Source of the DNA: Candidatus Hydrogenedentota bacterium
GTDB taxonomy: Bacteria > Hydrogenedentota > Hydrogenedentia > Hydrogenedentales > JAGMZX01
NCBI GenBank assembly: GCA_029556545.1
Contig: JAKQEQ010000035.1
Location: 1 to 47,342, forward strand
Direction: 5' to 3'
DNA length: 47,342 nucleotides
Translations under genes and position numbers: made by a program
Notes under the pieces: generated by a model
What the model saw: only the letters and a program-made list of their open reading frames with translations
The model's database searches: none
What the model was told of the DNA's origin: nothing
In this document: positions 1 through 47,342 of the stretch, in pieces
How the letters are laid out: the number at the start of each line of letters is the position of its first letter
Numbering within the stretch: position 1 is the stretch's first letter

Positions 1-72
1 TGAAGGCGAAGGCGAGGGCGAGGGTGAGGGTGAGGGCGAGGGGGAGGGCGAGGGGGAGGGCGAGGGGGAGAT
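1..72 (+). repeat. Hexanucleotide repeat encoding a Glu-Gly linker
   Basis: About eleven tandem GAGGGN hexamers encode alternating Glu and Gly in the frame of the hydrolase that follows. The tract is cut by the window edge, so its full length is unknown. Such tracts expand and contract by slippage; here the third-position changes (GGC, GGT, GGG) show that it is not perfectly uniform. It probably forms a flexible acidic linker between an upstream secreted domain and the hydrolase. Confidence 0.85.
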
Positions 73-940
73 CATCGAGTACGCGATCGGAGTAACTACG
101 CTCAATTTTGTAGATGCTTCACGTGGAAACCGGTCTGTGGACGCGCGCACCTACTATCCGGCGGATTACGCGGGGCAGAATGTGCCGCTTGCAGCGGGCA
201 CGGCAAGGTTTCCCGTCGTGGTCTTTGGCCACGGGTACCAGATTACGGTGGAATATTACAATTACCTGTGGCAGGCGCTTGTACCGAGAGGTTATTTTGT
301 CGTTCTTGCAGACACAGAGACCGTGCTGTTTCCAAGCCACGGAGAATTCGGCCGGGACTTGGCGTTTCTTGTTGATCAGTTCCAGGCGGAGGGTGTGAAC
401 CCGGCGTCGCCGCTCTACAGCCGGGTGGCCTCGCGTTCCGCCGTGATGGGCCACAGCATGGGCGGTGGCGCGAGCTTCCTCGCGGTGCAGCACAGTGCGA
501 ACATTACCACGATGGTGACGCTGGCCGCCGCCAACACGAACCCCTCGGCGATCGACGCGGCCGCGGGCATTGTCATTCCGGCGCTGGTGTTTGCGGGGTC
601 GTCGGACTGCGTCGCGCCGCCCAATTCGCATCAGGTTCCCATGTTCAACGGGTTGTCCTCTACGTGCAAGTACTACATCTCGATCACCCAGGGCAGCCAC
701 TGCCAATTCGCGCAAGGTTCGGGACTTTGCGAACTGGGCGAAACGTTTGCATGCCCGTTCCGACAGTATGTGGCTGATGCCACCCAGAAGGCGCTTGCCG
801 TTAGTTTTGCCGCAGCTTGGCTGGACTTTCATCTGAAGAATCAGGCCTCCGCGTGGTCCACCTTTACGGACGGCCTAGATATCGAGCAGGCTGCCGGACG
901 GATTGCCTACACGGGCGCTTGCGTGCTCCCGACGCGATGA
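2..940 (+). CDS. Secreted alpha/beta hydrolase, 5' end missing
   Basis: This reading frame is open from the left edge, so the start lies outside the window. After the Glu-Gly linker comes an alpha/beta hydrolase of the dienelactone-hydrolase/chlorophyllase/PET-hydrolase type. Visible elements are an oxyanion-loop VVFGHGY, the nucleophile elbow GHSMGGGAS, an Asp in AGSSDCVAPP, and a late His in TQGSHCQF, which fit a Ser-Asp-His triad. Several cysteines (in SSDC, STCK, SHCQ, GLCE, FACP) suggest disulfides and export. The acidic linker implies a larger multidomain surface or extracellular enzyme. The substrate cannot be told; an ester or polyester is the general expectation for the family. Confidence 0.85.
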   Translation, partial: EGEGEGEGEGEGEGEGEGEGEGEIIEYAIGVTTLNFVDASRGNRSVDARTYYPADYAGQNVPLAAGTARFPVVVFGHGYQITVEYYNYLWQALVPRGYFVVLADTETVLFPSHGEFGRDLAFLVDQFQAEGVNPASPLYSRVASRSAVMGHSMGGGASFLAVQHSANITTMVTLAAANTNPSAIDAAAGIVIPALVFAGSSDCVAPPNSHQVPMFNGLSSTCKYYISITQGSHCQFAQGSGLCELGETFACPFRQYVADATQKALAVSFAAAWLDFHLKNQASAWSTFTDGLDIEQAAGRIAYTGACVLPTR

Positions 941-1213
941 CGTCACGCACGCGTTGGCTCGGGACCTCCGGGCGCTTGACTGAACTGGCGCCAAAGGCGT
1001 CGGGGTATGTTCACAGCATCGGTGAATCCTGAGCGGCCTTGGGTCAGTCAAACGGTGAAAAGTGGCATAGGGCTCCAGGATGCGAATATTATGAATATTG
1101 TCGCGGGGGTTGGAGAATGGACCTTGAAGGTATTGTCTGGCGCCGGGAGACGCTATGCATTGGAACGGACGCCCATCGACGGTAGCGCCTTAAAGGGGAG
1201 GAGCGCGTAGGCC
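941..1213. other. Intergenic gap, no convincing gene
   Basis: The 273 bases between the hydrolase and the CPBP-like gene contain only a 67-codon frame (1007-1210) without a ribosome binding site or recognisable residues. A short direct repeat GAATATT occurs twice around 1084-1099. A purine-rich GGGGAGG near 1196 serves as the ribosome binding site of the next gene. I see no clear terminator or sigma-70 promoter. Confidence 0.5.
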
Positions 1214-2572
1214 ATGACGCAATACGACAGAGCGGTTTCATCGACGGACAGCGCGGACTCGTTGGCGGAATGGTCTGATGTGCCCCTCCTGGTGAATACG
1301 GCGGGCGAAGAGGAGCGGGAAGCCTTTTCGCGCAGGGCGAACGCGATCGAAGGTCTGGCGGTTATGACCTTCGTTCTCGTGGTGCTCTGGCCGGTAGCCT
1401 TTCACTTCGGCGTGCTCCGGGGATATGACATTGTCAACACGGTGACCAACGTCCTCCTCGTTTTCGGCGGCGCCTATCTCCTGCTTGTGGCGCCCGTCCT
1501 GCACAAAGACACGCGCGAGTCGTGGGGACTCGGCAACCCGAGGACGTTGTGGCGCATGCTGCGGGCCGGGCCGCTGCCTCAGCGTATCGCGCTGGCGGCC
1601 ATCCTGTTCGCGGTCTTCGCGGTGCTCAATTACGCCAATTACGTGAACTGGGAGCGCGTGCTCCACTTTCTCGGATTTCGGGGAAGCGTGCTGGTGGGTT
1701 TCACCAGCCAGTATCCGGGACGTCTGCTCACGCTTCTTTTCGGCGCGGTTGCCTCGGGGGGGATATTGCTCTTCGCGGTACGCTACGACAATTTTCTCAC
1801 GGCGTTTCGCACCGCGCTCGTGATTGCGTGCCCGCTCCTCGCGTTGATCTTCCTCGCGGCGTGGCTCCAGCGCGGTCCGGAGGCGTTCGCGCGTCTGCAT
1901 CTTGTCCCGTGGGTGCTTGGCGTCTTCGGGTACGTCTTCTGGGGTTTCATCCAGCAATTGCTGTTCAGCGCGTATTTCGGCACGCGTTTCCGCAAGGGCT
2001 TTGCGCCCGCGCCGCCCGCGCCCCTGCCGCCATTGAAGAGGCGGATTATGAAGTCTCTGCTCATCGGCGCCAACATTGCCTTCGCGGCCTACCTCCTGTC
2101 GCTGGTCGGTCTGGGCATCGCTTACGGCACCCGCAGCATCGAGATAGCGATTCCCATCGCGGTCGGGATCGCCGCCTTTCCCTTCGGCGTGCTCTACGGC
2201 TACTATCTCTGCCGCGACGCAAAACGGCTGCTGGTCGCCACGCTCACCGGCGCCTGCTTCGGCCTGATCCACATTGACTCGTATTTCCTGGTGGCCGTGA
2301 CCTTCGGCCTCGGCATCCCGCTGAGCTACGTGTTTATGGAGGACCGTAAGCGCAATTTGGTCGCGCTCGGTTTCGTGCACGGCTTGCTCGGCAGCACCTT
2401 TGGCGCGCTCTTCAGCAAGGGCCAGTCCGGGCTTCTCGAAGTGGATTACGGCGTCGGCCCGTGGAACATCGAGCACCCGACCAACGGAGCCATGGTCATT
2501 CCCCTGCTGTGCATCGCGGCGTTCCTTGTCCTGATCGTCTGGTGCAACCGCAACATTCGCGAGGACGAGTAA
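1214..2572 (+). CDS. CPBP-like polytopic membrane protein with altered catalytic motif
   Basis: The 452-residue protein has a soluble acidic N-terminus of about 45 residues and then some ten hydrophobic segments. The C-terminal half follows the plan of CPBP (CAAX protease/bacteriocin-processing) intramembrane proteases. The segment QQLLFSAYFGTR (Q247-Q248) stands where the family has its EExxxR motif, FGLIH (H353) matches FxxxH, and GFVHGLLGS (H389) matches the last His motif. The paired glutamates are both glutamine, so proteolytic activity is doubtful. The start is an ATG 11 bases after GGGGAGG. The gene is convergent with the next one, only 8 bases away. Membrane location is certain; the family call is moderate. 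Confidence 0.7.
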   Translation: MTQYDRAVSSTDSADSLAEWSDVPLLVNTAGEEEREAFSRRANAIEGLAVMTFVLVVLWPVAFHFGVLRGYDIVNTVTNVLLVFGGAYLLLVAPVLHKDTRESWGLGNPRTLWRMLRAGPLPQRIALAAILFAVFAVLNYANYVNWERVLHFLGFRGSVLVGFTSQYPGRLLTLLFGAVASGGILLFAVRYDNFLTAFRTALVIACPLLALIFLAAWLQRGPEAFARLHLVPWVLGVFGYVFWGFIQQLLFSAYFGTRFRKGFAPAPPAPLPPLKRRIMKSLLIGANIAFAAYLLSLVGLGIAYGTRSIEIAIPIAVGIAAFPFGVLYGYYLCRDAKRLLVATLTGACFGLIHIDSYFLVAVTFGLGIPLSYVFMEDRKRNLVALGFVHGLLGSTFGALFSKGQSGLLEVDYGVGPWNIEHPTNGAMVIPLLCIAAFLVLIVWCNRNIREDE

Positions 2573-2580
2573 GAAACGCA

Positions 2581-3618
2581 CTATGCGAGCGGGGCGGCCC
2601 TATCCGCGGTCCCTTCCGCGGTCGGTTGTTCCTGGAGGCAGCCAAAGGCCATGCAGCGCATACCGGGAAAGACCACCGACGAGTCCGCATGGCCGAGGAG
2701 GATGCCGTCGCCAGGCGCGGCCAGGGTTTCCTGCAGCTTGCCGAAGGCGTTGTAGGTGCGCGCAACGGCCTGCGCGTGCTTCACACGGCGGCCCGGTTCC
2801 ACAAGAAACCGGATGACGCCGCTGGTCGACGCGATGGGCGTGTCGACGTAACGCAGGAATTCGTCGCGGAGGTCGGCGGGCACGGTGTGGTCGAGCGGCT
2901 CCTCGATGGGCGGCGTCATGCCGAGATGGGTCAGGATGCGCCAGATGACGCCGCGCCCGATGCGGGTCAGGCGCTCATCGACCACATAAGAGCCGCCGAG
3001 TTCGAGGGTGAGCGCCGGCACGTCATGGCGCAGGAGGCTGTACGAGAGGGTGCGGTGGGCCTCGTCGGTGTCGCGCACCACGAGCAGGCCGGCGGCTTGG
3101 CTCACGTCGCTCGCGACGTCATAGGCGGCGGCGTGATTCGCGCCGGGGAAGGGGTCGAGCAGCGTATACGGGACGGATTTCATCCAATCGTTGTGCAAGT
3201 CGAGCACGAGCGCCGGGCGCGTCTCCATGATCGTCGTGAAAATGCGATGGGCGATGCGCTCGCCCAGCGAACCCGCGCGGCTGCCGGGAAAGGAGCGGTT
3301 CAGGTCTTCCTCCGTGGGCGTGATGTGGCGCGACGCCGTCTCGAAGCCGAGGGGGTTCATGAGCGGAAACGCATGCACCGCCCCCTGAAGCAGCGGCGTC
3401 TTCCGCAACCGCTTGAACACGTCCTGAATGGCGACCATGCCCCCGACTTCGTCGCCGTGGCCGCACGCCGTCAACCAGACGACGGGCCCTGGATTCGTGC
3501 TCGCCGCGCTCATCATCGGCAGCCGTCGGCGCGACAGATCGGACCCCGTCAGGATGCTCAGGAACGAATACTTGAGCCGCGCGCCCGAAGGCCGCTGGTC
3601 TTTCCTCGCGTCGGTCAT
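2581..3618 (-). CDS. Succinylglutamate desuccinylase/aspartoacylase-family zinc hydrolase
   Basis: This 345-residue protein belongs to the AstE/AspA branch of the M14 zinc carboxypeptidase fold. The zinc motif HxxE is seen as GHGDE (H54, E57), the third zinc ligand as LDLHND (H142), and the catalytic Glu probably as LELGG (E206). A C-terminal beta-rich part (SGVIRFLVEPGRRV, APGDGILLG) is typical of the family. I chose the ATG at 3618 because TGAGGA lies just upstream; the frame stays open 43 codons further without a better signal. The family removes acyl groups from N-acylated amino acids or related amides. Neighbours do not reveal the substrate, and no other arginine-catabolic gene is nearby. 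Confidence 0.85.
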   Translation of the reverse strand: MTDARKDQRPSGARLKYSFLSILTGSDLSRRRLPMMSAASTNPGPVVWLTACGHGDEVGGMVAIQDVFKRLRKTPLLQGAVHAFPLMNPLGFETASRHITPTEEDLNRSFPGSRAGSLGERIAHRIFTTIMETRPALVLDLHNDWMKSVPYTLLDPFPGANHAAAYDVASDVSQAAGLLVVRDTDEAHRTLSYSLLRHDVPALTLELGGSYVVDERLTRIGRGVIWRILTHLGMTPPIEEPLDHTVPADLRDEFLRYVDTPIASTSGVIRFLVEPGRRVKHAQAVARTYNAFGKLQETLAAPGDGILLGHADSSVVFPGMRCMAFGCLQEQPTAEGTADRAAPLA

Positions 3619-3736
3619 GGAATCCTCAAAGCCCGCGCGTGCTGCGGCGCGGGAATAGCGTATGCTCAAGCTCGCTGTTCGCGGGTACACGGGGCGAGGC
3701 AAGTGCTCGATTGTAGTGCTTTGCGCCCAGTGTACC

Positions 3737-4075
3737 TTACACGCCATCGACGCGAAGCAGTTCCTCTATTTTGTGCAGGGCATCAGGAACCCGCCTTACC
3801 GCGGTTTCCCAGACGACTCGCAGGTCGATGGCGTCATACTTGTGAATGAGCACGTCGCGAAATGCGGCGAATTGTCTCCAGGGAACATCTGGCTCTATCT
3901 GCCGCGTTGCTGCCGAAATCCGCTTTGCGGCTTCGCCGAGAACTTCAAAGTTCCTTATCACGGCCTCCTGTTTCGTGCGATCGTTCAGGAACAGATCATG
4001 GTCTGGCCCGACAAGCTCAAGGATACGCCGTAGGGCGTCGCGCATGTGCTCAAGATAGAGCAAATCCCGACTCAT
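3737..4075 (-). CDS. hepT: HepT-like HEPN toxin (DUF86)
   Basis: The 112-residue protein is a HEPN-domain toxin of the HepT/DUF86 family. It carries the RX4HXY motif as R73-DVLI-H78-K-Y80. The R and H are the usual RNase residues, and the Tyr is the residue that partner MntA enzymes adenylylate in characterised systems. Its ATG overlaps the stop of mntA by four bases (ATGA), so antitoxin and toxin are translationally coupled. The length is close to the usual size for the family. The pair sits in a lower-GC patch with other defence-type genes, consistent with horizontal acquisition. Confidence 0.93.
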   Translation of the reverse strand: MSRDLLYLEHMRDALRRILELVGPDHDLFLNDRTKQEAVIRNFEVLGEAAKRISAATRQIEPDVPWRQFAAFRDVLIHKYDAIDLRVVWETAVRRVPDALHKIEELLRVDGV

Positions 4076-4362
4076 AGCGGAACTGCCTCGGAAAGTACAA
4101 GATCACGAAACCGGCCGCGCAGCCCGCCCTCGGTGATTACGTCCACTTTGCGTCCCAATAATTCCTCGAGATCCTGGATCAGCGCCACATGGTCGATAAG
4201 CGTTCTCCCTTCCTCGAGGCGAACCAGAATGTCGATATCACTGTCCGGACCGGCCTGTCCACGCACTACCGATCCGAAAACCCGCACGTTCTCACCGCCA
4301 TGCAGAGCGGCGATACGGAGTATCTCAGACCGCTTCTCGCGCAAGAGTTCGTCGACGCCCAT
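4072..4362 (-). CDS. mntA: MntA-type nucleotidyltransferase antitoxin
   Basis: The 96-residue protein has the minimal nucleotidyltransferase (MNT) signature: a GSVVRG turn at residues 30-35 followed by PDSDIDILV, with metal-binding D42 and D44. In MntA-HepT systems this enzyme neutralises the toxin by transferring AMP to the Tyr of its RX4HXY motif, and all needed residues are present in both partners here. The ATG at 4362 has GGAGG about 8 bases upstream and an extended -10 (TGCTAGAAT) 21 bases upstream, so the mRNA leader would be short. It is the first gene of a two-gene operon with hepT. Confidence 0.93.
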   Translation of the reverse strand: MGVDELLREKRSEILRIAALHGGENVRVFGSVVRGQAGPDSDIDILVRLEEGRTLIDHVALIQDLEELLGRKVDVITEGGLRGRFRDLVLSEAVPL

Positions 4363-4383
4363 GAGTTTGGCCTCCTGCCCCTG

Positions 4384-4392
4384 ATTCTAGCA
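4384..4392 (-). promoter_or_regulatory. Extended -10 promoter of mntA-hepT
   Basis: Read on the minus strand the site is TGCTAGAAT, an extended -10 (TGn plus TAGAAT, five of six matches to TATAAT). No good -35 is present at 17 bases, as expected for extended -10 promoters. Its 21-base distance to the mntA start gives a leader of roughly 14 bases that contains only the ribosome binding site. The identical 9-mer lies before the remnant at 5440. Confidence 0.5.
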
Positions 4393-4423
4393 TGTCTTGT
4401 TCGTGAACAGTACCAACGCAAGC

Positions 4424-4445
4424 AAGGGGCAGTGGCCCCTTTTTC
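4424..4445 (+). terminator. Intrinsic terminator in plus orientation
   Basis: On the plus strand a 7-bp stem AAGGGGC/GCCCCTT with an AGTG loop runs into TTTTT. No plus-strand gene precedes it within 1.8 kb, so it may stop antisense transcription running into the abiJ-like gene. On the minus strand it lacks a U-tract and would be a poor terminator for that gene. Confidence 0.4.
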
Positions 4446-4460
4446 CAGGATTCGATGACG

Positions 4461-5321
4461 CTATTGGGCGGTCTTGCTGATCAGGAAGTGCACGAAAGCC
4501 GAACACGCGACAAGCATGAACTTTGCTTCATCAAACCCGACTGCTCCGCTGTCCTCAAGCATTGCGTGCCGGATACCCCCCTCATTGCTCGTATATCCAT
4601 AGAGTTTTTCGAAGGCTGCTCTCATAGCAGAGTGTAACCTACCCCGGCCTTCGAGAATCTTCAACGCTGGACCAAGTTGCGCCTTCTCGTTTCCCGTGAC
4701 TTGACACGCGACAGATTCTACAGCGCTGATTGATTCTTTCACGGTGTTGTAGTAATCAGGAACAGGTTTCTTGGAAAAGCACAGAAGCGCACGTTCAATG
4801 TGATGATAAGCCCCAGAACAGCCGCTCTGCAGCGAGGACGCGGAAGCATCTTGTATGCACCGCATTTCGATTGCGCTTCCTATGGGAACAACATGACCTT
4901 GAATGATCCGATATGCTGACATCTCCTCCTCGAGAACGGCGTTGAACTGCCCATCAATTCCCTTTGGTAAGTAGCGCACCTTGAGCTTCACTGCCAACCA
5001 ATTAATGAACTCGATCCAATCGTAAACTTCATTCCACGAGAAGGCGTAAAGAAGATCCCGAACCCATCCTCTGCACTGGCCACGATGCGGCACATCGTCG
5101 AGGGGCCTCTTAAGAAAATGCTGGGTCATATCCTCTGCAAGACGCTCCCAGCCATATTCAATAGTGTCATAGCCATTGTGCCTGTCAGGTCTGAGTATCT
5201 CCTTAACGGATGAGGCAACAACATTCCAGATGCTATTGCGTAAAGAGTCCCCCATATGGTCGGTTTGAAGAACAGTCGTTGCAGGCTTATGCCCCATGCG
5301 CTCAGAGAAGGTTGGTTTCAT
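4461..5321 (-). CDS. AbiJ-NTD4-like abortive-infection protein
   Basis: The 286-residue protein starts with FSERMGHKPATTVLQ and DSLRNSIWNVV, which I recognise as the AbiJ N-terminal domain 4 pattern. It ends with GYTSNEGGIRHAMLED and DEAKFMLVACSAFVHFL, typical of the helical HEPN-like C-terminal part of these proteins. Members are associated with abortive phage infection; the exact activity is unproven and I see no clean RX4-6H motif. Base composition is near 50% GC, clearly lower than the flanking genes, which points to transfer. The ATG overlaps the TGA of a 40-residue frame upstream, so translation is probably coupled to it. It lies 98 bases upstream of mntA on the same strand. Confidence 0.8.
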   Translation of the reverse strand: MKPTFSERMGHKPATTVLQTDHMGDSLRNSIWNVVASSVKEILRPDRHNGYDTIEYGWERLAEDMTQHFLKRPLDDVPHRGQCRGWVRDLLYAFSWNEVYDWIEFINWLAVKLKVRYLPKGIDGQFNAVLEEEMSAYRIIQGHVVPIGSAIEMRCIQDASASSLQSGCSGAYHHIERALLCFSKKPVPDYYNTVKESISAVESVACQVTGNEKAQLGPALKILEGRGRLHSAMRAAFEKLYGYTSNEGGIRHAMLEDSGAVGFDEAKFMLVACSAFVHFLISKTAQ

Positions 5322-5440
5322 ATCAATGGTCTCTCTGCCAGAAGGCTTCCAGTATCCCCAAGTCCGCGCACGCGCACATACCGCGCCGCGAGTTCGAGAA
5401 TTTGCTCTCGATATTGCCTGATGAGTTCGTCCGTGTTCAT
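5318..5440 (-). pseudogene. Remnant or mini-version of an MNT-type antitoxin, 40 residues
   Basis: This frame encodes 40 residues beginning MNTDELIRQYREQILELAA. It resembles the first helix of the mntA product nearby (MGVDELLREKRSEILRIAA), with about half the residues identical, followed by VRVRGLGDTGS where an intact protein has VRVFGS. It then stops without the SDxD metal site, so it cannot be an active nucleotidyltransferase. It has its own GGGAGA and an extended -10, and its TGA overlaps the ATG of the abiJ-like gene. It is either a truncated antitoxin kept as a leader for coupled translation or a decaying gene. It is too short for ordinary gene callers. Confidence 0.5.
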
Positions 5441-5460
5441 AGGCCGAATCTCCCGCGAGT

Positions 5461-5469
5461 ATTCTAGCA
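5461..5469 (-). promoter_or_regulatory. Extended -10 promoter of the abiJ-like operon
   Basis: The minus strand reads TGCTAGAAT, the same 9-mer as before mntA, and lies 20 bases from the start of the 40-residue frame (21 in mntA). No good -35 is visible. The shared sequence and spacing suggest that both units descend from the same kind of cassette. Confidence 0.45.
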
Positions 5470-5494
5470 CTTCCCGCCGTGCGTTCGCGGTCAC

Positions 5495-5516
5495 GGGGCG
5501 GGACTGACCCCGCCCC
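5495..5516. repeat. GC-rich hairpin downstream of metG
   Basis: An 8-bp perfect stem GGGGCGGG/CCCGCCCC encloses ACTGAC. It lies 18 bases past the metG stop. No U-tract follows on either strand, so it looks more like a dispersed palindromic repeat than a classical terminator, although it could stabilise the metG mRNA 3' end. Confidence 0.5.
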
Positions 5517-5534
5517 TACGGCTCAGGCTTCGTC

Positions 5535-7277
<1,743 letters not shown>

Positions 7278-7322
7278 GATATGTTTCGCCCTCTGTTGTG
7301 TCGCAGTGCAATGAGAGCCCGA

Positions 7323-7352
7323 ATTCTACCGAATTCGCGCGCGGCGTGTCAT
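7323..7352 (-). promoter_or_regulatory. Sigma-70-type promoter of metG
   Basis: Minus-strand ATGACA (7347-7352), an 18-base spacer and TAGAAT (7323-7328) give five of six matches in each hexamer. Transcription would start about 40 bases before the metG ATG. Confidence 0.5.
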
Positions 7353-7471
7353 CGTAAGCGTCAACCATGGTCAAAGGACATCGGCAAGATGCCCCTGGCA
7401 CGGGGCGCGCGGCGGCCGCAACCCGCACTTTATGTCCGCGCTATGCATACGGTACGGCGTGCGCGTCGTCA

Positions 7472-7500
7472 TTGAACCCGCCCGGGACCAATCCTATAAT
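7472..7500 (+). promoter_or_regulatory. Strong sigma-70-type promoter of the coiled-coil gene
   Basis: TTGAAC (7472-7477), a 17-base spacer and a perfect TATAAT (7495-7500). The start point would be near 7507, giving a leader of about 160 bases that contains the hairpin at 7521-7541. Confidence 0.65.
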
Positions 7501-7520
7501 GCGGCGGGAGCACAGGCATT

Positions 7521-7622
7521 CCCTCTCCCCGAGGGAGAGGGTAAGGGTGAGGGTTCGCTCGCCCAAAGGGTCTGCCTGTGGGCGCCCGCCCCTCAACGCT
7601 GTTCCTCGGGGAGGGGAGTGGA
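7521..7622. repeat. GC-rich hairpin repeat in the leader
   Basis: A 9-bp stem CCCTCTCCC/GGGAGAGGG with a CGA loop lies at 7521-7541, followed by GTAAGGGTGAGGG. A related inverted half, CCGCCCCTC...GTTCCTCGGGGAGGGGAG, lies at about 7587-7620. The layout resembles dispersed REP-like extragenic repeats. It sits between the promoter at 7472-7500 and the gene at 7668, so it would be transcribed. Confidence 0.6.
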
Positions 7623-7667
7623 AAAGGACGGGAACCACACGACATCGCGGACGCGAGGCGCCTACAT

Positions 7668-10600
7668 ATGTTGCAACAACGCCCCGAGCTGCTCAGCCGC
7701 CTCCGCACGACCATCGGCGGATGGAAAGCCGAAGTAACCGCCGCACATCAGAGTCTGGTCGAGCGCATCGCGGATGCGCAGGACCAACTCGACGGGGTCT
7801 TGGCGGTGTTGGAGCAGCGGACCAGCGACGCTGAGGCGCTTGCCCGCGCGCAGGCGGAAGCAGGGGCGCCGCAGGCCGTCGCCGCGTTTCGCGCGCAACT
7901 CGTAGCCGCCATCGACCGCGTCGCGTCCGCCATCACCGTCTGGAACGCCGAGGTGGCCGGCGCGCAAAAGGGGCTCACCCGTCAGATTGCGCAAACCGCT
8001 GCCCAATTCGACAAGCTGCTTTACCTGCTCCACGCGCAGTCGGGGGACGCCGAAGCCCCGCCGGACGAACTCCTGGCGCGGTTTGACGCGCAGGACGCCG
8101 CTATCGCGGAGCTACAGTCGGAATTGGACGCGCGGGACCGGGCGTTGACGACGTTGCGCGCGGAAATGGACGCCTTGCGCCAAGCAGGGGCGGAACGGGA
8201 CGCGCGTCTGGCAGAGGCGGTCCAGGAGCGAGCCTTCTTCGAGTCGCGGGTGGCGCAACTGGATGAGGAACTTGCCCAAGCCCGCGAGGCGGAACGTATC
8301 CGAGAAGCCGAGGCCTTGCGCTCGGCCCGGGACGAAATCGCGAGTCTGCGCGCCGCGCTCGAGGAGCGGGAGAGCCGCGTCGCTTCGCTGTCGCAACGGG
8401 TTGCGGCGGCGGACGAGCAGGCCGCCCTTGCCCAGAAAACGATTGAGCGGCTGGACGGCGAAGCGGGGCGCCTGCAGGAGCGTGCCTCGGAGCGTGAGGC
8501 GGAAGCGGAGCGACTCAATGCCGCCGCCGAGCAGGCCGCAGAGGCCATCAACGCGCTCCACGCGGACCTCGAAGCCGCACAGCAGCGGGAACAGGCGGCG
8601 CTCGCGGACAGCGCCGCCCGCTCCGAAGGCGACTCCGAAATCCTCGAGGAGTTGGCATCCTATCGCGCGGCCATCGCGGAACGGGACAAGACGCTCCTCG
8701 CGTTCCAGGAACAGACCGCCGATCTCGCGCGCCAACTCGATACGCTGCGCGAGAATGAGGAGCACGCCATGGTGCGCGCCGGCGATCTCGCCGCCGCGCT
8801 CGATGCCGCGCGCGAGGCCGCCGCCGCGCGTGAGGCGCAATTCACGCGGGAGACCGCCGAGCGCGATGCGCTGATAACCTCGCTGCGAGAGCGGGAAGCC
8901 CTGGATGCGGTCCAACTGCGGGAACTCGACGCGCGCCTGGCGGCGGTCGTCGCGGAGCGGGACGCGGCTCAGGCCCGGCTGCACGAGATTGCGCAGGCCC
9001 TCGAGCAGGCGCACGGCGCCGCCGGCGACCGGGACGCCGCCATTGTTGCGCTGCAGGCGGAACGGGACCAGCGCGCGCAGGAGTGCGACGCCCTGCGGGA
9101 GGCCGCCACGCACCAGGAAGCGGTCCACCAAGGTGAATTGGCGGCGCGGCACGCCGAAATCGAGGCGCTGTGCGAACGGATCGAGGCCCTTGAGACCGAA
9201 GTGCGGGCCGCGCAGGCGCGCGAGCAAACCGCGGAGGATCGCGTCAAGGAAACGCGCGAGGAACTCCGGCGGGTTTGGGAGGAACAAACCCGGCGCGCCA
9301 AGGAAACGCAGGAAATTCTCGATTCGCGGCAGGAAGCGCTGCACGAGCACGAGCAGACTATCGCGGCATTACGCGAACGTCTCCGCGAGAGCGAAGAGCA
9401 GCTTGCCGCGCTGTCCGCCGCCAATACCGCGCTGAGCGAATCCATACACGCCTCCGAACAGGCGGCCGCTGAGGCGCGCGAGGCGTGGCGGGCCGAGCAA
9501 ACCGCGCTGACCGAGCGAATCGAGGAGGCGCGTCGGGAATGCGACGGCATGCAGACCGCGCTCCGGGAACGCGAGGAGGCGCTGGCGGCGACGCGGGAGC
9601 GGGCGACGGGCCTCGAGGCGCGCGCGACCGACGCGGAGGCGCAATGTCACGCCCTGCGGGAACAGTTGGCGGCGTCGGAGGCGCAACGCGCGTCGCTTGA
9701 AGGCGCGTGCGCCGAGCAAGACGCCTCGAATGCGCGGTTGCGGGAAACGCACGAGGCGGCATTGCGCGATCGAGACGCCGCGGTCGCCGCGCTGCGCGAG
9801 AATCTTGAGGGACTCCAGCGAGAAGTCGTTGTCTTACAGCAGCGAGAGGACGCGGCTGCCGCGCAGGCCGCTGAACTCGGGGCCGCGTTCGAGGGGCTTG
9901 TCGCGGAGAAGGCCGGGGTCGAGGCGCGGCTCGACGAGGCGCTGCGCACTATCGAGGAACAGCGGAGCGAAATCGCGGCGCGCGATGCGCGGCTTCGCGA
10001 ACTCGAGGCGCAGTCGGCCCAGGGCGCGGACAACGAGCGGCGTTTGTCGCAGGCGCTGGCCGAAGCGGAAACCACGGTGCGGGTGCTCAAGGAGGAAGAG
10101 GCGCGGCGTCTGGCTATTACGCAGCAGACGCTCGATGCGCAACAGGCCGCGCTGGACGAGCGGGAGGCGAACATCGCCGCGCTGCGCGAGACGCTCGCCG
10201 AGTTCCAGCGGCAGATCGGGTCCTTGCGCGAGCGCGAGCGCGCCGTGACGCTGACGGTCGAGGACCTCAGCGCGGAACTCGAGCGGATGCGCGCGGCCGC
10301 GCCGACCCAAGCGGAGGAAATGACGCGGGAACTATCGAGCAACCTCGCCGAGCAAGTGGCGTCGATGGCCGCACTCCGAACGCTGAACCTCGAGTTGCAG
10401 GAAGAACTCGAGCAGGCGCGCGCCCGCGAAGCGGAGCACACGACGGCTTTGCGCGACTTGCGAGTCGCACTCGAAAAGACCGCCGAGCGGGAACGTGCAG
10501 CCGGCGCAGCCCTTGGCGAGGCTCGCCGCGCGCTTGCGGGCACGCAAAGCGCGCTCGACGCGCGGGAGCGGAAGATTCAGGAGCAGGAAACCCGGATCGG

Positions 10601-11393
10601 ACAAGCGGGCCGAGAGGCCGCCGCGTTGCACGAACAACTGGCGGCGCGCGACGCCGCCTTGTCGAAGGCGCGCGAAGCCCTCGCAGCGCGGCAGGATGCG
10701 GAGTCGCGGCTTAGCGGCGCGCAGGAAGAGTGGCGCGCCGCCGTGGGTGACCGCGAGCGCGCTTTGGCGGAGCGGGACGCGATTATTGACCGGCTGCGCG
10801 AACAGATTACCGCGCTCGAGGCCGACCTGGCGGCGGCGCACGCGCAAGCCGAGCAGAAGTCGCGCGCGTTCGTTGGCCGGATATCCGATTTCCCGGAGGA
10901 ATCCGAGGCGGAGGCGCGCCGCAGGCAGCGACGCATTCTGCTGTCGGAAACCGCCGCCGGAAAGGGGCATCGCGCGCTGGGGCAGATCTTAATCGATGCC
11001 GATGTCATCACGCCGAAGCAATTGTCGGCTGCCCTGAAAGAGCAGAAGCGCAATCCGCGCCGCCTTCTCGGAACCATCCTCATCGAGCAGGAATTCACCA
11101 CCGAGGACGCGATCGCGCAGGCCGTCGCGTCGCAGTTGGGCCTTCCGCTCGTCGAGGTGTCGGCGGAAGACGTAGACCGCCGCGCGGCGGTCCTGCTGAC
11201 CAGGGACCTGTGCGCGTGGCACGTGTGCGTGCCTTTGCGCATCCGCGACGATCGGCTTGTGTTGGCCATGGCCAACCCGCTCGACGATTCAGCCCTGAAG
11301 AAGGTCGCGGACGTGGCGCGCCTCGAGCCCGTGCCCGTGGTCGCGACGCCCTCGCACATCATCACCGCCATCGAGGACGTGTACGGGGTATAG
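7668..11393 (+). CDS. Giant coiled-coil protein with C-terminal MshEN domain
   Basis: I start this 1241-residue protein at the ATG at 7668 (GAGG 9 bases upstream, MLQQRPELL) rather than at the in-frame GTG 30 codons earlier, which would translate the repeat. Residues up to about 1080 are almost unbroken heptads rich in Ala, Glu, Arg and Gln, as in SMC- or myosin-like rods. The last 150 residues form an MshEN/T2SSE N-terminal domain: two units, ALGQILIDADVITPKQL and LLGTILIEQEFTTEDAI, each ending in the helix with LxxxxxQ and then LGLPLVEV. In GspE/PilB/MshE this domain precedes an ATPase and can bind c-di-GMP; here no Walker motifs follow. It may be a cytoplasmic scaffold or motility/secretion adaptor. 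The function is unproven. Confidence 0.85.
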   Translation: MLQQRPELLSRLRTTIGGWKAEVTAAHQSLVERIADAQDQLDGVLAVLEQRTSDAEALARAQAEAGAPQAVAAFRAQLVAAIDRVASAITVWNAEVAGAQKGLTRQIAQTAAQFDKLLYLLHAQSGDAEAPPDELLARFDAQDAAIAELQSELDARDRALTTLRAEMDALRQAGAERDARLAEAVQERAFFESRVAQLDEELAQAREAERIREAEALRSARDEIASLRAALEERESRVASLSQRVAAADEQAALAQKTIERLDGEAGRLQERASEREAEAERLNAAAEQAAEAINALHADLEAAQQREQAALADSAARSEGDSEILEELASYRAAIAERDKTLLAFQEQTADLARQLDTLRENEEHAMVRAGDLAAALDAAREAAAAREAQFTRETAERDALITSLREREALDAVQLRELDARLAAVVAERDAAQARLHEIAQALEQAHGAAGDRDAAIVALQAERDQRAQECDALREAATHQEAVHQGELAARHAEIEALCERIEALETEVRAAQAREQTAEDRVKETREELRRVWEEQTRRAKETQEILDSRQEALHEHEQTIAALRERLRESEEQLAALSAANTALSESIHASEQAAAEAREAWRAEQTALTERIEEARRECDGMQTALREREEALAATRERATGLEARATDAEAQCHALREQLAASEAQRASLEGACAEQDASNARLRETHEAALRDRDAAVAALRENLEGLQREVVVLQQREDAAAAQAAELGAAFEGLVAEKAGVEARLDEALRTIEEQRSEIAARDARLRELEAQSAQGADNERRLSQALAEAETTVRVLKEEEARRLAITQQTLDAQQAALDEREANIAALRETLAEFQRQIGSLRERERAVTLTVEDLSAELERMRAAAPTQAEEMTRELSSNLAEQVASMAALRTLNLELQEELEQARAREAEHTTALRDLRVALEKTAERERAAGAALGEARRALAGTQSALDARERKIQEQETRIGQAGREAAALHEQLAARDAALSKAREALAARQDAESRLSGAQEEWRAAVGDRERALAERDAIIDRLREQITALEADLAAAHAQAEQKSRAFVGRISDFPEESEAEARRRQRRILLSETAAGKGHRALGQILIDADVITPKQLSAALKEQKRNPRRLLGTILIEQEFTTEDAIAQAVASQLGLPLVEVSAEDVDRRAAVLLTRDLCAWHVCVPLRIRDDRLVLAMANPLDDSALKKVADVARLEPVPVVATPSHIITAIEDVYGV

Positions 11394-11404
11394 TTCAGGA
11401 GTCC

Positions 11405-11550
11405 GTAGTTCAGGCTTTAGCCTGTCTTGCACGTTCGTAGTTCAGGCTTCAGCCTGTCTTGCATGTTTGTAGTTCAGGCTTCAGCCTGTCTTGAAGACAG
11501 CCTGAAGGCTGCACTACAAACAGATGCACTACAAACACAGCACTACAAAC
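11405..11550. repeat. Array of TAGTTCAGGCTTCAGCCTG repeats
   Basis: Three direct 32-base units begin at 11405, 11437 and 11469, each with GTAGTTCAGGCTT(T/C)AGCCTG. They are followed by an inverted copy (CAGCCTGAAGGCTGCACTAC, about 11498-11517) and two short CACTACAAAC pieces. The stop codon of the preceding gene lies in a matching TAGTTCAGG. The same family recurs at 30442-30558. There are no unique spacers, so it is not CRISPR; it behaves like a dispersed palindromic repeat. Confidence 0.8.
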
Positions 11551-11573
11551 AAGACAAGAGAGCCCATTACAGC

Positions 11574-11702
11574 ATGACGGACATCCTCCAGCGTTTGAAA
11601 CGGGAACGGCGCGCGGCGCTTGTCTTCTCTATCGTCTTCTTCGCCTTGGCCGCGCTTGTGCGCCTGGTCGCGCGGGCGCTCTTCGGAGGTCTTGGTGGAT
11701 AG
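11574..11702 (+). CDS. Small basic single-pass membrane protein
   Basis: This frame of 42 residues starts MTDILQRLKRERRAALVFS and continues with one strongly hydrophobic helix (IVFFALAALVRLVARALF). It begins just after the repeat array. Its last codons contain the GGAGGT that acts as ribosome binding site for the next gene, and its stop overlaps that gene's GTG by eight bases, so the two are coupled. No family is recognised. The coupling and the basic-then-hydrophobic layout make a real gene likely. Confidence 0.55.
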   Translation: MTDILQRLKRERRAALVFSIVFFALAALVRLVARALFGGLGG

Positions 11703-13614
11703 CGCCGCTGTGCAAGCCGACCCACGGAGCGGCGGACCTTGGCCGCGTCATCTCGCCGCGTATGCGCTGGCCTTCGCGTGGCCCTGGGCCGTCTACGAGA
11801 CCCTGCCGACGGTCTTCTTCCCGTTGTCGGCGCTACTTGCGGCGGCGCTCGTTGTCGCCGCGGCGCGCGACCTCCTACGCGGGGAACGGCTGGCGCTGCC
11901 CTTCGAACTGGCTTGGCCGCTGCTGCTGCTGGTCGCGGTCTCCGTTGCGCATGGCCTGCTGCGCCAAGAGTGGTCCCGGGCGATGTCCGCCGTAGGCGGA
12001 GCCTTATGTTTCGCGAGCGTCGTGCAGACCGTTCGCGCGCGCGACGCCGTCCGGCATTGTCTCTGGCTTTCCGCGATAGCCGGCGGCGCGGCGGCGCTCG
12101 TCAGCCTCTTTGTTCACTATCGCCCCTTCCACGGCCTCGTCTTGTACTCGGTGTTTCCGACCGCCTTCTCGACGCAAACCGGGGCCACGCTCGCGTTCCC
12201 CGCGACGCTCGGAGAAGGCGCGCTGATCCTGTGTCTGTGCCTGGTCCTCGCCCTCGGGACGGTCTGCTCGAAGGAATACCGGCGGTGGCAGCGGCTGACG
12301 GCGCTGTTCGCCGTTATCCCGCTGGCGGCGGCGCTCGCCGTGATCGCGCGCCTGAATATCGAGTGGCTGCTGGCCCGGTGGAATCGGCCATGGACGGTAT
12401 GGACGGAGTCGACGGAATTGACGGGATGGGGAGCGGCGCTGGTCATCCTATGGTTGCTCGCTCGGATCGCTGCGAAGCTGCACGTCGTCCGTGAAGCGGA
12501 CCCCTCGGGCACACGTCGCGCGCTTGTCGTACTGCTCGCGGTGGGCGGGGCGCTGGCCGTCGGTCTTTCCATGCCGCCGAGAACGGGCTACGCGTTTCTC
12601 CTGGCGCTCGCCGCCTGCTACGCCTTTCCTCGCCGCGAGCGGGAAGTCGCCGCATCCGCCGCGCCCGCGTGGTGTTGTGTGTTGATACTGCCGTTAATCG
12701 CGTGGAACATTCTGCACGTCGACGTACGAAATTCGTCGGACCCGCGCAATTACGAGGCATTCGCGGTCAAGTATCTCGAATCGGACCCTTACCTGCGACT
12801 CGCCACCCGGCTCGAATTCATCAACAGACGCTCTCCGGCGGAACGACGCACATACTACTGGGAGGCCCGGGCGCATCTGGCCAAGAACAACTTCGAAGGC
12901 GCCACCACGGCGTTTCGCAAGGCCTTGGCGCCGCCCGGGCCGGGTCGTCCGCTGTTGCCGCCGCCCGCCGGACGCCAAGTTGACGAGTTTCTCGGTTTGC
13001 TCCGCGACAAGTGCTCCGCGTTGCCGCTCGATGAGCGCGGGTTGGCCTGTGAGCGCGCGCTCGTCGCCGTCGGTCGCCCCGAGGACGCATTAGCACTGCT
13101 TCGTTTCCGCGCCGAAGGCCACGAGGCCCTTGTGTGCCCGACCACCGCGCTCGCGCAAGGTTTGGCGGACCTGCTCGGGGACCGTAGCCTCGCGGAAACA
13201 CTCGCCGCGTGGAACGCCGGGGAACTGGTGCGGCTGTTCGAGCAGGCTGGCGCCCACGTGGGCCCCGCTCCAGCGCGTTTCCCGAGGCGGTTTCTTCCGG
13301 CAGTCGGGATTGCGCACTGGAGCGACGAAGAAGCGTCGCTGAGGGTCTACGCCGCCGGGCGACACGCCGGTGCACGTGCCACGATCGAAAGCTGTGGGCA
13401 AATTGTCGGGAATACGTGCTACTGGAGAAACCCGAGGCGCGCGCGGGACGGGGTCTGGGATGGCGCTTGGGTGTGGCCGCTTACGCTCGACAGGGGGGAA
13501 AGAGCCGGCGCGATTCGCTTCGACGGCGGGATCGAGTGTGTCTTGACCTCGCCTGAGCACCGCTGGGCGCCGGTAAGTTCGTATTCCCCGTCCGTCGGCG
13601 TGCTCATGCCTTGA
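11695..13614 (+). CDS. O-antigen-ligase-like membrane protein with C-terminal repeats
   Basis: I start this 639-residue protein at GTG 11695, preceded by GGAGGT at a spacing of four bases. Residues 1 to about 340 form roughly ten membrane helices with long-loop spacing like O-antigen ligase/polymerase (Wzy/WaaL-type) proteins. From about residue 350 a periplasmic-looking region contains a TPR-like pair of helices (YYWEARAHLAKNNFEGATTAFRKAL, quoted only in part here as NNFEGATTAF) and a less regular C-terminal domain with several cysteines. The family assignment rests on topology and is tentative. No glycosyltransferases lie nearby. A 9-base repeat (12391-12429) lies in one extramembrane loop. 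Confidence 0.6.
   Translation: MDSAAVQADPRSGGPWPRHLAAYALAFAWPWAVYETLPTVFFPLSALLAAALVVAAARDLLRGERLALPFELAWPLLLLVAVSVAHGLLRQEWSRAMSAVGGALCFASVVQTVRARDAVRHCLWLSAIAGGAAALVSLFVHYRPFHGLVLYSVFPTAFSTQTGATLAFPATLGEGALILCLCLVLALGTVCSKEYRRWQRLTALFAVIPLAAALAVIARLNIEWLLARWNRPWTVWTESTELTGWGAALVILWLLARIAAKLHVVREADPSGTRRALVVLLAVGGALAVGLSMPPRTGYAFLLALAACYAFPRREREVAASAAPAWCCVLILPLIAWNILHVDVRNSSDPRNYEAFAVKYLESDPYLRLATRLEFINRRSPAERRTYYWEARAHLAKNNFEGATTAFRKALAPPGPGRPLLPPPAGRQVDEFLGLLRDKCSALPLDERGLACERALVAVGRPEDALALLRFRAEGHEALVCPTTALAQGLADLLGDRSLAETLAAWNAGELVRLFEQAGAHVGPAPARFPRRFLPAVGIAHWSDEEASLRVYAAGRHAGARATIESCGQIVGNTCYWRNPRRARDGVWDGAWVWPLTLDRGERAGAIRFDGGIECVLTSPEHRWAPVSSYSPSVGVLMP
12391..12429 (+). repeat. In-frame 9-base tandem repeat within a coding region
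   Basis: Units TGGACGGTA, TGGACGGAG, TCGACGGAA and TTGACGGGA follow each other and encode W-T-V, W-T-E, S-T-E and L-T-G. The tract sits between two hydrophobic stretches of the membrane protein at 11695-13614. It resembles TGGAC-type short repeats usually seen between genes. Confidence 0.6.
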
Positions 13615-13705
13615 CCTCTTCCCGGTCGAAATGCCAGAATACGGTCTCATCAATGGGTGCGTGCTTCGCGCATGAATGAACCATCCCACCGTGAGGTTTC
13701 AACGC

Positions 13706-14299
13706 ATGACGTATTTGCAGGAAGAAGAACCCGAGTGCGCCCCGGACGGCGCGAGACAGGACGCGCTGTTGTCGCGGCTACTGAAGTCGCGCACGATTCT
13801 CGTCGCCGGCACGGTGGACCAGGAACTGGCCGAAAAAGTGATGGCGCAGCTTATCCTGCTCGACGCCGATTCGCATGATCCCATTAAGGTCATTATTTCG
13901 TCGCCGGGCGGTCACGTCGATTCCGGTTACGCCATTTTCGACATGATGCGCTTCGTCGAGTCGCCCGTGATCACGCTTGGTGCGGGCTGGGTAGCGAGCA
14001 TCGCGGTGCCCATCCTCTTCGGCGCCGACAAGGAGAAGCGGTTCGCACTGCCGAATACGCGTTTCCTGTTGCACCAGCCCAGCGGCGGCGCGGGAGGCCA
14101 GGCGTCGGACATCCGCATCGAGGCCCAGGAAATCCTCAAAATTCGCGAGCGGATCAACCGGCTCATCGCGGAGGAGACCGGCCAGCCCTTCGAGAAAGTC
14201 GCGCGCGACAGCGACCGCAACTTCTGGATGTCCGCCGAGGAGGCGCTGAACTACGGACTGGTGCGGAAGATCGTGCGCAGCGCGAAGGAGATTGCGTGA
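13706..14299 (+). CDS. clpP: ClpP-like protease subunit with Asn at the catalytic Asp site
   Basis: Starting at ATG 13706 (GAGG nine bases upstream) gives 197 residues, the normal ClpP size; an ATG at 13676 lacks a ribosome binding site. ClpP forms barrel-shaped cytoplasmic peptidase rings that work with Clp ATPases. The nucleophile S98 (GWVASIAV) and H123 (LLHQPSGG) are present. Aligned with E. coli ClpP, the third member of the triad falls on N172 (RDSDRNFWMS) instead of Asp. An Asn at this site is known from Listeria ClpP1, whose activity depends on its partner ClpP2. No clpX, clpA or second clpP is in the window, so any partner is encoded elsewhere. Confidence 0.92.
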   Translation: MTYLQEEEPECAPDGARQDALLSRLLKSRTILVAGTVDQELAEKVMAQLILLDADSHDPIKVIISSPGGHVDSGYAIFDMMRFVESPVITLGAGWVASIAVPILFGADKEKRFALPNTRFLLHQPSGGAGGQASDIRIEAQEILKIRERINRLIAEETGQPFEKVARDSDRNFWMSAEEALNYGLVRKIVRSAKEIA

Positions 14300-14336
14300 A
14301 ACGGACCCGGGCGGGCAGCCGACGGGAGCGGGAACG

Positions 14337-14537
14337 ATGATCTTCGTGAAGACGTTCAAGGGCTACGAGGACCGGACGGCGGAACTGGACAAGGCCGTTA
14401 ACGCTTGGGTGCTCCAGCACAATCCGAATGTCGTCAGCATCCGGACGGCCTTGGCCCACGAGCCCGAAGGCCGCGCGCGAACCGGAGACCTCATATACAC
14501 CATCGTCTACAAGGCCGACCAGCCCTTGCCCGATTGA
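14337..14537 (+). CDS. Small conserved-looking protein of unknown function
   Basis: This 66-residue protein (MIFVKTFKGYEDRTAELDK, then a central helix and IYTIVYKADQPLPD) is short, mixed alpha/beta by eye and lacks cysteines or a signal peptide. It reads like a small ferredoxin-fold-type cytoplasmic protein, but I do not recognise a family. The ATG at 14337 has GGGAG eight bases upstream. It follows clpP by 37 bases and precedes the ADP-ribosylglycohydrolase by nine bases, so the three genes are probably one transcript. Confidence 0.7.
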   Translation: MIFVKTFKGYEDRTAELDKAVNAWVLQHNPNVVSIRTALAHEPEGRARTGDLIYTIVYKADQPLPD

Positions 14538-14546
14538 ACCGCCGCC

Positions 14547-15851
14547 ATGCCGTACTTTCGTGATTTGCAGCCGCGCCTGGAACGGGTATCTTATTGGGCG
14601 GACCTGCGCCACGAGCAAGGCGCGAACGCGACACGCATCGTGCGGCGGCTCGAGCGGGAACTCGAACGTGCCGAGCGCGAACTCCAAGAGATCGCGCCGC
14701 CCGCAAGGACGCGAAGGCGCGAGCCGAACGACCTCGACGCTATGCGCGCGCTTCGCCCGCAAGGGCCGCGCCGCCTCTGGCCACGCTTGCAACGCCGAGG
14801 CCTGCGGGACCGCCTTGCGGGGGCGTGGCTCGGCCGCGCAGCGGGTTGCACCCTCGGTGCGCCGGTCGAGAACTGGTCCATCGAGGCAATGGATGGGCTG
14901 GCGCGGCGGTCGGGGGCGGCGTTCCCGCCTGAGGATTACTGGCCCGATCACCCGCGGCCCGAAGAGCGCCATTACGAGGTCAGTCTCACGCGCGATTATC
15001 TTCGCGGCGCAATCCGCCACGTGCCGGCGGACGACGATCTCGGCTACACGCTGCTTGGACTGCTCATTCTTGAGCGATACGGTCCCGGCTTTACGACCGA
15101 GGACGTGGCCACCGCGTGGAAGCGCCTACTGCCCATGGCCTGCACCGCGGAAGACGTGGCGCTCCGCAATCTCAAGGCGGGCGTCCCCGCGCGCGACGCC
15201 GGCGCGAAGGACAACCCTTATCAGGAGTGGATCGGCGCGGACATCCGGAGCGACCCCTGGGGCTACGCCGCGCCGGCATGGCCCGAGCGGGCGGCGGCCA
15301 TGGCCTACCGCGACGCCTACTTGTCCCATCGCGGCAACGGCGTCTACGGCGCCATGTTCTTCGCTGCGGCGATAGCCGCCGCGTTCGCGGTCGATTGTCC
15401 CCTCGAAGCGCTGCGCGTCGGGCTGACCGAGATTCCCCGCGACTGCCGGCTCGCCCGCGATATCCAGTGGGCGCTCGATATCGCGCCGCGTCTCAAGGAC
15501 TGGCGCGACGGCCGGCGGCGGGTCGATCGACGCTTCGCGGGCATGCACCCCGTGCACACAAACAACAACGCCTGCCTCACCGTCTTCGGCCTCGCGCTGG
15601 GCCGGCGCGACTTCACCCGGACCATCGGGCTGACCGTTGCGATGGGGCTGGACAACGACTGCACCGCCGCGACCGCGGGCTCGATCCTGGGTGCGATCAT
15701 CGGCGCGCGGAACATCCCCACACACTGGTGGAAATCCTTCCGCGGCAGGACGCGCACCTACCTGAAACGCCGCGAGTGGTTCCGCAACAGCGACATCGTG
15801 GCGCGCTTCCTGCGCGCCGCCGCCCGCACCTGGGCGGAACCGCTCGCATAG
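14547..15851 (+). CDS. ADP-ribosylglycohydrolase-family protein
   Basis: The 434-residue protein has a charged helical N-terminus of about 90 residues and then an ARH/DraG-type all-helical domain starting at RDRLAGAWLGRAAGCTLGAPVE. Metal-binding motifs are visible as PADDDLGYT and, near the C-terminus, GLDNDCTAATAGSILGA, the counterpart of the family's DTDTxAxxxGxxxGA. This family removes ADP-ribose from proteins or small molecules in the cytoplasm using two Mg ions. The second motif begins DND rather than DTD, a mild change. The N-terminal extension is unusual for the family. Its ATG has no clear ribosome binding site, so coupling to the small gene upstream is likely. Confidence 0.88.
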   Translation: MPYFRDLQPRLERVSYWADLRHEQGANATRIVRRLERELERAERELQEIAPPARTRRREPNDLDAMRALRPQGPRRLWPRLQRRGLRDRLAGAWLGRAAGCTLGAPVENWSIEAMDGLARRSGAAFPPEDYWPDHPRPEERHYEVSLTRDYLRGAIRHVPADDDLGYTLLGLLILERYGPGFTTEDVATAWKRLLPMACTAEDVALRNLKAGVPARDAGAKDNPYQEWIGADIRSDPWGYAAPAWPERAAAMAYRDAYLSHRGNGVYGAMFFAAAIAAAFAVDCPLEALRVGLTEIPRDCRLARDIQWALDIAPRLKDWRDGRRRVDRRFAGMHPVHTNNNACLTVFGLALGRRDFTRTIGLTVAMGLDNDCTAATAGSILGAIIGARNIPTHWWKSFRGRTRTYLKRREWFRNSDIVARFLRAAARTWAEPLA

Positions 15852-15856
15852 CCATT

Positions 15857-15894
15857 TACGGTCGGCGCTCCCGCGGAGCGCTTCGTAGGCCGTA
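15857..15894. terminator. Dyad at a convergent gene junction
   Basis: A 7-bp stem GCGCTCC/GGAGCGC with a CGC loop is nested inside an outer TACGG/CCGTA pairing. It fills the 48-base gap between two convergent stops (15851 and 15900). It has no T-tract, but its position suggests a bidirectional terminator or 3'-end stabiliser. Confidence 0.45.
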
Positions 15895-15899
15895 ACGCC

Positions 15900-18800
15900 T
15901 CAGGGCGCGGGCGGCGCCTGGGCCGATACGCAGATATTGTCCACGGAGAAACCGAGGAAGTCATTCACGCTTTCATCGAAACTGTCGAAGGTGAACTGAA
16001 TAACCACCTCGCTCGAACCCGCCGCAAACGAGATATCGAGCATCGCCGTGTACCACATGGGTCCGCCGTTGAGTGTCTCGGATATCTTCTGACCTTCAAA
16101 TCCTCCTTCGAACTGGCCTTCGCCTTCGCCGCCCGTGCCGTCGTCGCAGATTTGGGACGGGGCCGTCGGCGACCCGCTGTCGTTGTTGTCGGCGCGCACG
16201 GTGAAGTTGCTGCCGCCGTCCGTCGAGATGAACACACTCGCGCGGTCGTAGGGATTGAGATGCTCGGTCTCGCAGAGGTAGTCAAAACGCAACATGACCG
16301 TCCCGCCCGCATAGGCGCTCAAGTCGATGACCGGCGAGGTGAGTTCGCCCATGACCGTGGTGAGCATATCGTAATTGCAGGTGCCATCCATGTTGAAGCT
16401 CTGGACGAAGGTGGCGCCGGCGGGCTGCAAGAGCGCCGCGCACTGATCGGTGCGGTGCCAGAGACCGCTGGCGGTAAATCCGTCGTCGCCCGCCTCGAAG
16501 TCCGCGAAGAAGATGCAGGGGCACAGCAGTTGGCCGTCATCGGGGCAGAGCGCGTTCAGACAAGGGCCAAACACTTCGACGGTGCGGGTCTGCTGCTGCG
16601 CGGCGTTGCCCGTGCTGTCCGAGACGTCATAGGTGATGACATAGGCGCCCGGCGTGAAGGGATCGACCGTATCTCCACCGATCACGATCTCGGCGGTGAG
16701 ATCGCCGTCGCACATATCCGACGCGAACGCGCCGGGTTCGGTGTAATCCTGGCCACAGCACAGGACCATATCCCCATCGATAAGCAGAAGCAGAGGCGCC
16801 AGCGTGTCCTCGACGGTAACGGTGCGCGTCACCTGATCGGCCGCGTTGCCGTGGGAATCCATCGAATCGTAGGTGACGACGTAGACGCCCGGCGTATAGA
16901 GATCGACGGTGTCGCCGCCGACCTCGACCGGGGCCTCGAACTCGCAGTCGTCCAGCGCGTACGCGCCGGGGACATAGTCGGGCGAACCGCATTCCATCGT
17001 GATGTCGGGGTCGCCAAACAGGTAGATTTGCGGTGGGGTCGTATCGACAACGGTGACCGTGCGGGTGACCTGTGTCGCCGGGTTGCCCGCGCTGTCGATC
17101 GCGTCGTAGGTGATGATGTACACGCCCACCGAGAGCAAATCGACCATGTCGCCGCCGATCGAGGGCTGCACAGGGCCTTCGCAGGCGTCCATCGCCAAAG
17201 CGCCGGGGTCGAGGAAGTAGTCTTCGGTGCACTCGATTGTCATCTCGGCGTCGCCAATGAGCGTGATGACCGGCCCTTCCGTGTCCACAATATCGACCGT
17301 CCGCGTGATCTGCGCGGCGACATTGCCAGAACTATCGGCCGCGTCGTAGGTGATCATGTAGGCGCCCAGGGTTTGCACGTCCACGGTGTCGCCGCCAGTC
17401 TGGAACCCAAGGCCCGGTTCGCAGGCATCGAAGACGGTGACACCCGGATCGACGAAGGGCACGCCGCATTGCCACGTCAACGGGTCATCGCCGATCAAAG
17501 TCAGGACGGGTGCGACGGTGTCCACCACAGTAACCGTGCGCATCTGGGGCGTCGCGGCATTGCCGGCATCGTCGATGGCGTCGTAAGTGACGGTGTAGTC
17601 CCCGGGCGTCGATGTGTCGACCGTATCGCCGCCGGTCTGTACGGGGACGTCGCCTTGGCAGATATCGAGCGCGGCCGCCCCAGGGTCGACGAACGGGTCG
17701 CCGCACTCGACGGTGATTTGTGCGTCGCCGTTGAGCGTAATCACGGGCGGCGTGGTATCCACGACAGTGACGACGCGCGTGACTTGCGTGGCTTGGTTCC
17801 CGGCGTTGTCTGCCGCGTCATAGGTGATTAGATAGTCGCCGGGAGTCGAGGTGTCGACGGCATCGCCGCCGGTCTGCACGGGGACGTCGCCTTCGCAGAC
17901 ATCCACCGCCGTGGCGCCGGGGTCGCTGAACGGGTCGCCGCACTCGACGGTCACTTGCACGTCGCCGTTGAGCGTAATCACGGGCGGCGTGGTATCCACG
18001 ACGGTGACCGTGCGCGTGACTTGTGTGGCCTGGTTTCCGGCGCTGTCCACGGCGTCATAGGTGATGATGTAGTCGCCGGGAGTCGCCGTGTCGACGGCAT
18101 CGCCGCCGGTCTGGACAGGCGTGTCGCCTTCGCATGCATCTACCGCCGTTGCGCCGGGGTCGGTGAACGGTTCGCCGCACTCGACGGTCATCTGCGTGTC
18201 GCCGTTGAGCGTGATCACGGGCGGCGTGGTGTCCACGACGGTGACCGTGCGCGTGACTTGTGCGGCCTGATTTCCGGCGCTGTCTTCCGCGTCATAGGTG
18301 ACGACGTAATTGCCCGGCGTCGCGGTATCGACAGTTCCGCCGGTTTGCACGGGTAAGTCGCCTTCGCAGACATCCAGCGCCGTTGCTCCGGGGTCGATGA
18401 AAAGCGCACCGCACTCGACGGTCATTTCGACTGCGCTGTTGAGCGTAATCACGGGCGGCGTGGTATCCACGACGGTGACCGTGCGCGTGACTTGCGCGGC
18501 CTGATTCCCGGCGCTGTCTTCCGCGTCGTAGGTGACGACATAATTGCCGGGCGTCGCGGTATCGACAGTTCCGCCGGTTTGTACTGAGACATCGCCTTCG
18601 CAGGCGTCCAGCGCCGTCGCGCCGGGATCGTTGAACGGGTCGCCGCACTCGACGGTCATTTGCGCCGCGCCGTTGCGCGTAATCACCGGCGGCGTGGTAT
18701 CCACGACGGTGACCGTGCGCGTGACTTGTGTGGCCTGGTTCCCGGCGCTGTCCGCGGCGTCATAGGTGATGGTGTAATCGCCGGGCGTCGCGGTGTCGAC

Positions 18801-21572
18801 TGAGTCGCCGCCGGATTGCACCGAGACATCGCCTTCGCAAATGTCGAGCGCTGTGGCGCCGGGGTCGACGAAGGGGTCGCCACACTCGACGGTGAGTTGA
18901 GCGTCGCCGTTAAGCGTAATCACCGGCGGCGTGGTGTCCACGACGGTAACCGTGCGGGTGACCTGCGCAGCTTGGTTCCCGGCGCTGTCCGCAGCATCGT
19001 AGAAAATGACGTAGTTGCCAGGTATAGCCGTATTCACCTTTTCTTCGCCGCCGCCTTCGCTGGCCTGCACGGGCACGTCGCCTTCACAGAGATCGAGCGC
19101 CGTCGCTCCAGGATCAATAAACGGTTCTCCGCATTCGGCGGTCATTTGCGCCGCGCCGTTAAGCGTGATGACGGGCGGCGTCGTATCCACGACGGTAACC
19201 GTGCGCGTAACCTGCACGGCCTGGTTTCCGGCGTTGTCGGTGGCGTTGTAAGTAATGACGTAGTTTCCGGGCGTCCCGGTATCGACCGTGCCTGCCGTTT
19301 GGACAGGGACGTTGCCTTGGCAGGCGTCGAGCGCGGTAGCGCCCGGATCAACGAAGGGGGTTCCGCATTCGACAGTCATTTGCGCCGCGCCGTTGAGCGT
19401 AATCACGGGCGGCGTCGTATCCACGACGGTAACCGTGCGCGCGACTTGCACTGCTTGGTTTCCGGCGTTGTCGGTGGCGTTGTAAGTAATGACGTAGTTT
19501 CCGGGCGTCGCGGTATCGACCGTGCCTGCTGCTTGCACGGGGACGTTTCCTTGGCAAGCGTCGCGCGCGGTAGCGCCTGGATCAATGAAAAGGGAGCCGC
19601 ATTCGACGGTTATTTGCGCCGCGCCGTTGAGCGTAATCACGGGCGGCGTCGTATCCACGACGGTGACGGTGCGTGTGACTTGCGCGGCTTGGTTGCCGGC
19701 GCTGTCCGCCGCGTCATAGGTGATGGTGTAATTGCCAGTTGTCGAGGTATCGACGGTGCCGCCGATTTGCACGGGGACATCGCCTTCGCAAATGTCCAGC
19801 GCTGTCGCGCCTGGGTCGGTGAACGGCTCGCCGCATTCGACGACAAATTGCGCGGTGCCGTTGAGCGTGATCACGGGCGGCGTCGTATCCACGACGGTGA
19901 CCGTTCGCGCGACTTGGGTTGCCTGGTTTCCGGCGCTGTCCGCCGCGTCATAGAAAATAACGTAGTTGCCGGGCGTTCCCGTGTTCACCTTCTCTTCGTT
20001 GCCCCCTTCGCTCACTCGGACCGGCACATCGCCTTCGCAGGCGTCGAGCGCCGTCGCGCCCGGATCAACGAAGGGCGTTCCGCACTCGACGGTCATTTGG
20101 GCCGCCCCGTCAAGCGTAATCACGGGCGGCGTGGTATCCACGACGGTAACGACGCGCGTGACTTGTGCGGCCTGGTTCCCGGAGTTGTCCGTCGCGTCGT
20201 AGGTGACGATGTAATTGCCGGGCGTCGCGGTATCGACTGTGCCCGCGGCTTGCACGGGCACATCGCCTTCGCAGGTATCGAGCGCCGTAGCGCCCGGATC
20301 GACGAAAGGCGTTCCGCACTCGATGGTCATTTGCGCCGCGCCGTTGAGCGTAATGACGGGCGGGGTGGCATCCACCACGTTGACCGTACGTATGACCTGA
20401 GCGGCCTGATTTCCAGCGCTGTCCGCTGCGTCGTACGTGATCGTGTACACGCCCGGCGTCGCGGTATTGACCAGACCGCTCGCCTGAACCGGGACTTCGC
20501 CTTCGCACGCATCGAGCGCGGTGGCGCCGGGGTCCGTGAACGGCGCGGGACACTCGACAGACATCTGCGCATTGCCCAATAGCGTGATGACCGGCGGCAG
20601 CGTATCCTCGACAATAACGGTGAGGGTAAAAGGTTCCGCCGCATTGCCGGAAGAATCCGATACCGTATAAACGAGCACGTACGTGCCCGGCGTGCTCAAA
20701 TCAACCGTACCCTGCACGACAAGGTTCGCCGTCAGGTCTCCTTCCTGTTCATCCGTGGCCGTGGGCGTTTCGAAACTCTCGCTACCGCATTCGACGTGTA
20801 TTGTCTCCGCGTTCGTGCCGCCAGCGCCATAATTGATGGTAGGCGGCTCTTGGTCGGTCCGCACGAGGGCCGTATCGGGCGCGCTGTCCAGTTCGCCGTC
20901 ATTCACAATGAGGGTCAGGACGTATACGCCGTGGGTTGACGTGGTGAACGACGGCGTGGCCGAATCCGCGCCCTCCAGCGTGAACGGCGCTTCGTCGCCC
21001 CCGCCGCCTTCTTGCACCGCGGCGGTCCAGGCGTAGGTCAACGGCTCGCCTTCCGGGTCGTAACTCTCGGTTCCATCGAGCATTACGGCCTGCCCGAGCG
21101 TGGCGACCCGGTTGGGGCCTGCATTCGCGACAGGTGGCAGATTGGGCGACAAGACCGTGATGTACTTGGGCTTGTAGACATTGACGACCGACGTTTGGCT
21201 CGCTTTGTTGCCGTTCCCGTCGACGGAATCCTCACGGATGAAGACAGTCAGGCCCACGTCATACTTGCCCGGCGCACGATAAATATGGATCGTCGTCTTT
21301 CCCTTGCCCACCGCGCCGTCGCCGAAGGTCCAGAAGTAATCAAGGACGGTTATGGTCGGGCGGCTCCCGTCTCGGAACTTGTTCCCGAGCACATACGGAG
21401 CGATAGCCTGCACATCGGCCTGGAACGTGACCGTCAAGGCCGCGTAACCGATGCGTGGCGCGCCCACGAAATCCGCTCGTACCTTGTCGAACCCGAGCGG
21501 ACAGCCGCTAAGCATGATAACAGCCGCCAACAGCAGGACAACATCAAACAGCCGACGATTTGCGTTCCCCAC
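15900..21572 (-). CDS. Giant surface lipoprotein with PKD and about 17 DUF5011-like repeats
   Basis: The GTG at 21572 (GGAGG eight bases upstream) gives 1890 residues. The N-terminus is a lipoprotein signal with lipobox LSGC. Then follow a PKD-like domain (FWTFGDG), a second PKD/cadherin-like domain (PPVANAGPNRV), one divergent Ig-like unit, and 17 tandem 75-80-residue units of the form PPVITLNG...VECG.PFVDPGATALD.CEGDV...AGNQA...RTVTVVDTT. The C-terminus is an adhesion-like beta-sandwich (FFADFEAGDDGFTASG). Almost every unit has two Cys (VECG and D.CEG), probably an internal disulfide. The protein should be a long rigid stalk on the outer surface. It is transcribed from 21666-21694, divergently from the porin. 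Confidence 0.92.
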   Translation of the reverse strand: MGNANRRLFDVVLLLAAVIMLSGCPLGFDKVRADFVGAPRIGYAALTVTFQADVQAIAPYVLGNKFRDGSRPTITVLDYFWTFGDGAVGKGKTTIHIYRAPGKYDVGLTVFIREDSVDGNGNKASQTSVVNVYKPKYITVLSPNLPPVANAGPNRVATLGQAVMLDGTESYDPEGEPLTYAWTAAVQEGGGGDEAPFTLEGADSATPSFTTSTHGVYVLTLIVNDGELDSAPDTALVRTDQEPPTINYGAGGTNAETIHVECGSESFETPTATDEQEGDLTANLVVQGTVDLSTPGTYVLVYTVSDSSGNAAEPFTLTVIVEDTLPPVITLLGNAQMSVECPAPFTDPGATALDACEGEVPVQASGLVNTATPGVYTITYDAADSAGNQAAQVIRTVNVVDATPPVITLNGAAQMTIECGTPFVDPGATALDTCEGDVPVQAAGTVDTATPGNYIVTYDATDNSGNQAAQVTRVVTVVDTTPPVITLDGAAQMTVECGTPFVDPGATALDACEGDVPVRVSEGGNEEKVNTGTPGNYVIFYDAADSAGNQATQVARTVTVVDTTPPVITLNGTAQFVVECGEPFTDPGATALDICEGDVPVQIGGTVDTSTTGNYTITYDAADSAGNQAAQVTRTVTVVDTTPPVITLNGAAQITVECGSLFIDPGATARDACQGNVPVQAAGTVDTATPGNYVITYNATDNAGNQAVQVARTVTVVDTTPPVITLNGAAQMTVECGTPFVDPGATALDACQGNVPVQTAGTVDTGTPGNYVITYNATDNAGNQAVQVTRTVTVVDTTPPVITLNGAAQMTAECGEPFIDPGATALDLCEGDVPVQASEGGGEEKVNTAIPGNYVIFYDAADSAGNQAAQVTRTVTVVDTTPPVITLNGDAQLTVECGDPFVDPGATALDICEGDVSVQSGGDSVDTATPGDYTITYDAADSAGNQATQVTRTVTVVDTTPPVITRNGAAQMTVECGDPFNDPGATALDACEGDVSVQTGGTVDTATPGNYVVTYDAEDSAGNQAAQVTRTVTVVDTTPPVITLNSAVEMTVECGALFIDPGATALDVCEGDLPVQTGGTVDTATPGNYVVTYDAEDSAGNQAAQVTRTVTVVDTTPPVITLNGDTQMTVECGEPFTDPGATAVDACEGDTPVQTGGDAVDTATPGDYIITYDAVDSAGNQATQVTRTVTVVDTTPPVITLNGDVQVTVECGDPFSDPGATAVDVCEGDVPVQTGGDAVDTSTPGDYLITYDAADNAGNQATQVTRVVTVVDTTPPVITLNGDAQITVECGDPFVDPGAAALDICQGDVPVQTGGDTVDTSTPGDYTVTYDAIDDAGNAATPQMRTVTVVDTVAPVLTLIGDDPLTWQCGVPFVDPGVTVFDACEPGLGFQTGGDTVDVQTLGAYMITYDAADSSGNVAAQITRTVDIVDTEGPVITLIGDAEMTIECTEDYFLDPGALAMDACEGPVQPSIGGDMVDLLSVGVYIITYDAIDSAGNPATQVTRTVTVVDTTPPQIYLFGDPDITMECGSPDYVPGAYALDDCEFEAPVEVGGDTVDLYTPGVYVVTYDSMDSHGNAADQVTRTVTVEDTLAPLLLLIDGDMVLCCGQDYTEPGAFASDMCDGDLTAEIVIGGDTVDPFTPGAYVITYDVSDSTGNAAQQQTRTVEVFGPCLNALCPDDGQLLCPCIFFADFEAGDDGFTASGLWHRTDQCAALLQPAGATFVQSFNMDGTCNYDMLTTVMGELTSPVIDLSAYAGGTVMLRFDYLCETEHLNPYDRASVFISTDGGSNFTVRADNNDSGSPTAPSQICDDGTGGEGEGQFEGGFEGQKISETLNGGPMWYTAMLDISFAAGSSEVVIQFTFDSFDESVNDFLGFSVDNICVSAQAPPAP
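16566..20598 (-). repeat. Tandem coding repeats of about 230 bases
   Basis: Seventeen Ig-like units repeat at DNA level with long shared stretches around the junction coding VTVVDTTPPVITLNG. Units 2 to 13 are most alike; the four nearest the C-terminus are more divergent. Units three and seven positions into the array carry the same extra loop (SEGG.EEKVNT), which suggests that blocks of units were duplicated. Confidence 0.9.
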
Positions 21573-21665
21573 GGGTTGCCCCTCCTCTCTGAATGGAAGA
21601 CCACACGATCCCAACTCACAATTCGGCGCGGATACGCCTCATTCCCGAATGAACCGCTCAACGCT

Positions 21666-21694
21666 AGTATTTTCCAGAAATCGCCAATTGTCAA
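21666..21694 (-). promoter_or_regulatory. Sigma-70-type promoter of the giant lipoprotein
   Basis: On the minus strand a perfect TTGACA (21689-21694) is followed after 17 bases by AATACT (21666-21671, four of six). The start point would be near 21659, leaving a leader of almost 90 bases before GTG 21572. Confidence 0.55.
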
Positions 21695-21749
21695 GTCCGT
21701 ATTGAGCGGCTCCCTGCACCAGATATCAGGGGAAACACCAAGACGAGCC

Positions 21750-21777
21750 GGGACATTTCAAGAATACGTGGTATATT
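21750..21777 (+). promoter_or_regulatory. Candidate promoter of the porin gene
   Basis: GGGACA (21750-21755, four of six) and TATATT (21772-21777, five of six) are separated by 16 bases. If used, the leader to ATG 21989 would be about 200 bases. Confidence 0.35.
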
Positions 21778-21988
21778 GGGCCAAGATTTGGGTCGGAATT
21801 TGCAGTGGCGGACAAGACGCCTTTATCGTATACTGGACTGGAGGCCGGGGACGCGGTGCGTCAACGGCGCGGGAGGTTTGAACCGGCCAATTGATGGTCC
21901 GGATTCGAGAGCGTTCAGGGCATTTATGGCCCTGGCGCGGTGTTGAATGCGTCATGAGGCGGCAATGAAGCTCGGGAGGGCTAATGCG

Positions 21989-23653
21989 ATGAATCCGCGG
22001 AATTCTACTCGCTATATGACCATCTGTTTTCGGGGCAACCGATCCGGTCGATCTGGCGGTGTTCGGGGGAGCTCCGTCACGCTAGTGCTGGTGGTATGTC
22101 TCTGGCTCGCCACGGCGCTGCCCGCGGCCGCCGATCTCCAAACGGTCCAGGTTGGCGGCGAATTGCGCATTCGAGGCCAGTACTGGCGGCATTCCTTTGA
22201 CGATCCCACCGCCACCACCTACACGGGCAACATGATCCGCTGGCCGGCGAGCGCGCTCGGCGGCCGCCCCATCGGCGACCCCTATGGACGGCAGACCATC
22301 GTCAGCTTCTTCGACTGGGACAACCGGGGCGACGACTACCGGTTGGTCGAGCAGCGCACGCGTCTGAACGTGCGGGCGGATTTCACCGAGGAAGTGACCG
22401 GGTACATTGAACTCGAATCCTATGAGGCCTGGGGCGAGGATTTCCGGTCCAATTACATTACCGGCGTCGACCGCCGCGGCTCGGGCGACGTCGAGGTGTA
22501 TCAGGCGTATATCGAATTGCGCGACCTCTTCGGTGTTCCGCTCCAACTGCGCCTGGGCCGCCAGGAGGTCGTGCTCGGGTCCGGCTGGCTTATAGGCGCC
22601 AACGACCGTCTCCCCGAGTTCGGCGGGCTCTCCTTCGACGCGGTCCGCCTTACCTACGCGACGGACCAGTTCAGCGTGGACGCACTGTGGGCGAAGCTGG
22701 CCGAGCGGTTTTCGGACTGGAATGACTGCGACCGCGACCTGTATGCGCTGTACGGCAGCTATACGGGTATCGAGGCCGTGGCCTTCGACGCATATTGGCT
22801 GCTTCTCCGCGACGCGGCCCCGCTCCGCGACACCGCCGCCACCTGGCTCGGCGAGAAGATCGAGGACTGGCTTGGTCTGGACGATTACGAAACCACGTAC
22901 CTGCACACGGTGGGCCTCCGGATGCATGGCGAGCGCGGGGGCTTTGACTACAGCGTCGACGGGGCGTACCAGTTTGGGAACGCCTCGCACGTCGGCGTGC
23001 TGTTTAAGCCGTTTGTGTACGGGGACGCGGACGCGGAGTTCGACGCATGGGCGGGCGACCTCGAAATCGGCTACACCTTCGATCATCGGATGCGGCCGCG
23101 GCTGTGGATCGGCGCGGCGTACTTCGAGGGCGAGGACAACCGCGACATCTCGTTCTGGGAGTGGTGGAATCCGTTTGCGGCGTTGGTGGCGCCGAGGTCG
23201 AGCGTGAGCTTCAATCGGCTTTTCTCGGATAAGACGTACAGCCCAGTCCTGGACGACCAGGGCGCGCTGACGAACTTCTGGACACTGCGGGGCGGAGTCA
23301 GTTTCGCTCCGACGGAATCGGTGCGATTGGGCTTGGATGCGGCATGGTTGGAGGCGCTTGAGACATTTGACCGCCCAATCCATGTCCGGTGGGGTCGTAC
23401 ACGAATTCCCATACTGCCGGCGTTCAGCTTTCTGACCACGCCCACAGACGATTCGCTTGGTTGGGAACTGGGACTTTGGGGAGAGTACGCGTACTCGAAG
23501 GACCTGGTGTTCCGGGCGGGGTGGCATCACTTTTTCACGGGCAAAGGTTCGGCGGAAGGCAATTTCGTCGATCTGAACGGGTTGCTGTATCACGGCGGGA
23601 CGGACGACCAAGACGCGGATTACCTGTACCTTGAGGCGCGGGTGCTGTTCTAG
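21989..23653 (+). CDS. Alginate-export-type outer-membrane porin
   Basis: The ATG at 21989 has GGGAGGG eight bases upstream and yields 554 residues. A basic N-terminus leads into a signal sequence (VTLVLVVCLWLATALPAAA) with cleavage before DLQ. The mature part starts with VQVGGELRIRGQYWRH and alternates aromatic beta strands to a terminal LYLEARVLF, as in outer-membrane barrels. The layout, including RLGRQEVVLGSGWLIG, is that of the alginate_exp/AlgE-like barrel family. The protein should let anionic oligosaccharides or other solutes cross the outer membrane; substrate is unknown. It is divergent from the giant repeat lipoprotein. Confidence 0.85.
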   Translation: MNPRNSTRYMTICFRGNRSGRSGGVRGSSVTLVLVVCLWLATALPAAADLQTVQVGGELRIRGQYWRHSFDDPTATTYTGNMIRWPASALGGRPIGDPYGRQTIVSFFDWDNRGDDYRLVEQRTRLNVRADFTEEVTGYIELESYEAWGEDFRSNYITGVDRRGSGDVEVYQAYIELRDLFGVPLQLRLGRQEVVLGSGWLIGANDRLPEFGGLSFDAVRLTYATDQFSVDALWAKLAERFSDWNDCDRDLYALYGSYTGIEAVAFDAYWLLLRDAAPLRDTAATWLGEKIEDWLGLDDYETTYLHTVGLRMHGERGGFDYSVDGAYQFGNASHVGVLFKPFVYGDADAEFDAWAGDLEIGYTFDHRMRPRLWIGAAYFEGEDNRDISFWEWWNPFAALVAPRSSVSFNRLFSDKTYSPVLDDQGALTNFWTLRGGVSFAPTESVRLGLDAAWLEALETFDRPIHVRWGRTRIPILPAFSFLTTPTDDSLGWELGLWGEYAYSKDLVFRAGWHHFFTGKGSAEGNFVDLNGLLYHGGTDDQDADYLYLEARVLF

Positions 23654-23706
23654 AGCGTGACGTTTGAGGGACCGGCGCGCGGTTGCGGGCTACGTGGGGC
23701 GTGGCG

Positions 23707-25011
23707 TCAGTAGAGGGCGAGGAGGAAGTAGCGCAGGTAGAGGTACGCGCTGCTGAGAAGGAGGGCGAGGAGTGTCAGGGGGATGCCGTAAACCATGAAG
23801 TGGGTGAAGGACACGTGGTAGCGGTTCTTTCTCGCAATCTGTACGACTACGATGTTTGCGGCGGTCCCGAGGACCGTGCCGTTGCCCCCGAGACACGCGC
23901 CTAACCCGAGCGCCCACCACAAGACGTCCGCCTGAGCCGCCTGTTCGGCGGGGAGACCCGCTTGGGCGATGAAAGCGGAGACAAGGGGGATCAACGCGAT
24001 TGTAACGGGGATCGCGCCCAGCGCCGCGGAAAGCACGCCGCTCACCCAGAGCATGGCGAGCGCGCCGACGAGCAGGCTGCCGCTGGTCATGCGGGCGAGT
24101 CCTCCGCCGAGAAGGTCAAAAAGCCCGTTGTATTCGAGGGCGGCGACAAGCATGAAGAGGCCGATGAGGAAGAAGATGGTCTCCCACTCGACTTTCTCCA
24201 CCGCGGCGCGCAAGGGGGTGCGCGTTATGATGACCATGAGCATGCCGCCCGCCAAAGCGACGAGGCCCGGCTGAATCTCGAAGACGTGGCTGACAGCGAA
24301 TCCGATCAGGATGAGAAAGAAGAGGGGCAGGCCGCGCTTCAGTTTGACGGCGTCGGTGATGGCGCGGCGCGGGTGGGCCTTTAAGATGCGCAGGCGCGCT
24401 TCAGGCTTCACGCGCATGGCGCGGCGGAAGACAAGAAACACGGCGATCAGGGATCCGGTCATGATGAGGATGACCGCGGGGGTCATGTGGAACAGGAAAT
24501 CATTGAAGTTCAGGTGGCTTTTCCCGCCGATCAAGATGTTCGGGGGGTCGCCGATCAGGGTGGCGGTACCGCCGATATTCGAAAAGATGGCCGTGAGGAT
24601 GAGGAAGGGGATTGCGGGTATCTCAAGAATCTGGGTGATCAGAATCGTAATCGGGACGATCAGCACGACGGTCGTCACGTTGTCGAGCAACGCGGAGAGC
24701 ACGGCGGTCGCGCAAACAAGACCGATGAGGAGCGGCATGCCGCGTCCGCGCGCCAGGCGCGCGATCATGACGGCCACCCACTCGAAGAGACCCGTCTCGG
24801 AAAGGATGCCGACGACCGTCATCATGCCGATGAGCAGGAACAGCACGTCGAGGTCGACGTGTTCCAGGGCCTTTTCATGCGGGATGAGTTGAAAAAAGAC
24901 CACCGCCGCGCCGCCCAGGACCGCCGCGGTGCTCGGCGGGATCTTCTCGGTGACGATAAACGCGTACGTCACGGCGAAAACCGCAAGGGATATCCAAATG
25001 GCAAGACTCAT
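23707..25011 (-). CDS. Ion-transporter-superfamily permease (ArsB/NhaD/CitM-like)
   Basis: This 434-residue inner-membrane protein has about eleven to twelve helices in two repeats. Signature segments are SALLDNVTTVVLIVP and NIGGTATLIGDPPNILIG in the first half and GGNGTVLGTAANIVV in the second, typical of the ArsB/NhaD/P-protein branch of the IT superfamily. Likely activity is Na+/H+ antiport or anion export; the exact ion cannot be told. Its ATG overlaps the stop of the upstream EIIA-CBS gene (ATGA), so the two are coupled and made in fixed ratio. The regulator's nature suggests that transport responds to phosphorylation and to nucleotide or energy state. Confidence 0.9.
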   Translation of the reverse strand: MSLAIWISLAVFAVTYAFIVTEKIPPSTAAVLGGAAVVFFQLIPHEKALEHVDLDVLFLLIGMMTVVGILSETGLFEWVAVMIARLARGRGMPLLIGLVCATAVLSALLDNVTTVVLIVPITILITQILEIPAIPFLILTAIFSNIGGTATLIGDPPNILIGGKSHLNFNDFLFHMTPAVILIMTGSLIAVFLVFRRAMRVKPEARLRILKAHPRRAITDAVKLKRGLPLFFLILIGFAVSHVFEIQPGLVALAGGMLMVIITRTPLRAAVEKVEWETIFFLIGLFMLVAALEYNGLFDLLGGGLARMTSGSLLVGALAMLWVSGVLSAALGAIPVTIALIPLVSAFIAQAGLPAEQAAQADVLWWALGLGACLGGNGTVLGTAANIVVVQIARKNRYHVSFTHFMVYGIPLTLLALLLSSAYLYLRYFLLALY

Positions 25012-25928
25012 ATGTTGATTACCCGGTCCAGCACGAGGATGCGATCGATGGCGCCGATGCGCTTGCCGTCTTGCACGACGTGCACTTTCGAGTGGCGGCG
25101 TACCGCCAGTTCAAACACGATTTCGAGCAGGGTGGCGTTTTCCGGTACGGCGGCGTAGTCGGTTTCCATGACGTCGCGGGCGGTCGTCTGTCGTTCCTCG
25201 GCGAAGTACTTTTCGAAGGGGTCGAACTCGCTGATGAACGAGACGCTCTTGAGCTGGCTGAAGAAGTCGGGCATGCCCAGCGTAAACAACCGCTCACAGG
25301 TGATCTCCCCCACGAGCGTCCCGTCATTCTCCACCACGGCGATTGCGTCCAGGCCGAACCGCCGCATGTACCGGGTCACGTCCTTCAACGGCGTGTCCGG
25401 ATGAATGCTCACATAGGGCTCGCGCATGATGTCGCGGGCCGTTACCAGCGTCTCCGGGCTCAGCACGCGGCGCGCGAGGAACTCGTGCACGGATTCCGCA
25501 TCCGCGAGGCTTAGGAGATACGCGCGCTCCTGCGCGTCGCCAAACAGTCGCGCGAACTGGGACATGACGCGCAGCGCGATGTTGGGTTGGTCCTCCGGTA
25601 CGACAAGCAGAACCACGAAATCGACGGGTAGTCCGTCCATGGCGCCGAAATCAATAGGCGCGCGAAGCCGCGCGACGCAGAGACACGGCTTCGGCAGTCC
25701 GGGAATACGCGCGTGCGGGAAGGCGAGGCCGTTCGCGAGGCCCGTTGCCTTCTCGCGTTCGCGGGTCAGGACCGCTTCATAGAGGCGGTTCCGCGTTACG
25801 CCTCCCCGTTCGCCCGGCGCCACCGCGTGCGCCAAGGCGTCGGTCATGTGTTCTATGAGGTCCCACTTGTCAGGTATGTCCAGACCCAGCAGGACCAGAT
25901 CCTTCGAGAATTCCAGGTCTTCCTTCAT
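25008..25928 (-). CDS. PTS EIIA (PtsN-like) domain fused to a CBS pair
   Basis: The 306-residue protein starts at ATG 25928 with GGAGGT nine bases upstream. Residues 1-150 are a fructose/nitrogen-type EIIA domain with the phosphorylatable H72 in GLAFPHARIPG. Residues from about 165 form two CBS motifs (ARDIMREPYVSIHP and ARDVMETDYAAVPENAT), which usually bind adenine nucleotides. No EIIB or EIIC partner is nearby, so a regulatory rather than sugar-transport role is likely. It overlaps the ion permease gene by four bases and is its probable regulator. The pair resembles regulatory EIIA partners of K+ or Na+ transporters. Confidence 0.9.
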   Translation of the reverse strand: MKEDLEFSKDLVLLGLDIPDKWDLIEHMTDALAHAVAPGERGGVTRNRLYEAVLTREREKATGLANGLAFPHARIPGLPKPCLCVARLRAPIDFGAMDGLPVDFVVLLVVPEDQPNIALRVMSQFARLFGDAQERAYLLSLADAESVHEFLARRVLSPETLVTARDIMREPYVSIHPDTPLKDVTRYMRRFGLDAIAVVENDGTLVGEITCERLFTLGMPDFFSQLKSVSFISEFDPFEKYFAEERQTTARDVMETDYAAVPENATLLEIVFELAVRRHSKVHVVQDGKRIGAIDRILVLDRVINI

Positions 25929-26076
25929 GAGGCCGGACCTCCCCCGGCTGCAATACGGCCCGTTCGGGTCGGTTGGATGGTAGGAGCGGAAAGCCACTCG
26001 ATCAGGGTGTTCGGATAGAGGATAGCACGTTTGTGTGGCACGATTCGAGCGCGCTAAGGCCGTGGCCGCCGGGCAG

Positions 26077-26442
26077 TTACTCCTCCGGCGGAACCGGTAT
26101 TGCGCGTAAGGGCGTATCCAGCGTCCCTGCGCCCGCCGCGGTGTCCGGAGACGGAGCGGAGCTTTCCGGCAATTCGACCAATTGCTTGAGGGCCTTGCCG
26201 GGTTTGAAGATGGGCACCCGCTTCGCGTCGATGGGCACCGCCTGGCCCGTGCGCGGGTTGCGGCCGATGCGCGCGTCCCGGGTCTTGATCTCGAAGACGC
26301 CAAAATTCCGTATTTCGAGGCGATTGCCCTCAGCCAGGGTTTCCGCGATGGTATCCAGGGTGGCCTGAATGACATCCGCCACCTCGTTCTGCGTGTAGCC
26401 CAACCGTTCCGCCACGTCGATCACAAGTTCTCGCTTGGTCAC
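26077..26442 (-). CDS. HU/IHF-family DNA-binding protein with a C-terminal tail
   Basis: I choose the GTG at 26442 (AAGGAG eight bases upstream), which gives the familiar start MTKRELV; an earlier GTG three codons upstream is too close to the ribosome binding site. The first 90 residues are a complete HU/IHF domain: VIDVAERLGYTQNEV, GNRLEIRNFGVFEIK and the DNA-inserting arm ARIGRNPRTGQAVPI with its RNPxTG tip. The remaining 30 residues are an acidic, Pro/Ala-rich tail not found in canonical HU. It should be a homodimeric nucleoid protein bending DNA. It lies 49 bases downstream of the unknown membrane gene and may share its transcript. Confidence 0.95.
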   Translation of the reverse strand: MTKRELVIDVAERLGYTQNEVADVIQATLDTIAETLAEGNRLEIRNFGVFEIKTRDARIGRNPRTGQAVPIDAKRVPIFKPGKALKQLVELPESSAPSPDTAAGAGTLDTPLRAIPVPPEE

Positions 26443-26491
26443 GCCTTCCACTCCTTGTCCCCGGTTCCGCCCGCCGCCGCCGCCGTGCCGC

Positions 26492-27067
26492 CTAGCGGTG
26501 CGGGAAGACGGTGTTCAACCACCAGTCCACCATGCCCGTGGCGTACGCCGCGCCGAGAGCCACGGCGATGACGACAATCGCGCCCACCACCCACACCACG
26601 GTTTCCATGGAACCGCTGGCTTGCATGGCGCCTTCCGCGGTTATCGTGGACGCGATGTAAATCTTCTCGCCCGCCTCCGCGCGCTGTTTCTTGTCGATGA
26701 GCGCACCCAGCGTCTCGTTAATCGCGATGAAGCAGCGGTGCCATTCGGTCTGGAGCTTCTTGATCGCCACGTCCGACTGGGCGTAAATCGATTCGAGACT
26801 CGTGGACTGCGAAACAATATTCATGGTATTGCTGTCGAGCGTGTAATCGGCGGCGAGTGTATCCTTGAGCACCCGGTGCTCCCGGGCCAGTTTGCTCTTG
26901 ATTTTGAGGAACTGGTTCTCGAGTTGCGCCTTATTGACGCCCGGACTCGGGTAGGCGTTCATGATCTGGTTGAAGAGCAACCAGTCGTTCATGAACTCCT
27001 GGCACATGGCCACGCGGCGCTCGAGCGTCGCGATAATCTGCATCTGCTTCTTGCTAAGTCGTGCCAT
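26492..27067 (-). CDS. Unknown protein with C-terminal transmembrane anchor
   Basis: This 191-residue protein begins MARLSKKQMQIIATLERRV (ATG 27067, GGGAGG 11 bases upstream). It is mostly helical and charged, with no cysteine pair of note, then has one membrane helix near the C-terminus (VVWVVGAIVVIAVALGAAYA) and a short tail ending FPHR. The orientation suggests a cytoplasmic helical domain tethered by its tail. No family is recognised. A good promoter (27120-27148) with a 46-base leader supports expression. It precedes the HU-like gene on the same strand. Confidence 0.8.
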   Translation of the reverse strand: MARLSKKQMQIIATLERRVAMCQEFMNDWLLFNQIMNAYPSPGVNKAQLENQFLKIKSKLAREHRVLKDTLAADYTLDSNTMNIVSQSTSLESIYAQSDVAIKKLQTEWHRCFIAINETLGALIDKKQRAEAGEKIYIASTITAEGAMQASGSMETVVWVVGAIVVIAVALGAAYATGMVDWWLNTVFPHR

Positions 27068-27119
27068 TGAAACGGCGACCTCCCTCGCGAAAAACCCCAC
27101 AGAGAAAAGACGAACTCTT

Positions 27120-27148
27120 AATCTAGCACACGCCGGGGGCAATGTCAA
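27120..27148 (-). promoter_or_regulatory. Sigma-70-type promoter of the 27067 gene
   Basis: Minus-strand TTGACA (27143-27148, perfect), a 17-base spacer and TAGATT (27120-27125). It lies about 50 bases before the ATG and may also serve the HU-like gene. Confidence 0.65.
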
Positions 27149-27312
27149 ACCCGCCGCCCTTAAGTCAAACGGACATGCCGTGTTACAAAACTCCGCCGCC
27201 CGACCAGGCGACCGCTTGCGATTACCCCCTCGCGAACGCCACACTGTGTCGCCAGTCACGCGCGAGACGCCCGCGCCATGGAAAAGAAGGGCCGCAATTG
27301 GAGGAAACGCAA

Positions 27313-27969
27313 GTGCTTGTACTCTTTGCCGCCGATTTGCATGGCCGGCATGAAACGTACCGCTGGTTGGGCGACCAGGTGAAGTCCCGCCGGCCGGACC
27401 TCGTCGTGCTGGCAGGCGACTTGCTCTGCAGCCGCGCAGGATACCCCACGCGGGAGGCCGCGCAACGGGCCGACGGGGATGCCGTTCTCCTGCACATTAT
27501 CGGATGGAAAACGTCGACGCTGTACCTGATGGGCAACTGGGACCGGATCGCGCTTCCCGAGCGGCCACCGGGCGTGCGGTCGCTGCATGGGCGGCGCATC
27601 GAGTGGCAAGGCTTCAACCTCGTCGGATATCAAGTAACCCCGCCGTTTACCGGCGGCCCCTTCGAGAAGCCCGAGGAGACCATCGCGGAAGAACTCGACG
27701 CTCTCGCGCCGCTGCTCGACGAGAACACGCTCCTTGTCACGCACGGGCCCGCGCGCGGCATTCTCGACGTCACCCACACCGGCGCGCACGTGGGCAGCGT
27801 GGCGTTACGCGGCCTCGTGGACCGGCGCCCGTTCCGCGTCCACGTGCACGGCCATATCCACGAATGCTTCGGCCGCGACGGGAGGCATTTCAACGTGGCC
27901 GCGGGCCGTGTTATGCGGGCGCTGCTGCTCAATGCGGCAACGCTTGAAGGTGAAGTCCTTTCGGCGTGA
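27313..27969 (+). CDS. Metallophosphoesterase
   Basis: A GTG at 27313 with GGAGG eight bases upstream gives 218 residues and places the first motif at the very N-terminus. The calcineurin-like signature is in order: DLHG (D8, H10), LAGDLL, GNWD in place of GNHD, VTHGP, and GHIH. The His of GNHD, which normally protonates the leaving group, is Trp here, as in some phosphoesterases with relaxed or altered activity. It is cytoplasmic by lack of a signal peptide. The substrate may be a phosphodiester; it cannot be specified. The gene stands alone, divergent from 26492-27067. Confidence 0.88.
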   Translation: MLVLFAADLHGRHETYRWLGDQVKSRRPDLVVLAGDLLCSRAGYPTREAAQRADGDAVLLHIIGWKTSTLYLMGNWDRIALPERPPGVRSLHGRRIEWQGFNLVGYQVTPPFTGGPFEKPEETIAEELDALAPLLDENTLLVTHGPARGILDVTHTGAHVGSVALRGLVDRRPFRVHVHGHIHECFGRDGRHFNVAAGRVMRALLLNAATLEGEVLSA

Positions 27970-28052
27970 ATATGTGTCCGGTTAATGCGCCGTGCTCGTC
28001 GGTCAAGCCGGGGCGGACGGGGTCGCGGGAGGAGACTTGGGGTGAGGGAAAT

Positions 28053-28104
28053 GACGGAAACGACGAAAGGGACGAAAAGGATACGAGGGACGCAACAGAC
28101 GCGA
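28053..28104 (+). repeat. Purine-rich degenerate GACGAAAGG repeat
   Basis: Units GACGGAAAC, GACGAAAGG, GACGAAAAGG, ATACGAGG and GACGCAAC follow in series between two convergent genes. The run is almost purely purine apart from regular C residues. It resembles degenerate short extragenic repeats; no function is evident. Confidence 0.55.
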
Positions 28105-28121
28105 GAAAGGCGGTGCTGCAA

Positions 28122-28724
28122 TCAATTCCACCAACTGTGCCAGACGAGGCCCGCGTAGTCCCAGAAAACGTTCCAGGCGTTTCGGAAGTCCGCCGTCACG
28201 CTGACAGGGGCGAAGACGCCGATGGGGAGGGCCGCCGGGATGTTGCCCCGGGTGTATTCGAGCATCCACGTTCCAGGGGTCATGTTATACCCCTTGCCCT
28301 GTTTCGGTTCGAGAACGGCGCAGTCTCCCGGCAGGTAGAGGGTCGGCGCCAACTGGCCCTCTGTATACGTGCGCATTTCCCCGGCGAACATGCAATCCCA
28401 GACCGTCATGTCGGCGTACCGCCCCGAGAAGCCCTCGCTGCCGATAGGCGTGCCGAAGATGAGGATGTATTCCTTCGTGGAAGCGTAGAGAATGGCCATC
28501 TGGCCAAGCGTGCCGCCGGTTCGGTTGAAGTGCCAATGGAGGTCTTCGCGGATTTGTTTCGGGTAACGGGTTTTCAGTTCCGCGACAATATCCGCAACGG
28601 CCTGTTCGATAGGCTTGTCGATTCCCAACAGGGATGTCTCGTGAATTTCCTCCGGCGTGAATTTCAGGTTGCCGCACCCGGCAATCAGTAGTATGGCGGA
28701 TAGTCCCAACGGCCAGATTCTCAT
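28122..28724 (-). CDS. Sigma-1 receptor/ERG2-like lipoprotein
   Basis: The 200-residue protein (ATG 28724) begins with a lipoprotein signal, MRIWPLGLSAILLIAGC, lipobox Cys17. The rest matches the ERG2/sigma-1 receptor family along its whole length: ASTKEYILIFGTPIGSEG parallels human HASLSEYVLLFGTALGSRG, SGRYA parallels SGRYW, and PGTWMLEYTRGNIP parallels PNTWMVEYGRGVIP. The ligand-binding Tyr103 and Glu172 of sigma-1 correspond to Y86 and E156; an Asp (D110) lies near the Asp126 site with a one-residue shift. Fungal ERG2 isomerises sterol Delta8 to Delta7; sigma-1 binds sterols and lipophilic amines. No sterol-pathway gene is in the window. Here the cupin-like barrel would be lipid-anchored in the envelope instead of the ER. 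Confidence 0.88.
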   Translation of the reverse strand: MRIWPLGLSAILLIAGCGNLKFTPEEIHETSLLGIDKPIEQAVADIVAELKTRYPKQIREDLHWHFNRTGGTLGQMAILYASTKEYILIFGTPIGSEGFSGRYADMTVWDCMFAGEMRTYTEGQLAPTLYLPGDCAVLEPKQGKGYNMTPGTWMLEYTRGNIPAALPIGVFAPVSVTADFRNAWNVFWDYAGLVWHSWWN

Positions 28725-29031
28725 GATGCACCCCACTTCCGCGGCGTCGATGCCGGTTTCGTATGTTCGGGTCTTTCCGGACGGCGCACGTGTCCGTCCG
28801 TGGGCAATTCGCGACCGACAGTGTAGCGACAATACGCCGTTCTCGACGTGAGTTCAACCGCGCGAAATCACCCTTCGACTCGCTGTAACGCGGTGGCGAA
28901 CGCGCGCATACGCAGGACGGCACGCCTCGGGTTCCCAAGCGCTTGCCGCGGCGTGGCGCGAAGGTTGGCGGAAGCTCCGCGACGGCGGATACAATGGGGA
29001 ATATCGGAAGACACGGGGCGGTGATCACGCG
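28725..29031. other. Divergent intergenic region
   Basis: These 307 bases lie between the sigma-1-like gene and the nucleotidyltransferase pair. The minus-strand promoter at 28829-28857 serves the former. On the plus strand a good -10, TACAAT (28990-28995), lies about 40 bases before ATG 29032, with only TTGGCG at a long 19-base spacing. No further gene is supported. Confidence 0.5.
28829..28857 (-). promoter_or_regulatory. Candidate promoter of the sigma-1-like gene
   Basis: Minus-strand TTGAAC (28852-28857), 17 bases, then TATTGT (28829-28834), each four of six. The leader to ATG 28724 would be about 100 bases. Confidence 0.45.
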
Positions 29032-29592
29032 ATGAACGGCCTGTTCGAAGCGGCGGGCGAGGTCGGCGCGTTTCTCACGGAACGCGCATGGGAGTACTGC
29101 ATTATCGGCGGTTTGGCGGTGGCCCGTTGGGGAGAGCCGCGCGCGACCTTGGGCGCGGATATGACGCTGCTTACGGCATGGGGCAGTGAGGAGGAGTACG
29201 TCGATGTGCTGCTCGAACGTTTCGAGTCGCGCATCCCGGAGGCGCGGGCGTTTGCCCTGAGCCGGCGCGTGCTGCTGCTGCGCGCCGGGAACGGGAGCGA
29301 CGTGGACATCGCGTTGGGGGCATTGCCGTTCGAGGCCGAGATGGTGCGCCGGGCGACACCCGTCGCGTTTGCGCCGGGCTTGACGCTCCCCTGTTGCACG
29401 GCGGAAGACCTGTTCATCATGAAGACCTTCGCGGGACGCCCGCGCGACTGGCTGGACGCGGAGGGCGTGGCCGCGCGGCAGCCGCGACTCGACAGGGAGT
29501 ACATTCTCAAGCATTTGGGCGCGTTATGCGCGTTGAAGGAGGCGCCCGACCTGCTCGAACGGGCCCGGCGACTGCTGGAGGAGCGACAATGA
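29032..29592 (+). CDS. AbiEii-like nucleotidyltransferase with altered metal site
   Basis: The 186-residue protein has the AbiEii/DUF6036-type nucleotidyltransferase core: YCIIGGLAVARWG, then RATLGADMTLL, then DVDIALGALPFE and a helical C-terminus with CTAEDLFIMKTFAGRPRDWLD. In relatives the second segment usually reads R.TRDADLTLL; here the first Asp of that pair is Gly41, leaving D43. The change could weaken metal binding. Its stop overlaps the ATG of a 75-residue protein (ATGA), as in toxin-antitoxin and defence pairs. Family members act as toxins or as RNA- or protein-modifying enzymes; which applies here is unknown. Confidence 0.8.
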   Translation: MNGLFEAAGEVGAFLTERAWEYCIIGGLAVARWGEPRATLGADMTLLTAWGSEEEYVDVLLERFESRIPEARAFALSRRVLLLRAGNGSDVDIALGALPFEAEMVRRATPVAFAPGLTLPCCTAEDLFIMKTFAGRPRDWLDAEGVAARQPRLDREYILKHLGALCALKEAPDLLERARRLLEERQ

Positions 29593-29816
29593 AGCATCCG
29601 ACGCTGGAAGAGCAGCGTCGCCTGGTGCGCCAGTGGGATGAGACGGGGCGCGAGTTGGAGCGCATGCGCAGGCAGGCCCTGCGCGACATGCCCTACAACT
29701 GGGCCGATGTGGATGCCTTGCTTGCCGTGGGCTTGGCGTTTCCGCGCGAGCCGCGCACGACCAGCGGCCTCGTCGAGATGCAGCGCTGCTTCATGCGCGC
29801 GCGAGGCGCCCAGTGA
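29589..29816 (+). CDS. Small helical partner of the nucleotidyltransferase
   Basis: This 75-residue protein begins MKHPTLEEQRRLVRQWDETG and is rich in charged helix, with PYNWADVDALLAVGLAFPREP toward the C-terminus given here only as its hallmark NWADVDALL. It overlaps the nucleotidyltransferase by four bases and is therefore coupled. No established family is recalled. By position and size it is a plausible cognate partner or target of the enzyme, perhaps the antitoxin or toxin half of the pair. This is inference from organisation. Confidence 0.7.
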   Translation: MKHPTLEEQRRLVRQWDETGRELERMRRQALRDMPYNWADVDALLAVGLAFPREPRTTSGLVEMQRCFMRARGAQ

Positions 29817-29955
29817 CAGCCGCTTCTGGTACGGGCGGTCTGTTGCGTCCTGCCCGTTTCCAGCGCTGGCGCAAGCGGCGCGCTACGGGCTGCAATCACG
29901 GTAAGGACAGGCTGCGGCCTGGGTGTACATCCCTGTTCTTGGAAAGGCCTTGTGC

Positions 29956-30213
29956 TTGAACAAGAAGAAAACGCTAAAGAAACTACTCGGACGATCGCGA
30001 AATATCCGATTTGCCGAGTTGATCGCGGTGGCCAACGCATTCGGGTTTCACGAGACACGCAGCCGGGTCAGTCATCACATTCTTGAGCATCCCGCCATAC
30101 CGGAGTTACTCAATCTCCAAGACTGTGGGGGGCAGGCGAAACCGTATCAAGTGAGACAATTCCTGTCGCTCGTGGAACAGTATAATCTTGACATGGAGGA
30201 GACCGACGAATGA
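29956..30213 (+). CDS. hicA: HicA-like toxin
   Basis: The protein of 85 residues starts at TTG 29956 (MNKKKTLKKLLGRSRNIRF), with AAGG eight bases upstream; an in-frame GTG at 29923 would add eleven residues unlike the family. The dsRBD-like HicA fold is indicated by FAELIAVANAFGFHE, the active-site region SRVSHHILEHP with H40, and the strand LLNLQ. HicA is an mRNA interferase that cuts translated transcripts when free. The gene overlaps hicB by four bases. A weak TTG start would keep toxin synthesis low. It follows the nucleotidyltransferase pair by about 140 bases. Confidence 0.85.
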   Translation: MNKKKTLKKLLGRSRNIRFAELIAVANAFGFHETRSRVSHHILEHPAIPELLNLQDCGGQAKPYQVRQFLSLVEQYNLDMEETDE

Positions 30214-30431
30214 GCGATTATCATATCAACGTCTTTTACAGCGAAAAGGACGGCGGGTATATAGCGGACATCCCGGACCTGCGCTTCTGTTCCGCTTTCG
30301 GCGCGACGCCGGAAGAGGCCCTTCATGAAGTGCTCATCGCGAAGGAGGTCTGGATCGAGTCGGCGCGCGCCTCCGGAAAACCTGTCCCCCGGCCTCGCTA
30401 CCAGCCCGCGATCTACCGCGTGGCGTCGTAA
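30210..30431 (+). CDS. hicB: HicB-like antitoxin
   Basis: The protein of 73 residues has the partial RNase-H fold of HicB: YHINVFYSEKDGGYIADIPDL followed by a helix with TPEEALHEVLIAKEVWIESA and GKPVPRPRY at the end; I cite only the hallmark GGYIADIPDL. There is no C-terminal helix-turn-helix or ribbon-helix-helix DNA-binding domain, so it probably neutralises HicA by binding alone. Its ATG overlaps the hicA stop (ATGA). The toxin-first order is the usual one for hicAB. Confidence 0.88.
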   Translation: MSDYHINVFYSEKDGGYIADIPDLRFCSAFGATPEEALHEVLIAKEVWIESARASGKPVPRPRYQPAIYRVAS

Positions 30432-30441
30432 GCGCGCCCCT

Positions 30442-30558
30442 GTTTGTAGTTCAGCCTTCAGGCTGTCTTGAACGCCGGGCTAGAGCTTGCACTCCGAACA
30501 GGTTTGTAGTCCAGCCTTCAGGTTGCCCTAGACACAGGCTGAAGCCTGCACTACAAAC
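30442..30558. repeat. Second TAGTTCAGGCTTCAGCCTG-family element
   Basis: The element starts GTTTGTAGTTCAGCCTTCAG, has an internal degenerate copy, and ends with the inverted form CAGGCTGAAGCCTGCACTAC. Outer ends pair over GTTTGTAGT/ACTACAAAC. It is the same family as the array at 11405-11550 and sits between convergent hicB and rlmB. Confidence 0.8.
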
Positions 30559-30564
30559 CCACGT

Positions 30565-31290
30565 TCATCGCCTCCGCTGTCGCAGGCACTCGGCGAGGGC
30601 GATGCCGGCGCTGACGGAGGCGTTCAGGCTCGTGATTAGGCCGCTGATCGGGATGCGCACGACATGGTCGCAGCGTTCGCGGACCAGTCGCCGCACGCCC
30701 TTGCCTTCGCCGCCGATAATCAGCAGAGTCTTACCCGTCAGGTCCACATCCCAGAGCAGTTTGTCCCCCGCCGCATCGAGCGCCGCAGCCCAGAATCCCG
30801 CCTGCTGCATCTGCTCGATGGCGCGGGCGAGGTTGGTGACGCGGACAAGTGGGACATGTTCGACGGCGCCCGCCGCAGCCTTGACCATAGCAGGCGAAAT
30901 GGGCGCGGCGCGGTCTTTCGTGAACAGGACGGCCCCCGCCCCGCACGCCGACGCCGACCGGACAATCGCGCCGAAGTTTTGCGGGTCTTCGATGCCGTCG
31001 AGCGCAACAAATAGAGATTCCGCCGTCGCCGCCGCGAGCGCTGCCTTGAGTTCGATCACGGGCAGCGGCTCCGCCTCAAGAATGGCCCCCTGATGCGCGC
31101 CGCCGCGCGCGATCCGGTCCAGTTCCTGCCGCGTGCAATACACCGTCTGAAGACCGCGCGCCGCCGCTGCCAGCGCTTCGAGTCCCTTCGCGTCGCGCAG
31201 GAGATACAGCCGGCGCCCTGGCCGTTTCCCGGCGCGCAGGCACTCGAGGGTGGGGGTGCGCCCGTACACGATTTCCGGGTTCGCGGCCAC
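30565..31290 (-). CDS. rlmB: RlmB-type 23S rRNA 2'-O-ribose methyltransferase
   Basis: The GTG at 31290 gives 241 residues and overlaps the stop of the upstream TPR gene by one base. An N-terminal substrate-binding domain (VYGRTPTLECLRAGKR) precedes a SpoU methyltransferase domain with the three knot motifs ALDGIEDPQNFGAIVRSA, IIGGEGKGVRRL and IPISGLITSLNASVSAGIALAE. The last two form the trefoil knot that binds S-adenosylmethionine. The family methylates a guanosine ribose (G2251 in E. coli) in the peptidyl-transferase region of 23S rRNA; other SpoU targets cannot be ruled out. It is the third gene of a minus-strand operon. Confidence 0.93.
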   Translation of the reverse strand: MAANPEIVYGRTPTLECLRAGKRPGRRLYLLRDAKGLEALAAAARGLQTVYCTRQELDRIARGGAHQGAILEAEPLPVIELKAALAAATAESLFVALDGIEDPQNFGAIVRSASACGAGAVLFTKDRAAPISPAMVKAAAGAVEHVPLVRVTNLARAIEQMQQAGFWAAALDAAGDKLLWDVDLTGKTLLIIGGEGKGVRRLVRERCDHVVRIPISGLITSLNASVSAGIALAECLRQRRR

Positions 31291-31730
31291 TACGGAAGCT
31301 CGTGCAGTTCCTTGAGCTTCGTGGCGCGCAGGCTCAGGTTGTCCATTTCCGGCACGCGGCTGTCGTAGGTCCATGCCTGCCCGGCCAGGAGTTCCTGGAG
31401 GATGTTAAACGCCTGCTGGTAGTTGCCGAGCTTTTCCTGGCATTTGACCATCCTGTATTTGTTGTGCCAGTAGTTCGCGCCGGACGCGCCGTAGCGGGCA
31501 AAACAGGTGTTGAGCACCTCCGCGGCGCGTTCGTAACGCCACAACGTCATCAGGTAGCCGCCGATCGTCGAGAGCCGCGCTTCGTCTTTCACGTCCTGGG
31601 CGGCGTCCTGGCCCGGCGCGTTCTTCGTCGCCTGCCCCACCATCCAGTTCACGCCGCCGCTCGACGCGAGCCAGCCGATAGCCACGACAATGACGATGAT
31701 AAGCGGCCACTTCAGTCCACTGAGGTCCAT
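31290..31730 (-). CDS. Membrane-anchored TPR-like protein
   Basis: This 146-residue protein has an N-terminal membrane anchor (WPLIIVIVVAIGWLASSG) and then helical pairs with TPR spacing: ARLSTIGGYLMTLWRYERAAEVLNTC and KYRMVKCQEKLGNYQQAFNIL, of which RYERAAEVL and NYQQAFNIL are the clearest signatures. It should be a periplasmic or cytoplasmic scaffold attached to the inner membrane. ATG 31730 has GGAG seven bases upstream, 11 bases after the stop of the zinc-finger gene. It has no assigned partner; operon members are the zinc-finger protein and rlmB. Confidence 0.8.
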   Translation of the reverse strand: MDLSGLKWPLIIVIVVAIGWLASSGGVNWMVGQATKNAPGQDAAQDVKDEARLSTIGGYLMTLWRYERAAEVLNTCFARYGASGANYWHNKYRMVKCQEKLGNYQQAFNILQELLAGQAWTYDSRVPEMDNLSLRATKLKELHELP

Positions 31731-31740
31731 TGGGTGTCTC

Positions 31741-32088
31741 CTATCCTTTGCCTATCAAGACAAGCGCTTTCTGCGCAATGTCCTTCAATACGGGCACCTC
31801 GAACATGTAGCCGACCACCAGGACCGCCCCGGCCACGGCGGCCACGACGATCAGCGCGCCCACCACGTTACGAAGGCGCATGAACACGTTCGAGCGGCCC
31901 TTGCCCTCGAACTGCTGTGCCCGCTGCGTGAACGCCACATGCCGCTGCTGGCATGCCGCCGAGCAGAACCGGCCCGTCGGCCCGATCACAACGCACGTGT
32001 TACATACGGGCGTACCGCATTGTTTGCACCGCACCGTCGCCTCGACACCGGGATGATTGATACAGCCGGACCTTGTTGCGTCAACCAT
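31741..32088 (-). CDS. B-box-like zinc-finger protein with membrane helix
   Basis: The 115-residue protein starts at ATG 32088 after GAGGAGG. Its first 45 residues contain a C-x2-H...C-x2-C...C-x2-C...C-x3-C-x3-H array (CINHPG, CKQCG, CNTC, FCSAACQQRH), resembling B-box-type or double zinc-binding modules seen in bacterial membrane proteins. A helix of about 22 residues (VVGALIVVAAVAGAVLVVGY) follows, then a short amphipathic tail. It may be a membrane-bound adaptor. It is first in the operon with the TPR protein and rlmB, and divergent from the ABC exporter. Confidence 0.82.
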   Translation of the reverse strand: MVDATRSGCINHPGVEATVRCKQCGTPVCNTCVVIGPTGRFCSAACQQRHVAFTQRAQQFEGKGRSNVFMRLRNVVGALIVVAAVAGAVLVVGYMFEVPVLKDIAQKALVLIGKG

Positions 32089-32181
32089 AACGATCTGCCT
32101 CCTCTTGCCTCGTCCCGCATCGTATGTACACCCGCCCCCTCCCCTATTATTAGCACATTTTGCCGAAAACTTCACCTGTTT

Positions 32182-32210
32182 TTCGCCGCAACCGATTCGC
32201 AATCGGCGAA
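32182..32210. promoter_or_regulatory. Nested dyad upstream of the exporter operon
   Basis: TTCGCCG (32182-32188) is inverted as CGGCGAA (32204-32210), and an inner CCGATT/AATCGG around CGC shares the same right arm. It lies directly upstream of the likely -10 of the exporter operon, where a repressor would block transcription. Operator function is inferred from position. Confidence 0.4.
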
Positions 32211-32221
32211 ACCGCTTCTGG

Positions 32222-32227
32222 TAAGAT
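32222..32227 (+). promoter_or_regulatory. Candidate -10 of the exporter operon
   Basis: TAAGAT (four of six to TATAAT) lies nine bases before ATG 32236, and no ribosome binding site occurs between them. Transcription would begin within one or two bases of the ATG, so the first gene may be leaderless. There is no good -35. Confidence 0.3.
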
Positions 32228-32235
32228 AGCGTCTC

Positions 32236-32964
32236 ATGAGCGTGGTGGATGACGAAATCCTGATCCAGGTCGAGGATCTGCGGAAGATCTACGAGATGGG
32301 CGACACGGAGGTGCGCGCCCTGGATGGGGTGTCGTTCGACATTCCCCGGGGCGCCTTTATTGCCGTGATGGGCCCCTCGGGCTCGGGCAAGACGACGTTG
32401 CTGGACATACTGGGCTGCCTGTCTCATCCGACCTCGGGCGAGTACTGGCTTGCGGGGCGGCGCGTGGGCGGGCTGCGCGACGGGCAATTGGCGGAACTGC
32501 GCAACCACGAGATCGGGTTCGTATTCCAGAACTTCAACCTTCTACCGCGCGACACGGCCCTCGGCAACGTGGAACTGCCGCTCCTGTACGATGCCGTGCC
32601 GCGCCGGGAGCGCGTAGCGCGGGCGAAGGCCGCGCTCGAGGCCGTCGGGCTCGGCGATCGGGCGCACCACCGGCCGAATGAACTCTCGGGCGGACAACGC
32701 CAGCGCGTGGCCATCGCACGCGCGCTGGTGAATGATCCTTCGATTCTCTTCGCGGACGAGCCGACGGGCAACCTCGATACGGCCAGCGGCGAAAGCATTC
32801 TGCGCCTGATTACTGAGTTGCACGCCCGCGGCAATACGATTGTGTTGGTGACCCATGAGCGGGAAGTGGCGGAACATGCCGAGCGGATCATGAGCTTTCG
32901 CGACGGCAAACTGGTGAACGACGAATGGCGGAAAAAAGACGGAAAAGTCTGGCGGTCACAGTAA
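32236..32964 (+). CDS. MacB/LolD-type ABC transporter ATPase
   Basis: The 242-residue ATPase has Walker A GPSGSGKTT, the Q-loop FVFQNFNLLPRDTA, the ABC signature LSGGQRQRVAIARAL, Walker B ILFADEPTGNLD and the H-loop LVTHE. The wording of these motifs is that of the MacB/LolD/FtsE group, which works with type VII permeases by mechanotransmission rather than substrate passage. It overlaps the membrane-fusion gene by 40 bases. The three genes at 32236-35386 together form a split MacAB-type exporter in the inner membrane that would join an outer-membrane channel encoded elsewhere. Confidence 0.95.
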   Translation: MSVVDDEILIQVEDLRKIYEMGDTEVRALDGVSFDIPRGAFIAVMGPSGSGKTTLLDILGCLSHPTSGEYWLAGRRVGGLRDGQLAELRNHEIGFVFQNFNLLPRDTALGNVELPLLYDAVPRRERVARAKAALEAVGLGDRAHHRPNELSGGQRQRVAIARALVNDPSILFADEPTGNLDTASGESILRLITELHARGNTIVLVTHEREVAEHAERIMSFRDGKLVNDEWRKKDGKVWRSQ

Positions 32965-34175
32965 TCTTTTGGCTGGTAGTCGCGGGCGCGCTGGCGGGCG
33001 GCCTGATCTACTACTTCACCCGCGAGCCCGTGGTCGAGGTGACCGCCGTGCGCGTCACGCGCGGCGCCATCGAGCAGACCATCTCGGCCATCTCGTCCGG
33101 CGTCGTGACGCCGGGTATGCAATCGCGCGTGTCCGCCGCCGCCTTGGGCGTGGTGGCGGCGGTGCACGTCGAGGAAGGCGATCGAGTCGAGGCGGGTGCC
33201 CTGCTGGTGGAACTCGAACACGCCGAACTGGACGCGCAGGTGGCGCTGGCAGAGGCCAACCTCGAAGTGGGCCGATCGCGCCTCGAACAGGTCCGTATCG
33301 CGGCGAGGATAAACGATGAAATTTCCTCGGCGCAGTTGGCCCAGGCGCGCGCGCAGCTCGAGGCCGCCAAGGCCGACTTCGATCGGATCAAGTCGCTGGC
33401 GGACCGCAAGGCCGTGTCGCAAAGCGACTTCGACAAGATCGCGCTCGCGTACCGCGTGTCGCAAGAGACCGTGGCCGCGGCGGAGGCGGGCCGGAAGGAG
33501 GTGTTGGTGCGCCAGGAGGAAATCCGAGCGGCGGAGACGGGCATCCGCCAGCTAGAGGCCGCGGTACGGGCTGCACAGGTCATGCGCGAAAAGGCGTTCG
33601 TGCGCGCGCCGTTCGCCGGGGTTGTGGCGAAGAAGCTGCTGCACGTGGGCGAGGCCGTCGCGATGGGCCTGCCGGTCGTGATGCTGGTGCAGGAACAGGA
33701 CCGCTACATCACCGCGCCCTTCGATGAGGCGAACTACGGCGCGATGTTCGTCGGGCAGAAAGCGCGCATCACGCTGGACGCCTACCCGGACCGGGAATTC
33801 GAGGGCGAATTGAGCTATATCGCGCCGGTGGTGACCATGGTGCAAGACCTCACCCGGACCCTCGACGTAAAGGTGCGCATCCTTACGGAGCCCGAGAAGT
33901 TCGTTCCCGGCATGTCCGCGGACGTCACGCTGATTGCCGACGAAAAGGACGATGCCGTGTTTGCGCCGAGCGAGTCGCTCATTCGCGACGAGTTCGCTTA
34001 CGTCATCGAGAACGGACGGGCGGTACGGCGCGACGTGACGGTGGGCATCGGCAACTGGGAACGGCGCGAGATTCTCGAGGGGCTGCGGGAGGGCGAGCAT
34101 CTGATTACTTCGGTGAACTTGAAGGCGCTGCGGGACGGCGCGCCGGTAAACATTGTAGACGAGCTCGATTTCTGA
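32925..34175 (+). CDS. MacA/HlyD-type periplasmic adaptor
   Basis: The 416-residue protein has a short cytoplasmic start, one membrane helix (AVTVIFWLVVAGALAGGLIYY), a lipoyl half-motif (VVAAVHVEEGDRVEAGALLVELE), a long alpha-helical hairpin (about residues 100-215), the second lipoyl half (VRAPFAGVVAKKLLHVGEAV) and beta-barrel/membrane-proximal domains. I cite only VEEGDRVEAG and APFAGVV as hallmarks. It should bridge the MacB-type permease and an outer-membrane duct. It begins inside the ATPase gene and ends with TGATG overlapping the permease start by one base, so the operon is tightly coupled. Confidence 0.94.
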   Translation: MAEKRRKSLAVTVIFWLVVAGALAGGLIYYFTREPVVEVTAVRVTRGAIEQTISAISSGVVTPGMQSRVSAAALGVVAAVHVEEGDRVEAGALLVELEHAELDAQVALAEANLEVGRSRLEQVRIAARINDEISSAQLAQARAQLEAAKADFDRIKSLADRKAVSQSDFDKIALAYRVSQETVAAAEAGRKEVLVRQEEIRAAETGIRQLEAAVRAAQVMREKAFVRAPFAGVVAKKLLHVGEAVAMGLPVVMLVQEQDRYITAPFDEANYGAMFVGQKARITLDAYPDREFEGELSYIAPVVTMVQDLTRTLDVKVRILTEPEKFVPGMSADVTLIADEKDDAVFAPSESLIRDEFAYVIENGRAVRRDVTVGIGNWERREILEGLREGEHLITSVNLKALRDGAPVNIVDELDF

Positions 34176-35386
34176 TGGGCGCGTTGGATTCCATCTTTAC
34201 CGCCTTGCGCGCCATTGCCCAGAACAAGGTGCGTGCTATGCTGACCACGCTGGGCGTGATCATCGGCGTCCTGTCCGTGATCATGCTGATCGCGCTGGGC
34301 GAATCGGCGCAGGCTTACGTCGAGGGCGAATTCGCGGTCATGGGCAGCAACGTGCTCATCGTTACGCCGGGCCGCCAGGAAACCGCCGGCATGTTCCCGA
34401 TCACCGCGGGCAGCCATCGCAAGCTCACCTACGATATCGCCAAGGCGATCAAGCGCAAGGGCGAGAGTATCAACGGCGTGGCGGCGAACATGCTGGGTCT
34501 CGCAAACGTGCGCTACCGCAACCGCCAGCGCAACGTGATGTGCATCGGGACCACGCCCGACTTCGAGCAGGTTCGCCAGCTCTACACGCAGATCGGGCGC
34601 TTTGTCAGCGAGCAGGACATCGAGCGGAACAACAAGGTCTGCGTCATCGGCACGACCGTGCAGCGAGAACTCTTCGGCAGCCACCGGGCGCTCCACGAAC
34701 TCGTGTCCATCAACGGCACGAAGCACATGATCGTCGGCATCCTTGAGGAGCGCGGGATGGCCCTCGGTATCGACCTGGGCGACATCGTGATCATTCCGCT
34801 GCCGAGTTCGCTGCAAATGTTCCGGGGCGGTGAAGACGAGCTGTGGGAGATTATCGTGGGCGTGCGCAGCAAAGACGACATCGACCGGGCTATCGAGTCG
34901 GTGCGGAAGATCGTCACGGCGGCCCACGACAACAACGAAGACTTCACCGTCACGGACCAGGACGGCATGCTGGCCACCTTCTCGCGGATATTCGACATGC
35001 TCCGGCTGATGCTGGTCGGGATTGCCTCGATTTCCCTGCTGGTCGGCGGGATTGGCATCATGAACATTATGCTCGTGTCCGTGCGCGAGCGCACGCGCGA
35101 GGTGGGCATCCGAAAGGCCGTCGGCGCGCGCCGCATCGACGTGGCGGCGCAGTTTCTCATCGAAGCCGTGACGTTGAGCGTGCTCGGCGGCCTCGTCGGA
35201 ATCGGACTGGGCTGGCTCGGCGCGTTCACCCTCGGCCAACTCTACCCGAGCCTGCCCATCAGCGTGTCTCCGTGGTCGGCAACACTGGCGTTCTCGTTCA
35301 GCGTGGCGGTGGGCGTGTTTTTCGGCGTCTACCCCGCCATCAAGGCGTCCGCCGTCGACCCCGTGGTTGCGCTCCGTTACGAGTAA
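34175..35386 (+). CDS. MacB-type ABC permease
   Basis: The 403-residue permease has one N-terminal helix (MLTTLGVIIGVLSVIMLIAL), a periplasmic MacB_PCD domain (about residues 50-260) and a C-terminal FtsX core of three helices with RERTREVGIRKAVGARR, the cytoplasmic coupling segment typical of this class. It completes the exporter with the two preceding genes. Substrates of MacAB systems include peptides, siderophores and macrolides; none can be assigned, but two mini-proteins are encoded 68 bases downstream. Confidence 0.95.
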   Translation: MGALDSIFTALRAIAQNKVRAMLTTLGVIIGVLSVIMLIALGESAQAYVEGEFAVMGSNVLIVTPGRQETAGMFPITAGSHRKLTYDIAKAIKRKGESINGVAANMLGLANVRYRNRQRNVMCIGTTPDFEQVRQLYTQIGRFVSEQDIERNNKVCVIGTTVQRELFGSHRALHELVSINGTKHMIVGILEERGMALGIDLGDIVIIPLPSSLQMFRGGEDELWEIIVGVRSKDDIDRAIESVRKIVTAAHDNNEDFTVTDQDGMLATFSRIFDMLRLMLVGIASISLLVGGIGIMNIMLVSVRERTREVGIRKAVGARRIDVAAQFLIEAVTLSVLGGLVGIGLGWLGAFTLGQLYPSLPISVSPWSATLAFSFSVAVGVFFGVYPAIKASAVDPVVALRYE

Positions 35387-35454
35387 GCAGTACACTCGGG
35401 CCGCGCTGGACAAATGCGGGCGAGCGCGAGGACGATCGGAGGAAAGGAAACGCC

Positions 35455-35577
35455 ATGAGGCACATGCGCAAGATCACCGTGCGTGAAGCGCAGATCATCG
35501 ACATCACTTTCCAGAACCTGCCGGGATTGCTGTTGCTGATCGGCTCGATGTGGGGCGTCCTGAAGCACTACGGATGA
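35455..35577 (+). CDS. Mini-protein 1 behind the exporter, 40 residues
   Basis: A strong ribosome binding site GGAGGAAAGG (35438-35447) precedes ATG 35455. The product begins MRHMRKITVREAQIID and continues with a hydrophobic stretch (LPGLLLLIGSMWGVL) ending KHYG. The next mini-protein overlaps it by four bases (ATGA) and shares the pattern M.H.R.IT.R.AQ. It may be a small membrane protein or a secreted peptide with a leader; neither is established. It is too short for standard gene callers. Confidence 0.65.
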   Translation: MRHMRKITVREAQIIDITFQNLPGLLLLIGSMWGVLKHYG

Positions 35578-35720
35578 TGCCGCGTCCCATGCAACATCTG
35601 CGTCATATCACGCTGAGGCGGGCACAGACCGACGATGCCGAGGAGCGTTTTCGGGAGCTCTTCTTGTTCCGGCTTGTCGTCGCCCTTGTCGCCTTCCTCA
35701 AGAGCGACTTCCCCATCTGA
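35574..35720 (+). CDS. Mini-protein 2 behind the exporter, 48 residues
   Basis: The frame from ATG 35574 overlaps the stop of mini-protein 1 (ATGA). Other ATGs at 35577 and 35589 are possible; from 35589 the product begins MQHLRHITLRRAQTDD and aligns without gaps to the start of mini-protein 1. A hydrophobic segment (LFLFRLVVALVAFL) and KSDFPI follow. The shared residues are coded by different synonymous codons (CAC/CAT, ACC/ACG, GCG/GCA, GAC/GAT), which argues for selection on the protein rather than a recent DNA copy. Confidence 0.55.
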   Translation: MMPRPMQHLRHITLRRAQTDDAEERFRELFLFRLVVALVAFLKSDFPI

Positions 35721-35896
35721 CGACCGCGCGCCGCCGCATCGCGCCGCACCGAGACAACGGCGCGGGCCGAGTCGCCTGTGGTGCGCGGCGGGATGTCGGG
35801 ATTTCGTGAGCCCCCGATTGAGAAGGCCGGGCATTGCCGAAAGACCTTGCGTTATGCCGCCTTCCTGGCGGAAGAGGAAACCATGGAGCTTTCCCG

Positions 35897-37582
35897 GTGA
35901 GGTTCGCTACATATATTGCCCTGCTGGCGGTTGCTCAGGGTGCCTGTTCGTCCGGGGCTGCAACGGGGACTGCGAATAGGCCGTACCCCGAGGGAGAACT
36001 GTGGATGAAGGCGGAGAAACGATACCTGAACCTGCCGGTGAAGGATGGCGCGGCGATGCGGCGGGTGCGCGTGCTTGTCGGGGACGCCGTGGTTCGCGAA
36101 TTCGATATCGAATTGGCCGAGGCCGCGCCGGATTTCTGGGTGTTCCTCGATCTTGCGCCGTTTCAGGGGCGGGAAATCACGGTGCGCCTGGACGGCGCGG
36201 AGGGGGAGGCCAAGGCGCTCGACGCCATTACGCAGGGCGACGTGATTCGAGGAGCGGAGGACCTCTACCGCGAGGCGCTGCGACCCCAGTTTCATTTTAC
36301 GTCGCGGCGGGGCTGGAACAATGACCCCAACGGACTCGTCTTCCACAAGGGCGAATACCACCTCTATTACCAGCACAATCCTTACGGGCGGAAATGGGGC
36401 AACATGCATTGGGGCCACGCCGTCAGTCCCGATTTGGTGCATTGGACCGAATTGCCGATTGCGTTGTATCCGGCGCGGCACGGCGATTGGGTGTTTTCCG
36501 GCAGCGCGGTGGTGGACGAAGCGGACACCGCCGGGTTCAAGAGTGGCGACGAAGACGTCATCGTCGCCGCGTACACGAGCACAGGCCGGGGTGAGTGCAT
36601 CGCTTACAGCCGCGACCGGGGCCGCAGCTTCACGGACTACGAGGGCAACCCGGTCGTCACGCACACGGGCCGGGACCCGAAGGTCATTTGGCACGCGCCC
36701 TCGCGGCAGTGGGTCATGGCGGTGTACGACGAGCAGGAAGGCAGGAAGAACGGCATTTCCTTCTATACCTCGAAGGACCTGAAGACGTGGGCGTACCAGA
36801 GCCGCATCGAGGAGTACTTCGAGTGCCCCGAGTTGTTCGAGTTGGCCGTGGACGGCGACTCGGCGAATACCCGTTGGGTCGTGTACGCCGCAAACGGCGC
36901 GTATGCCGTCGGCATGTTCGACGGCCGCGAATTCAAGACCGAGGCCGGTCCCCATCCGTTCAATCACGGCAACTGTTTCTATGCCTCGCAGACTTTCAAC
37001 GGGATTCCGGCGGAAGACGGGCGGCGGATCCAGATTGCGTGGGGCACCGTTGAGATTCCGGGGATGCCGTTCAATCAGATGATGACGTTCCCGTGCGAAT
37101 TGACACTGCGCGCCACAGACGACGGCGTTCGCATGTTCGCGCGGCCCGTACGCGAGATTGAAGCATTGCACGGTGCGCTCCATGCGTGGAGCGACGCACC
37201 GGTCGCGCCGGATCATAACCTGCTCGAGTCCCTCTCAGGCGACCTGTTCCACATTCAGGCGGAATTCGAACCGGGGGAATCATCGGAGATCGCGTTTGTC
37301 GTCCGCGGCGTGCCCGTCCGCTATGACTGCAAGCAGGCCCAACTCGTGTGCGGCGACAAGGCCGCGCCGCTCGCCCCCGAGAACGGGCGCATTCGTCTGG
37401 AACTGCTCGTTGACCGGGTCTCGATCGAGATATTCGGGAACGACGGGCGCGTCTACATGCCGATGGGGTGTATCTTCAATTCCGACGAGCGCGGTCTCGC
37501 CCTACACGCCGTCGGCGGGAAAGCGACGGTCACGCACCTGCGGGTGTACGAACTGCGTTCGGCCTGGACCCGCGGTCAATAG
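35897..37582 (+). CDS. GH32 fructan hydrolase (levanase/invertase-like)
   Basis: The GTG at 35897 (GGAG eight bases upstream) gives 561 residues with an N-terminal export signal (MRFATYIALLAVAQGAC) that may be lipidated. A beta-sandwich resembling DUF4980 (about residues 35-125) precedes the five-bladed GH32 catalytic domain. Catalytic residues are visible: nucleophile D143 in WNNDPNG, R259-D260 in GRDP, and acid/base E309 in ECPELF. A C-terminal beta-sandwich ends the protein with LLVDRVSIEIFGNDG, typical of GH32. It should cleave beta-fructosides such as levan, inulin or sucrose outside the cytoplasm. It is convergent with the sialidase-type gene, 19 bases away. Confidence 0.94.
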   Translation: MRFATYIALLAVAQGACSSGAATGTANRPYPEGELWMKAEKRYLNLPVKDGAAMRRVRVLVGDAVVREFDIELAEAAPDFWVFLDLAPFQGREITVRLDGAEGEAKALDAITQGDVIRGAEDLYREALRPQFHFTSRRGWNNDPNGLVFHKGEYHLYYQHNPYGRKWGNMHWGHAVSPDLVHWTELPIALYPARHGDWVFSGSAVVDEADTAGFKSGDEDVIVAAYTSTGRGECIAYSRDRGRSFTDYEGNPVVTHTGRDPKVIWHAPSRQWVMAVYDEQEGRKNGISFYTSKDLKTWAYQSRIEEYFECPELFELAVDGDSANTRWVVYAANGAYAVGMFDGREFKTEAGPHPFNHGNCFYASQTFNGIPAEDGRRIQIAWGTVEIPGMPFNQMMTFPCELTLRATDDGVRMFARPVREIEALHGALHAWSDAPVAPDHNLLESLSGDLFHIQAEFEPGESSEIAFVVRGVPVRYDCKQAQLVCGDKAAPLAPENGRIRLELLVDRVSIEIFGNDGRVYMPMGCIFNSDERGLALHAVGGKATVTHLRVYELRSAWTRGQ

Positions 37583-37601
37583 TTACACCGTTTCCCATGC
37601 G

Positions 37602-38801
37602 TCAGGGGGTATCCCCTTCGAGTATCCAGGCTTCATTGAAACGTACGTGCTTGATCGTCGATCCCGGGACGCCGCCCTCCTTGTACGAGTACGTGCAATG
37701 GACCGTACCGTCGGCGGCCTGGATCATCGAGGGGTAAGACGCGGAACCGCCGCTGCTCGGCGGGAAGTCCTCGAGTGCGCGCGAATGGGGCCACGTCTTT
37801 CCTTCGTCCTCGGAGAGAAAGACCGAGAGCCGGTAGCGGCCCTCGACGGTGTCGTTGCACACCAGCAGCCAGCGTCCGCTTCGAAGGGCGATGCACTCGA
37901 CGCTGGAGCCCGGATTGCGGATGTCGGTCCAGCCGTATTCGCCCCAGGTGAGGCCACCGTCCGTCGAGACCGCGGTGCGCACATATTTCGGAATGCCGTT
38001 GTCGCGCATGTACGCGACGATGGCGCCGTCGCTCCGACGCACGAAACTAGGCTGGATATTCGCAAGGTGCTTCACGAGCGGATCGAGAATCGGCTCGCTG
38101 AAAGTCCACGTCTTGCCCCAGTCCTCCGTGAACGCGGCCATCGAACAATTGAACACGTCGGAATACAGGCCGAGCATCATGCGGGTGTCGGACAACATGA
38201 TGGGATGTACGCGGGTCATCCAGCCCAGACGCCGGGTGAGCTTGTCATGCGGGGCCTTCCGCATTGCGTCGAGTTCCGATCGCATCCAATCCACGGCGTC
38301 AAGGAACGGCCCCAGTTGCTCCTCGGCCTTCTCGATGAGGGCGGAGAACTGTTCCTCGATCTTCACGGGCCGGCAATGGATGACGTCCTGCCAGTCCCAA
38401 CGCGGCGGGCCGTCGCCCTCGTAGTCCGTGGCGACGCGATACTTGAGCAGGGCGCTGCCCCATTCATTGTTCAGGATGGTGACCCAGAGGAGCCAGAGCG
38501 TGCCGCGCGGGTCGACGAAAAGCACGGGATTGCAGTCGGGCAGGTCCGGGGTGTCGGCCATGAGGAACGACGCGCTCCAGGCGGTCGCTCCCGGTTTTCG
38601 CCGCGCGCCTTGAAGAACTACGTCATCGCTCGAGCGTTCACCTGAACCATGAAACCAGACGACGAGCAGGCCGCCTTCCGGCGTCTCGACGATGCACGAC
38701 GAGTGATTATGCAAGGGGTCAAACGGGAAAATGAGTTCCGTTTCGTGTAACGATTGTGCAATCGCGGCCGCAACGGTCAGCACACACGTCATGGCGGTCA
38801 T
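37602..38801 (-). CDS. Secreted BNR/sialidase-family protein
   Basis: ATG 38801 (GGAG eight bases upstream) gives 399 residues with a signal sequence MTAMTCVLTVAAAIAQS. The body is a beta-propeller of the sialidase/BNR_2 family, with Asp boxes TEDWGKTW, STDGGLTW and SEDEGKTW and an N-terminal HNHSSCIVETPEGGLLVVW segment, common in predicted exo-alpha-sialidases of environmental bacteria. True sialidase action is not certain, since many of these lack a tested substrate. No promoter is visible in the 93 bases before it, and a terminator of the upstream gene lies at 38842-38876, so its transcription is unexplained. Confidence 0.88.
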   Translation of the reverse strand: MTAMTCVLTVAAAIAQSLHETELIFPFDPLHNHSSCIVETPEGGLLVVWFHGSGERSSDDVVLQGARRKPGATAWSASFLMADTPDLPDCNPVLFVDPRGTLWLLWVTILNNEWGSALLKYRVATDYEGDGPPRWDWQDVIHCRPVKIEEQFSALIEKAEEQLGPFLDAVDWMRSELDAMRKAPHDKLTRRLGWMTRVHPIMLSDTRMMLGLYSDVFNCSMAAFTEDWGKTWTFSEPILDPLVKHLANIQPSFVRRSDGAIVAYMRDNGIPKYVRTAVSTDGGLTWGEYGWTDIRNPGSSVECIALRSGRWLLVCNDTVEGRYRLSVFLSEDEGKTWPHSRALEDFPPSSGGSASYPSMIQAADGTVHCTYSYKEGGVPGSTIKHVRFNEAWILEGDTP

Positions 38802-38841
38802 GGTGATTTCTCCGCGGCGGGTTTCTCGCAATAACCTTGGT

Positions 38842-38876
38842 GAAAAAAAAAGAGCCGCGCCGTTTTCGGCGCGGCC
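38842..38876 (-). terminator. Rho-independent terminator of the 40649 gene
   Basis: A 9-bp stem GCCGCGCCG/CGGCGCGGC with a 4-base loop (38854-38875) is followed on the minus strand by nine T residues. It lies 19 bases after the stop at 38895 and is the clearest terminator in the window. Confidence 0.92.
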
Positions 38877-38894
38877 CAAGGTTACGTTGCGGGA

Positions 38895-40649
38895 TTACAG
38901 CGAGTCAAACGCGCGTTGCAGCGGCGTGCCGTCCTCCATCGCGACCTGCTTCTCCGCGAGGACTTGAATCTTCTCCTCGAACCCCGGCACGCGGGCGGCG
39001 AATATCTGTTCCTCGATTTGCTGTTGCGCGGCGGCGGGAAGGTCTTCTCGGCAACCCCAGTGCGGGGCTTCCGGCGTTCCGATATTCTCGAAACTGCCGA
39101 TGTTCTTCCCGTCCAACGTCCGATAGTGGACGGCCCAATTGCCCTTGCTCAGGCACTCCGCCCACTTGGCGTACTTGGCGCCGAAGCGGTCCGTGACGAT
39201 GATCCGCGCGAAGAAATACTCTTGCGTGGCGGCGATCTGCAGTTCTTGCAGATACAGGTCGGTATAAGTGTTCTGCATTTCCGGTGTCACGAACTTCGCC
39301 CGCTGCACCTCCTCGCGGAGACGCTCGACCTTGGCGAGGCGGTCATCACGCGAGTATTTCTGAGGCGTGAGCGGGATGCCTTCCTTGACTTGTATCAGCA
39401 AGCGGTCCACCGCGAAGGCGAGCGCCTCCTTCGTGGCGTCACTGCGGGCCTGGGCCTCCTCGAGCCCGCCCACGAGGTTTGTGAGCCGGTCGACTTCCGC
39501 GATCAAGCCCTTCTGCCGAGCCTGAATAATCGAAGTCTCGCTTCGCAGGTCGTCGTACCGTTCCTGCGTCTCGATAAACTGCGTGTTCAGTCGTGCGATA
39601 TCATCCTCGACCGCGCGCAGGTCGGCCGCCTTTTGATTGTACGCGGCGGTCACCTGATCGAGTTGTGCTTTGACGCCGTTCAACTCTTCGCTCCTGCGCG
39701 CAATTTCCTGCCGCAGATTGTCCAGTTCCTGGGGCGTCAGCGTACGAATCTCTTCCGGGGGCGGCTGGCGACGATAGACCTCCAGTTCTTGATTGAGACC
39801 CGAGATATCTCGCTGCAGCTTGGCAATCTGCTGGTCCTTCGCCGTTTCCGGCAACATGTCCGGCAGCACGGGAACACTGGGCAAGACATATGGGCCCGCG
39901 ATGATGCCGACGATAAGCGCGAGCACCGCCCCGATCAGGAAACCCGTCAGAATCCCGCCCCTGCCACGCGGCTCGGGCGGCGGAACGGTCGATGCCGCCG
40001 CGCCGGCCATGGCCGCCCCCCCGAGCATGCCGGTGTCCGGAGAGAAATCGGGCATGGGGGTGCCGCCAGCCGCGCCGAACGGACCGCCGCCGAAAGCGTC
40101 CTGGTCGAAAGTTGGCCCGGCGCCGGGCGCACCCGCCAGCGCGCCGCCGAAGAGCGGCGTTTCCATGGCTTGCGTGGGTGCGGGCGTCTGGACTGCCGCA
40201 TCGAAGCCGCCGCCGCCGAAAGCGCTGTCGAACATGGGCGTATCGACATCGGCTTCGGGTCCGGGGCCGATCTCAGGCGTTTCCGGCGAGAAATCGCTGT
40301 CCGCGGCCAGGTCCTGGAAACCGGTGCCGCTGGAACTGAACGCGCCGCCAGCGGAGAACGCTTCCGTATCCGTATCGAAATCGGGCGGAGCCGGGCGGAT
40401 ATTGCCGCCTGTGGGTCTGGGCGTCTCGATGCCCAGATCGCTGATCGGCGGGAGCCCCCCTTCCGAGGGCGTGCCCACGTCCCGGCTGCTCAGCGGGGGC
40501 AACCCGCTATCGGAGGCCGCGCCGCTCGAGGACTCGAAATCGCTCAGCGGGGGCAGATTGCCCAATCCCGAGTCGCTGCCAAAGAGGTCGTCGCGCGGCT
40601 TTTCCTCTTCCGGGCTGCCTTCACCGTTCTTTTTTTGTTCGTCGGCCAT
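38895..40649 (-). CDS. Disordered/TM/coiled-coil envelope protein
   Basis: The ATG at 40649 (GGAGGT seven bases upstream) gives 584 residues. Residues 1-210 are Gly/Pro/Ser/Asp-rich and disordered, with repeated LPPLS or LPPIS motifs (NLPPLSDFE, GLPPLSSRD, GLPPISDLG). One membrane helix follows (GILTGFLIGAVLALIVGIIAG), then about 170 residues of coiled coil (DQQIAKLQRDISGLNQEL onward) and a globular C-terminus with two Cys. The positions suggest a cytoplasmic tail and a periplasmic rod. No family is recognised. It has a near-consensus promoter and its own terminator, so it is a single-gene unit that is probably well expressed. Confidence 0.85.
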   Translation of the reverse strand: MADEQKKNGEGSPEEEKPRDDLFGSDSGLGNLPPLSDFESSSGAASDSGLPPLSSRDVGTPSEGGLPPISDLGIETPRPTGGNIRPAPPDFDTDTEAFSAGGAFSSSGTGFQDLAADSDFSPETPEIGPGPEADVDTPMFDSAFGGGGFDAAVQTPAPTQAMETPLFGGALAGAPGAGPTFDQDAFGGGPFGAAGGTPMPDFSPDTGMLGGAAMAGAAASTVPPPEPRGRGGILTGFLIGAVLALIVGIIAGPYVLPSVPVLPDMLPETAKDQQIAKLQRDISGLNQELEVYRRQPPPEEIRTLTPQELDNLRQEIARRSEELNGVKAQLDQVTAAYNQKAADLRAVEDDIARLNTQFIETQERYDDLRSETSIIQARQKGLIAEVDRLTNLVGGLEEAQARSDATKEALAFAVDRLLIQVKEGIPLTPQKYSRDDRLAKVERLREEVQRAKFVTPEMQNTYTDLYLQELQIAATQEYFFARIIVTDRFGAKYAKWAECLSKGNWAVHYRTLDGKNIGSFENIGTPEAPHWGCREDLPAAAQQQIEEQIFAARVPGFEEKIQVLAEKQVAMEDGTPLQRAFDSL

Positions 40650-40732
40650 GGAACCCACCTCCGTGATGGCGTGCTCTAGGTTGTTTCAAATCGCTTGCCG
40701 TATACACACACTACTCCACCCTCGCCTCGGTC

Positions 40733-40761
40733 ATCATAGCACGGGTCGGGTATGGTGTCAA
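40733..40761 (-). promoter_or_regulatory. Near-consensus sigma-70 promoter of the 40649 gene
   Basis: Minus-strand TTGACA (40756-40761), 17 bases, TATGAT (40733-40738): eleven of twelve matches. The start near 40726 gives a leader of about 77 bases. Confidence 0.75.
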
Positions 40762-40914
40762 CAGAACTCCACAGCATACTCGGGCGTTCCCGCTTCCCGG
40801 CTAACGGCTCGAACCTCAATCGCGACAAGCACCTAACCGCGGGGAGCGGCACTATGCCGCGCGGCACGATCCCGCCGTCGTGTAGTTCTAAAACTGTGAT
40901 TAGCGAGAAGGGCG

Positions 40915-41346
40915 TCAAGCGTTCACAACACCTAGCGTCAACAGGAGATTGGCGTAAAGCCTGCGTTCGCCGGTTACGATCTGGAGGCAGGTTTCCGGGC
41001 CGCTTGCCTCCTCGTAGAATTCGAAGCGGTCATATTCGACGAGGTCCAGGCCGGGGAGTAGTCTGCGGAACTCGTCGAAGATCGGGGGCTCCGGGCCGTC
41101 GCCGGGCGTCATGACGGCCGCCTCCTCGATTTCAACGGCGCTGAGCAGGGTCTCGAGCACTTCCGTGACCGTGAGCTTTCCGGGCGCGAGGTTGAGGTAA
41201 ACGAGCGCGGCGTTCTCGCCGAGGCACGTGCTGGCGGGGTAGTTGCCGTCAGCAATCAGGATGCGCGATCCGTGGCCCGCCGAGGCGATGGCTTCGAGAA
41301 TGTCAGGGTGAAGCAAACGATGTTTGAGCAACGTATAATCCTCCAT
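40915..41346 (-). CDS. fucU: RbsD/FucU-family sugar mutarotase
   Basis: The 143-residue protein matches FucU/RbsD over its length: HPDILEAIASAGHGSRILIADGNYPA at the N-terminus (catalytic H25 in AGHG) and RRLYANLLLTLGVVNA at the C-terminus, where the YAN motif contacts the sugar; I cite AGHGSRILIADGNYP as hallmark. These decameric cytoplasmic enzymes interconvert anomers of L-fucose or D-ribose. The sequence fits FucU better (DGNYP, YAN). No fucose-catabolic genes are adjacent. It lies 37 bases behind the TMTC-like gene, with a perfect palindrome between them. Confidence 0.92.
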   Translation of the reverse strand: MEDYTLLKHRLLHPDILEAIASAGHGSRILIADGNYPASTCLGENAALVYLNLAPGKLTVTEVLETLLSAVEIEEAAVMTPGDGPEPPIFDEFRRLLPGLDLVEYDRFEFYEEASGPETCLQIVTGERRLYANLLLTLGVVNA

Positions 41347-41352
41347 CTGTGG

Positions 41353-41378
41353 CGGCGCGGGAATGCATTCCCGCGCCG
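41353..41378. repeat. Perfect 26-base palindrome upstream of fucU
   Basis: The sequence is an uninterrupted 13-base inverted repeat centred on GC at 41365-41366, with half-site CGGCGCGGGAATG. It fills most of the gap between the stop at 41384 and the fucU ATG at 41346. It could be an operator, a REP-like unit or a hairpin in the mRNA that shields fucU. Confidence 0.8.
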
Positions 41379-41383
41379 GCCTG

Positions 41384-43396
41384 CTATCGACTCCGTGGGT
41401 CGCCGCGCGTCGGAGCGTTGAGCCCGAGCGATCGCCATACGTTCTCGGGCCTGTTCGGCCAGAACAGGGGGTCGGCCGCAAAGACTTCCGCCAATCGGGC
41501 GAAAGGCGGATCATAGCTTGCGGCCGCGAGAAAACGGCCGCGGGCCTCTTCGTAGCTGCCCGTTTCCAGCAATGTTGTGAGCCGCGCAACGCGCGCCTGT
41601 TCCTCCGCGGCCCCGCCTCGCCGCGCCTTCTCGTAAGCCGCCTGCGCGCCTTCGAGGTCGCCTGTGGCCAGAAACGCCTCGCGGGCAAATAAGGCGGCGC
41701 GCTCGAAGTCGCCCAGCGCGAGCGACGCCAACGCCTGGCCGTCCATGGCAACGATGCGGGCCGTGCGCGAATCCTCATCCCGCGGGTCCGCCGCCACGCG
41801 AATGCCCGCGCAGTGTTCGAGGGCGTCCAGGTATCGAACGTTTCGCTCGATCCCCTCGGCGAAGCGGGCTTCGCCCAGCCGCAGCAGTGCCGATGCCCAT
41901 TGGAAGTAGGTCTCGTGCTGCAACAGCGTGCCCTGGTTTCCTCGCCGCGTGCGGAACCGGTCGTAGAGGCGGAGCGTTTCGCGGTAATGGCGTTGCGCCC
42001 CGGCCAGGTTGGCTTCCATCTTGTAGGTTTCCGCGAGGTTGGCATGAATGCGATACGTCTCAGGGTTCGACGCGAGGGTGTTCTCGTAGATGGCGGTATT
42101 CGACCGCCACGCCTCGTTGCGCGCCACGGTCAATCCCAGAAACAGCAGCGTGAGCCCCGCCGTCACAGGGACGCCCCAGCGCTGCAACGGCGCGGTCCGC
42201 GCCGCGCCGGCGGCCTGTCCCGTGATCATGGCCGCGAGTTCCGCAAGCCCCCACCAAAAACCGGCCATGGGCACATACAGCCAATGCTCCGCGAGCGGCG
42301 CGTTCAGCGGAAAAATGCCTGAAATGGGCGCCCACGTGAGCAGAAACCAGGCGAATCCCGCCGCGACGCGCCCGTTCCGGCAGTAGAAGCCGTACACTGC
42401 GACCGCCGCAACGGCCATGAGCAACAAGTAGCCGACCAAGGCGACCCAAAGTGGCGTGCCGGCCAGGGTCTGTTCCATGTGCAGTCCGGTGGGCAGGAAC
42501 AGCAACCGCAGGTAGAGCGCGAACGACTGGCCCACCTCGATAAACCGCTGCGACAACGGGGCCGCGACGGCATCTCCCGGCTCCGCGAACCGCAGCACCG
42601 TCATGCGAAGGCCGCCATAGAGGGCGAGAACGGCGAGCGCTACGACCAAGGGCGCGAAGCGCCGCGCGTGAGAGGTTCGGATATTCGCGGAATGCTGACT
42701 GCGCAGGAAAGGCGTGGCCAGCAGGATCCCAAGCAGGACCGGGAAGACTGTGGCGGATTCCTTGCAGAGCAGGGCCGCCGCGAAACACAGCGCCGAAGCG
42801 ACAACGCCGCGCATCCAGCGGGCGGCGTCCGCTTGAAAGACGCAGGCGAGCCCCGCGAACATGAAGGCGGCGGCCATCATGTCGGCGCGCCCGCTGATGT
42901 AGCCGACCGCTTCCGTGTGCAGCGGATGCACGACAAAGATCAGGGAAGTCGCGGTGCGCACGCCCGGCGACGCGCCGAGGCGGCCCAGCAGCACGAACAG
43001 GAGCAAGGCCGCGGCCAGGTGCCATGCCAAGTTGGTGAGGTGAAAGACCAGCGGGCTGACCGCGGGGTAGGGGCGATCCGTGGTCGGGGCGTCCGTGGCG
43101 GCGTCATACGAGATCAAGAAGTCGATCATGAACGAGACGGATACGAAGGGCCGATAGAAATTGCCCTGACCCGTGCCGAAGGCGTGTTGGTCTTCGCGAA
43201 ACAGTTGGAGCAGTTTGGCTGGGTCTTGGACGTGCTTATGCAGCAACACCGACGAGGCGTCGTCCCAGACGAACTCGCCGTCGAACGTGTTGACGTAGCC
43301 CAGGACGCCAAGCAGCAGAATCAACGCCATGGAAACGCCCGGACTGAACAGCGACGGGCGGCGATGAGTCGGGGGCGTTACGTTCACGATGGTCAC
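41384..43396 (-). CDS. TMTC-like GT-C membrane protein with C-terminal TPRs
   Basis: I start at GTG 43396, giving 670 residues; a GTG at 43426 lies inside an inverted repeat and is less likely. The N-terminal two thirds are polytopic with GT-C signatures: the luminal loop GEFVWDDASSVL, NFYRPFVSVSF, FHLTNLAWHL, and FVVHPLHTEAVGYISGRADM. These are hallmarks of TMTC-type and related bacterial proteins with DUF1736. After the last helix come TPR-like repeats (IHANLAETYKMEANLAGAQRHY and later units). Relatives are thought to transfer mannose or other sugars to proteins from a polyprenyl donor at the periplasmic face. The function here is inferred. Confidence 0.85.
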   Translation of the reverse strand: MTIVNVTPPTHRRPSLFSPGVSMALILLLGVLGYVNTFDGEFVWDDASSVLLHKHVQDPAKLLQLFREDQHAFGTGQGNFYRPFVSVSFMIDFLISYDAATDAPTTDRPYPAVSPLVFHLTNLAWHLAAALLLFVLLGRLGASPGVRTATSLIFVVHPLHTEAVGYISGRADMMAAAFMFAGLACVFQADAARWMRGVVASALCFAAALLCKESATVFPVLLGILLATPFLRSQHSANIRTSHARRFAPLVVALAVLALYGGLRMTVLRFAEPGDAVAAPLSQRFIEVGQSFALYLRLLFLPTGLHMEQTLAGTPLWVALVGYLLLMAVAAVAVYGFYCRNGRVAAGFAWFLLTWAPISGIFPLNAPLAEHWLYVPMAGFWWGLAELAAMITGQAAGAARTAPLQRWGVPVTAGLTLLFLGLTVARNEAWRSNTAIYENTLASNPETYRIHANLAETYKMEANLAGAQRHYRETLRLYDRFRTRRGNQGTLLQHETYFQWASALLRLGEARFAEGIERNVRYLDALEHCAGIRVAADPRDEDSRTARIVAMDGQALASLALGDFERAALFAREAFLATGDLEGAQAAYEKARRGGAAEEQARVARLTTLLETGSYEEARGRFLAAASYDPPFARLAEVFAADPLFWPNRPENVWRSLGLNAPTRGDPRSR

Positions 43397-43412
43397 GCTG
43401 CTATCCCGATAG

Positions 43413-43468
43413 TCGGGGACTGGCACAAGCGAGTCCGCCGCAGGCGAACGAGACGTGCCTGTCCCCGA
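43413..43468. repeat. Inverted repeat with 14-base arms
   Basis: Arms TCGGGGACTGGCAC (43413-43426) and GTGCCTGTCCCCGA (43455-43468) pair with one mismatch around a 28-base loop. The element resembles dispersed CTGTCCCCGA-type repeats and lies between the lipoprotein stop and the TMTC-like start. Confidence 0.65.
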
Positions 43469-43487
43469 TCCTCCGCGGCGGCGCAGT

Positions 43488-44180
43488 CTATTGGAACTGC
43501 TGCCGTTTCGCCGGTTCCTTGAGCATCTCGGACGGCCCCGGCGTGATCCAGCTACTGTCGTTGACGGGCAGGTAGTTGAGGCGCACGGCCTGGTTACCGC
43601 CCAGAATTTCCTCGACGCGCACGCCCTCGACCAGTTCCTCGCCGACGCGCGCGGTGCGATTGGAGATTTCCTGCGTGATGGCGTCCGTCACCTGAAACAT
43701 TATATAAGTTTGATCGTCGACCGTGGAGAAGCCCAACACCTTGACGAACGGGCGCGCCATCATGATGTCCGCGCGCTCGATCATGCGCTTGTAGCGCGTG
43801 CTGCCGGGTTCGAGCGCCTCGAAAGCGAGGCAGGCGGCTTTCAAGACGCGCCAGCGTTGGTTCTTGTCCGAGTCGCGAATGAGGTCTTCGAGGTCACGGC
43901 GCATCCGACTATTCGCCTCGGGCAGGTGTTGATATGACATGTTCTTGGCTTTTGCCGCGCGCAGGGCGTTTGCCGGGGGCTCGATTTCGGCCACCTGGAG
44001 CGCGCCGCCGCCGGTCATGGGCCGCCACAACACCTGCACGCTGGTTTTCATCTCATTGTAGATGTCGTCCGCCGTGGGCTCGGGCGGCGGTTCCTCCACA
44101 GGCTCGGGCGGCGGCGGCTCTTCCTGGCAGCCCAAGAACAGCACCACGGCCAACACCAACGCGATAGACACTTGACGCAT
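43488..44180 (-). CDS. Hypothetical lipoprotein
   Basis: The 230-residue protein starts MRQVSIALVLAVVLFLGCQ with a clear lipobox (LFLGC, Cys18), then has a Pro/Glu-rich linker (EEPPPPEPVEEPPPEP) and a folded domain with helical first half and beta-rich second half (VKVLGFSTVDDQTYIMFQVTD). No family is recognised. It should sit in the envelope. A good promoter lies 53-81 bases upstream of the ATG, and GAGGGG precedes the start. It is followed by the inverted repeat and the TMTC-like gene on the same strand. Confidence 0.85.
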   Translation of the reverse strand: MRQVSIALVLAVVLFLGCQEEPPPPEPVEEPPPEPTADDIYNEMKTSVQVLWRPMTGGGALQVAEIEPPANALRAAKAKNMSYQHLPEANSRMRRDLEDLIRDSDKNQRWRVLKAACLAFEALEPGSTRYKRMIERADIMMARPFVKVLGFSTVDDQTYIMFQVTDAITQEISNRTARVGEELVEGVRVEEILGGNQAVRLNYLPVNDSSWITPGPSEMLKEPAKRQQFQ

Positions 44181-44232
44181 GACTATTCCCCTCGATGGCT
44201 TAACCTACCGTTTCACGCCGGGAAACCGACGC

Positions 44233-44261
44233 ATCGTAACACACGACACCGGCATCGTCAA
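44233..44261 (-). promoter_or_regulatory. Sigma-70-type promoter of the 44180 lipoprotein gene
   Basis: Minus-strand TTGACG (44256-44261), 17 bases, then TACGAT (44233-44238): five and four matches. The leader is about 46 bases. Confidence 0.6.
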
Positions 44262-44346
44262 AACGCGCGGCCGAGGATGCGCGTGGCTGGCGGGGCACGG
44301 GTTTAGTTTTGTTGCGCGCGGTCTCGGACGGCGTGGCGTGCGCGAA

Positions 44347-46710
44347 TCAGTCCAATTCCACGCCGATCGCGATCTTCAGGACCTCGCTCATCTGCCGGAC
44401 GAAGTGGAAGGTCATCTTCTTGCGGATGTCCTCGGGCACGTCTTCGAGGTCGTTGCGGTTGCGGTCGGGCAGGATGACGGTCTTCACCTTCGCCCGGGCC
44501 GCCGCGAGCACCTTTTCCTTGACGCCGCCGACGGGGAGGACCAGTCCGCGCAGGGTGATTTCGCCGGTCATGGCCAGCGCGTTCTTGACGCGCTTGCCGG
44601 TGAAGAGCGACGCCATGGCGGTGAGGAGGGCGACGCCGGCGCTCGGGCCGTCCTTCGGCACGGCGCCCGCGGGCACGTGCAGGTGAACATCGAGTTCCGT
44701 GAAGTCGGTCTTCTCCAATCCGAGCGCCTTGCTGTGCGCGCGCAGATAACTGAGCGCGGCGCGCGCGGATTCCTTCATGACGTCGCCCAGTTGGCCCGTG
44801 AGCAGGAGTTGGCCCTTCCCGGGCATGTGGGTCGCCTCGATGAAGAGGATGTCTCCGCCGGTGGGGGTCCAGGCAAGGCCGATGGCGACGCCGGGGATGC
44901 GGGTGTGCTCGGCGGTGTTGTAGAAGACGCGCTCGGGTCCCAGGAATTCGCACGCTTCGGCGGGGCCGATACGGATGGGCTTGCGGCGCCGTCCCGCGAA
45001 ACGCCGGGCGCAGCCGCGGCAGACGTGGGCGATTTCCCGTTCGAGGTTGCGCACGCCCGCCTCGCGGGTGTACCCGCCGATGATGCGGCGCAGCGCGCTC
45101 TTCTGGAACGTAAGCTGCTTGGCCGAGAGTCCGTGCGCCTCGCGCTGGCGCGGCACGAGGTAGCGTTCCGCAATGGCGATCTTCTCGTCGAGGGTGTAGC
45201 CGGGGATTTCGATGACCTCCATGCGGTCGCGCAGGGCCCACGGTATCGTGTCCGTGACGTTCGCCGTGGCGATGAACATAACCCGCGACAAGTCGAACGG
45301 CACGTTCAAGTAATGATCGACGAACGTGTCGTTCTGCGCGGGATCGAGCACTTCGAGCAAGGCGGACGACGGGTCGCCCCGGAAGTCCGCGCCCAGTTTG
45401 TCGATTTCATCCAGCATGAAGACCGGGTTGGCCGATCCCGCCTTGCGGATGTTCTGGATGATCCGGCCCGGGAGCGCGCCCACGTACGTCTTGCGATGCC
45501 CGCGAATCTCCGCCTCGTCGCGCACGCCGCCCAGCGACATCCGCGTGAATGCCCGGTTCAGCGCGCGGGCGATGGACTTGCCCAGCGAGGTCTTGCCCAC
45601 GCCGGGCGGGCCGACAAAGCAGAGGATCGGCCCCGCCGCGTCCGGCTTGAGTTTGCGCACCGCCAGGTATTCGAGGATGCGTTCCTTGACCTTGTTCAAA
45701 CCGTAGTGGTCCTGATTCAGGATGCGATCCGCGCGGTCGATATCGACCTTGCCCTCGGTGAAGCGGTTCCACGGCAACTCGATAATCGTGTCGAGATACG
45801 TCGTGACAACGTGGTACTCGGCGCTCGATTCGTGCATGCGGGTGAGCCGGTCCAGTTCGCGCAGGGCTTCCTTGCGCACGTCGTCCGGCGCGCCCAGGGC
45901 CTCGACCTTCTCCCGATACGCCTGGATTTCCGGGCGCTGGTCCTCGCCCTCGCCCAACTCCTCCTGAATCGCCTTCATCTGCTGCCGCAGATAAAACTCG
46001 CGCTGGCCCTTGTCGATGGCGCCCTTGACCTGCGCATGGATCTTGTTCGAGGCTTCCAGCAGTTCCGTCTCCCGCGCCAGCAGGTAGGTGAGCCGCTGGA
46101 GACGTTCCTTCGGGTCGGCGCTCGCCAGGAGTTTCTGCTTCTCCTCGACGGCGATGCCCAGGTTGCCCGCCGCGAGGTCCGCCAGGAACCCGGGATCGTC
46201 GATGTTCTCGATGACGTGCCGCGCACCGTCCGGGATGTTCGGCGACAACGTGATAAGCCGTCCCATCTGCATCTTGACCGTCGTCGCCAGCGGCGCGATC
46301 GCTTCCGCCGGATGCCCCACATCCTCCAGCACTTCCGCTCGCACAACGCAATAGGGTTTGCGTTGCACGATCCCCACGATGCGGAAACGCTTCAGCGCCT
46401 GAATCACCACGTTGATGCCGTCCCCGTCCCGCTGCATCTGGAAGAGACGGCCAAGACACCCCACCTCGTGCATGTTCTCCGGGCCGGGTTCCGACGCATC
46501 CGGGTCCCGCAGCAACACAAGGCCCACGAAGCGGTTGCCCCGGGCCACGTCTTCGATCAGCAGCTTCTCCTCGTGTTCCGTCACCTGCAACGGCGCCAGC
46601 GACATCGGGAAAACGACCTGCTGCGGCAGGCCCATTACCGGAAACACGTCCGGAAACTCCTGCGGACCGCGCGCGGGGAGATGGCTCTCTTGTTCGTGTG
46701 TCTCGCTCAT
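44347..46710 (-). CDS. lon: Lon ATP-dependent protease
   Basis: The 787-residue protein has the full bacterial LonA plan: an N-terminal substrate domain ([19 protein letters not shown]), a coiled-coil segment ending in [12 protein letters not shown], the AAA+ module with Walker [12 protein letters not shown], Walker [12 protein letters not shown], and the protease domain with S690 in [10 protein letters not shown] and K733 in GGVKEKV, the Ser-Lys dyad. It degrades damaged and regulatory proteins in the cytoplasm as a hexamer. A CRGCARR segment in the AAA+ small domain adds two Cys not usual in Lon. The gene stands alone with its own promoter. Confidence 0.98.
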
Positions 46711-46791
46711 GGCGTCACAGCCGGAAAGATGGAACCCGTTCTCTGGAAGTTACCTGGAACCACGGGCATGTCCCCTGGATTCAGAATACAT

Positions 46792-46820
46792 ATCATAATG
46801 CGCGGTCCCGGGTGACGCAA
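46792..46820 (-). promoter_or_regulatory. Candidate promoter of lon
   Basis: Minus-strand TTGCGT (46815-46820), 17 bases, TATGAT (46792-46797). The leader would be about 75 bases. No CIRCE element or clear heat-shock sigma-32 site is seen. Confidence 0.4.
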
Positions 46821-47060
46821 CCGCCCCGCGCGCAAGATGGCTGCGCCACGTTCACCCGGATTTCCGCCCACAGCGGCCTGTAACGCCCGATATCCCCTCT
46901 CCGCCCGTTCCTACCCTGCTGGCCCCCCCCTCCCGCTTTAGTCCCACGTTACCGGGCCTCCAAGGTCCAGGCGCCGGTTGTGCCAGGGCAATCGCATCAA
47001 AATCCGCACATTATGTCCACTGCGGAAACCGCGCCGTTTGCGCGATTTGGCCAAGGGCAC

Positions 47061-47282
47061 GGCCCTGAAAGGGCCGGAGAAGACAGCCCAGGGCAACGCC
47101 CTGGGAAGAGGGATGGCTGCTATAAAGAGAAGCCCTGAAAGGGCGAAACACGACGGGAAGGGAATAAGGGCGCCCCGCATACAGGGTCCTTTGGCTGTTA
47201 CGCCCTTGCAGGGCTTCACATTGAGGCGCGCACATTTTCCCAGGGCGTTGCCCTGGGCTACTATGTCATGGGCCTTCGGCCC
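47061..47282. repeat. Island of six short GC-rich hairpins
   Basis: Six palindromes lie within 222 bases: GGCCCTGAAAGGGCC (47061-47075), CCCAGGGCAACGCCCTGGG (47087-47105), GCCCTGAAAGGGC (47132-47144), GCCCTTGCAGGGC (47202-47214), CCCAGGGCGTTGCCCTGGG (47239-47257) and GGGCCTTCGGCCC (47270-47282). The second and fifth form an inverted pair around the others. The design recalls BIME/REP clusters. Confidence 0.8.
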
Positions 47283-47342
47283 TAAATGCGGGAACTCCAG
47301 CGCGCGACGCGGACCTAGGGCAAGACACCCACACGTCGAGTT

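Follow-up and report, generated by a model that had tools for sequence, protein, structure and literature searches.

What does a predicted lipoprotein of the ERG2/sigma-1 receptor family do in a bacterium whose genome lacks the genes of sterol synthesis? The question is raised by a single gene in the window (the whole stretch of DNA analysed, 47,342 nucleotides from a Hydrogenedentota genome). The sigma-1 receptor is targeted by drugs, and there is debate about its natural ligand and its origin. A preliminary description of the window had recognised the gene as a bacterial homolog of this family and had proposed that its product may bind a hopanoid, a sterol or a lipophilic amine. A literature search, which covered few subscription papers, found no paper on a bacterial sigma-1 lipoprotein or on sterols in Hydrogenedentota.

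The gene, its predicted fold and its pocket

The open reading frame identified in the preliminary description is real and lies on the minus strand (28122-28724). It encodes 200 amino acids, from an ATG at 28724 to a stop codon at 28122-28124. A TTG start at 28832 (236 amino acids) was considered and rejected: it would bury the signal peptide, and a copy from the same genus (L004, 74% identical) has no such extension. The frame of this copy opens just one codon upstream of its own ATG, which supports the ATG start. The dN/dS ratio between the two copies is about 0.10 (about 0.07-0.10 for close pairs) and the gene is therefore under purifying selection.

Membership of the family is well supported. 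The PF04622 profile matches with an E value of 1.5e-45 and 155.6 bits (the curated cut-off is 21 bits) over profile positions 21-199 of 210. A phmmer comparison with the human sigma-1 receptor (5hk1) gives an E value of 2.8e-26, with a collinear match of residues 13-191, and BLASTP gives 34% identity over 179 amino acids. This agrees with the collinear similarity over nearly 180 residues reported earlier from the sequence alone. The three motifs then quoted (for example, GFSGRYA) are all present, and the 10 of 14 identities counted between PGTWMLEYTRGNIP and human PNTWMVEYGRGVIP were confirmed. The protein was also said to be closer to sigma-1 than to yeast ERG2. This is correct for pairwise identity (34% versus 30%), the yeast sequence being one whose sole check is its own PF04622 score of 316 bits.

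An AlphaFold2 model computed with 15 related sequences (pLDDT 90.4, pTM 0.85) predicts a cupin-like beta-barrel, the ligand domain (residues 64-160; 28245-28535, minus strand), and two C-terminal helices (residues 162-199; 28128-28241, minus strand). The helices correspond in VIA-align to alpha4 and alpha5 of sigma-1; they are rich in aromatic residues and, by charge count, non-basic. The solved structures that match the model best are all sigma-1 receptors (Foldseek E 1.8e-20). Superposed with VIA-align on the crystal structure 5hk1_A, the model gives a Z score of 29.0 and an rmsd of 2.1 A over 199 residues; with 8wue_C, from a steroid soak, the rmsd is 1.2 A over 181 residues. The next matches are unrelated cupins with Z scores of about 10. 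The predicted fold is thus well supported as that of sigma-1.

The pocket residues singled out in the preliminary description were located by alignment. Tyr86 (28467-28469, minus strand), which is invariant, corresponds to Tyr103 of the human pocket. Glu156 (28257-28259, minus strand), invariant across the homologs compared, corresponds to Glu172, the carboxylate that receives the ligand amine, and lies inside the predicted barrel. The acid partner of Glu172, Asp126, is also kept, as Asp110 (28395-28397, minus strand). All three equivalents are retained in each of the six Hydrogenedentota lipoproteins, and the pocket acids and aromatics rank among the best-conserved positions of the alignment. 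The Asp110 position is invariant in A1 and A3 and is Asp in 20 of 32 other bacterial homologs.

The family as a whole shows two patterns here. Position 126 (sigma-1 numbering) is Asp in sigma-1, in the Hydrogenedentota lipoproteins and in these 20 other bacterial homologs, and Phe in 12 bacterial sequences as well as in yeast ERG2 (the sequence used above), which has Asp at 124. Asp is also found at position 124 in 12 bacterial sequences, apparently the same ones. The catalytic acid of the family may therefore occupy either of two alternative positions, 124 or 126.

Judged by a list of pocket residues for Xenopus sigma-1 (PMC8913746), three positions have changed: Trp89 is Thr72, Trp164 is Met148 and Val84 is Asn67. 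With two pocket tryptophans lost and Asn in place of Val84, the ligand need not resemble sigma-1 drugs.

Signal peptide, predicted export and gene neighbourhood

The protein begins with a predicted lipoprotein signal peptide (residues 1-16, MRIWPLGLSAILLIAG; 28677-28724, minus strand). This ends at the lipobox Cys17 (28674-28676, minus strand), the predicted lipidation site, which was recognised by a PROSITE PS51257-type match (GLSAILLIAGC). The 12 residues before Cys17 have a mean Kyte-Doolittle value of 2.05. A lipobox thus stands in place of an N-terminal transmembrane anchor, as the preliminary description had it. All six Hydrogenedentota members have a signal peptide whose hydrophobic stretch is followed by a terminal Cys. 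Five of them fit the strict PS51257-type pattern; the other (L010) has an atypical lipobox, LCTGC. No lipoprotein signal peptide was found in the 38 homologs from other phyla when their start codons were considered: nearly all begin right at the domain, and the single pattern match falls upstream of its start codon.

The C-terminus provides a second line of evidence. Over the final 20 aligned positions, which in sigma-1 belong to the membrane-facing helix, the six lipoproteins have a mean net charge of -0.83 and 6.2 aromatic residues, compared with +3.8 and 1.8 in 30 other (sterol-linked) homologs. By the positive-inside rule, a segment that moves to the other side of the membrane is expected to carry fewer positive charges and more aromatics. 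The shift seen here fits that expectation and is evidence for export separate from the signal peptide. From these sequence features we strongly infer that the Hydrogenedentota protein is exported and lipid-anchored.

The surroundings of the gene give no clue to its function. In the window it has no companion on its own strand and is flanked by a metallophosphoesterase gene and an unassigned plus-strand open reading frame. No neighbouring gene is shared among the six Hydrogenedentota loci, whose immediate neighbours all differ, so no partner was identified and an operon clue is ruled out; nor is there at these loci an operon partner or transporter that hints at a ligand. Three features of these regions may be recorded separately. 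The window also carries (15903-21614, minus strand) a gene for a predicted large surface protein of 1904 amino acids, in which 18 Ig-like domains (PF16403) are arranged in tandem, together with PKD domains and a putative lipobox (MLSGC). In one Hydrogenedentota genome a Cas9 gene (L075:10043-14492), followed by apparent cas1 and cas2 genes, lies directly beside the lipoprotein gene, probably by coincidence. In a genome of the same genus as ours, a gene for a 1515-residue protein that combines a kinase domain and numerous WD40 repeats (L071:1192-5736, minus strand) adjoins the family gene.

Distribution of the family and of sterol genes

The PF04622 family is sparsely distributed. Of 68 Hydrogenedentota genomes, 6 carry it (all of them drafts with a completeness of 88-96%); in Myxococcota the figure is 32 of 377, and in Planctomycetota 1 of 392. 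The single planctomycete copy is cytosolic and sterol-linked, and the lipoprotein form is absent from these 392 genomes. Further homologs occur in Rokubacteria and in the cyanobacteria Calothrix and Rivularia. Mobile carriage was considered and rejected, as there were no plasmid or phage matches and none that could be confirmed in viral contigs.

In other phyla most homologs are cytosolic, and the presence of the family goes with sterol synthesis. Among Myxococcota, a strong squalene epoxidase match is present in 25 of 32 carriers versus 1 of 30 non-carriers, the latter having been taken from the top of the list and not sampled at random. Calothrix and Rivularia have the gene directly after one for an epoxidase-cyclase fusion and beside that of a Rieske protein; a reductase and a 3-beta-HSD-like gene are found nearby, together with a P450 gene in Rivularia. 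At two other loci (L017 and L021) the family gene adjoins an ERG24 gene. The fused squalene epoxidase-oxidosqualene cyclase of the two cyanobacteria has about 1114 amino acids (L022:957-4301 and L023:1538-4879), and several Myxococcota genomes contain comparably long open frames that match epoxidase. A homolog of the lipoprotein is also carried by Minicystis rosea, which makes cholesterol (PMC12004948). Bacterial ERG2-like enzymes as such are already known: a gene for C-8 isomerisation has been reported in the Calothrix sterol cluster (PMC10202945) and ERG2 in clusters of sponge symbionts (PMC9531527).

The Hydrogenedentota carriers present a different picture. None of the six genomes contains a squalene epoxidase, a true squalene or oxidosqualene cyclase, or a PF00494 protein (squalene synthase). 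A PF00494 protein is needed for squalene by either known route. In the genome of the window, the sole cyclase match above the cut-off is a weak one and corresponds to the TED domain of an alpha-2-macroglobulin. The lack of sterol genes nearby, noted in the preliminary description, holds both for the immediate neighbours and genome-wide, and is well supported. It makes an endogenous sterol or hopanoid ligand unlikely.

In the trees the six lipoproteins form one clade (support 100/100). This clade groups with five cytosolic proteins (L014, L019, L056, L059 and L061) with support of 90/95, or 70/84 in a second tree. These five may be another group that has parted from sterol synthesis: an epoxidase match was found in none of their genomes, and both the cyclase and squalene synthase are missing in four, the fifth (G086) having both. 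Together, the two groups suggest that one branch of the family gave up sterol synthesis and that some of its members were relocated to the envelope. The joint branch is moderately supported, and gaps in draft genomes could contribute to the absences; gaps alone could not plausibly account for the absence of three unlinked genes in 10 of 11 genomes. What is new is a branch that is apparently anchored to the envelope and no longer tied to sterol synthesis, a parallel to the animal sigma-1 receptor.

The same trees bear on the earlier suggestion that the gene could inform the origin of the eukaryotic family. The trees give no preference for or against a special link to sigma-1: a clade of Hydrogenedentota and sigma-1 has an AU p value of 0.26, with two sigma-1 and three eukaryotic sequences in all. 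A clade of sigma-1 and ERG2 has an AU p value of 0.016, but it comes from three long-branched eukaryotic rows, one of them the yeast sequence mentioned above, and is not taken as a result. As the lipoprotein branch looks derived and bacterial ERG2-like genes have already been reported, the suggestion is a weak one.

Proposed function and comparison with known systems

The reading that we prefer, with a probability of roughly 0.55, is that the product is an exported, lipid-anchored member of the ERG2/sigma-1 family that acts as a lipid-binding receptor or carrier. Cys17 would anchor the protein by its lipid either to the outer face of the inner membrane or to the outer membrane, and the two C-terminal helices would rest on the membrane. 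The barrel would enclose a pocket with Tyr86, Asp110 and Glu156. The ligand would be an amphiphilic molecule that carries either a protonatable amine or a polar head and comes from the bilayer or the environment. It would enter from the membrane between the two helices, with Glu156 and Asp110 holding it in place. For sigma-1, a salt bridge between the Glu172 equivalent and the amine of the ligand has been described, as has entry of ligands between alpha4 and alpha5 (PMC8913746). Ligand binding, the class of ligand, the route of entry and the absence of catalysis are what we infer only. A scavenged amphiphilic lipid bound at the membrane would be most likely. This need not be a sterol; sphingoid bases, reported as sigma-1 ligands (PMC9962145), would be a reasonable candidate. 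The cell makes no squalene, sterol or hopanoid, and the protein is therefore not a step of a sterol pathway. Several points count against this reading: there is no operon partner or transporter, pocket residues of sigma-1 have changed (Trp89, Trp164 and Val84), lipidation and the side of the membrane are predictions, the lipobox of L010 is atypical, and the six genomes are drafts.

A bolder form of the proposal, which we advance only tentatively, is that of a prokaryotic sigma receptor: a sterol isomerase that in bacteria was uncoupled from its pathway, exported and re-used in the envelope as a receptor or carrier of amphiphilic amines or sphingoid-like lipids. This would have happened before the switch that gave rise to the animal sigma-1 receptor, or independently of it.

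The retention of the full acid pair of the family counts against the preferred reading, as isomerase activity may persist. The main rival, because these acids are intact, is that the protein is still an isomerase, exported to move a ring double bond in sterols or steroids that the cell takes up from algae or other eukaryotes and either assimilates or degrades. We regard this as rather unlikely. The active-site Glu and Asp are indeed invariant in the lipoproteins, and most bacterial relatives occur in sterol-making genomes, several of them inside the gene cluster. The names of three carrier MAGs (MJ-time, AlinenLipids and LaPlata) also suggest lakes or a river, where algal sterols would be plausible. 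However, linked steroid genes are found at none of the six loci, and a lone isomerisation without its neighbouring steps has no obvious use. Human sigma-1 has the same residues and is not known as an isomerase.

A structural or chaperone-like role in the envelope through protein-protein contacts, with the pocket as a relic or as a stabilising element of the fold, is less probable still. Sigma-1 is described as a chaperone-like trimer, and the lack of a gene partner suggesting a pathway would fit such a role. The pocket acids and aromatics are, however, among the best-conserved positions, and selection on the gene is strong.

Two further explanations have very little probability left. An ordinary isomerase of sterol biosynthesis in this organism would be expected from PF04622 membership and from the pattern in other phyla, but is contradicted by the missing squalene synthase, epoxidase and cyclase in the six carriers and by the predicted export, the sterol-linked bacterial members all being without a signal peptide. 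Binding of the cell's own hopanoid or sterol, an option in the preliminary description, would suit the hydrophobic pocket and the membrane contact in the model; it is made very unlikely by gene content, since this genome and the five other carriers have neither a known route to squalene nor a squalene-hopene cyclase. Finally, although the family is better known from eukaryotes, eukaryotic contamination of the assembly or recent acquisition of the gene from a eukaryote can be dismissed, given six independent Hydrogenedentota genomes that form one clade, with signal peptides, an intronless gene and ordinary bacterial contigs, and proteins nearer to those of Myxococcota (up to 44% identity) than to the human receptor.

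The preferred reading, an envelope lipid-binding protein, suggests that an enzyme of sterol synthesis has been re-used. The separation of the family from sterol synthesis is indicated in bacteria, including the related cytosolic group, which is mostly without the pathway. A small exported bacterial relative that keeps the pocket acids in hosts that make no sterols provides a simple system for asking what is bound by the fold in a non-isomerase role, and the switch from an enzyme to a receptor-like protein can be studied by comparing the branches.

Among known systems, the closest is the sigma-1 receptor (SIGMAR1; PDB 5hk1, 7w2b and 8wue). It shares with the window protein the Pfam family, the predicted fold of the whole domain (Z about 29), the Tyr, Asp and Glu of the pocket and the C-terminal helices lying on the membrane, and neither has an associated role in a sterol pathway. 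The receptor is anchored by an N-terminal transmembrane helix, whereas the window protein has a lipoprotein signal peptide, and its pocket Trp89 and Trp164 are replaced here by Thr and Met. Yeast ERG2, the C-8 sterol isomerase, is of the same family, with the same Glu and 30% identity, but has Phe at 126 and Asp at 124 (identity and residues from the yeast sequence used above) where the window protein has Asp at 126; it also functions in a sterol pathway, which is absent from the window genome. The bacterial ERG2-like proteins of Calothrix, Rivularia, Minicystis rosea, Rokubacteria and Planctomycetota are 33-44% identical and have the same pocket residues, but they lack a signal peptide, have a basic C-terminus and occur alongside squalene epoxidase and cyclase. 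The bacterial sterol-binding proteins BstA, BstB and BstC (PMC10942540) resemble the window protein in its proposed envelope lipid-binding role on the periplasmic side. They belong, however, to unrelated families (BstA is an RND transporter and BstC a TRAP T-component) and their host is a sterol-producing methanotroph.

Follow-up and report, generated by a model that had tools for sequence, protein, structure and literature searches.

The mini-ORF pair and its neighbourhood

The window, i.e., the whole 47,342-nucleotide stretch analysed here from a Candidatus Hydrogenedentota bacterium, carries on its forward strand a MacAB-type exporter consisting of an ABC ATPase (32236..32964; Pfam ABC_tran, 1e-33), a MacA/HlyD-type periplasmic adaptor (32925..34175; Pfam HlyD_D23, 3e-19) and a MacB-type permease (34175..35386; Pfam MacB_PCD, 4e-37, and FtsX, 3e-22). 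Two mini-ORFs, A and B, follow on the same strand within 35455-35720, and both are proposed here to be orphan precursor peptides. Mini-ORF A (35455..35577) encodes 40 residues, namely MRHMRKITVREAQ and a hydrophobic remainder ending in GVLKHYG; a strong GGAGGAAAGG site lies ahead of it (ribosome binding site GGAGGAAAGGAA, 35438..35449, read directly from the sequence), in agreement with the strong ribosome binding site reported by the initial annotation. Mini-ORF B (35589..35720) encodes 43 residues when read from a conserved internal ATG. Residues 1-12 of A (MRHMRKITVREA, 35455..35490) fit the phylum-wide leader profile described below, and residues 1-12 of B (MQHLRHITLRRA, 35589..35624) are assigned as a leader motif on the basis of their profile scores. 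The remainder of each protein contains one hydrophobic segment, and neither translation contains a cysteine. In searches of Pfam, NCBIfam and PHROGs, neither A nor B matched any family significantly, and NCBIfam gave no match to either at E≤1. Downstream of the pair, the window encodes a glycoside hydrolase family 32 type protein (35834-37582; Pfam 5e-67).

With B read from its internal Met, A and B align without a gap at 8 identical residues among the first 13, followed by 2 among the next 27, and shuffling of residues 2-13 reaches the identity of the start in a fraction of 1.5e-5 of trials. As DNA, the shared start is identical at 23 of 39 positions, and five of the eight identical residues are encoded by different codons, which bears out the earlier claim that it is the protein rather than the DNA that is kept. 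A genome of the same genus (L002) carries orthologs of A (90% identical) and B (58% identical) at the same place behind the end of MacB, and the dN/dS values against it are 0.16 (A) and 0.21 (B). The comparison of Ka/Ks on homologues suggested by the initial annotation thus supports its two frames: judged by these ratios, A and B are real proteins under purifying selection. More distant relatives of A were also found (L003, L004).

The start of B, in contrast, required revision. It had been annotated as a 48-codon frame beginning at ATG 35574, which overlaps the end of A as ATGA; however, L002 has no start codon at the overlap site, and B starts there at the ATG that corresponds to position 35589 of the window. 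The 48-codon start is therefore probably unused, and B is probably a 43-residue protein starting at the internal ATG 35589. The gap from the stop of A to this start is 11 nt in both genomes, suggesting that B is translated via termination-reinitiation rather than via the ATGA overlap.

Mini-ORF A begins 68 nt behind MacB, and this arrangement is kept in the sister genome, as might be expected if A and B regulated the MacAB-type exporter as small membrane proteins, the alternative offered by the initial annotation, or formed part of it. However, MacB homologs occur across the phylum without mini-ORFs, and when MacAB-type loci elsewhere were inspected for the same mini-genes, the leader motif was found downstream of macB at 0 of 27 other MacB loci in the phylum. 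In addition, a YhhN-like gene (named by eye) adjoins the relatives of A from two further families, and the rest of the mini-ORF family has still other neighbours. MacAB of the window is thus a local neighbour of A and B rather than a conserved partner, a position behind a MacAB exporter does not hold as a rule, and a regulatory or structural role in this exporter is very improbable.

A leader-bearing mini-protein family in Hydrogenedentota

The family to which A and B belong was found using a profile of the relatives of A and then a profile of 18-residue N-termini. At E≤0.05, the leader motif was detected in 55 of the 68 Hydrogenedentota genomes sampled, so that the suggested search of related genomes did yield homologues, vs. 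1 of 19 control genomes from other phyla (Fisher 1.7e-9). The sole control match (best E 0.007) is antisense to mutS and was put down to chance rather than counted as a family member. No leader-profile match at a score ≥15 occurred in 535 kb of shuffled sequence. In the window, the motif profile scored 25.8 for A and 23.7 for B, while the best of the remaining peptides among the 1414 from the window reached 11.5; the profile used for this scoring was trained without the window and without the B of the sister genome, and the sister of A was not in the training set.

The 127 distinct members with a score ≥20 share the start consensus M[KR]H[ILV][RK]x[IV][ST]xxxA, with Ala at position 12 in 81% of them, and an RBS-like site precedes 118 of the 127. 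Across the phylum, this one motif is joined to many different C-termini. One core type reads ADAF..FLNAVWRAWxDFRYxKKNE (27 aligned), and the other types include hydrophobic segments such as FFQLYFTVLAFMISAALG, LDRVFGFV...KGK, and further ones besides. A strongly hydrophobic 18-residue segment is present in 39% of cores vs. 10% of shuffled cores, and the commonest array core looks amphipathic rather than membrane-spanning. Of the earlier proposal that a leader-like start with a variable remainder lies next to an ABC exporter, the first part is strongly supported in a broader form, the start being a phylum-wide motif on many C-termini, whereas the link to MacAB is not supported as a rule.

Some family members form tandem arrays, and others are orphans. 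Besides the window pair, the genome of the window has one array, on contig C81, and two single orphans, one each on C182 and C100. A common neighbour of the orphan mini-ORFs was sought and none was found, the neighbours being specific to subfamilies. The mini-peptide family is large and apparently undescribed; a literature search, outside which most subscription journals lay, returned no described system of this kind.

The array-linked operon and its CteB-like protein

Many of the arrays are followed by an operon with the order GNAT1, GNAT2, CPBP/Rce1-like protease, ABC ATPase, ABC-2-type permease and a CteB-like protein of ~600-650 aa. At 27 of the 29 loci with enough upstream DNA, all five genes upstream of the last one, hereafter the maturase, are present in order and with near-constant spacing. 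Among the 26 operons whose upstream DNA extends for about 5.8 kb or further, 20 have mini-ORFs immediately before GNAT1. In these, a precursor gene stands beside one that encodes a protein with a leader-binding domain, as expected of a RiPP locus, an arrangement that the window pair does not share; in the other 6 of 26 loci, no mini-ORF is recognisable just upstream of the operon. The operon or part of it, with no recognisable mini-ORF upstream, was seen in L139, L148, L170, L171, L173 and L185, and in some genomes the arrays are located away from the operon. The operon of the window's own genome is on C81, with the maturase at 42136-43995. The exporter consistently linked to the family is the two-gene ABC transporter of the array operon, which is distinct from MacAB.

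The CPBP protein has an Rce1-like domain (Pfam 5e-12) and the EExxxR motif in 29 of 29 sequences, as in Rce1-like glutamic membrane proteases. The two GNAT proteins are less conventional: although their Pfam GNAT match is still significant, the acetyl-CoA P-loop [QR]xxGx[GA] occurs in 0 of 29 GNAT2 and 3 of 28 GNAT1 sequences, so they do not conform to the acetyl-CoA-dependent type and acyl transfer is uncertain. These proteins may be inactive, or may use another donor. No radical SAM gene was found just downstream of the operon in the two loci checked.

The maturase-like protein (~640 aa) is present in 62 of the 68 Hydrogenedentota genomes, and among named genomes its full-length relatives are Hydrogenedentota records, a few entries named "uncultured bacterium" and one labelled Nitrospiraceae. 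The leader motif was detected in 53 of the 62 genomes with the maturase vs. 2 of the 6 without (p 0.010), a co-occurrence that is confounded by phylogeny since five of the six maturase-less genomes are one family. A profile of the maturase matched CteB (5WGG) with E 8.6e-46 over profile positions 4-420, colinear over the RRE, core and SPASM regions, and then matched GNAT structures. The predicted structure (mean pLDDT 83, pTM 0.70) likewise superimposes on CteB (Z 26.9, 384 residues, rmsd 3.2), and its last 165 residues resemble GNATs (Z about 16); the second list of structure matches consists mostly of GNATs, and the absence of other families from it was not used. As in CteB, an N-terminal RRE, a barrel core and a SPASM region are thus found in one chain.

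The CxxxCxxC motif of the radical SAM cluster, which CteB possesses, is found in 0 of 38 full-length maturase sequences. A SPASM-like Cys motif, CxxCWAxxxCGGG, is kept in 36 of the 38, and one further Cys is invariant in an alignment of 34 maturase sequences. The NCBIfam models that match the SPASM half are those of the SCIFF maturase, QhpD and PapB, all far under their cutoffs; the bit scores for TIGR03974 are 47.6 and 76.1 vs. an equivalog cutoff of 425. Taking the alignments together with the structural model, we assign the protein as a CteB homolog that lacks the radical SAM cluster motif and is fused to a GNAT fold.

The composition of the operon also bears on a reading in which the mini-proteins are leaderless membrane-active peptides, comparable to leaderless bacteriocins or phenol-soluble modulins, that are exported whole by the ABC transporter and whose start is part of the active peptide. 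The short, hydrophobic or amphipathic products of tandem genes, with an ABC exporter and a CPBP protein adjoining, would suit such peptides. However, they would need neither a sharply bounded invariant start on unrelated remainders nor an operon protein built on a leader-binding SCIFF maturase, and we give this reading a slim chance.

Relation to SCIFF and other peptide pathways

When the leader profile was run against 498 kb of other-phylum flanks of SPASM-region relatives, it returned three matches only, all of which lie beside peptide maturases. Two of the three (L187, L188) are SCIFF precursors located just upstream of the maturase match (TIGR03973, E 9e-17 and 4e-17), with the starts MKHIKVLSRNR... 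and MKHIKILSRNR.... The third is a 44-aa ORF (MKHIKKLNVKAG...) overlapping the end of a PapB-like radical SAM/SPASM gene in a Bdellovibrionales MAG (L211 9101-10538), possibly the precursor of another pathway. Against PDB chains, the leader profile gave no relevant match; it met syntrophin by chance only, and the CteA fragment was not recovered. The CteA leader binds the RRE of CteB as a β strand (PMC6231123, PMC8326336). Given these structural studies and the recovery of SCIFF precursors by the profile, the Hydrogenedentota leader resembles one known to be bound by a homologous domain, and by analogy may be bound in the same manner.

We note both likenesses and differences between the Hydrogenedentota system and SCIFF (CteA/CteB, TIGR03973/TIGR03974). 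In both, the peptide starts with a leader of the form MKHIK-x-hydrophobic-S, and the RRE-core-SPASM protein is homologous over its length. First among the differences, a SCIFF precursor contains six cysteines in about 45 residues, whereas A and B have none. Second, the Hydrogenedentota maturases lack CxxxCxxC (38 of 38) and carry an extra GNAT domain. Third, the operon adds two GNAT genes, a CPBP protease and an ABC exporter, and the family comprises many different cores and orphan precursors. With neither the cysteines nor the radical SAM motif present, the A/B family would represent RiPP-like precursors of a SCIFF-derived pathway rather than members of the SCIFF family itself.

Comparisons with other systems are more limited. 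Prochlorosins have nif11-type precursors and one promiscuous enzyme (PMC10783134), resembling the many diverse cores on one leader with, presumably, one enzyme in Hydrogenedentota; however, the leader is a different one, and no lanthionine synthetase was seen in the Hydrogenedentota operon. Selidamides and nostolysamides are GNAT-lipidated RiPPs, so that GNATs acylating RiPPs are known (PMC13060382), and they too combine GNAT-family proteins with leader-bearing ribosomal peptides, whereas they have NHLP or nif11 leaders and often a lanthionine synthetase, and the Hydrogenedentota GNATs lack the canonical P-loop. QhpD and PapB share SPASM-region homology with the maturase but are active radical SAM/SPASM enzymes with other substrates.

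The mini-proteins might instead be small membrane proteins, functional at full length and neither cleaved nor exported, in which the basic N-terminus is a cytoplasmic recruiting tag, perhaps for the CteB-like scaffold, and the hydrophobic segment an anchor. The excess of strongly hydrophobic cores, dN/dS values down to 0.02 among orphan members and a near-universal presence that suggests housekeeping are all consistent with this, although a membrane protease and an exporter are encoded in the same operon as many of the arrays, the commonest array core does not look membrane-spanning, and the start resembles a proven RiPP leader. On balance, we consider such membrane proteins unlikely.

Proposed pathway

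We consider it fairly probable that A and B are orphan precursors of a SCIFF-derived, RiPP-like pathway that extends across Hydrogenedentota and serves them in trans. Residues 1 to about 12 of A and B would be the leader and the remainder the core. The leader would lie as a β strand on the RRE of the CteB-like protein from the C81 operon, and this protein, its radical SAM motif lost, would present the peptide to GNAT-fold enzymes, i.e., its own domain and the two encoded upstream, which may make a non-radical modification, plausibly the transfer of a group, acyl or otherwise. Next, the CPBP membrane protease would cut off the leader, and the product would be transported by the two-gene ABC exporter. 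From its gene content, the operon is plausibly a platform for predicted leader binding, equipped with GNAT-fold proteins, a protease and an exporter. Least certain of all is that the C81 operon serves A and B in trans; this is inferred from the leader that they have in common with the operon-linked arrays, and the position of the window pair away from the operon counts against it; MacAB would be at most an extra local exporter.

Purifying selection on the cores, which sets them apart from many antagonistic peptides, counts against the proposed pathway. Near-universal presence and low dN/dS together point to a housekeeping role rather than to a rapidly evolving antagonist. In a broader form, which we hold more tentatively and at somewhat under an even chance, there would be a RiPP class spanning the phylum Hydrogenedentota, whose SCIFF-type radical SAM maturase has turned into a non-radical, GNAT-fused platform that retains the ancestral MKHIK-type leader and serves many scattered, mostly Cys-poor peptides, possibly with housekeeping rather than antagonistic functions.

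If true, nearly every sampled Hydrogenedentota genome would hold a RiPP-like system with precursors that fall in no Pfam or NCBIfam family, and a radical SAM maturase could lose its chemistry, keep leader recognition and be repurposed. Many tiny genes likely missed by standard annotation would also gain a function. Given the leader motif, a single RRE domain and synthetic peptides would suffice to test the prediction.

Further arrays and orphans

In the window's own genome, up to five leader-bearing mini-ORFs, some of them low-scoring, lie directly upstream of the operon (G000:C81:36695-37994; L100 4696-5995). The orphans at G000:C182:57497 (L101) and G000:C100:191735 (L102) have dN/dS values of 0.036 and 0.024 vs. 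same-genus orthologs, below those of the window pair. Mini-ORF arrays were also seen in L107, L109 and L119, where the stretches read contain none of the operon genes; the gene after the array in L109 and L119 (852-881 aa) was considered as a maturase and rejected, as it encodes an alpha-glucan phosphorylase. Related orphans in L222, L223, L224 and L230, with cores of the IFLQVWLTAF or ILFFQLFFTVV type, have in common neighbours that resemble an alkaline-phosphatase-type and a neutral-ceramidase-like gene (assigned by eye).
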